Origin: Marinosulfonomonas sp. | GTDB lineage: Bacteria; Pseudomonadota; Alphaproteobacteria; Rhodobacterales; Rhodobacteraceae | Assembly (NCBI GenBank): GCA_026989405.1 | Contig: JALSJL010000015.1 | Span: 1-34,492 of the forward strand | Direction of reading: 5' to 3' | DNA length: 34,492 bases | Shown: piece by piece, positions 1 through 34,492 of the stretch | Numbering within the stretch: position 1 is the first letter of the stretch | Layout of the letters: each line of letters starts with the position of its first letter | The notes under the pieces: model-generated | Database searches by the model: none | What the model saw: the letters and a program-made list of their open reading frames with translations, nothing else | Told to the model about the DNA's origin: nothing | Program-made: the position numbers and the translations under genes

Positions 1-527
1 GCATATCGGAAAAATCGTTCTGCGTGTCGCCCTGGAAAATTGAAGCGCGACAGGCGCATGTCGGGATGCTTGCCCGTTTTTCGTGTTTTGCTGTTCGCGA
101 ATTTGGGAAATTCGGCTGGAATTCATGGTTCTGTTTCCAAAACTCGATGAATCCGACCCGAATTGCTGATGCGGATTTGATACAGATCTGGAGGCAGGAA
201 AGGGGCCGGGGAAACACCATGCCGAAAATTGCTTCAGGTAGTTCGGTGGCTAATCTGGCTAATCCCAAGGTTGAAATTGACGTGAAAACAGAGTGTTGCC
301 ACGCCGGTTTCGGGCCGGTTTTGGCGGGCGGAAAGCTGCATTTCATCTATTCCTGGCAGGGCGGGCGGCGCATCAGGCCGGAATTCCGGCTGCTGCTTGC
401 ACAGGAAACAGTGCGTTCGTTTGAATGGGCCTTGCCCAGCCTGGCCGAATTTTGGCATTAATGTGTTCGAAGTGGGGCGGTATTCAGTGCCGCATGTTGA
501 TCAAAGTGCTCGTGAAGGGTTGTAACA
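1..527. other. Non-coding stretch upstream of the VPLPA-CTERM gene
   Basis: No convincing gene is visible. The two ORFs offered (24..461 plus and 234..458 minus) overlap each other antiparallel. They have no good ribosome binding site, are rich in Trp/Cys/Arg, and resemble no family I recognise. The stretch is less GC-rich than the genes around it, as expected of a regulatory or intergenic region. The only interpretable signal is the sigma-54-like element at 442-457. Confidence 0.6.
442..457 (+). promoter_or_regulatory. Candidate sigma-54 (RpoN) -24/-12 promoter
   Basis: TGGCCGAATTTTGGCA has the obligatory GG-N10-GC spacing and keeps TGGC at -24 and T.GCA at -12 of the RpoN consensus. Predicted transcription would start near 468, leaving a leader of about 60 nt before the ATG at 528. 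PEP-CTERM-type genes in other bacteria are known to be RpoN-dependent, which makes the match more credible. It is still one short motif in a 527-base gap, so chance is possible. Confidence 0.4.
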
Positions 528-1214
528 ATGACCAAAAGTTTGTTTTCCACAGTTGGAGCGGTGGTTGCCGTTGGCGCGTTTGCCAGCGTCGCGATGGTGT
601 CGGCTTCGTCAGCGGCGACGGTGACGGTTGACTATCAGAACGCCTCGAACCCGTTCGGGTCGCCCAACTTGTCGCGCTATGTGCGCATCAGTTCACCGCA
701 ATATAACGGCGGCACACGGGCGGGCCCGTTCCGTCTGACCGGCGACGGCGGCATGGGCGATTTCGTGGCCTTCTGTGTCGATCTGGGCAAGTATCTGGCC
801 AATGGCCAGTCTTACACAACCGCGAGCAATTCAAATTTCGGTGGCGCGGTTGATACCAATATCGACAAGCTGTTCACCTCGGCCTACTCGGGGGTGTCGA
901 CCCAGGTGGAAGGCGCAGCTTTCCAGGTGGCCCTTTGGGAAATCATCACCGACACCGGGTCCGGTTTCGATCTGACCAGCGGGAACTTCAGCGTTCAGTT
1001 GGCGGGATACAGTGCCGCCGTGATCAATCAGGCCAGCAGTTATCTGTCGGGGCTCGCTTCGGCGGCAACCGGCGGCTACAACCTGACCTTCCTGAATTCC
1101 GGCACAAGCCAGAACCTGGTGACGGTCTCGCCGGTTCCGCTTCCCGCTGCTGCGGGGATGCTGGGCTTTGGTGTGCTTGCGCTTTTCGGTTTGCGTCGGC
1201 GCAAGAACGCCTGA
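528..1214 (+). CDS. Secreted VPLPA-CTERM surface protein with probable thioester domain
   Basis: The protein has 228 residues. An N-terminal signal peptide spans about residues 1-30 (hydrophobic stretch, cleavage near SSAA). The C-terminus is a full sorting signal: VPLPA at 203-207, a transmembrane helix, then the basic cluster LRRRKNA. In Rhodobacterales such tails are processed by a VPLPA-specific exosortase (XrtD type), so the mature protein is expected at the cell surface or in the extracellular matrix. The middle carries FCVDL (Cys83, the only Cys in the protein) and AFQVALWEI (Gln133, Trp137). This is the Cys...QxAxW pattern of thioester domains that form an internal Cys-Gln bond. The start fits GAAGGG about 8 nt upstream of the ATG. 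The gene stands alone, ends at a strong terminator and may be RpoN-driven. The sorting signal is certain; the thioester assignment is inference from the motif. Confidence 0.88.
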   Translation: MTKSLFSTVGAVVAVGAFASVAMVSASSAATVTVDYQNASNPFGSPNLSRYVRISSPQYNGGTRAGPFRLTGDGGMGDFVAFCVDLGKYLANGQSYTTASNSNFGGAVDTNIDKLFTSAYSGVSTQVEGAAFQVALWEIITDTGSGFDLTSGNFSVQLAGYSAAVINQASSYLSGLASAATGGYNLTFLNSGTSQNLVTVSPVPLPAAAGMLGFGVLALFGLRRRKNA

Positions 1215-1242
1215 ACAAACCAGGGTTTTGACAATCGGAACG

Positions 1243-1268
1243 GGGCGCCCGGGGGGGGCGCCCTTTTT
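1243..1268 (+). terminator. Rho-independent terminator of the VPLPA-CTERM gene
   Basis: The stem GGGCGC/GCGCCC (1243-1248 with 1258-1263) is followed at once by TTTTT. It lies 29 nt after the stop codon and separates this gene from the convergent RNase gene. Confidence 0.85.
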
Positions 1269-1275
1269 CGTGGTT

Positions 1276-1905
1276 TCACCGAACCGGCGCAAGCAAAGCG
1301 TCATCCATGGCGCAGTCCCTGATGGTATCTTCGCCACATTTTCGCGGCGCAAGATCCCTGGTCAGACAAAGCCGGACTTCCTGAATGCGCCCGCGTTTGC
1401 AGGTCACGGTCAACTGGTCGGCCTCCCACTCCGGATTGGCCTTCAGGAACGCTTCTTCGACCACATGGGCGGGAATGCGAACCGGGTCCTCGAGCCTCCT
1501 GAATGCGGCCGGGCGGTTGACCGCCTCATAGGCGCGCCGGGCGGTTTCGAAATATTCGTCGGCCCCAAGACCGGTGCACCGTCCATGCTTTTTCCATTGG
1601 TACCAGGCCGCGCCGGATGTTCCCATGATATCGGCCATGGCGGCGGTTTCCCGTCGTGGCGGGTCGCGTTCAACGGTTCGGCAATAGCTGGGCCAGCCTT
1701 GCTCGAACTGTGGCCAGAGCCCATGCAATACCCAGCCGAGTTCGCGGCCGTCGTCACATTGCGGAGACTGGCGCGCCTCGCCTTCCAGCGCACACCAGGT
1801 CGGCGACCAGGACAGCGACAGAAGATAGTAGTCGAACTGTCCTGCCTTCTCGCCGTCGGCCCAGGCAAGTCGGGTCATGGCAAGCAGAGCGATGGCAAGG
1901 CGCAT
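1276..1905 (-). CDS. Ribonuclease T2 family protein with altered CAS II motif
   Basis: 209 residues from the ATG at 1905, which is followed by a short signal peptide (about 1-16, ending LAWA); the track ORF extends too far upstream. RNase T2 enzymes cleave RNA through 2',3'-cyclic phosphates in the periplasm or outside the cell. CAS I is intact (HGLWPQ, His61). CAS II reads WYQWKKHGRC: His107 and Lys106 are kept, but the usual His-Glu of HEWxKHG is Tyr102-Gln103. Several Cys (38, 50, 75, 110 and C-terminal ones) suit the disulfides of the fold. It is divergent from trcR and convergent with the VPLPA-CTERM gene. The fold is clear; whether the enzyme is fully active is open because the CAS II Glu is missing. 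Confidence 0.9.
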   Translation of the reverse strand: MRLAIALLAMTRLAWADGEKAGQFDYYLLSLSWSPTWCALEGEARQSPQCDDGRELGWVLHGLWPQFEQGWPSYCRTVERDPPRRETAAMADIMGTSGAAWYQWKKHGRCTGLGADEYFETARRAYEAVNRPAAFRRLEDPVRIPAHVVEEAFLKANPEWEADQLTVTCKRGRIQEVRLCLTRDLAPRKCGEDTIRDCAMDDALLAPVR

Positions 1906-2032
1906 TTTCTCTTTTCCTTTGGTCGCAGGCACACTATATGAAAGCCAACTTCCCCGAAAACGAAGACAGGTTCCACCCCCGAACCAGCCGTTTTCCCCGG
2001 CGAAGCAGGTAATTGTCGAAGGAGACACGCAC

Positions 2033-2785
2033 ATGGCCAAACCATTGATGGCGAAAGCAACCGCCGTATGGCTGGTGGACAATACGACCCTCAGCTTCAA
2101 GCAGATCGCCGATTTCTGTGGTTTGCACGAACTTGAGGTGCAAGGCATTGCCGATGGCGATGTGGCCGCCGGTGTGCGCGGGTTCGATCCGATTGCCAAC
2201 AATCAGCTGACCCAGGAAGAAATCGACGCCGCTGAAAAAGACCCGACGCACAAGCTGAAGCTGAAATTCAACGCAGCCGCTGAAGGTGAGCAAAAACGCC
2301 GGGGACCGCGCTATACGCCGCTTTCAAAACGTCAGGACCGCCCGGCCTCCATTCTCTGGTTGGTCAAGTTTCACCCCGAGCTCGCAGATTCGCAGATTTC
2401 CAAGCTGGTGGGCACCACCAAGCCGACGATCCAGGCAATCCGCGAGCGCACTCACTGGAACATTTCCAATATCCAGCCGATCGACCCGGTTGCACTTGGG
2501 CTGTGCAAACAGTCCGAACTTGATGCCGCCGTGCAGAAGGCCGCCGCCAAAAAGGCCAAGGAAGGTGGCGTGATGGACGATGATGAACGCCGCAAACTGG
2601 TCGGCACCGAGCAATCTCTGACAATGGAATCTGAGCCGAAAATTCCGACAGCGATTTCCGGCCTGGAAACCTTTACCCTGTCTTCGGACGACGCCAAAGA
2701 GCCGAAGGAAAACGAACTGGATGCCGACAGCCTGTTCAACTTGCCCGACGCGGACGAAGCCGAGGACGAGACCAAAAAGGACTGA
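2033..2785 (+). CDS. trcR: DUF1013 / TrcR-type cell-cycle transcriptional regulator
   Basis: 250 residues from the ATG at 2033, chosen because AAGGAG lies 8 nt upstream; the track start at 1877 overlaps the divergent RNase gene. The protein matches the alphaproteobacterial DUF1013 family, annotated as cell cycle regulator TrcR. Residues 1-60 (AVWLVDNTTLSFKQIADF) and about 105-150 (ADSQISKLVGTTKPTIQAI) look like two helix-turn-helix segments. The last 60 residues are acidic and probably disordered (DADEAEDETKKD). The family is nearly universal in alphaproteobacteria. The role in cell-cycle transcription is taken from the family name; the sequence itself shows only a DNA-binding architecture. 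The downstream small gene begins 11 nt after the stop and is probably co-transcribed. Confidence 0.85.
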   Translation: MAKPLMAKATAVWLVDNTTLSFKQIADFCGLHELEVQGIADGDVAAGVRGFDPIANNQLTQEEIDAAEKDPTHKLKLKFNAAAEGEQKRRGPRYTPLSKRQDRPASILWLVKFHPELADSQISKLVGTTKPTIQAIRERTHWNISNIQPIDPVALGLCKQSELDAAVQKAAAKKAKEGGVMDDDERRKLVGTEQSLTMESEPKIPTAISGLETFTLSSDDAKEPKENELDADSLFNLPDADEAEDETKKD

Positions 2786-2796
2786 TCGGGTCAACC

Positions 2797-3225
2797 ATGT
2801 CGGCGATCGAGGACTGCACCGGGTTCCTTGGCACATGGACCTTGCTGCCTGCCTCATGCGTCCATGAGCAGGGCGATCCCCCACGGGAAGGTCAGTATCG
2901 GATCATGCGCCAGGGCAAGAACCTTCGCTTCGACACCAGTTGGACAGACGCCACCGGCGAGCGGCACGAGATCAGCTTTGAAGCGCGCCCGAATGGTGTT
3001 GCGATGCCATTCGACGGCGGCGGGCTTGCCGACGCGCTTTCGGTCACACTTGTTTCCGAGCGGCAACTTGACAGCACGGCGTGGTTGAACGGCAAGCCTG
3101 TCATGCACGCCAGGCGCACCCTGTCAGACAGCGGGCGGCAGATGACCATTTCGCAAACCGTCAACTTGCCGGATGGGACATCGCCGACAAACTGGTCGAC
3201 CTATGAGCGGGTGTCGGGTCCGTAG
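2797..3225 (+). CDS. Small uncharacterised protein, possibly lipocalin-like
   Basis: 142 residues, no signal peptide or membrane segment. I do not recognise the family. The opening FLGTWTLLPASC and the run of alternating short beta-type stretches (GQYRIMRQGKNLRF, HEISFEARPNG, SVTLVSERQLDSTAWLNGK) resemble small lipocalin or calycin-like barrels that start with a G-x-W motif. That comparison is only structural. Base composition and codon use match the neighbours, and it follows trcR by 11 nt, so it is probably a real second gene of that transcript. Confidence 0.7.
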   Translation: MSAIEDCTGFLGTWTLLPASCVHEQGDPPREGQYRIMRQGKNLRFDTSWTDATGERHEISFEARPNGVAMPFDGGGLADALSVTLVSERQLDSTAWLNGKPVMHARRTLSDSGRQMTISQTVNLPDGTSPTNWSTYERVSGP

Positions 3226-3387
3226 CCGGAACGGTGCGCGGTTTGTGGCAATTCTGGAATCCGAGCCGGGACAAACGGGATCTTCGCGCTGCGGCGCGGC
3301 GTCAGAGCATGTCGCGGATGACTGGACCCAGCGCGGCACACACCAGAGGGCAGGCGGGCGCAGCCCGGGCTGCTTGCGCGACCCGGG

Positions 3388-4704
3388 TCAAGCAAGTGTG
3401 ATTTGACGCGACATGCGCGAGTTGCGCCGGAGAGCCACTGTTTCCAGGTCGTGCACCGGTCGGCGCAGCGCCAGAATGCGTTGCGCTTCATCGGCGCGGC
3501 CAAGTTTCAGCAGGGCGGACAAGAGCGCAAACTCCAGCATGTCGCGCTGTGCCCGGCTGCCGCCGAGGCGCGCGTGATCGGCCATCGCAGACGTGAAATG
3601 CTGCGCAGCATTTTCCCAATGCTGCGCAGCAATTTCGCGAAAACCCCTTGCGAGGGCGCCGACAAGGTCAGCCGCCGGACCGGCCGGCGCCTTGATGATC
3701 TTTTCCAGCGCCTCGGTGCGCCCGGCCATGGCATGCGCCAGCGCGGCGTGGACATCGGCAAACCCCAGCCCCGGCTCGGCAAAGAAGCGTTGCGCGTAGT
3801 CGCTGACCTGCGTCCATCGCTCGGGGGCGACCTTTTCGCCCGCCAGTTCGGCGCGATACAGGATCGAGGCCATGTCGGTCAGCACGTTCAGGGCAAGCCC
3901 CTGCGCCACACCTGGCGCAATGTCAGCGTCAATCCGGCGCCACATTCCGGCTGTGTCGCCATCGCCCAAAGCCCAAAGCGCCGCGTGCCATGACAGGTGG
4001 CCGTGCAGCATTCCGGCGCGGTCGTAGCCCGGAAGCCAGTCTTCCAGATAGGCCGTGCCGGCGGCACTGTCGCCTGCTTCATACCAGACATGGGCCCGGA
4101 TATGGGCAGCGTTGGCGTTGCGCGGGTTCAGTGCCAGCGCGCGTTCTACCGTCGCATCGGCCGGGTCGATCTGGCCGGTTTCGCATTGGGCGAATGCGTG
4201 CTGGCCAAGAAACCACCAGTCATCGCCGTAGTGGGGCAGAAGCGTCGTTGTCAACGCAAGCTGTTCGGCTTCGCGCCCCGGTAGGCCGGAAAACCCGATC
4301 AGCCCGAACACCCCGGTGCAGGCCTGCGCCAGCAGCGCGTCACGCGGGTGCTGCGAAAGATGGGCGCGGATCGCCTGCAGGGCGGCGGCGGGCTTGCTGG
4401 CGATGAGCAGGGACAGGGCTTCGACATGCGCGGCTTCGCGCGGGCCAAGCCCGTCCGAAAGCCGTTGCGCGCGCGCCAGCGCCTTGCGGGCGCCCCCGGC
4501 GTCGCCCGTCATGTGCCGCGCGCGCGCCAACCCGGCATGGCCGAGCGCGAAACCGGGATCGGCCGCGACGCAGTTCTCGAAGGCCTCGACCGGGCGGGCC
4601 TCGGCGGCAAGCAACAGGTCGAGCGCTTGCACATAGTGGTCTCTCGCGGTTGTGGACGATGTCGTCAGGGCGTTGCCATAACGGTCGCAAAGCGCTGATT
4701 TCAT
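3388..4704 (-). CDS. TPR protein, TTC38/StaR-like
   Basis: 438 residues made almost entirely of helical hairpins with TPR-like spacing (for example [21 protein letters not shown] and [20 protein letters not shown]). This is the layout of the TTC38/StaR-like group. There is no signal peptide or membrane segment, so a cytoplasmic scaffolding role is likely, but no partner can be named. The start codon overlaps the recR stop in an ATGA arrangement, so translation is probably coupled to recR at the end of the dnaX-ybaB-recR operon. The linkage does not by itself prove a repair function. The 162 bases beyond the stop hold the palindrome GCAGCCCGGGCTGC, which may help terminate the operon. Confidence 0.85.
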
Positions 4705-5297
4705 AATGCTTTTCTGGCCTTCAGCGCGGCGCCGATGGTGCCGTCGTCAAGGTAGTCAAGCTCGCCTCCGATTGGCACGCCCTGGGCGAGCGAGGTGACG
4801 CTCACGCGGCCCTCAAGCTCATCGGCGATGTAGTGGGCCGTTGTCGCCCCGTCGATCGTGGCATTCAGCGCCAGGATCACCTCGGTGATGTTTTCAGCCG
4901 CGATGCGCTCGCGCAGCCGCGGGATCGACAACTCTTCCGGGCCGATGCCGTCCAGCGCGCTGAGCGTGCCGCCCAGAACATGGTAGCGGCCCCCGAACAC
5001 GCCGGCACGCTCCATCGCCCAAAGGTCGGCCACGTCTTCCACGACGCAAAGTTCGCCGGTCGCGCGTTTTTCGCTGGCGCAGATGTCGCAGGTGTCCGAG
5101 GTGCAGACATTGCCGCAGGTCAGGCATTCGCGCGCGGTGGCCGCGACGCTTTGCAACGTGTCGGCAAGCGGTGTCATCAGAAGCGCGCGCTTCTTGATCA
5201 TGTGCAGCACCGCGCGGCGTGCCGAGCGCGGCCCGAGGCCGGGCAGCTTGGCCATGATGTCGATCAGGGCCTCGATGTCGCGGGTTGCCTCGCCCAA
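4701..5297 (-). CDS. recR: Recombination mediator protein RecR
   Basis: 198 residues, the usual RecR length. Visible in order: a helix-hairpin-helix (LPGLGPRSA, 18-26), a Cys4 zinc motif ([16 protein letters not shown], 58-73) and a Toprim domain starting at [13 protein letters not shown]. RecR acts with RecO/RecF to load RecA on gapped single-stranded DNA. It lies 3 nt downstream of ybaB and overlaps the next TPR gene by 4 nt, the conserved bacterial dnaX-ybaB-recR arrangement. Confidence 0.97.
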
Positions 5298-5300
5298 GGC

Positions 5301-5645
5301 TCAGACCGGCAGGTTCATGTCGGCCGGCAGCCCCATCGCCTCGGTCAGCTTGCGCATTTCTTCCTGCGAGCGATCCGAGGCCTTCATCTGCGCATCCTTG
5401 ATCGCGGCAAGGATCAGGTCTTCGACCACTTCCTTTTCGTCTGCATTGAAGATCGACGGGTCGATATCGAGCGCCGTCAACTCCCCTTTGGCGGTGGCGG
5501 TGGCCTTGACCAGACCGGCGCCGCTTTCGCCGGTGACGGTCATCGAGTGCAACTGTTCCTGCAGATCGCTCATCCGGGTCTGCATTTCCTGCGCTGCTTT
5601 CATCATCTTGGCCATGTCGCCAAGTCCGCCGAGGCCTTTGAGCAT
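5301..5645 (-). CDS. YbaB/EbfC family nucleoid-associated protein
   Basis: 114 residues from the ATG at 5645 (MLKGLGGLGDMAKMMK), chosen because GAAGGAGA lies just upstream; the track ORF adds seven residues with no ribosome site. YbaB proteins are small dimeric DNA-binding proteins that coat the nucleoid. The N-terminal coiled helix (MKAAQEMQTRMSDLQEQL) and the central VTGESGAGLVKATATAKGEL sheet region are typical. It sits between dnaX and recR, as in most bacteria. Confidence 0.95.
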   Translation of the reverse strand: MLKGLGGLGDMAKMMKAAQEMQTRMSDLQEQLHSMTVTGESGAGLVKATATAKGELTALDIDPSIFNADEKEVVEDLILAAIKDAQMKASDRSQEEMRKLTEAMGLPADMNLPV

Positions 5646-5856
5646 GGGGTGTCTCCTTCGGTGCATCGTTTGCGTTCGCTTGCCAGACAGATACGTGCTG
5701 CACCGCCCCAGAACAAGGGCGGGCGCTCATTGACGCCGGGTCGAATGTGTTTCACCGGCTTCCGCGGGGCGATCGTTTTGCGGGCTTGCGGCGCGATTGG
5801 GGGCCGGCGTCGCGGTGTGTTCAGCGAGGAAGTCTCCAGAGCAGGGATGGTGGGGG

Positions 5857-7623
5857 TCAGTCTTCCTCGAAGGGGTCCCAGTCCGCATCCGGCTCGGGTT
5901 GGCCTAGGTCCTGGTTGTCGACTGCCAGGTCTTCGAAACTGCGAACAGCCTTGATGGTTGCCGCCGGAAACGCGTTGAAAATCGCCTGCACCACCGGGTT
6001 TTCCATGGCCTTCGCCTTTTGGTCGTCGCGGTCTGCCTCGCGGGTTTCGGCGATGGTCGGCGTGTCGCAGTCTGAAACCACCGTCACCCCCCAACGCGTT
6101 CCGGTCCAAAGCTGCAGGCGCTGTGCCAGATCTTTCGCAAGGTCACGCGACGCGGTTTCTGTCGGGGTGAACTCAATGCGCCCGGGGGCATAGCTGGCCA
6201 GCCGCAGGCCATCTTCGACCTCGATCAGCAGTTTGATGTCACGCTTTTTGCGGATCAGTTCGACCACGCTGTCAAATGTCGCATAGCGTTCCAAGGCGGG
6301 TTCGGCGGCAAGCGCGGGTGCAATTGCGGCACTGGCGCGTGGGCCGCCGGGGGGTGGCGGGGCCGCTGATTGCGGGGCAGGGGCCGCCGCATGCGGAGCC
6401 GTGGCAGGCCCTGAAGCGGTGCGACCGGCGCCCGATGGCGGCGGGGTCGAGGGCGGCGGGCTGTCGTGCAGTTTTCGCAACAGCTCCTCGGGGCTGGGCA
6501 GGTCGGCCACATGGGTCAGCCGGATCACCGCCATCTCGGCGGCCATCATGGCATTCGGGGCGTGCGAGACTTCTTCCAGAGATTTCAACAGCATCTGCCA
6601 CATCCGCGTCATCGCGCGCATGGGCAGCCTTTCCGCCAGGGCCTGGCCGCGTGTGCGTTCATCGGGGGCAACCGTCGGGTCTTCGGCCGCATCCGGGGTG
6701 ATCTTGATCACCGAAATCCAGTGTGTCAGTTCCGCGAGATCGCGCAGCACCGCCATCGGATCGGCGCCGTCGGCATATTGCGAGGACAATTCACCCAGTG
6801 CGCCGGCGGCATCGCCCTGCATGATCATCTCGAACAGGTCCATCACCCGGCCCCGGTCGGCCAGCCCGAGCATCGCGCGCACCTGATCGGCGGTGGTCTC
6901 GCCGGCGCCATGCGACAGCGCCTGATCGAGCAATGAGGTCGCATCGCGGGCCGAACCTTCGGCGGCGCGGGTGATCAGCGCCAGGGCCTCGTCGCTGATC
7001 TGGCCGCCTTCGGCCTGGGCGATACGCCGGAGCAAGGCGATCATCTGTTCCGGTTCGATCCGGCGCAGATCGAACCGCTGGCAGCGCGACAGCACCGTCA
7101 CCGGCACCTTGCGGATTTCGGTTGTGGCAAAGATGAACTTTACATGCGCGGGCGGCTCTTCCAGCGTCTTCAACAGCGCGTTGAAGGCCGAGGTGGACAA
7201 CATGTGCACCTCGTCGATGATGTAGATCTTGTAGCGTGCGGATGCGGCGCGGTAGTGCACGCTGTCGATGATTTCGCGGATGTCGCCGACCCCGGTGCGG
7301 CTGGCGGCGTCCATTTCCATCACGTCCACGTGGCGCCCTTCGGCGATGGCGACGCAATGTTCGCACTCACCGCAGGGTTCGGTCGTCGGCTGGCCCTTGC
7401 CGTCGGGGCCGATGCAGTTCAACCCCTTGGCAACGATGCGCGCCGTGGTGGTCTTGCCGGTGCCACGGATGCCGGTGAGAATGAAGGCCTGCGCGATGCG
7501 GTCGGCCTCGAATGCGTTTTTCAGGGTGCGCACCATCGCATCCTGGCCGACGAGGTCGGCGAAAGTCTCGGGCCGGTACTTGCGCGCAAGCACCTGGTAG
7601 TTGTGTTCTGAAGCGTCGCTCAT
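5857..7623 (-). CDS. dnaX: DNA polymerase III subunit gamma/tau
   Basis: 588 residues. AAA+ clamp-loader core: Walker A GIRGTGKTT (51-59), zinc-binding Cys70/84/87/90, Walker B IIDEVH (135-140) and the SRC arginine finger (179-181). Domain III follows, then a Pro/Ala-rich linker (about 390-440) and a C-terminal tau domain ending DPFEED. It loads the beta clamp and, as tau, tethers the polymerase core. AGGGA lies 6 nt before the ATG. It is the first gene of the operon; the 190 nt before ybaB hold no gene, and ybaB may have its own transcript. I saw no A-rich slippery heptamer, so a separate gamma form made by frameshifting is not supported. Confidence 0.97.
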   Translation of the reverse strand: MSDASEHNYQVLARKYRPETFADLVGQDAMVRTLKNAFEADRIAQAFILTGIRGTGKTTTARIVAKGLNCIGPDGKGQPTTEPCGECEHCVAIAEGRHVDVMEMDAASRTGVGDIREIIDSVHYRAASARYKIYIIDEVHMLSTSAFNALLKTLEEPPAHVKFIFATTEIRKVPVTVLSRCQRFDLRRIEPEQMIALLRRIAQAEGGQISDEALALITRAAEGSARDATSLLDQALSHGAGETTADQVRAMLGLADRGRVMDLFEMIMQGDAAGALGELSSQYADGADPMAVLRDLAELTHWISVIKITPDAAEDPTVAPDERTRGQALAERLPMRAMTRMWQMLLKSLEEVSHAPNAMMAAEMAVIRLTHVADLPSPEELLRKLHDSPPPSTPPPSGAGRTASGPATAPHAAAPAPQSAAPPPPGGPRASAAIAPALAAEPALERYATFDSVVELIRKKRDIKLLIEVEDGLRLASYAPGRIEFTPTETASRDLAKDLAQRLQLWTGTRWGVTVVSDCDTPTIAETREADRDDQKAKAMENPVVQAIFNAFPAATIKAVRSFEDLAVDNQDLGQPEPDADWDPFEED

Positions 7624-7688
7624 CGGGGTTCCCTGGTCATCGCAAACCCCAGATTAGGCGCTGGCGCGGCGCACGTCCAGCGGGCTTG

Positions 7689-7743
7689 GGGTCAGGACCC
7701 ATCAATCTTGCATCACTGGCGCAGGATTGATGGCTCCTGACCC
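7689..7743. repeat. Long imperfect palindrome, REP/MITE-like
   Basis: The arm GGGTCAGGACCCATCAATC (7689-7707) pairs with 7725-7743 with one mismatch, and pairing can continue inward (CTTGC with GCAGG) to a stem of about 23 bp with a small loop. It lies between the divergent dnaX and the small membrane protein gene and encodes nothing. Length and symmetry suggest a dispersed repeat rather than a terminator, as there is no T-tract. Confidence 0.7.
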
Positions 7744-7805
7744 TGGCTGTTTTACATGCCAACGGTCGCGATGTATTCCGGCCAAAGCGGAAAACGGGGG
7801 CAGCC

Positions 7806-8147
7806 ATGGCCGGCAGAAGAAACGAAGACGAGGCGCGCGCCGCCGAAAGGCGCACCATGGTGCTGATGGCGCTTATGGCGCTGTGGCTGGCGGCCTATGG
7901 CTATTCGATCATCCATCTGATCACGACGGCCCCGATCGGCAGCGGGTTCACCCGCGGCCTGAACCGGTTCACCGGGTTCCTGGGCTGGCAAGGCGTCGCC
8001 GGGATGCTGGCCTTCGGCTGCTGGGGCATCGGTTGGTCCTTTCCCAAGGGCAGCGGCATCCGGCGCGCCAGCGCGGTGCCCCTGGTGCTGGCCCTTGCAT
8101 TGGTGCTGGTGATCATCGGCATGGTGATCTTCGGGGTCAGCGCCTAG
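7806..8147 (+). CDS. Small three-helix membrane protein of unknown function
   Basis: 113 residues with a charged N-terminus (RRNEDEARAAERR) and three hydrophobic helices at about 18-40, 56-77 and 88-112. I do not recognise the family and no catalytic motif is visible. GGGGGCAG lies just before the ATG. Its last 11 bases overlap the end of the convergent agmatinase gene. Codon use is like the neighbours. Confidence 0.75.
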   Translation: MAGRRNEDEARAAERRTMVLMALMALWLAAYGYSIIHLITTAPIGSGFTRGLNRFTGFLGWQGVAGMLAFGCWGIGWSFPKGSGIRRASAVPLVLALALVLVIIGMVIFGVSA

Positions 8148-9120
8148 GCGGCGCTTTGCCCGGCAGCCCCGGCGCCACCATCACGCACAGCATTTCGAAC
8201 ATGATCGATGCGCCAAGGAACGCGGTGGCGCCGGAGGCATCAAACGGTGGCGACACCTCGACCAGGTCCGCCCCCACAAGGTTCAGCCCGGCCAGTTCGC
8301 GCACCACCTGCAACGCCTGAAAGCTGTTCGGGCCGCCGACCTCTGGCGTGCCGGTGCCGGGCGCGAAGGCCGGGTCGATGAAGTCGATGTCGTAGGACAG
8401 GTAGGTGGGCCGCCTGCCGACGATCTCGCGCGCTTCGGCCATCACGTCGGCGATGCCGCGGTCGAAAAACTCTTCGATCGTGACGATGCGGATGCCGACG
8501 GCCTGTGCGAAATCGCGATCTTCCCGGTCGTAGGCCGTGCCGCGAATGCCGATCTGGATCACGCGCTTCGGGTCCAGCAGCCCTTCTTCGACGGCGCGGC
8601 GAAACGGCGTGCCGTGGGTGAACATGGTGCCGCCGAAATAGCTGTGGAACAGGTCCGTGTGGCTGTCGAAATGCACCATGCCCAAAGGCTCGTCCGCGGC
8701 CAGGGCGCGCAGCACCGGCAGCGACGTCAGATGGTCGCCGCCCACGGTCAGTGGCGTGATTCCGGCCTGCCGGACATCTGCAAGGAACGCCGTGATCCGG
8801 GCCATCGTGTCGGTGATGTCGGCCGGGTTGGGGGCCACATCGCCCAGGTCGGCGCAATTCACGGTTTCGAACGGGCGCACGCCGGACACGCCATGTTCGG
8901 CGCGGATCATGGTCGAGGCGTCGCGCAGCTGCCGCGGCCCGTGGCGCGGGCCGGGGCGGTTGGTGGTGCCGCTGTCCCATGGCACGCCGATCAGCCCGAT
9001 CTGCACCTCGCTGAAACGCGCATGATCGCGCGGCACATGCGGCAGACGCATGAATGTCGGGATGCCGGCAAACCGCGGCAGGTCAAACCCCGAAACCGGG
9101 TGGAAGAACGAGTCATTCAT
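8137..9120 (-). CDS. speB: Agmatinase / guanidino-acid ureohydrolase
   Basis: 327 residues from the ATG at 9120 (MNDSFFHPVSGFDLP); the track start lies 12 codons upstream. Ureohydrolase fold with the binuclear Mn motifs GGDHLTS, HFDSHTD and SYDIDFIDP, plus a late Glu (EVSPPFD). The family releases urea from agmatine, guanidinobutyrate or guanidinopropionate. The N-terminal PRFAGIPTFMRLP and the DSHTD motif also occur in guanidinobutyrase/propionase branches, so the substrate is not fixed by sequence. It is last in the rsgA-rsmJ cluster, 45 nt after rsmJ. The neighbours suggest no single pathway. Confidence 0.9.
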   Translation of the reverse strand: MNDSFFHPVSGFDLPRFAGIPTFMRLPHVPRDHARFSEVQIGLIGVPWDSGTTNRPGPRHGPRQLRDASTMIRAEHGVSGVRPFETVNCADLGDVAPNPADITDTMARITAFLADVRQAGITPLTVGGDHLTSLPVLRALAADEPLGMVHFDSHTDLFHSYFGGTMFTHGTPFRRAVEEGLLDPKRVIQIGIRGTAYDREDRDFAQAVGIRIVTIEEFFDRGIADVMAEAREIVGRRPTYLSYDIDFIDPAFAPGTGTPEVGGPNSFQALQVVRELAGLNLVGADLVEVSPPFDASGATAFLGASIMFEMLCVMVAPGLPGKAPPRR

Positions 9121-9165
9121 GCCCGCCAGCCTGACCGGGCCGGCGCGATTTGCCAAGCGCGTCTT

Positions 9166-9753
9166 TCAGCCCCGCATGAATACATCGTAACGCGTTGATT
9201 TTCCCACTATCTGATGCGACGGGGCCGGGATGCCCGGCATCGGCTCTGCCTTGCGCGGCCATTTCAGAACCACCCGCTTGCGCGCGCATTCCAGCGCCAC
9301 CTGCATCAGCTCGGCGGCATCGTCATCCTGGCCGACCAGTTCGCGCAAAAGCCGCATCTGTTGCTTGACCAGCGCGCGGGTTCTGCGCGGCGGGTGCATC
9401 GGGTCGACCAGCACCACGTCCGGCGCCAGCCCCGGCAACAGCGCGCGCGCATCGCCCTGCAGCAGCGTCATGCGCGCGACGATGGCCTTGGTTTCTTCGA
9501 CCTCGCCCGCCCGCGCGATGGCCCGCGCCAGCGCCGCGTGGACCGTGGGCGCGCGTTCGATCAGCGTCACCCTGGCCCCCAGCGTCGCCAGCAGGAACGC
9601 ATCGCGCCCCAGCCCGGCGGTGGCATCCACCACATCCGGCGTCGCCCCGCCTTTCATGCCGACGGCGCGCGCCAGAGCCTGCCCGCGCCCGCCGCCGAAA
9701 CGGCGCCGGTGGTCCACCGCGCCAGAGATAAAATCAATGCTCAGGTCGTCCAT
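9166..9753 (-). CDS. rsmJ: 16S rRNA (guanine1516-N2)-methyltransferase RsmJ
   Basis: 195 residues, somewhat shorter than the E. coli enzyme. The SAM-binding motif DATAGLGRDAFLLA, the acidic VTLIER loop and the catalytic-type VDPMHPPRRTRALVKQQMR segment are diagnostic of RsmJ (YhiQ/DUF548). The reaction is N2-methylation of one guanine in small-subunit rRNA. It starts 21 nt after the rsgA stop, so two small-subunit maturation genes are adjacent on one transcript. Confidence 0.92.
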   Translation of the reverse strand: MDDLSIDFISGAVDHRRRFGGGRGQALARAVGMKGGATPDVVDATAGLGRDAFLLATLGARVTLIERAPTVHAALARAIARAGEVEETKAIVARMTLLQGDARALLPGLAPDVVLVDPMHPPRRTRALVKQQMRLLRELVGQDDDAAELMQVALECARKRVVLKWPRKAEPMPGIPAPSHQIVGKSTRYDVFMRG

Positions 9754-9774
9754 GGGCGCATAATCGCAGCAGGC

Positions 9775-10827
9775 TCATTGAAAATCACCCCTTTTCGCCT
9801 TCATCCGCGCCCGGCCGCCGGCGTATTTCTTGCCCAGCTCGCGGGTCCGCGCCCGGTTTTCGGCCAGTGTTTGTGTGTGGCGCGCATCCTCGCGCAGCAG
9901 CTTGAGCCAGCGTTTCAGCCGGCCGGCGTCCAGATCGCCTGCCGCAATGGCCGCCTGCACCGCGCAGCCCGGCTCGCTCTCGTGGGCGCAGTCGCGAAAC
10001 TTGCAGCCCCGCGCCAGTTCGGCGACATCGGCGAACACCGCCGCCACCCCTTCGGCCACATCCGCCAGCCGCAGCGCGCGCATCCCCGGCGTGTCGATCA
10101 CCCAGGCCCCGCCCGGCGTCGCAAACATCGACCGGCGCGTGGTGGTGTGGCGCCCCTTGGCGTCATCCTCGCGGATGGCCTGCGTGGGCGTTGCCGCCCC
10201 GCTCAGGGCATTGATCAACGTCGATTTTCCGACCCCCGAAGACCCCAGCAGCGCCACCGTCTGCCCGCGTCCGCACCAGGGCGCCAGTTGCGCCGCGACC
10301 TCCGGGTCGGTCGCCACGACGGTCTCGACCGCCACCCCGGGCAGGTCTCGTTCGGCGCGGCTGCGAAAGCCGTCCGGATCGTCGCACAGGTCTGCCTTGG
10401 TCAGCACCAGCACCGGCTCGATGTCGCCCTGGCGCGCCAGCACCAGGTAGCGCTCCAGCCGGGCCAGGTTGAAATCGGCGTTGCAACTGGACACGATGAA
10501 CAGCGTATCCACGTTCGCCGCGATCATCTGCGCGCTTGGCGCATCGCCAGAGGCGCGCCTTTGCAGAACGCTCTTGCGCTCCAGCAGGCGCGCCGGGCTG
10601 CCATGGGCATCCACCAGCACCCAGTCACCCACACTCACGCCGGCATCGGCCATCGCCCCGCTGATGGCGATGCGCGCCGGGCCGCCCACGCCCAGGGCCT
10701 CGACCGCGTTCCTGTGCGCCTGCATCACGCGCAGCGGCGCATGGGTTTCGGCCTCTTCCAGGGTCATCTGTTGTTGAAAGAAATTGCTCCAGCCAAGGTC
10801 TGGCAGGGAAAGGGGATCGTTTGTCAT
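9775..10827 (-). CDS. rsgA: Ribosome small subunit-dependent GTPase RsgA
   Basis: 350 residues from the ATG at 10827; the track used a TTG two codons earlier. Circularly permuted GTPase: G4 (TKAD) precedes G1 (GSSGVGKSTL) and G3 (DTPG). An N-terminal OB-type domain comes before it, and a C-terminal zinc motif (CKFRDCAHESEPGC) and basic tail follow. RsgA checks late 30S assembly. AAGG lies 8 nt before the start. A promoter at 11017-11045 and a short leader ORF lie upstream, so this gene probably heads the rsgA-rsmJ-speB transcript. Confidence 0.96.
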   Translation of the reverse strand: MTNDPLSLPDLGWSNFFQQQMTLEEAETHAPLRVMQAHRNAVEALGVGGPARIAISGAMADAGVSVGDWVLVDAHGSPARLLERKSVLQRRASGDAPSAQMIAANVDTLFIVSSCNADFNLARLERYLVLARQGDIEPVLVLTKADLCDDPDGFRSRAERDLPGVAVETVVATDPEVAAQLAPWCGRGQTVALLGSSGVGKSTLINALSGAATPTQAIREDDAKGRHTTTRRSMFATPGGAWVIDTPGMRALRLADVAEGVAAVFADVAELARGCKFRDCAHESEPGCAVQAAIAAGDLDAGRLKRWLKLLREDARHTQTLAENRARTRELGKKYAGGRARMKAKRGDFQ

Positions 10828-10911
10828 GTTCAAGCCTTCGAAAAATCATACCGGCCCGCGGGCGATCTGCGCGCAGGCGTTCTCATCGGGCTTGATGCAG
10901 GAAAAGCGGGC

Positions 10912-10956
10912 TCAAACAGCCCCGGCACGCGCCGGGAGGGGTCTTGCACCAGTCAT
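10912..10956 (-). CDS. Possible 14-residue leader peptide upstream of rsgA
   Basis: A very short ORF, MTGARPLPARAGAV, too short for the ORF track. AAAGGAGG, an almost ideal Shine-Dalgarno, lies 6 nt before its ATG and is much stronger than the one before rsgA. A promoter on the same strand lies about 60 nt upstream, so it should be transcribed. The end of the ORF overlaps the hairpin CCCGGC-GCGT-GCCGGG. It could be a leader peptide or just the relic of a gene start; the product resembles nothing I know. Confidence 0.4.
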   Translation of the reverse strand: MTGARPLPARAGAV

Positions 10957-11016
10957 GATCATCCTCCTTTGCAAATTGGGCCGGGATGGCCGCGCAGGTC
11001 ACGGTCCCTACAATTG

Positions 11017-11045
11017 ATCATAGCCTTGATCCCGTGCCCGCACAA
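11017..11045 (-). promoter_or_regulatory. Sigma-70 promoter for the rsgA cluster
   Basis: On the minus strand TTGTGC is followed after exactly 17 nt by TATGAT. It lies just past the end of the MFS gene and upstream of the leader ORF and rsgA, giving the cluster its own start. Placement and spacing are good; no experimental support. Confidence 0.6.
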
Positions 11046-11057
11046 CGCCTTCGGGGA

Positions 11058-12278
11058 TCAGACCCGGATGCTGCGCAAGATCGCGAATTGGGTGAGAGCG
11101 GCCAGAAGCGATATCACGAACACGGCATGCAGGCCGAACAGGCTGGCGATCACCCCCGCCAGCAGCGGCAGCACGAAGGCCGGCGCGGTGATCACGTTGA
11201 AATAGCCGCTGTAGGCCGGGCGTTGGTCATCGGGCGAGATTTCCATGAGAAATCCGATGACGGCGATGGTCAGCCCGTTGGCCAGGGCACCCAGAACGAA
11301 GAACACGCCGGCATGCGCCAACAGCGGCGTTTCGGCCCCGGTCTGCGCAAGGGCAAGCACCGCAAGCGGCGGCAACACGCGCCCCAGCGCAATTGCCCGC
11401 AGCAGGCTGACCTTGCCAAGGCTGTCGCCCCACCAGCCCCACAGCAGGTTCGACACGAGCGCACCAAGCGTCTGCGCGCCCAGCAGAAGCGCCACGTTTT
11501 CCAGCCCGAAGCCGGAATTGCTGGCCTGCACCACATAGAACGGCATTGCCATCAACACCGCACCGCCACACCATTGCGCAAAGACGAAATGGCGGAAGGT
11601 GGAATTGGTGTGAAACACCTCGATCCCTTCGCGCAGATAGTCAAAAAATCCCGGCTTGGCCTGGCCCTTGCCGCCGGTTTCCGGCTCTCCCATGGCCGTG
11701 AAAACCGTGGACGATGCGAACATCAGCAGCGAGGCCATCGCGATGATCGCGGCGTATGACGCGGGAAAGGGCAGGCTGCCCACCAGCCGGTCGGCCAATG
11801 CGACAACGCCCAGAGCCAGCAGCCCGCCACCGAAAAACCGCACCGCCAGCAGGCGCGAGCGCAGGTTCGACGGCACGCTTCGCGCCACGATGTCGTTGTA
11901 GGGCACAGCCACGATGCCGCTGATGAAGGCATAGGTTGTCCACAGCACCATGACCACGGTTGCAAGCAGGGCCGGCGGCCAGCCCGCCCCGAAATAGAGC
12001 GCGGCGGCCAGCAGCGCCATGCAGGTCGCGCGGCCAAAGGCACCGATCATGTAATACCCCATGCTGGAACCGGCGCGCTGCGCCAGAAATCCGACGATCA
12101 GTTGCGGAAACAACCAGCCGAAACGCAAGATCGCCGTGACCGCGCCAACCAGAACCGAATTTCCCGTCAACTGGTAGACCAGCGCCGACATGATGGTTGA
12201 TGAATCCACCGCGGCCGAGCCGGCCTGAAACGTGATCCCGGCCACGGCCACATGCTTGAAACGGGCCCGGTCGCTCAT
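11058..12278 (-). CDS. MFS transporter coupled to ccdA-like gene
   Basis: 406 residues from the ATG at 12278; the track ORF runs 200 codons further upstream through ccdA in another frame. About twelve hydrophobic helices with a central loop near residues 210-240 (EPETGGKGQAKPG). Conserved MFS cues are weak, for example RSVPSNLRSRLLAVRFFGGG after helix 4. The substrate is unknown. The start overlaps the stop of the ccdA-like gene (ATGA), so the two are translated together and may serve one task, perhaps thiol or metal related as suggested by CcdA. Confidence 0.85.
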   Translation of the reverse strand: MSDRARFKHVAVAGITFQAGSAAVDSSTIMSALVYQLTGNSVLVGAVTAILRFGWLFPQLIVGFLAQRAGSSMGYYMIGAFGRATCMALLAAALYFGAGWPPALLATVVMVLWTTYAFISGIVAVPYNDIVARSVPSNLRSRLLAVRFFGGGLLALGVVALADRLVGSLPFPASYAAIIAMASLLMFASSTVFTAMGEPETGGKGQAKPGFFDYLREGIEVFHTNSTFRHFVFAQWCGGAVLMAMPFYVVQASNSGFGLENVALLLGAQTLGALVSNLLWGWWGDSLGKVSLLRAIALGRVLPPLAVLALAQTGAETPLLAHAGVFFVLGALANGLTIAVIGFLMEISPDDQRPAYSGYFNVITAPAFVLPLLAGVIASLFGLHAVFVISLLAALTQFAILRSIRV

Positions 12279-12946
12279 GTTCCGGCCCAGTCCGCCGGGT
12301 TCACGAACAGCCCGAACCAGATTGACCACAGCCCCAGCGCGACAAAGATCGTGCCGATCACCCAGCGGCGAGATTTCAGCGCGTCGCCCAGCCGGTCCAG
12401 CCCACCGGAAAACCGCGGGACAAAGGCAAAGACGGCCAGCGGGGCCGACAGGAACAGCCCGAAAAGAAACATCATCACGAACCCGGTGGCCACAGTGCCG
12501 GTGGTGGCCGCCAGCCCGAGGAGGCCAAACAGGATCGGCGCGGCGCAGGCCGGGATGTTCAGCCCGAAACCGGCGCCCAGAATGGCCGGGTTGCGCGCCT
12601 TGCGCCAACCGTCCGGCGCCAGGTCGATGCGCTTCTTGAAACCGCCCGCCCGCCCGAACAGGAACGCCAGCCCGAACCCCAGGTAAACCAGCCCGAACAC
12701 CAGCCAGATACCGGTTTGCAGTCCGATCAGCTTTTGCCCGAGAAAGGCAATCAGCGCTCCGAACAGACCGGCAACGACGCTGCGCACCAGGATGAACACG
12801 ACAACCGCGCGCATCTTCTCGGGTCTGGACCGTGACTTCTGAGTGTCCAGAAACAGCAGGTGCCCGCCAATGGTGCAAGGTTCGACAAAGCCAAGCAGAC
12901 CCAGCCCGATGGGCAAGAAAACAAGTGTCGAAACTGTCAATTCCAT
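12275..12946 (-). CDS. CcdA/DsbD-family thiol-disulfide membrane protein
   Basis: 223 residues with six hydrophobic helices. Two Cys placed as in CcdA: VEPCTIGGH (Cys24, helix 1) and NIPACAAPIL (Cys134, helix 4). Such proteins carry electrons from cytoplasmic thioredoxin across the membrane to periplasmic partners used in cytochrome c maturation or metal handling. No periplasmic thioredoxin or haem ligation gene is nearby, so the classical cytochrome c role is not shown here. The next gene is a translationally coupled MFS transporter. AAAGAGG precedes the start, and a MerR-type promoter candidate lies just upstream. Confidence 0.85.
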   Translation of the reverse strand: MELTVSTLVFLPIGLGLLGFVEPCTIGGHLLFLDTQKSRSRPEKMRAVVVFILVRSVVAGLFGALIAFLGQKLIGLQTGIWLVFGLVYLGFGLAFLFGRAGGFKKRIDLAPDGWRKARNPAILGAGFGLNIPACAAPILFGLLGLAATTGTVATGFVMMFLFGLFLSAPLAVFAFVPRFSGGLDRLGDALKSRRWVIGTIFVALGLWSIWFGLFVNPADWAGT

Positions 12947-12967
12947 CGGGGCCTCTTTGTGTGCTTC

Positions 12968-12998
12968 AAGACAAGAGTGTCCCCCGCTGGAAGGTCAA
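12968..12998 (-). promoter_or_regulatory. Candidate MerR/CueR-type promoter of ccdA-MFS operon
   Basis: On the minus strand CTTGACCTTCCAG carries TTGACC and the ACCTTCC half-site typical of CueR-like promoters. The spacer to a weak -10 (TGTCTT) is 19 nt, the long spacing that MerR-family activators correct. The second half-site (expected GGAAGGT) is poorly kept (GGGGGACA), so the assignment is tentative. Transcripts would begin about 15-20 nt before the ccdA-like ATG. Confidence 0.35.
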
Positions 12999-13051
12999 GG
13001 CACTTCTGGGTGAGCGATCCGGTTTTTCGCGCCAATGGCGGGGAAAGCCAG

Positions 13052-13080
13052 AAAACGACAACGGCCCCGCAATGGGGGCC
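13052..13080 (-). terminator. Terminator of ffs
   Basis: On the minus strand GGCCCC-CATTGC-GGGGCC forms a stem directly after the SRP RNA, followed by a T-rich GTTGTCGTTTT. The T run starts late but is the only one nearby. Confidence 0.65.
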
Positions 13081-13088
13081 GCTTTCGG

Positions 13089-13186
13089 GTGAGAGGCTGG
13101 ACAACGACCCAAGCGGGGCTCGTTACGGTTGCTTCCTTCCGGACCTGGCCGGGTTGGCGAGGCGCTTGCCCGCGCCAACCTCTCAC
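13089..13186 (-). ncRNA. ffs: Signal recognition particle RNA (4.5S, small bacterial form)
   Basis: The minus strand contains the universal SRP domain IV core CCAGGTCCGGAAGGAAGCA with its GGAA tetraloop and asymmetric internal loop. The outer ends GTGAGAGG and CCTCTCAC pair perfectly, defining a hairpin RNA of about 98 nt. It binds Ffh and FtsY for co-translational membrane targeting. It has its own promoter (13191-13219) and terminator, and lies between cpdB and the ccdA-like gene. Core identity is certain; ends may be off by a few bases. Confidence 0.95.
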
Positions 13187-13190
13187 GGCT

Positions 13191-13219
13191 TATCTAGGGT
13201 GCCGAACCGAGTCGCGCAA
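13191..13219 (-). promoter_or_regulatory. Promoter of ffs
   Basis: On the minus strand TTGCGC, 17 nt, TAGATA; the RNA 5' end predicted from the paired stem (13186) lies 4 nt beyond the -10 box, so the true start may be a few bases further in. The match to the sigma-70 consensus and its placement agree with the RNA boundary. Confidence 0.7.
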
Positions 13220-13230
13220 GAGGCAAGCGC

Positions 13231-13255
13231 GTCCGGGGCGGCGCGCGCCCCGGAC
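13231..13255 (-). terminator. Hairpin after cpdB, probable weak terminator
   Basis: A perfect 10-bp stem GTCCGGGGCG/CGCCCCGGAC with a 5-nt loop begins 8 nt after the cpdB stop. No clean T-tract follows, so it may only stall or protect the transcript, or need Rho. It separates cpdB from the ffs promoter. Confidence 0.5.
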
Positions 13256-13262
13256 AGCCGGT

Positions 13263-15239
13263 TCACAGCGAAATGCGGAACCGGGCAAAGCCTTCCGGCC
13301 CGTCGCCGACCGGTTCGATCCTGAGGCCCTTCAGATCTGCCAGATGCTCCTTGGCGCGCGGGCCGGTGTCAAACAGCACCGTGGCCTCATCCAGAGGCGC
13401 AAAGCTCCAGTTTCCATCAGCGGAGGGGTTGATCGTGCCCTGGTCGACGATGTAGCGCACGATCACGTCACGGTTGGTGTCGGGACCCTCGAAGATGATG
13501 GTGTCGCCGGTGCCGGGGAACTTGCCGCCACCCGAGGCGCGGTAGTTGTTGGTGGCGATGATAAACTCCATGTCGTCGGTCACGGGCTGGCCGTTGTATT
13601 GCAGGTTGACGATGCGGTTGGCATCCGGGTTGATCAATTCGCCCTTCGGGTCGAATTTCGACGGCTGACTCAGGTCGATCTGGTAGGTGACCCCGTCCAT
13701 CACGTCGAAATTGTAGCTTGGAAAGGACGGGTTCAGCAGAACCTGATCGGGCTTGCCCGGTTCGATCTGGTTGAAGATGCCCGCCGACCGTTCCAGCCAG
13801 TCCCTGACCTGCGCACCGTTCACGCGCACCGCGCGCACGGTATTGGGATACAGATAGAGGTCGGCGACATTCTTGATCGCCACATCGCCTGCGGGCACGT
13901 CGGTGTAGTATTCCGGCCCGCCCCGGCCCCCGGCCTTGAACGGCGCCGCCGCCGACAGGATCGGCAGGCCCTCGTTCTCGGTGCCTTTCATCATGTCCTC
14001 GATATACCATCGCTGCGCGTTCGATACGATCTGAACGGACGGATCGTCAGCCACCAGCGCAAAGTAGCTGTGCAACGGCGCCGATGTCTTGCCAACCCCG
14101 CGCCGGATGTATTCCAGGGTGGCCTCGTGTTCCGGCCTCACCGCATCGAGCACGCTTTGAACGCTGTCCACCAGTGCCGTCGTCGAGCGGTCTTCGTTGC
14201 GCCTGGAAATCGGGCGCACCTCGGTCGAGGTGCTCACCACGGCCCAGCTGTTGCCGTCGCGTTCGAGCAGCAGGTCGATGACGCCAAGGTGGCTGCCCCA
14301 GAACCCGCCCATGGTGGCCGGTTTGCCGTGGATGGTGCCGGTGGCCACATCGACCCCGGCAAAGTCGTCATACTTTGCCGACGGGAACACCAGATGGCTG
14401 TGGCCCGTCATCAGCGCATCGATGCCATCGACCTGCGCCAGCGGAACCGAGGCGTTTTCCATCCCGTCGGTATGGTTGGCCGAGCCGATGCCCGAATGGC
14501 TGAGCGCGATGATGATATCGGCGCCTTCTTCCTTCATCTGCGGCACATAGGCCCTGGCGGTTTCGACGATGTCGCGCGCGTTGACCTTGCCTTCAAGATG
14601 GCGCCGGTCCCAGTTCATGATCTGCGGCGGCACGAACCCGATCAGCCCGACCCGGATGGCATGTTCATTGCCGTCGCCATCCTTCATCACGCGATCAAGG
14701 ATCACATAGGGCGGGATCAGCGTTTCGTCAGCGGCAGGAGCCGCGCCCATGGTCTTGACCACGTTGGCCGATACGATCGGGAAACTTGCGCCAGCCAGGG
14801 ATTTCATCAGGAAATCAAGGCCATAGTTGAACTCGTGGTTGCCCAGGGTCGAGGCGTCGAAATTCAGCGTGTTCATCGCGGTGATGACCGGATGCATGTC
14901 GCCGTCCTTCATGCCGCGCTCATAGGCGATGTAGTCGCCCATCGGGTTGCCCTGCAAAAAGTCACCGTTGTCGACGAGCATGGAATTGGTGGCTTCGGCG
15001 CGGATATCGGCGATATGCGCCGCGGTGCGGGCCAGCCCGACGGTGTCGCGCGGCTTGTCGGAGTAATAATCATAAGGGTAGACGTGCACATGCAGGTCCG
15101 TGGTTTCCATGATGCGCAGATGCGCCTGGCTGGCGGCGGCATTTGCGGAAAACGGATGCAGGGCAACCAGTGTCGCGCCGGCTGTTGTCTGGGCCAGAAA
15201 AGCCCGTCTCGAAACACCTCTGGAAATCTTCTTTGGCAT
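13263..15239 (-). CDS. cpdB: 2',3'-cyclic-nucleotide 2'-phosphodiesterase/3'-nucleotidase
   Basis: 658 residues from the ATG at 15239, preceded by AGGGAG; the track start is 13 codons earlier. The N-terminus has a Tat-type signal (SRRAFLAQ, hydrophobic core, SANAAA), so the folded enzyme is exported to the periplasm. A metallophosphoesterase domain follows with TTDLHVHVYPYD, DNGDFLQG and GNHEFNYG, then the C-terminal 5'-nucleotidase substrate domain (NNYRASGGG). The role is to salvage phosphate and nucleosides from cyclic nucleotides such as RNase products. A periplasmic RNase T2 also occurs in the window, but 11 kb away. Confidence 0.95.
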   Translation of the reverse strand: MPKKISRGVSRRAFLAQTTAGATLVALHPFSANAAASQAHLRIMETTDLHVHVYPYDYYSDKPRDTVGLARTAAHIADIRAEATNSMLVDNGDFLQGNPMGDYIAYERGMKDGDMHPVITAMNTLNFDASTLGNHEFNYGLDFLMKSLAGASFPIVSANVVKTMGAAPAADETLIPPYVILDRVMKDGDGNEHAIRVGLIGFVPPQIMNWDRRHLEGKVNARDIVETARAYVPQMKEEGADIIIALSHSGIGSANHTDGMENASVPLAQVDGIDALMTGHSHLVFPSAKYDDFAGVDVATGTIHGKPATMGGFWGSHLGVIDLLLERDGNSWAVVSTSTEVRPISRRNEDRSTTALVDSVQSVLDAVRPEHEATLEYIRRGVGKTSAPLHSYFALVADDPSVQIVSNAQRWYIEDMMKGTENEGLPILSAAAPFKAGGRGGPEYYTDVPAGDVAIKNVADLYLYPNTVRAVRVNGAQVRDWLERSAGIFNQIEPGKPDQVLLNPSFPSYNFDVMDGVTYQIDLSQPSKFDPKGELINPDANRIVNLQYNGQPVTDDMEFIIATNNYRASGGGKFPGTGDTIIFEGPDTNRDVIVRYIVDQGTINPSADGNWSFAPLDEATVLFDTGPRAKEHLADLKGLRIEPVGDGPEGFARFRISL

Positions 15240-15358
15240 CTGGATTTTCTCCCTGAACGACTTGATTTGATGGACCACCCTAACACGGTTTGCCGAGTCG
15301 TGGGCGCCGCGCGGTGCCCGGCTGCGGATTTTCGCTCGGCCGGCAAGCTTGTTGGGCC

Positions 15359-15387
15359 CCGGACCATCACCGGACCATCACCGGACC
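15359..15387. repeat. Short 11-bp tandem repeat
   Basis: CCGGACCATCA occurs twice in direct tandem followed by a partial CCGGACC. It lies in the gap between divergent cpdB and nudC. No function is apparent. Confidence 0.6.
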
Positions 15388-15457
15388 GGCCCGGCTTTTC
15401 GTTTACGTCTTGGGTGATCTGTGGCAGGTCTCGGCAGTGAACAGCGGAGGGCAGAAG

Positions 15458-16447
15458 GTGCTGGCCAGCAACCAGATGACATTTGAACGTGACGGGCTTG
15501 AGCGGGCGGCGCATCTGCGCGCGAATGCTGATGAAATCGTCCGGTTGCGGGCCGACAGGGATGCGCGGGCCATCGTGATCTGGCAGGGCAGGCCGCTTGT
15601 GGAGAGCGCAGACAGTCATGTGCTTGCGCGCCTTGCGCTGGATCACCCGATGCTGGCCGCGGGAGCCGGCGAAGAAGTATTTCTGGGCCTCGGCCCGCGC
15701 GGTGCGCTGTTTGCCATCGACCTTTCCGGCTGGTCGCCTGAAACCCCGATACCCGAAGCCGGCGGGTTTCCTGACGACAGCCAGACCCGGCACCCCAAGG
15801 CGCCCGTCGATCATCTCTTTGTGGACCTGCGGATGAACATGTCACGACTTCCTGCGCTGGATGCCGGGCTTGCCGCGACAGCCAGGGCGATCCTGGGATG
15901 GCACGAAATTCACCGTTTCTGTGCCAATTGCGGTCAGGAAAGCCGGGTGTCCATGGCCGGCTGGCAGCGTGACTGTCCGGCCTGCGGCCGCCGCCATTTT
16001 CCGCGCACCGACCCGGTGGTGATCATGCTGTTGACGCACGGAAACTCTGTGCTGCTGGGGCGCTCGCCGGGCTGGCCCGAGGGCATGGTTTCCTTGCTTG
16101 CGGGTTTCGTCGAACCCGGCGAGACACTGGAAGCCGCCGTCCGGCGCGAGGTTCACGAAGAAGTCGGCCTGCGCGTCGGGCGCGTGTCCTACCTGACATC
16201 GCAGCCCTGGCCCTTTCCGGCATCACTCATGATCGGCTGTGCGGCCGAGGCGCTGAGCACGCAGATCACCATGGACCCGGTGGAAATCGAACACGCCTTC
16301 TGGATCAGCCGGGAAGAGCTGATGGACGTCTTCGCCGGCACCCGGAACGACATGTTTCCGGCGCGGCCCGGCTCGGTTGCGCATTTTCTTTTGCGCAACT
16401 GGCTTGCCGACATATCCCAACCGCGCTTAGAACCGTCCGACAACTGA
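15458..16447 (+). CDS. nudC: NAD(+)/NADH pyrophosphatase NudC
   Basis: About 329 residues. I chose the GTG at 15458 because GGAGGG lies 6 nt upstream; the ATG at 15476 is the alternative. Domains in order: a variable N-terminal domain, a zinc ribbon (CANCGQES ... CPACGRR), the Nudix box GFVEPGETLEAAVRREVHEEVGL-type motif, and the NADH-specific SQPWPFP. NudC hydrolyses NADH to NMNH and AMP and can remove NAD caps from RNA. The next gene begins 10 nt later. Confidence 0.94.
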   Translation: MLASNQMTFERDGLERAAHLRANADEIVRLRADRDARAIVIWQGRPLVESADSHVLARLALDHPMLAAGAGEEVFLGLGPRGALFAIDLSGWSPETPIPEAGGFPDDSQTRHPKAPVDHLFVDLRMNMSRLPALDAGLAATARAILGWHEIHRFCANCGQESRVSMAGWQRDCPACGRRHFPRTDPVVIMLLTHGNSVLLGRSPGWPEGMVSLLAGFVEPGETLEAAVRREVHEEVGLRVGRVSYLTSQPWPFPASLMIGCAAEALSTQITMDPVEIEHAFWISREELMDVFAGTRNDMFPARPGSVAHFLLRNWLADISQPRLEPSDN

Positions 16448-16457
16448 TGGTGTGGGC

Positions 16458-16931
16458 ATGAAACTTTCGACGCGGCAGGATGTGGAAGCACCAATCGAGT
16501 TCGTCTTTGAACGGGCGGCTGATTTCGATGCGCATTTGCGCCAGGCCCTGCGCCGGGGCATCGACGCGCGCCGCACCGATGCCCTGACCACCGTGGACGT
16601 CGGTATGAGCTGGCAGGCCCAGATCCAGTTCCGCGGCAAGCCACGCAAGATCATCGGGCAGCTGTGTGCCCTCGACGGGCCGAACGGGTTTGAAATCCAG
16701 TCCAGTTCGGGGGGCATCGACAGTGTTTTCAGTGTCGAATTTCTGCCTCTGTCGCCGCGGCGCACCCGCATCCGGGCCGGTCTTGATCTGCGCCCGTCGA
16801 CACTTTCGGCCCGGCTGCTCATTCAGTCTCTGAAACTGGGAAAGCATCGCCTGAACGAACGGTTTTCGCACCGGATCGCCCGGTTCGCGGAAGAAACCGA
16901 AGGACGTTTCGCCGTGGCCCAAAACCTGTAG
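16458..16931 (+). CDS. SRPBCC-fold (START/polyketide cyclase-like) protein
   Basis: 157 residues from the ATG at 16458; the track begins at a GTG two codons earlier. The opening KLSTRQDVEAPIEFVFERAADFDAH and the alternating beta-strand pattern with a long C-terminal helix (LLIQSLKLGKHRLNERFSHRIARFAEE) fit the SRPBCC hydrophobic-pocket fold. Ligand unknown. It follows nudC by 10 nt with only a weak ribosome site and is probably co-transcribed. No signal peptide. Confidence 0.82.
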   Translation: MKLSTRQDVEAPIEFVFERAADFDAHLRQALRRGIDARRTDALTTVDVGMSWQAQIQFRGKPRKIIGQLCALDGPNGFEIQSSSGGIDSVFSVEFLPLSPRRTRIRAGLDLRPSTLSARLLIQSLKLGKHRLNERFSHRIARFAEETEGRFAVAQNL

Positions 16932-16975
16932 GGTCAGGCGCCGTTGACCCGGTCGCACGCCTTGTGCGGGCGCGC

Positions 16976-17806
16976 TCAGCGCTGCCGGTTCGCCGGGTAG
17001 ACGCCCAGCAAAGTCATTTCCGAGGTGAAGTAGTCCAGTTCTTCAAGGGCCAGCTTGACGTTGTGGTCATCCGGGTGGCCTTCGATGTCGGCATAGAATT
17101 GCGTGGCCGAAAACGACCCGTCCACCATGTAGCTTTCCAGCTTGGTCATGTTGACGCCGTTGGTGGCAAAGCCACCCGTCGCCTTGTAAAGCGCAGCCGG
17201 AATGTTGCGCACGCGAAACACGAAAGAGGTGATCATCTTGCCGTCGCCGCGGCGGCTCAGGTCCAGTTCTCGCGACATCAGCAGAAAGCGCGTCGTGTTG
17301 TGGGAATGATCCTCGATATGGCGCGCCAGAACATCCAGCCCGTAGATCTCGCCCGCCAGTTCCGATGCCAGGGCCCCCTGCGATCTGTCACCCTGCTGTG
17401 CCACATGCTGCGCCGCGCCCGCGGTGTCGGCGGCAGTTTGCGGGGTGATGTCGTGTTCCTTCAGGAAATCGCGACACTGCCCCAGCAAAACCGTGTGGCT
17501 CAGCGCGGTCCGCACATCGCCGATTGACGTTCCCCGAACGCCCAGCAGGTTGATATGCACCCGCACGAAGGCTTCGTCGACGATATGCAGCCCCGAGGCC
17601 GGCAGCAGCCGGTGAATGTCGGCGACCCGCCCGTAGGTGGTGTTTTCAACCGGCAGCATGGCCAGGTCGGCGTCGCCCCGGCGCACGCATTCGATGACGT
17701 CCTCGAACGTCGCACGCGGGATCGCTTCAAGCTCGGGGCGATAGTCACGGCAGGCCTGGTGTGAATAGGCGCCGGGTTCTCCCTGGAAGGCGATGCGTCC
17801 TGTCAT
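16976..17806 (-). CDS. pheA: Prephenate dehydratase
   Basis: 276 residues, a monofunctional PheA without chorismate mutase. The catalytic domain opens with RIAFQGEPGAYSHQA and includes the catalytic TRF in NTTRFLL. A C-terminal ACT domain (KLESYMVDGSFSATQFYADIEG) should bind phenylalanine for feedback inhibition. It converts prephenate to phenylpyruvate in Phe synthesis. It is divergent from the cytochrome c gene with 116 nt between the starts. Confidence 0.95.
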   Translation of the reverse strand: MTGRIAFQGEPGAYSHQACRDYRPELEAIPRATFEDVIECVRRGDADLAMLPVENTTYGRVADIHRLLPASGLHIVDEAFVRVHINLLGVRGTSIGDVRTALSHTVLLGQCRDFLKEHDITPQTAADTAGAAQHVAQQGDRSQGALASELAGEIYGLDVLARHIEDHSHNTTRFLLMSRELDLSRRGDGKMITSFVFRVRNIPAALYKATGGFATNGVNMTKLESYMVDGSFSATQFYADIEGHPDDHNVKLALEELDYFTSEMTLLGVYPANRQR

Positions 17807-17922
17807 GTGTCTCTTTTACCGGTTTGGGCCAACAAGGGCGTTTGGTCGCGCCTCTTATACCTTGAAACTTGCGCTGGGAAGCGGGTAGATAGCGCGAAAT
17901 TCTCGAGGATATGGAACGCGAC

Positions 17923-18450
17923 ATGTTCGACACAATGACAATGACCAAGATAGGCGGCGCTTTTTTCGGCGCTCTTTTGATCTTTCTGCTGGGGAACTGG
18001 GTTGCCCAGATGATCTATTTCCCCGGTGAGGGGCATGGCGGCGAAGAGCATGTCGCCAAGGCCTATCCGATTGAGGTCGAGGGGGCCGAAGGTGGTCACG
18101 AAGCCGAGGTTGAAGAGGTCGACTTTGGCGCGCTGCTTGCCGCGGCCGATGCAGACAAGGGCGCCAAGGTGTTTTCCAAATGCAAGGCCTGCCACAAGAT
18201 CGAGCCGGGGGTGAATGCCACGGGGCCGTCGCTCTATGGCATCGTTGGCCGCCCGGTCGCGGCGGCAGAAGGTTTTGGCTATTCCGGGGCGCTTTCCGGT
18301 CTGGGCGGCGAATGGACTCCGGAACGGCTGAACGAATTCCTGGCCAACCCGAAGGCGTTCGCGCCAGGCACGAAAATGACGTTCTCGGGACTGAAAAAGA
18401 TCCAGGACCGCGCGAACCTGATTGCCTATCTCGATTCGCTCGACGGCTGA
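17923..18450 (+). CDS. Membrane-anchored cytochrome c (CycM/CycY type)
   Basis: 175 residues from the ATG at 17923; the track start at 17911 is possible. One N-terminal transmembrane helix (about 7-30) acts as an uncleaved anchor. Then an acidic linker (EGAEGGHEAEVEEVDFG) and a class I cytochrome c domain with the haem motif CKACH and the Met ligand in PGTKMTF. This is the layout of Rhodobacter cytochrome c-y and Paracoccus c552, which carry electrons from the bc1 complex to terminal oxidases (and photosynthetic reaction centres where present). No photosynthesis gene is seen here. Ends at a strong terminator. Confidence 0.92.
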   Translation: MFDTMTMTKIGGAFFGALLIFLLGNWVAQMIYFPGEGHGGEEHVAKAYPIEVEGAEGGHEAEVEEVDFGALLAAADADKGAKVFSKCKACHKIEPGVNATGPSLYGIVGRPVAAAEGFGYSGALSGLGGEWTPERLNEFLANPKAFAPGTKMTFSGLKKIQDRANLIAYLDSLDG

Positions 18451-18491
18451 GGCCGCGCGCACGGGCCGATCCGGCACATGACCTGTCGCAG

Positions 18492-18516
18492 GCCGCCCCG
18501 TATCGGGGCGGCTTTT
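18492..18516 (+). terminator. Terminator of the cytochrome c gene
   Basis: GCCGCCCC-GTATC-GGGGCGGC is an 8-bp perfect stem followed directly by TTTT. Confidence 0.88.
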
Positions 18517-18696
18517 CCGGTTCCGGAGGGCAGGCATCCGGCAGATCCGCCCGAGCACGAAAAAATGACCGGTTTTGAATGTGTTCGCCCGGGCATGGGC
18601 CAATCTCCACTTGATTTGCCGCGCGCTGCGCACATACGCTGGCAGCCAACAAAGGCGCGGGCCGCGGGCCTTGCATCACGGATGGAGGATGAAACC

Positions 18697-20604
18697 ATGA
18701 ACAGCCGCAAGATCGATGCAACCGCAAAGACGCAGCGTGCTTCTGCCCTGTCCTGGCGGTGGGTGGTCATGGGGTTTTCCCTGCTGTTCGTCGCGCTGGT
18801 CTGGGCCGCGCAGGCGCGGGCGCAGGAAACCACGGTTTCACACGGGTTCAAACGCTTTGGCGAGTTGAAATACCCGGCCGACATGGCCCACCTCGACTAT
18901 GTGAACCCGGATGCCCCGAAGGGTGGAGAAATCGCGGTCTGGACGCAGGGCACCTTCGACAGTTTCAACTCGTATGCGCGCAAGGGAACGGCGGTCTGGG
19001 GCGCAACGATCGGCATCGAGCGCCTGATGACCAGCACCGCGGATGAGATCGGCTCCAGCTACTGCCTGCTTTGCGAGTCGATTGAATATCCGGAAGATCA
19101 TTCCTGGGTCATTTTCCATCTGCGCGATGACGTCAAGTTCGCCGATGGCACGTCAATGACGGCCGAAGACGTGGCCTTCACCCACAATCTGACCATGGAA
19201 CAGGCGCTGGAGTCCTTCCGCGAAGGGGTCAAGCGCATCATCTCGGGGGTCGAAGTGATCGATCCGCTGACCGTCAAGTTCACTTTCGTGCCGGACAGCC
19301 CGAAGTTCGACCGCATTGACCAGGCCGGCGCGACATCGGTCATGTCAAAGGCGTGGTTCGAAAAGACCGGCCACCGGCTTGATGAAACCAGCGATGAGCC
19401 GTTCATGGGCACCGGCCCCTATGTGCTCGACAGTTTTGAATTCAACGAGCGTGTGATCTACAAGCGCAACCCGGACTACTGGGGGGAAAACCATCCGCTG
19501 AATATCGGACGCAACAACTTCGACACGATCAGGGTCGAATATTTCGCCGACAGCAACGCCGCCTTCGAAGGCTTCAAGGCCGGCGCCTATACATTCCGCA
19601 TTGAAAACTCGTCCAAGCAATGGGCGACCGGTTATGACTTTCCGGCGCTTGAAAAGGGATGGGTGGTGAAGGGCGAACTGCCCGACGGCACCATGGCCTC
19701 GGGTCAGGCATTCATCATCAACCTGCGTCGCGAAAAGTTCCAGGACCCCCGCGTGCGTGAGGCGATTGGCCTGATGTTCAACTTCGAATGGTCGAACGAA
19801 AGCCTGTTCTTCGGGCTGTATGAGCGGATCAATTCCTTCGTTGAAAACAGCTACCTGGAGCCGATGGGGCCGCCGTCTGACGCCGAACTCAAGGTGCTGG
19901 AACCGATCGCCGATCTGCTGCCGCCCGGCGTTCTGGACAGCGAGCCGGTGATGGCGCCGGTGTCGCGCGCCGATCAGGCCTTTGACCGGGCCAATGCCCG
20001 CAAGGCCGGCAAGCTGCTGGACGAAGCGGGCTGGACCGTGGGCGATGACGGCATGCGCCGCAATGCGGCCGGCGAGACGCTGAAGGTAGAGTTCCTGCAA
20101 CGCTCCCCGGCGTTTGACCGGATCGTCAACCCTTACGTCGACAACCTGCGCAAGATTGGCGTCGATGCCAGGCTTGACCGGGTCGATAATGCGCAATGGG
20201 TCGATCGGCGCTATGCCTTCGATTACGATACGGTCAATGACAGCATGGCGCTTGGCTATGAGCCCGGCTCGGGGCTGGCGCAGATGTTGGGCTCGGCCGA
20301 TGCCGACGTGTCGGTGTTCAACTCGCCCGGGCTCAAGAACGAAGCCGTGGACGCGCTGATCGAGGTGATCCGGCGCGCCGAAACCAAGGAAGAGCTGGAC
20401 CCGGCGGTCTCGGCGCTTGACCGCGTGCTGCGCGCCATCCGTTTCTGGGTGCCGCAATGGTACAAGGACGTGCACACCGTGGCCTATTACGACATGTTCG
20501 AATACCCCGAACCGCTGCCGCCTTATGACCTTGGCTACCTCGACTTCTGGTGGGTCAATGCCGACAAGGCCGCGGCGCTCAAGGCCGCCGGCGCCTTTCA
20601 GTAG
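18697..20604 (+). CDS. yejA: YejA-like peptide-binding protein of an ABC importer
   Basis: 635 residues from the ATG at 18697, 8 nt after GGAGG; the track start is in the preceding intergenic region. An N-terminal signal peptide (to about residue 43, ending ARAQ) directs it to the periplasm. The rest is a family 5 solute-binding protein (SBP_bac_5): DYVNPDAPKGG, LRDDVKFADG and RNPDYWGENHP are typical of the YejA branch. In E. coli Yej imports microcin C-type peptides. In Agrobacterium a Yej transporter works with a separate binding protein to recycle muropeptides. It heads the yejABEF operon. Confidence 0.95.
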   Translation: MNSRKIDATAKTQRASALSWRWVVMGFSLLFVALVWAAQARAQETTVSHGFKRFGELKYPADMAHLDYVNPDAPKGGEIAVWTQGTFDSFNSYARKGTAVWGATIGIERLMTSTADEIGSSYCLLCESIEYPEDHSWVIFHLRDDVKFADGTSMTAEDVAFTHNLTMEQALESFREGVKRIISGVEVIDPLTVKFTFVPDSPKFDRIDQAGATSVMSKAWFEKTGHRLDETSDEPFMGTGPYVLDSFEFNERVIYKRNPDYWGENHPLNIGRNNFDTIRVEYFADSNAAFEGFKAGAYTFRIENSSKQWATGYDFPALEKGWVVKGELPDGTMASGQAFIINLRREKFQDPRVREAIGLMFNFEWSNESLFFGLYERINSFVENSYLEPMGPPSDAELKVLEPIADLLPPGVLDSEPVMAPVSRADQAFDRANARKAGKLLDEAGWTVGDDGMRRNAAGETLKVEFLQRSPAFDRIVNPYVDNLRKIGVDARLDRVDNAQWVDRRYAFDYDTVNDSMALGYEPGSGLAQMLGSADADVSVFNSPGLKNEAVDALIEVIRRAETKEELDPAVSALDRVLRAIRFWVPQWYKDVHTVAYYDMFEYPEPLPPYDLGYLDFWWVNADKAAALKAAGAFQ

Positions 20605-20629
20605 CGGCTGAACAGGCAGGTCGCGTCGC

Positions 20630-21727
20630 ATGGGCGCCTATATCGTTCGCAGGCTGCTGCTGATCATCCCCACGCTTCTCGGGATCATGATCATCAACTT
20701 CACCCTGACCCAGTTCGTTCCCGGCGGGCCGGTCGAGCAGATCATCGCCCAGATGCAGGGCGAAGGCGACGTGTTCGAAACCATTGCCGGCGGGGCGACG
20801 GAAACCAGGGGCAACGTGGCGCTCGGTGACAACGCCCTGTCGACGAAATACATCGGCGCTCGCGGCTTGCCGGAAGAATTCATCGCCGAGCTGGAAAAGC
20901 AGTTCGGCTTCGACAAGCCGCCGCTCGAGCGCTTTTTGAACATGATGTGGAACTACATCCGCTTCGATTTCGGCGAAAGCTACTTTCGCTCGGAAAAGGT
21001 GCTTTCGCTGGTCTGGGACAAGCTGCCGGTCTCGATCACGCTGGGGCTGTGGTCCACGCTCATCGCCTATCTGGTGTCGATCCCGCTTGGCATCCGAAAG
21101 GCGGTAAAGGACGGCTCGCGCTTTGACACCTGGACCAGTGCGCTGATCATCGTGGGCTATGCCATTCCGGGGTTCCTGTTTGCGATCCTGCTGCTCGTTC
21201 TGTTTGCCGGCGGCAGCTACTGGCAGATATTCCCGCTGCGCGGCCTGACATCAAGCAACTGGGAAGAATTGTCGTTGCTCGGCAAGGTCGGCGACTATTT
21301 CTGGCACATTACCCTGCCGGTGCTCGCCAGTTCGATATCGGGTTTCGCCACGCTGACCCTGCTCACCAAGAACTCGTTTCTCGACGAGATCAAGAAGCAA
21401 TACGTGATCACGGCGCGCGCCAAGGGCCTGTCCGAGCGTCGCGTGCTTTACGGTCACGTCTTTCGCAACGCCATGCTGATCGTGATTGCGGGATTTCCGG
21501 CCCTTTTCATCGGCATCTTCTTCGGCGGCTCGGTAATCATCGAAACCCTGTTCTCGCTTGACGGGCTGGGCCGGCTCGGGTTTGAGGCAGCGCTGGCGCG
21601 CGACTATCCGATCATCTTCGGCACGTTGTTCTTCTTCGGCCTGATCGGCCTGTTGATCGGTATCCTCAGCGACCTGATGTATGTTTTCGTCGATCCGCGC
21701 ATCGACTTTGACGTCCGAGAAACCTGA
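20630..21727 (+). CDS. yejB: Peptide ABC transporter permease YejB
   Basis: 365 residues with about six membrane helices. The N-terminus [18 protein letters not shown] is typical of DppB/YejB permeases, and an EAA-like loop ([19 protein letters not shown]) contacts the ATPase. The long periplasmic insert between helices 1 and 2 (about 30-130) matches the YejB branch. It starts 25 nt after yejA and shares one base with yejE (TGATG). Confidence 0.95.
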
Positions 21728-22911
21728 TGGCCGGTTTCCCGGAACATATCCCCACGGAACTGGCCAGGCCGTTGCCCGGGCCGGAGCATCGGCCGGGACG
21801 CCGGGCGCGCCTGTCGCCGCTCAACCAGCGCCGCTGGCGCAATTTCAAGCGTAACCGCCGTGCCCTGTGGTCGCTCTGGATATTTTCGATCCTGTTCGGC
21901 CTGTCGCTCTTTGCCGAGTTCATCGCCAACGACAAGCCGATCCTCGTCAGCTACCGGGGCGAATTGCGGATGCCGATCTTCAGGTTCTACCCGGAAACCG
22001 CCTTCGGCGGCGACTTCAGGACCGAGGCAATCTATCGCGACCCCGAGGTGCAGTGCCTGATCGTGACAGGCGGCCTGCCCGAATGCTGGGATGATCCCGA
22101 GACCCTCATTCGCGACGCGCAGGATGGCGAGGTGGCGGGGCAGGCGATCGAAAAGGGCTGGATGATCTGGCCGCCGATCCGCTCCAGCTACCAGACCCTG
22201 TCCAATGAAGCGGGCGTGGCGCCGGCGCCCCCCTCGCGCGCTCACCTGCTGGGCACCGACGACACCAAGCGCGACGTGCTGGCACGCGTGATCTACGGCT
22301 TCCGCCTGTCGATCATCTTCGCCATTCTCGTCACCGTCTCGACCTCGATCATCGGCATCGCCGCGGGCGCAGTGCAGGGCTATTTCGGCGGCTGGACCGA
22401 CCTGATTTTCCAGCGCGCGCTGGAAATCTGGGGGTCGACCCCTTCGCTTTACGTGATCATCATCCTGTTTGCGATCCTCGAGCGCAGCTTCTGGGTGCTG
22501 GTCTTCGTCACCGTTCTGTTCGGCTGGCCGGCTCTGGTGGGCGTTGTGCGCGCCGAGTTTCTGCGCGCGCGCAACTTCGAATATGTGCGCGCCGCCCGTG
22601 CGCTTGGGGTTTCCAACCGCACGATCATGTTCCGCCACATGCTCCCCAACGCGATGGTGGCCACCGTCACCTTGCTCCCGTTCCTGATCACCGGCGCCAT
22701 CGGCGGGCTTGCCGGGCTTGACTTTCTGGGCTTCGGGCTGCCCTCCTCGGCGCCGTCGCTGGGTGAGCTGACCTTGCAGGCCAAGCAGAACCTGCAGGCC
22801 CCCTGGCTTGGCTTCACCGCGTTTTTCACCTATGCCATCATGCTGTCGCTGCTGGTCTTCATCTTCGAAGGCGTGCGCGACGCGTTCGATCCGCGAAAGA
22901 CATTCCAATGA
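21727..22911 (+). CDS. yejE: Peptide ABC transporter permease YejE
   Basis: 394 residues. A long basic N-terminus (about 1-50) precedes helix 1, followed by a periplasmic insert of about 120 residues and the main membrane core. The EAA-type loop reads RAARALGVSNRTIMFRHMLPN. It forms the inner-membrane channel with YejB. It overlaps yejB by one base and yejF by four, so the three are translationally coupled. Confidence 0.95.
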   Translation: MAGFPEHIPTELARPLPGPEHRPGRRARLSPLNQRRWRNFKRNRRALWSLWIFSILFGLSLFAEFIANDKPILVSYRGELRMPIFRFYPETAFGGDFRTEAIYRDPEVQCLIVTGGLPECWDDPETLIRDAQDGEVAGQAIEKGWMIWPPIRSSYQTLSNEAGVAPAPPSRAHLLGTDDTKRDVLARVIYGFRLSIIFAILVTVSTSIIGIAAGAVQGYFGGWTDLIFQRALEIWGSTPSLYVIIILFAILERSFWVLVFVTVLFGWPALVGVVRAEFLRARNFEYVRAARALGVSNRTIMFRHMLPNAMVATVTLLPFLITGAIGGLAGLDFLGFGLPSSAPSLGELTLQAKQNLQAPWLGFTAFFTYAIMLSLLVFIFEGVRDAFDPRKTFQ

Positions 22912-24494
22912 ACACGGTTCTCGAGGTGAAGAACCTGTCGGTTTCCTTCCGCCAGGACGGCCAGCTGCATCCGGCGGTGCGCCAGGTCTCCTTCACCGTC
23001 GGCAAGGGCGAAACCGTGGCGCTTGTCGGCGAAAGCGGCTCGGGCAAGTCGGTCACGGCCCTGTCCACCGTGTCGCTGCTGGGCGACAGCGCGCGTGTCG
23101 AAGGGTCCGTGACCTACAAGGGCGAAGAGCTCATCGGCGCGCCCGAAAAGCGGCTGATGGCGGTGCGCGGCAACGACATTTCCTTTATCTTCCAGGAACC
23201 GATGACCTCGCTCAACCCGCTGCACACGCTGGAAAAACAGCTGGCCGAAAGCCTGGCGCTGCACCAGGGCATTGCCGGCCCGCAGGCGCGCGGCAAGGTG
23301 ATCGAACTGCTGGAAAAGGTCGGCATCGACCAGCCCGAATCGCGCCTCGGGGCCTATCCGCACCAGCTTTCCGGCGGCCAGCGTCAGCGGGTGATGATCG
23401 CGATGGCGCTGGCCAACGGCCCGGACCTGCTGATCGCGGATGAGCCGACAACGGCGCTCGATGTCACCATCCAGGCGCAAATTCTCGACCTTCTGGCCGA
23501 GCTGAAATCGGCCGAGAACATGTCGATGCTGTTCATCACCCACGACCTTGCCATCGTGCGCCGGATCGCCGACAGGGTCTGCGTCATGCAGGATGGCGAG
23601 ATTGTCGAACAGGGTCCGACCGAGGAAATTTTCACCAACCCGCGCCACCCCTACACCGTGAAGTTGCTCAGTGCCGAATCCGCCGGCGGGCCGGGGCCCG
23701 TGCCCGAAAATGCCCGGGAAATCGTGCGCACCGAGGCCCTGCGCATCTGGTTCCCGATCCAGCGCGGGCTTCTCAAGCGCACGGTCGGCCATGTGAAAGC
23801 GGTGAACGCCGCGACGCTTTCCGTGCACGAGGGGGAAACCCTTGGCATTGTTGGCGAAAGCGGTTCCGGCAAGACCACCCTGGCGCTCGCGATCATGCGC
23901 CTGATCGCCTCGGAAGGGCCGATCGTCTTTCAGGGTCAGGATATCCAGGGCTGGAAATCAAGGCGCCTGCGCCCGCTGCGCCGGCACATGCAGATCGTGT
24001 TTCAGGATCCGTATGGCTCGCTCAGCCCGCGCATGACGTGCGAAGAAGTCATCGCCGAAGGCCTTTCGATCCACGCGATCGACCCGACACGCGACCGGCG
24101 CGAAATGGTCGCCGAGATCATGGAAGAAGTCGGGCTCGACCCGGCCACCATGCACCGCTACCCGCACGAGTTTTCCGGCGGCCAGCGCCAGCGCATCGCC
24201 ATTGCGCGCGCCATGATCTTGCGCCCGCGCCTTGTGGTGCTCGATGAACCCACCTCGGCGCTCGACATGACGGTGCAGGTCCAGATCGTCGACCTCCTGC
24301 GCCAGCTTCAGGCGCGCCACAAGCTGGCCTACCTGTTCATCAGCCACGACCTCAAGGTGGTGCGTGCCCTCAGCCACAGGGTGATGGTCATGAAAAACGG
24401 CGACATCGTTGAGCAGGGCCCCGTCGAGCAGGTCTTTGCAGCCCCGAAATCAGACTATACCCGCACCCTGATGAAGGCCGCTTTCCTCGCCTGA
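22908..24494 (+). CDS. yejF: Peptide ABC transporter double ATPase YejF
   Basis: 528 residues with two complete nucleotide-binding domains in one chain. NBD1: Walker A GESGSGKS (41-48), signature LSGGQRQR (154-161), Walker B LLIADEP. NBD2: Walker A GESGSGKT (316-323), signature FSGGQRQR and Walker B VVLDEP. Both domains look catalytically intact. The fused ATPase is the mark of YejF as against DppD/DppF. Last gene of the operon; convergent with the carboxypeptidase gene. Confidence 0.96.
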
Positions 24495-24510
24495 GCAACC
24501 CGCGGCCCGG

Positions 24511-24543
24511 CTTCATCTTGCCCCAAATACTCCCGCCGGAGGC
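24511..24543. repeat. Rhodobacterales-type intergenic motif
   Basis: CTTCATCTTGCCCCAAATAC followed by TCCCGCCGGAGGC, with a short CTCC/GGAG dyad. I recall very similar strings at many operon ends in Rhodobacteraceae, so this is probably a dispersed REP-like unit. Just after it comes the hairpin CGCCCCCGAACGGGGGCG (24553-24570), with no T-tract on the plus strand. Together they may end the yej transcript. Confidence 0.5.
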
Positions 24544-24578
24544 AAACCTGAACGCCCCCGAACGGGGGCGTGAGGACC

Positions 24579-24601
24579 AAAAAATCGCGCCGCCAGGCGC
24601 G
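24579..24601 (-). terminator. Terminator of the D,D-carboxypeptidase gene
   Basis: On the minus strand CGCGCC-TGGC-GGCGCG is followed by ATTTTTT, a canonical intrinsic terminator 22 nt after the stop codon. Confidence 0.85.
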
Positions 24602-24623
24602 TCATTCCTGTTTCTTGCCCGCG

Positions 24624-26045
24624 TCAGCCGGGCCCGATCGGCGTGCACTGCACGGCGCGCGCTTCCAGCCGCCGGCAGGCAAGTGCCGCCATGTCCTTTG
24701 ACAGCCCGACAAAGTTGGCCTCATAACCACGCCGGCTCTTGACAACCTTGCGCAAGGCTTCATCCAGCGTTCCAAGCTCGTTCAACGCGGTGCGCAACAA
24801 GATGCGCTCTGCTTCGAACCGCGTATTGAAAGAGCCGACGTTGATGCCCCACAAACGGCCGCCCGAGGTTGATATTCTGGTGACGACTTCCGGGGCCTCC
24901 AGTTCCTGCGGCAGGATGTTGGCGTCCATCGCAGCCAGGGTCGTGCTGCCGGGGCGGGCGATCGGCGCAACGCCCGGGTCGACCGACGCCAGGGTCGCTG
25001 TCCGGGGCGCCGTGCCGGCCTCGGCCAGCGCAGTTTCAATATCCTGTGCCATGGCCAGCAACAGCTCTTCGGACAGAACCGGCGCGTTGCCGTCGGGCCG
25101 CGCCATCGGGCGAAGGCTGGTTGTCACGGCACGAACCAGGTTTCTGGTGGGCGCAATGCGTCCGCGGTCCGTGCCATAAGCCGGGCGGGGCGGTTTGTTG
25201 ACTGCGGCACGCTGCGGTGCGCGCCGAAACCCGAGATCCAGCAACTCGGCCACCTTGGCATTTCGCGAAGTTGTCGAAACGCCGCCAAAGACCGTGGCGA
25301 TGATCCTTTTGCTGCCGCGTCGTGCGGAAGCGACAAGGTTGAAGCCCGCCGCGTTCGTATAGCCGGTCTTGATGCCATCGGCGCCGCGGTAACTGCTCAG
25401 AAACCGGCGGTTGGTGTTGGAGACCTTGCGCACGCCGGCATCGGTCGTGATGCGCGAAAACAGGTTGTAATATTCCGGATAGTCGAAAAACAGGTGCCGT
25501 CCGAGCGTTGTCATGTCCCGGGCGGTCGAAAGATGGCCCCGTTCGGTCAGCCCGTTTGCATTCTTGAAGGTCGTGCGCGACATGCCCAGAGCCTTGGCGG
25601 TCCGGTTCATTCGCCGGGCAAAGGCGGCCTCCGAACCCTCGATGGCAATCCCGATGGCGGTTGCCGCATCATTTGCCGATTTCACGGCCGCGGCGCGGAT
25701 CAGATAGCGCAGCTTGATCTTCTGCCCGGCTCTCAGCCCCAGTTTCGATGGCGGCTCATTTGCCGCCTGGCGGGTGATCGTCACAACGCTATCGAGGGAT
25801 ATTTCGCCATTCCGGATGGCTTCGAACGCAATGTAAAGCGTCATCATCTTTGTCAGAGATGCCGGATGCAACCGGGTGTCGGCGTTGCGCGAATGCAGAA
25901 CCTCACCCGTGCGTGCATCGATTACCATCGCGGCATAGGGCGCAGAATGCGCCTTCAGTGGTGGCAACAATGCCAACACAGTCATAGCCAACAAGAATAG
26001 CCCGAAACGGGCAATCTGCCCCAGACGCTTTTCCACGTCGCTCAC
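24624..26045 (-). CDS. D-alanyl-D-alanine carboxypeptidase with SPOR domain
   Basis: 473 residues from a GTG at 26045 (SDVEKRLGQIARFG), chosen because GAGG lies 7-8 nt upstream and the signal peptide then follows correctly (cleavage near KAHSA). The track ATG is 33 codons earlier. Class A low-molecular-weight PBP: catalytic SLTK, then SAN and KTGYT. It should trim the terminal D-Ala from peptidoglycan stem peptides in the periplasm. The C-terminus (GGRLWGINVGSFNTRFEAER...) is a SPOR domain, which binds denuded glycan at the septum. It converges on yejABEF. Two GANTC sites lie upstream. Confidence 0.92.
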   Translation of the reverse strand: MSDVEKRLGQIARFGLFLLAMTVLALLPPLKAHSAPYAAMVIDARTGEVLHSRNADTRLHPASLTKMMTLYIAFEAIRNGEISLDSVVTITRQAANEPPSKLGLRAGQKIKLRYLIRAAAVKSANDAATAIGIAIEGSEAAFARRMNRTAKALGMSRTTFKNANGLTERGHLSTARDMTTLGRHLFFDYPEYYNLFSRITTDAGVRKVSNTNRRFLSSYRGADGIKTGYTNAAGFNLVASARRGSKRIIATVFGGVSTTSRNAKVAELLDLGFRRAPQRAAVNKPPRPAYGTDRGRIAPTRNLVRAVTTSLRPMARPDGNAPVLSEELLLAMAQDIETALAEAGTAPRTATLASVDPGVAPIARPGSTTLAAMDANILPQELEAPEVVTRISTSGGRLWGINVGSFNTRFEAERILLRTALNELGTLDEALRKVVKSRRGYEANFVGLSKDMAALACRRLEARAVQCTPIGPG

Positions 26046-26225
26046 CTTTACTGCCTCATGTGCCGGGATCTTTTGCCCCTGGCATTCGTTTTGTTTGCGC
26101 GACACTAGCACAGGCGTCTGAATCGGAAAATACCCAAATTTCAATAAGATTCCCGATGATCTGAATGTCGCCTATCTACATATGGTATCCGGGTGGCTCC
26201 GCCATACAAGATGCGACGAGCGCAA

Positions 26226-26924
26226 TCACAAATCGCCAATGAGCGATGTCAACTGGTCCAGCCGGTCGATCCGGTGAAACCGCGCGTGGCCTTCGGGGGG
26301 GCGGGCGATTTCGAGTTGCCAAGTCAGATCATGGGGCACATGCACGCCCCATGCGCCCGCTTCCAGCGCCGGCAACACATCGGAGCGCATCGAATTGCCG
26401 ACCATCAGCGCGCGCTCGGGGCCGTCACCACGCCGCCTGAAGATGTCATCATAGGCCGCCGCCGTCTTGTGGGACAGTATCTCGACACCGTCAAACAACT
26501 CGCCCAGCCCGGATTGCGCAAGTTTGCGTTCCTGGTCCAGCAGGTCGCCCTTGGTGATGAGAAGCACCCGGAAGCTGTCTGACAGCCCGATCACGGTGTC
26601 GCGGACACCCGGCAGCAGTTCGATGGGGTGGCTGAGCATATCCTGCCCGGCCTCGATCAGTTCCCGGATCAGGGATGCGGGCACCTTTTCATTTGTGACC
26701 TCTATGGCGGTCTCGATCATCGACAGGACAAACCCCTTGACGCCGAACCCGTAGCGCCCGAGATTGCGCCGCTCCGAGGCGAGAAGCCGCTCGGACAGAT
26801 GGTCCGGGTCGGCGAAATCGGCAAGCAGCTCTGCGAATCGCTCTTGCGTCATGCGGAAAAACTGTTCGTTTTCCCACAATGTATCGTCGGCATCGAAACC
26901 AATTGTTGTCAGATTTGCGCTCAT
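26226..26924 (-). CDS. HAD-superfamily hydrolase
   Basis: 232 residues from the ATG at 26924 ([17 protein letters not shown]); the track start is 17 codons upstream in the clpS promoter region. HAD motifs in order: I DADDTLW with the nucleophile Asp, II LLITKGD, III Lys in [26 protein letters not shown]. The alpha-helical cap lies between I and II (type C1), as in YjjG-like phosphatases. The substrate cannot be told. It is divergent from clpS. Confidence 0.9.
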
Positions 26925-26960
26925 GGGTTTCCAGAATTGGTCAAATGCTCGCAGCCCCCT

Positions 26961-26989
26961 TTTCAGTGGCTGCAATCAGCCTATATATT
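26961..26989 (+). promoter_or_regulatory. Promoter of clpS
   Basis: TTTCAG, 17 nt, TATATT. The spacer holds the dyad GGCTG-CAAT-CAGCC, which might bind a regulator. The leader to the clpS ATG would be about 60 nt. Confidence 0.55.
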
Positions 26990-27054
26990 CCAACTTGAAA
27001 AAGACAAGCAGGCCCTGCCCGGAGCATTTACAGTTGAGCGTGGTCACAATTTCA

Positions 27055-27375
27055 ATGTCGAGCGACAAGGACACCCCCGGAACCGACCTTGGGGTGGTCA
27101 CCCAGGTGCGGCCGAAAACCAAGCGGCCGCCACTTTACAAGGTCTTGCTGCTGAATGACGATTTCACGCCGATGGAATTTGTCGTTCACGTTCTGGAACG
27201 CTTTTTTGGCCTGTCCAACGCCCAGGCCATTGAAATCATGTTGACCGTGCACAAGAAGGGCGTGGCCCTGGTTGGGGTGTTTTCGCATGAAATTGCGGAA
27301 ACCAAGGTAAATCAGGTCATGGATTTTGCCCGCCAGCATCAACACCCGCTGCAATGCACCATGGAAAAGGAATAG
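27055..27375 (+). CDS. clpS: ATP-dependent Clp protease adaptor ClpS
   Basis: 106 residues from the ATG at 27055; an in-frame TTG at 27034 with GGAG upstream is a possible alternative start. Core motif [20 protein letters not shown] and [21 protein letters not shown] are textbook ClpS. It binds N-end-rule residues and hands substrates to ClpAP. No clpA lies in the window; the next gene is rsmC, 18 nt later. Confidence 0.95.
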
Positions 27376-27393
27376 CGCGTTCGCGCGCGAATC

Positions 27394-28425
27394 ATGGGCC
27401 GGTCACGTTTTTCATCCGCACTTCTGGCGGGGGCCGTGGAATTGCCTCAGACCGGCCAGATTGCCGTGTTTCGCCCCTCTGGCGAACAGGATCTGTCGGC
27501 GCTTGATGCCGCTCGTGTGCAGATCATCCATGGGTTTTATCCGCATCACGAGGCGTGGCGGTCGCGCGGCTATCGCGTTGCCGTCGAGGCTTCCGGCAGC
27601 CATGACGCCGGGGTCGTGTTCCTGCCGCGCGCAAAGGCGCAGGCGCGCGATCTGATTGCGCGGGCCGCGGATTGCTCGCAGTCCGGCATTGTCATCGTTG
27701 ACGGGCAAAAGACCGATGGCGTTGATTCCATCCTCAAGGCCTGCCGCAAGGCCGGCGCCCGCGTCAGCGAGGTGTTTTCCAAGGCGCACGGGAAGACGTT
27801 TTCGTTCACAGGGGGCGACTTTTCCGGCTGGCGGGCCCCGGCGCAACTGGACATCGAAGCGGGGTTCGTCACGGCGCCCGGGGTGTTTTCGGCCGATGGG
27901 ATCGACACGGGGTCGGCGCTTCTGGCCGCCGCGATGCAGGGGCAGCTGAAAGGCCGGGTGTGTGATCTTGGGGCCGGCTGGGGGTATCTTTCGCGCAAGG
28001 TTCTGTCTTCGGAAAAAGTGACCGAGTGCCACCTGGTCGAAGCCGAACATGCGGCATTGGAATGCGCGCGGCACAATATAGACGACGCGCGCGCGCAATT
28101 TCACTGGGCTGATGCCACGCAGTTTTCCGGGGCCGGAGATTTTGATCACGTCGTGACCAACCCGCCCTTCCATGTGGGCCGCGCAGCCGATGCCAGCCTG
28201 GGGCAGGGCTTCATTGCCGCCGCCGCGCGGCTGCTTGGCCGTCGCGGCACGCTCTGGCTGGTGGCAAACCGGCATTTGCCGTATGAAAGGGAACTGGCGG
28301 CGGCCTTTGGTGAGGTCGCCGAACTCGGTGGTGACGGATCATTCAAGGTGTTGCGGGCCTCGAGACCGCACGGGGCAGGGGGCCGGGGCCCGCAATCAAC
28401 AGGCAGAAAACAGGTGCTGACATGA
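27394..28425 (+). CDS. rsmC: 16S rRNA m2G1207-type methyltransferase (RsmC-like)
   Basis: 343 residues. The N-terminal half is a degenerate methyltransferase-like domain. The C-terminal half has the SAM motif VCDLGAGWGYLS, an acidic ribose-binding residue in LVEAEHAAL and the catalytic NPPFH for N2-guanine methylation. The two-domain layout is that of RsmC. A glycine-rich, basic tail (RPHGAGGRGPQSTGRKQ) may bind RNA. Its stop overlaps the SDR start (ATGA). Confidence 0.92.
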   Translation: MGRSRFSSALLAGAVELPQTGQIAVFRPSGEQDLSALDAARVQIIHGFYPHHEAWRSRGYRVAVEASGSHDAGVVFLPRAKAQARDLIARAADCSQSGIVIVDGQKTDGVDSILKACRKAGARVSEVFSKAHGKTFSFTGGDFSGWRAPAQLDIEAGFVTAPGVFSADGIDTGSALLAAAMQGQLKGRVCDLGAGWGYLSRKVLSSEKVTECHLVEAEHAALECARHNIDDARAQFHWADATQFSGAGDFDHVVTNPPFHVGRAADASLGQGFIAAAARLLGRRGTLWLVANRHLPYERELAAAFGEVAELGGDGSFKVLRASRPHGAGGRGPQSTGRKQVLT

Positions 28426-29234
28426 CGTTCTCAATCGCCGGAAAAACCGCCATCGTGACCGGCGCGGCAAACGGAATTGGGCTGGCCATTGCGCGCCATT
28501 TCGCGTCGCAGGGCGCAAATGTCATGCTGGCCGACATGGATGAGGAACGCCTGGCCGATGAGGTGGGCACGGGGGCTGACGACGACAGCGGCAACATGCA
28601 GGTCTTTGCGGGCGATCTGCGCAAGAAGCTGACGCAGGCCAACCTCTTGTCGGCGACAATCGATGCGTTCGATCGCGTCGACATCCTTGTGAACGCCTCG
28701 CGCCAGGTCATGACGTCCGATCCCTTTGATCTGGACGACAAGTCGCTTGATGTGCTCTTGAAGCAGAACCTGCTCAGCGGTTACCGGCTCAGCCAGACGG
28801 TTTCCAGGCGGATGATTCTCCAGGCCGAAAAGGACGACAATCAAGACGGTCCGGTGGGCAGCATCATCAACATTTCCTCGATCGCCTCGCAGCGCGTGCA
28901 TCCGGACCTTCTGGCCTATTCCGTTTCAAGCGCCGCGCTGAACCAGTTGACACGCGCGCTGGCGGTGGTTCTGGCACCCAGGAGAATCCGGGTGAACGCG
29001 GTGGCTCTGGGGTCGGTCATGAGCGCCAGTCTGCGTGACGCCCTGTCCAGCGGTGATGAAGCGCGCGAAGACATCATCGGCCATACCCCGCTCGGGCGCA
29101 TCGCGGCGGCGTCGGAACTGGCCGAGCCGGTGCAGTTTCTGGCGTCCGATGCATCGAACTTCATAACCGGTCAGATCCTGACCGCCGATGGCGGGCGCAC
29201 GCTGCTGGATGTCGTGGATACCCCGGCGCACTAG
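28422..29234 (+). CDS. SDR-family protein lacking the catalytic Lys
   Basis: 270 residues, Rossmann fold. The NAD(P)-binding TGAANGIG is intact (about 13-20), and an acidic residue in LADMD favours NAD(H). The NAG motif is changed (VNASR). The catalytic Ser is present (ISSIAS), but the YxxxK pair reads YSVSS, so the Lys that lowers the Tyr pKa is missing. The C-terminal FITGQILTADGG is typical. Activity as an ordinary reductase is doubtful; it may be a binding or structural homologue. It overlaps rsmC by 4 nt. Confidence 0.9.
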   Translation: MTFSIAGKTAIVTGAANGIGLAIARHFASQGANVMLADMDEERLADEVGTGADDDSGNMQVFAGDLRKKLTQANLLSATIDAFDRVDILVNASRQVMTSDPFDLDDKSLDVLLKQNLLSGYRLSQTVSRRMILQAEKDDNQDGPVGSIINISSIASQRVHPDLLAYSVSSAALNQLTRALAVVLAPRRIRVNAVALGSVMSASLRDALSSGDEAREDIIGHTPLGRIAAASELAEPVQFLASDASNFITGQILTADGGRTLLDVVDTPAH

Positions 29235-29359
29235 CTGGGGTCGCCCTCGCGGTCCACGTTGCGCGGCTGTATGGCCAATGGACGCCTGGTCGACAAGCAG
29301 CGCCATATCCATGGCGGTTGCGGTCATGCCGATTTCAAACGAATTGAGCAGAGAGGCCC

Positions 29360-29402
29360 GGTCCGGGGCGGTCCAGGGTGCCCGCCCGGGCCGCCCCGGA
29401 CC
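29360..29402. other. GC-rich 12-bp inverted repeat downstream of the SDR gene
   Basis: GGTCCGGGGCGG (29360-29371) pairs perfectly with CCGCCCCGGACC (29391-29402), with part of the loop also able to pair. No T-tract follows on the plus strand. It may stabilise or end the SDR transcript. The rest of 29235-29455 holds no convincing gene. Confidence 0.55.
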
Positions 29403-29427
29403 ACGCCAACCAGATCAATTCAGGGCC

Positions 29428-29455
29428 AAAAGGCGCAGCTTGCGGCGCAAGCTGC
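29428..29455 (-). terminator. Terminator of the lipoprotein gene
   Basis: On the minus strand GCAGCTTGC-GCC-GCAAGCTGC is a perfect 9-bp stem starting right after the stop codon, followed by GCCTTTT. Confidence 0.75.
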
Positions 29456-29830
29456 CTAACCTTCCGGGTGCAGCTGGCGGCACTGCTCGGCCAGCGTCAC
29501 GGCGCGCGCTGCCTTTTCGTTGCGCGCTTTCAAGAGCGATTGCAGCTTGGCCTGTTCCGCCTTCAGGTCAATGGCCACGGGAACCTCGCGTTCCTGAGCC
29601 ACCGGCAACTCGCAATAAACCGGCTTTCCATCGACTTCGCCGCAAACCTGTTCTTCGGTATCGAAATAGTCTTCCGTGCGTATCGCATACCCGCGCGAAA
29701 TGTTGGCGCGCGTCTGGGCGATCAGCTGATCCAGGATCCGAATGTCCCTGGTCGCGCTGGCAACGCAGTTCTGGTAGGGCGAGGCACAGGCCGCCAGCAG
29801 CAGCGGCAGGCCGAGGAACAGGTTACGCAT
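29456..29830 (-). CDS. Small predicted lipoprotein
   Basis: 124 residues from the ATG at 29830; the track ORF extends through hemF antisense. A lipoprotein signal (MRNLFLGLPLLLAAC) has a good lipobox LAAC, so the mature protein starts at Cys15 and is lipidated. The rest is helical with Cys pairs and a coiled-coil-like segment (DLKAEQAKLQSLLKARNEKAARA). I do not recognise a named family. It is divergent from hemF across 115 nt. Confidence 0.85.
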   Translation of the reverse strand: MRNLFLGLPLLLAACASPYQNCVASATRDIRILDQLIAQTRANISRGYAIRTEDYFDTEEQVCGEVDGKPVYCELPVAQEREVPVAIDLKAEQAKLQSLLKARNEKAARAVTLAEQCRQLHPEG

Positions 29831-29901
29831 CGATACTTCTCCGGAATTGGGAATTGCTGCTAAATTACGTCGCATCTGCCGATATGGGAAGCAATCCGGC
29901 C

Positions 29902-29916
29902 TGTTATCGGATAACA
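29902..29916. promoter_or_regulatory. Perfect 15-bp palindrome upstream of hemF
   Basis: TGTTATC-G-GATAACA is a perfect 7-1-7 palindrome, 29 nt before the hemF ATG, in the gap shared with the divergent lipoprotein gene. The form resembles operators of LacI or GntR-type regulators, and it is not an FNR box (TTGAT-N4-ATCAA). No regulator gene adjoins it. Confidence 0.6.
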
Positions 29917-29945
29917 CCGCGGAAAATGGCCAAGCGAGACAAGAC

Positions 29946-30836
29946 ATGACCGACGAATTCGACGCCCGAAAAGCCCGCGCCGCCACCTGGTTCCGCGAGC
30001 TGCGCGACCAGATCGTGGCCGCCTTCGAGGCGCTGGAAGACAGCCAGACGACCGGCCCTTTTGCCGATCGGGCCCCGGGCCGGTTCGAGGTCTCCGAAAC
30101 AATACGCGCCTCCGACGACGGCTCCGACGCCGGCGGCGGGCTGATGAGCGTGATGCGCGGCGGGCGCGTCTTTGAAAAGATCGGAGTCAATGTCTCCACC
30201 GTGCACGGGCGCCTTGGCGAACGCGCGCAAAAGGCGATGGCGGCGCGCGGCGTGCCCGGCATGGCGGACGATCCGCGCTTCTGGGCCTCGGGCATTTCGC
30301 TGGTGGCCCACATGCAGAACCCGCACACGCCCTCGGTGCACATGAACGCCCGCATGTTCTGGACCCCGCACGCCTGGTGGTTCGGCGGTGGGTCCGACCT
30401 GAACCCCTGCATCGAGTATGACGAAGACACCGCCCAGTTCCATGCCGTGCAGAAAACCCACTGCGACCGTCACGACGCCGACTATTACCCGCGCTTCAAG
30501 GCATGGGCCGACGACTATTTCTACGTCCCGCATCGCAAACGCGCCCGCGGGGTGGGCGGCATCTTTTTCGATGACCTGAACACCGGCGACTGGGAGGCCG
30601 ATTTTGCCTTTACCCAGGACGCAGGGCGCGCCTTCCTGCCGGCCTACGTCCCGCTGGTGGAAAAGCGCCGCGACACGCCCTGGGACGCGGCCGACAAGGA
30701 CACCCAGCTGATCCACCGCGGGCTCTATGCCGAATACAACCTGGTCTATGACCGGGGCACGAAATTCGGGCTGGAAACCGGCCACGACCCAAGCGCGGTG
30801 CTGATGAGCCTGCCGCCGCTTGCGAAATGGGTGTGA
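29946..30836 (+). CDS. hemF: Oxygen-dependent coproporphyrinogen III oxidase
   Basis: 296 residues from the ATG at 29946 (MTDEFDARKARAATWF). Family hallmarks: HMQNPHTPSVHMNARMF, WWFGGGSDLNP, GGIFFDDLN and YAEYNLVYDRGTKFGLETG. It converts coproporphyrinogen III to protoporphyrinogen IX using O2, in the cytoplasm. The ribosome site is weak, and a palindromic operator candidate lies just upstream. Other haem genes (hemE, hemC) lie 1.5-2.5 kb away but on separate transcripts. Confidence 0.97.
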   Translation: MTDEFDARKARAATWFRELRDQIVAAFEALEDSQTTGPFADRAPGRFEVSETIRASDDGSDAGGGLMSVMRGGRVFEKIGVNVSTVHGRLGERAQKAMAARGVPGMADDPRFWASGISLVAHMQNPHTPSVHMNARMFWTPHAWWFGGGSDLNPCIEYDEDTAQFHAVQKTHCDRHDADYYPRFKAWADDYFYVPHRKRARGVGGIFFDDLNTGDWEADFAFTQDAGRAFLPAYVPLVEKRRDTPWDAADKDTQLIHRGLYAEYNLVYDRGTKFGLETGHDPSAVLMSLPPLAKWV

Positions 30837-30853
30837 CGGTCTGAATTGATTTT

Positions 30854-30940
30854 GCCCGGGGCGCTTGCGTCCCGGGCAGCGCCCGGACCTCCCCCACGGG
30901 AAGGGCGCTTCACGCCCACCCCGAGGCCCGGGCGCCGCCC
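30854..30940. repeat. REP-like palindromic element, copy A
   Basis: A small hairpin GCCCGGG/CCCGGGC leads into a long arm GGGCAGCGCCCGGACC (30874-30889), which pairs with 30925-30940 at 14 of 16 positions across 35 nt. Same layout and orientation as copy B. It ends 8 nt before the toxin stop codon, so it may act as the toxin transcript's 3' structure. Confidence 0.75.
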
Positions 30941-30948
30941 TCGGCTCC

Positions 30949-31656
30949 TTACCCCCACACCAACCGACCTTCCGCCAGCCGCACCTCCCATGCCGCCTTG
31001 GGCCATTCGCGCAGCACCACCGCGCCGCCCGGTTTCAGCATGATGCGCCAGCTTTCGCGCGCCACCGGCTCGGGGGCTGCAAAGGCCGCGCAGACCAGCA
31101 CCGCCAGGTTGGCCCGCCCGTCCGGGTCGCGCACAGACTGGTAACGGATCGCCCCGGCGCCCGCGTCGCGGGCCTGCTCGGCCAGTTCCAGGCAGGCGGT
31201 GTAGTCATTCGGATCGGTCCATTTCGCGCGCTCCACGGCCAAGGGCCCGTCCATCAGGTCCACGGCTTCCGCCGCCACATCCACCGCGAAACCGGTATAT
31301 TCCGCCGCGCGCTCGGGCAACTCGGCCTCTGGGGCGGCGGCAAAGAACTGCAACCGGTACCACACCGTTTCCATCGCCGCCGTCAGCGCTTTTTCGGCTG
31401 CATAGAACACCCCGGGCGTCAGCCCCTTGCGCCGAAATCGGCTGTCATCGGGGTAAAGCCCGTAACGAAACGGCGCGGCCATCAGGTAGTGCAGGTGCTG
31501 GCAGTCTTTCGGCACCGCCGGCTTGGCGCGCTCGAGAATATCTTCAAGGACGGTCTGTTCTTCCAGACTGTCCACCAGCCGCAGCGTCGCCACCACATGC
31601 TGTGCTTCCACCAGTCGCCAGACGCGGCCCGCGTATGGGGCAAGCAGGACATTCAT
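30949..31656 (-). CDS. RES-domain toxin (NAD+-degrading) of a type II TA pair
   Basis: 235 residues. The RES domain shows the three conserved residues: Arg in RVWRL (11-15), Glu in AAMETVWYR, and Ser in IRYQSVRDPDGR. RES toxins bound by Xre antitoxins deplete NAD+ by phosphorolysis or hydrolysis. The partner is the Xre/MbcA gene upstream on the same strand, 113 nt away. That gap is filled by a REP-like palindrome, whereas such pairs usually lie close together. The ribosome site is poor (GGTTGA), in line with low toxin output. Family assignment is strong; catalysis is inferred. Confidence 0.9.
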   Translation of the reverse strand: MNVLLAPYAGRVWRLVEAQHVVATLRLVDSLEEQTVLEDILERAKPAVPKDCQHLHYLMAAPFRYGLYPDDSRFRRKGLTPGVFYAAEKALTAAMETVWYRLQFFAAAPEAELPERAAEYTGFAVDVAAEAVDLMDGPLAVERAKWTDPNDYTACLELAEQARDAGAGAIRYQSVRDPDGRANLAVLVCAAFAAPEPVARESWRIMLKPGGAVVLREWPKAAWEVRLAEGRLVWG

Positions 31657-31667
31657 TCAACCATGTC

Positions 31668-31746
31668 GCCCGGCTTCGCCGGGCAGCGCCCGAACCGCCC
31701 CCACGGGGCGGGCGCCAACGCCAACCCCTCGGTTCGGGCGCTGCCC
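31668..31746. repeat. REP-like palindromic element, copy B
   Basis: A small hairpin CCCGGC-TTC-GCCGGG leads into the arm GGGCAGCGCCCGAACC (31681-31696), which pairs perfectly with 31731-31746 across 34 nt. The left arm matches copy A at 15 of 16 positions, and the loop shares CCCCCACGGG. It sits inside the antitoxin-toxin gap and would be transcribed as a strong hairpin. Confidence 0.8.
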
Positions 31747-31769
31747 TCTGTCATTCTCTGGCGAAGGCC

Positions 31770-32144
31770 TCACAGCGGTGCCCGCTGCGCATCGAGGTAA
31801 TTCATCACGCCGATCAGCCCGGCCGCAGAGCGCAACAAGTCGCGCGGCACGCCGCGCAGGTCGCGGTTCTCGGCCTGCAGCCAGGATTTCATCGCCTTTT
31901 CGTCGCCTCCGACGATGGCATCGAGCGAGCGAAAAATACGCACGAGGCAGACCGCCAACTCGAACGGTTTGCCCGACAGGGCATAACTGCCGTCTTTCAT
32001 CCGGCTGGTGCTGGCGGGGCTTACGCCAATGATCTCGCCCAGCTCCTTCTGGCTCAGCCCCAGGGCCCGGGCCGCGCGAAAAGACGCCTTGGACAGGATC
32101 GCGCCCTCATTTGCGGCAGCTGGAATGTCTGGAACAATATTCAT
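31770..32144 (-). CDS. Xre/MbcA-type antitoxin
   Basis: 124 residues from the ATG at 32144, with GGGAG 5 nt upstream; the track begins at a TTG six codons earlier. An N-terminal helix-turn-helix (LGLSQKELGEIIGVSPASTSRMKDG, residues about 34-58) is followed by the toxin-binding MbcA/ParS/Xre domain (DUF2384; LVRIFRSLDAIVGGDEKAMKSWL, NRDLRGVP, YLDAQR). It neutralises the RES toxin and should repress its own promoter, which carries a fitting palindrome. First gene of the operon. Confidence 0.92.
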   Translation of the reverse strand: MNIVPDIPAAANEGAILSKASFRAARALGLSQKELGEIIGVSPASTSRMKDGSYALSGKPFELAVCLVRIFRSLDAIVGGDEKAMKSWLQAENRDLRGVPRDLLRSAAGLIGVMNYLDAQRAPL

Positions 32145-32161
32145 GCGAACTCCCTTTCTCA

Positions 32162-32196
32162 AGAAATAATATAGTGGAATTATTTCTGAAGATCAA
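32162..32196 (-). promoter_or_regulatory. Promoter and operator of the Xre-RES operon
   Basis: On the minus strand TTGATC, 17 nt, TATATT (-10 at 32168-32173). A perfect inverted repeat AGAAATAAT-N8-ATTATTTCT (32162-32187) covers the -10 and spacer. The tract is strikingly AT-rich for this genome. This is what one expects for an autorepressed antitoxin operon. Confidence 0.8.
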
Positions 32197-32274
32197 TAGT
32201 CGACGGCTTTCCCGCCAGATGTATCGTGCAAGGAAGCTGTTGACGGGCCATCAATGCAGCGCCCGCCGCGCCGG

Positions 32275-33303
32275 TCAGCTGCGAATCGTTTCGATCATCA
32301 ACGCCACATTTTCCGGGTCGGCGTCAGGTGTGATGCCATGGCCAAGGTTGAAGACATGCGGGCCGCCGCGGAATGTTTCGACAATGTGCCGGGTTTCGTC
32401 GATCAGCGGCTGGCCGCCGGTCACCATGTGCCCCGGTGCCAGGTTGCCCTGCACACAGCCGTCGACCTGCACATTTTCTGCAACCCAACGCGCCGACACC
32501 GAGTTGTCGACCGCCAGGCAATCGGCGCCCGTTGCCCTGGCAAATCCGACATAACGCGCGCCCGCTTCGCGCGGAAAGGCGATCACCGGCACGGCGGGGT
32601 GGCGTGCCTTGAGTGCGGCAATGATCCGTTTTGCCGGCGCCAGCGCATAGGCGTCGAAATCATCGCCCGCAAGCGATCCGGCCCAGCTGTCAAACAGCTT
32701 CACGACCTCGGCCCCGGCCTCGATCTGGGCCGACAGATAGGCGATCGTGGCTTCGGTGATCAGCTCCAGCAAGCGTTCAAACGTGGCGCGGTCTTGCTGG
32801 ATCAAGGCGTGTGCCGGGCCCTGATCGGGCGTGCCGCGACCGGCGATCATGTAGGTGGCAACGGTCCACGGGGCACCGGCAAAGCCGATGAGCGTGGTCT
32901 CGTCAGGCAGTTCGCGGGCAAGTATGCGCACCGTTTCATAGATCGGTGAAAGGTGTTCATGGATGGCATCCGCCGGCTTCAGGCGGGCCAGGTCGCCGGG
33001 GGTCGTGACCGTGGAAAGCCGGGGGCCTTCGCCGGTTTCGAACCACAGGTCGGCCCCAAGCGCCTGCGGCACCAGCAAGATGTCGGCAAACAGGATGGCC
33101 GCATCAAAGCCAAAGCGGCGAATTGGCTGCAAGGTCACTTCGGCCGCCAGATCAGGCGTGTAGCAAAGCGACAGAAAATCGCCGGCCTGCGCACGGGTCG
33201 CGCGGTATTCCGGCAGGTATCGCCCGGCCTGACGCATCATCCAGACCGGCGGAACGGGCAGGGTCTCGCCCGCCAGCGCGCGCAGCAACAGCTTGTTGTT
33301 CAC
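32275..33303 (-). CDS. hemE: Uroporphyrinogen decarboxylase
   Basis: 342 residues from a GTG at 33303 with GGGAAGGG upstream. Signatures: [16 protein letters not shown] at the N-terminus, [30 protein letters not shown], and NLGHGITPD at the end. It removes four acetate carboxyls from uroporphyrinogen III to give coproporphyrinogen III, the substrate of HemF. It is divergent from hemC with about 109 nt between them. Confidence 0.97.
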
Positions 33304-33376
33304 TTTGATGCCCTTCCCAAGGTGGTTTCGCCCCGGTGGTCTTGCGCCCGCGCCGATTTGTCAAGGCGCTGGATGG

Positions 33377-33405
33377 TTGTCACGCCGAAGTGACGCAAGT
33401 ATCAG
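33377..33405 (+). promoter_or_regulatory. Promoter of hemC with internal dyad
   Basis: TTGTCA, 17 nt, TATCAG. The -10 ends 7 nt before the ATG, so the mRNA would be leaderless or nearly so. The dyad GTCAC-N6-GTGAC (33379-33394) overlaps the -35 and spacer. One base separates part of it from a TGT-N12-ACA PpsR-type site. Confidence 0.5.
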
Positions 33406-33412
33406 GGCTGTC

Positions 33413-34357
33413 ATGACACATGCCCTGCCATCCCCCGGCCACCCCTTGAAGATCGGCACCCGCGGCTCGCCGCTGGCGCTTGCACAGGCGCGCGAAACGC
33501 GGTCGCGGCTGATGGCCGCGTTCGATCTGCCCGAAGATGCCTTTGCCATCGTGGTCATCTCGACCACCGGTGACCGCGTGCAGGACCGCCCCCTGAAAGA
33601 CCTGGGCGGCAAGGGGCTGTTTACCCGCGAGATCGAGGACGACCTGCTCAGCGGCAAGATCGACATTGCCGTGCATTCGATGAAGGACATGCCGGTCCTG
33701 CAGCCCTCGGGCCTCGTGCTGGATTGCTATCTGCCCCGCGAGGACGAGCGCGATGCGTTCATTTCGCTCGATGGCGGGGCGCTGGCGGACCTGCCGGAAG
33801 GCGCACGGGTTGGCACCTCCAGCCTGCGCCGCAGGGCGCAGTTGCTGCACCGGCGGCCAGACCTGAACATCGTGGAATTTCGCGGAAATGTTCAGACCCG
33901 CTTGCGAAAACTGCAAGACGGTGTGGCGCGGGCGACGTTTCTGGCGATGGCCGGGCTGAACCGGCTGGGCATGGCAGAGGTGCCACGCACAGCGATCGCG
34001 CCCGACGCGATGCTTCCGGCGGTTGCGCAGGGCGCCATCGGGATCGAGCGGCGCGCCGATGACCGCGCGACAGCCGGGCTGCTCGAGGCGATTCATGACA
34101 CGCCAACCGGGCTTCGCCTGGCGGCCGAGCGCGCCTTTCTTGCCGCGCTCGATGGCTCTTGCCAGACGCCAATAGCCGGGCTTGCGGAACTTGACGGTGG
34201 CACGTTGCGGCTGCGTGGGGAAATATTGCGCACCGACGGGTCCGAAGCGCATGCCGATGATGTGTCCGGCCCGGTGCAGGATGGCGCAGAAATCGGGCGC
34301 GTCATGGCGCAGGGTCTGCTGGCGCGCGCCGGTGACGGGTTTTTTGACTGGCGCTGA
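33413..34357 (+). CDS. hemC: Hydroxymethylbilane synthase
   Basis: 314 residues from the ATG at 33413; the track ORF starts inside the divergent hemE leader. Motifs: KIGTRGSPLALAQA, GGKGLFTREIE, IAVHSMKDMP, GTSSLRRRAQLL and the dipyrromethane-cofactor Cys in LDGSCQTPIAG. It joins four porphobilinogens into hydroxymethylbilane, two steps before HemE. Few bases separate promoter and start. Confidence 0.97.
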   Translation: MTHALPSPGHPLKIGTRGSPLALAQARETRSRLMAAFDLPEDAFAIVVISTTGDRVQDRPLKDLGGKGLFTREIEDDLLSGKIDIAVHSMKDMPVLQPSGLVLDCYLPREDERDAFISLDGGALADLPEGARVGTSSLRRRAQLLHRRPDLNIVEFRGNVQTRLRKLQDGVARATFLAMAGLNRLGMAEVPRTAIAPDAMLPAVAQGAIGIERRADDRATAGLLEAIHDTPTGLRLAAERAFLAALDGSCQTPIAGLAELDGGTLRLRGEILRTDGSEAHADDVSGPVQDGAEIGRVMAQGLLARAGDGFFDWR

Positions 34358-34365
34358 GGCGCGTG

Positions 34366-34492
34366 TCAGCCGTCCGGCAGCACCTTGCCGGGGTTCAGGA
34401 TGTTCTCCGGGTCCAGTGTCTTCTTGAGCGCGCGCATGACATCCAGCGCCACCGGATCCTTGCCGCGCCGCATGGTGCCCAGCTTGGACAGG
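34366..34492 (-). CDS. GlcD-type FAD-linked oxidase, C-terminal fragment
   Basis: Only the last 42 codons are in the window; the 5' part lies beyond the end. The visible end (ALKKTLDPENILNPGKVLPDG) is the well-known C-terminus of FAD-binding oxidases such as D-lactate or D-2-hydroxyglutarate dehydrogenases and glycolate oxidase GlcD. The substrate cannot be told from this piece. It converges on hemC, 8 nt from its stop. Too short for the ORF track. Confidence 0.8.
   Translation of the reverse strand, partial: LSKLGTMRRGKDPVALDVMRALKKTLDPENILNPGKVLPDG

Follow-up and report, generated by a model that had tools for sequence, protein, structure and literature searches.

A predicted thioester-domain protein with a VPLPA-type sorting tail encoded in a Gram-negative genome, Marinosulfonomonas sp.

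Introduction

Thioester domains (TEDs) were described as occurring 'exclusively in Gram-positive bacteria' at their first survey by Walden et al. (PMC4450167). The window analysed here, by which we mean the whole 34,492-nucleotide stretch of Marinosulfonomonas sp. DNA, contains an open reading frame (positions 528–1214, forward strand) translating into a protein of 228 amino acids, for which an internal Cys-Gln thioester and export as an exosortase substrate had been proposed from the sequence. The locus raises the question if a reactive thioester can plausibly be assigned to a Gram-negative protein with a sorting tail of the PEP-CTERM type, and which Gln would take part in the bond. The context is a protein class in which the biochemical role of most members is obscure.

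Results

Gene and domain organisation

Window position 1 coincides with the start of the contig, and the genes next to the open reading frame encode a ribonuclease T2, on the opposite strand, and a TrcR cell-cycle regulator. Comparison with two orthologues (approximately 64% nucleotide identity) revealed most differences to be concentrated at third codon positions and dN/dS to be approximately 0.22–0.36. Because of these two features, 528–1214 is, judged by its pattern of divergence, a real gene under purifying selection. Downstream, a strong terminator-like hairpin of nine pairs, eight of them G-C, is followed by a T run (1242–1264, forward strand; consensus match), which suggests that transcription ends there.

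The gene product was read as a single-domain TED protein with a VPLPA-type C-terminal sorting tail. The putative Sec signal peptide spans approximately residues 1–30 (528–617, forward strand), with a basic start, a hydrophobic stretch and the motif ASSAA; it was modelled with low confidence and lies outside the folded core. It is followed, on the same strand, by the predicted thioester domain (residues 31–201; 618–1130), assigned from the AlphaFold2 model, PDB fold matches and the Pfam model PF08341. Beyond the TED, no further convincing Pfam domain was found in the protein, and no second relative with a matching core was found in the window's own genome.

Fold prediction

An AlphaFold2 model of the window protein, built from 44 relatives, reached a pLDDT of 89.6 overall and approximately 96 in the core, with a pTM of 0.82. 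Its topology comprises six strands, helices 106–122, 126–141 and 162–178, and then strands 184–190 and 197–202. A Foldseek search against the PDB revealed the best ten matches all to be Gram-positive TEDs (Cpa, E = 5e-5; CpTIE, E = 6e-4; SaTIE, E = 0.011), the next, unrelated match having an E value of 1.2. TM-scores of the model against known TEDs were moderate (0.38–0.54). In a separate model of a planctomycete relative, CpTIE and Cpa, only TEDs, were placed at the top of the PDB ranking, followed by a sharp drop.

These rankings bear on the reading that the protein is one of the ordinary PEP-CTERM matrix proteins, with a fold unrelated to TEDs, and that its motif and fold matches are coincidental. 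Such a reading could draw on the diversity of PEP-CTERM proteins and their little homology to known proteins (PMC1569441), and on the NCBIfam matches of the window protein being limited to sorting-tail families; given two independent models from different phyla with the same TED-only top ranks, its probability is next to negligible.

At the level of sequence profiles, PF08341 matched the window protein with E = 0.0018 and 19.1 bits, but below the gathering cut-off of 22, which is a database threshold and not a structural criterion; the TED assignment is based on fold and motifs. Among the relatives, PF08341 scores were mostly below the cut-off, one planctomycete relative scoring 22.0, and routine annotation would therefore miss them. 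No TQXA/TED model in NCBIfam matched the window protein even at E = 10. A PDB sequence search with the single protein returned an antibody match only, which was judged spurious.

Assignment of the predicted thioester residues

As originally stated, the protein contains one Cys only, Cys83 in FCVDL, and a Gln at position 133 in AFQVALWEI. Across an alignment of 75 relatives, conservation was highest at four positions, Trp137 (100%), Gln133 (100%), Cys83 (97%, 73 of 75) and Gln195 (96%), with a mean column identity in the alignments of only approximately 25–28%; among the rows that deviate, L043 is truncated where its sequence stops, and in L105 a Gln occupies the neighbouring position. The anticipated conservation of Cys83 and Gln133 thus holds across several phyla, and the motif conservation, as calculated from the alignment, is far beyond chance. 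The four positions are equivalent to those singled out in the TED literature (PMC4450167, PMC6194298). The predicted thioester Cys (codon 774–776) lies in FCVD, conforming with the motif [YFL]C-hydrophobic-hydrophilic; Gln133 to Trp137 (924–938) form the motif QVALW on helix alpha2, equivalent to TQxxPhiW, with the Thr replaced by Phe in the window protein (FQVALW); and Gln195 (codon 1110–1112) lies in SQNLV. All three features are on the forward strand.

A lone Cys might instead serve in an intermolecular disulfide, since exported proteins can dimerise through a single Cys, or in a metal or cofactor contact, the similarity to TEDs then reflecting a shared fold only. Co-conservation of Gln195, Gln133 and Trp137 in TED register would be left unexplained by this reading, as would a fold search in which all top matches were thioester domains, and we regard it as most improbable. 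Exactly one Cys was counted in 34 of 45 relatives, as expected for a Cys that is not used for disulfides.

The original prediction had paired Cys83 with Gln133 within the same TED fold. Gln133 is invariant in the 75 relatives and even more conserved than Gln195, so that conservation alone does not separate the two, and in TED folds already known the corresponding helix Gln is a near neighbour of the Cys, with whose backbone it forms a hydrogen bond (PMC4450167). In the solved TEDs, however, this Gln of the TQxxPhiW motif on the central helix is neither the bond partner nor essential for bond formation, and the bond-forming Gln of Gram-positive TEDs belongs to a weakly defined motif, PhiQzetaPhiPhi, of the terminal beta-strand (PMC4450167, PMC6194298). 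A profile of 56 relatives searched against the PDB ranked SfbI-TED first, although weakly (E = 0.43), and the alignment set Cys83 on Cys109 and Gln195, not Gln133, on the bond-forming Gln261, with FC on YC, FQVALW on TQNAIW and sQdLvt on YQNLLS. The aligned SfbI residues are 152 apart, matching the published Cys109-Gln261 pair. In the model of the window protein, Gln133 and Trp137 lie on helix 126–141 and Gln195 precedes the last strand.

Natural variation adds to this picture. Relative L009 (G220:C29, approximately 70009–70626) has Ala at the positions of both Cys83 and Gln195, with Gln133 and Trp137 kept, a joint loss that rests on one sequence. Because of the alignment with SfbI Gln261, the place before the last strand and this joint loss, the predicted bond partner of Cys83 should be Gln195, and a Cys83-Gln133 bond is very unlikely. 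The proposed thioester is hence retained with respect to the domain and to Cys83 and revised with respect to its Gln; the distance between Cys83 and Gln133, originally put forward as a means to refute the bond, is misleading because Gln133 is the helix Gln and not the partner.

L009 may be a naturally inactive or non-covalent form of the domain; a search of its genus for more Cys-less relatives returned only its own genome. In L151, an open reading frame (approximately 1333–2118) from the planctomycete search, Asp replaces the thioester Cys and the second Gln is kept, and the Cys can therefore be lost alone. Both sequences, together with the unchanged structure of a Cys-to-Ala variant of CpTIE (PMC4450167), indicate that the fold can persist in the absence of the bond, and would agree with a TED-derived structural or non-covalent binding domain whose thioester is lost by hydrolysis or fails to form in the periplasm. 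Set against the low average identity of the family, the retention of Cys83 and Gln195 at 96–97% points to selection on two reactive residues and to their use, which makes loss of a working thioester in the window protein unlikely; a Cys83-Gln195 thioester is the preferred reading.

Sorting tail and exosortase

The tail of the protein (1134–1211, forward strand) contains the C-terminal signature, hydrophobic helix and basic end of exosortase substrates, namely PVPLPAAAG, helix 208–227 and RRRK. The VPLPA-CTERM model TIGR03370 matched it with E = 1.4e-4 and 21.8 bits, below the cut-off of 25.35, and matched 34 of 44 relatives at E ≤ 0.01. At least one further VPLPA-like tail was observed in the window's genome (G000:C135:9365–9514).

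No exosortase was found in that genome, a draft of 498 contigs and 93% completeness; the other genome of its genus (G060) has one. Among Rhodobacteraceae, 26 of 34 TED-positive genomes had a PF09721 exosortase, versus 103 of 351 others, defined as genomes with no convincing TED match in the protein search (odds ratio 7.8, p approximately 1e-7, for two separately drawn genome samples taken as one set and with kinship ignored in the statistics). PF09721 matches were also absent from seven of the other 33 TED-positive genomes, and assembly gaps or an unrecognised sorting enzyme could account for these seven and for the window's genome. The status as an exosortase substrate, part of the original prediction, is accordingly supported across the family by co-occurrence, and would extend to sorting in the window's strain.

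Apart from local synteny among close relatives, no conserved gene neighbourhood of the TED genes was found. In G327, the TED gene is approximately 2.2–2.3 kb from an exosortase gene, among Wzz-like chain-length and polysaccharide-export genes, and in G369 the two genes are approximately 0.7 kb apart with another PEP-CTERM gene nearby. The G369 locus (L161 3932–5545; G369:C37) comprises this further PEP-CTERM gene (4907–5545) and a secreted-looking open reading frame with no Pfam match (3932–4645); a phosphodiesterase gene lies beside it and an AAA ATPase gene further along.

Distribution of relatives

When 397 Rhodobacteraceae genomes were searched at the protein level, approximately 33 convincing relatives were found besides the window protein. 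Pattern searching of species genomes extended the family to other Alphaproteobacteria, Methylophilaceae, Thiorhodococcus and Dechloromonas, and to Fimbriimonadales/Armatimonadetes, Gemmataceae, Chitinophagaceae and Opitutaceae. A full-length profile (A1) performed poorly in searches, the sorting tail alone drawing many matches; a core-only profile (A2) was used, with which further relatives were found, including tandem pairs in Planctomycetes. Relatives with a VPLPA or PEP-CTERM tail are distributed over alpha-, beta- and gammaproteobacteria, Planctomycetes and Armatimonadetes, and others occur in Verrucomicrobia and Bacteroidetes. The tail is VPLPA-like in Rhodobacteraceae and of classical PEP-CTERM type in betaproteobacteria and Armatimonadetes.

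Several relatives differ in arrangement. The tandem TED/PEP-CTERM gene pairs of Planctomycetes (L147–L150) were observed in G1311, G1388, G1218 and G1250, three of which have a third, more diverged TED copy elsewhere. TED-like domains were seen in three longer proteins, none of them with an obvious PEP-CTERM end: the products of two adjacent Gemmataceae genes (L145/L146, G1214:C136), whose tails are rich in Gly, Pro and Thr, and one from Chitinophagaceae that exceeds 1100 amino acids (L141, G1215:C139). A TED-like segment (LAFCTEIN ... IQILIWEIVHD) was also noted in L104 (G1172:C177, approximately 20836–21300), within an open reading frame of 803 amino acids with many RTX-like GGDGDD repeats. 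The repeats suggest a carrier secreted by the type I route in place of an exosortase tail; the last Gln motif was not placed.

Discussion

Computed fold, conservation, residue correspondence and exosortase co-occurrence point to a stalkless TED protein; that it combines a Cys83-Gln195 thioester with exosortase sorting and covalent cross-linking or anchoring is, taken as a whole, a reading we hold to be probable.

With the class I TEDs of Gram-positive bacteria, Cpa (4c0z, 2xi9), CpTIE (5a0g) and SfbI (5a0l), the window protein shares the predicted fold of a beta-barrel and a three-helix bundle and, with order and register preserved, the [YFL]C motif, the QxxPhiW helix and the terminal PhiQ motif. 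The window protein and its relatives differ from them in their Gram-negative hosts and in sequence, with identities of 10–20%. The multi-domain isopeptide/ester stalk and the LPXTG signal by which TIE proteins are recognised are absent, as is a sortase. Gln195 is approximately 8 residues upstream of the sorting signature and the domain ends a few residues before it, the VPLPA/PEP-CTERM tail following directly after the last strand; there is therefore no stalk, unlike in the Gram-positive TIE adhesins. The reactive group would act near the cell surface or, after release, within the matrix. Core TED topology is also common to the class II TEDs SaTIE (6fx6), BaTIE and pLS20 TIE, in which, however, a 75-residue beta-sandwich is inserted between helix 3 and the penultimate strand, where the window protein has a linker of approximately 5 residues. 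As the pLS20 TIE illustrates, the partner of a TED can be another bacterium and need not be a host (PMC8092201).

An exosortase-type tail is shared with the floc-forming protein PepA (NF033554), a matrix or surface protein. In the members scanned in detail, NF033554 matched nothing beyond the C-terminal part, chiefly the sorting tail; a relationship with PepA or with other named PEP-CTERM families was rejected, the matches lying mostly in the C-terminal sorting region.

In the proposed mechanism, the domain would fold after Sec export, and Cys83 would attack the side-chain amide of Gln195 unaided, with release of ammonia, giving a buried reactive thioester beside the Gln133/Trp137 helix. The VPLPA tail would pass the protein to an exosortase-type sorting enzyme tied to exopolysaccharide export. 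Once the protein is on the surface or within the matrix, an amine of the target, be it a protein lysine, an amino sugar or a polyamine, would attack the thioester, resulting in a permanent amide link via the former Gln195. In this way the protein would covalently cross-link or anchor the cell surface or the biofilm matrix. Bond formation, sorting in the window's strain, the target and the biological role are steps that we infer, thioester formation by homology with SfbI and Cpa, and covalent attachment to amines in the matrix or on neighbouring surfaces would be the likely outcome. The role of a covalent matrix cross-linker is preferred because PEP-CTERM proteins have been linked to exopolysaccharide production and biofilms (PMC1569441) and because PepA binds exopolysaccharide to cells (PMC9850573).

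A search limited to freely available full-text papers found none naming both a thioester domain and PEP-CTERM, and among the papers naming both 'exosortase' and 'thioester', including PMC12617251, none appeared to link the two. The combination of a TED with an exosortase-type tail, originally expected to be unusual, appears to be undescribed, priority not being certain.

The window protein would join the same reactive domain that streptococci and clostridia use for covalent attachment to their targets to a sorting tag with which Gram-negative bacteria direct proteins of the biofilm matrix. At 17 kDa, such a stalkless TED could also serve as a compact protein-ligation tool. With the domain and its preserved key residues found on exosortase-type substrates from several Gram-negative phyla, a concrete chemistry can be proposed for some PEP-CTERM proteins. 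Whether exosortase/PEP-CTERM systems of Gram-negative bacteria export thioester proteins that lack a stalk, activate themselves and form covalent cross-links in the biofilm matrix is, as a general statement, evenly poised in our judgement; if so, covalent 'harpoon' chemistry would be what part of the PEP-CTERM proteome generally does, across phyla and without dependence on animal hosts.
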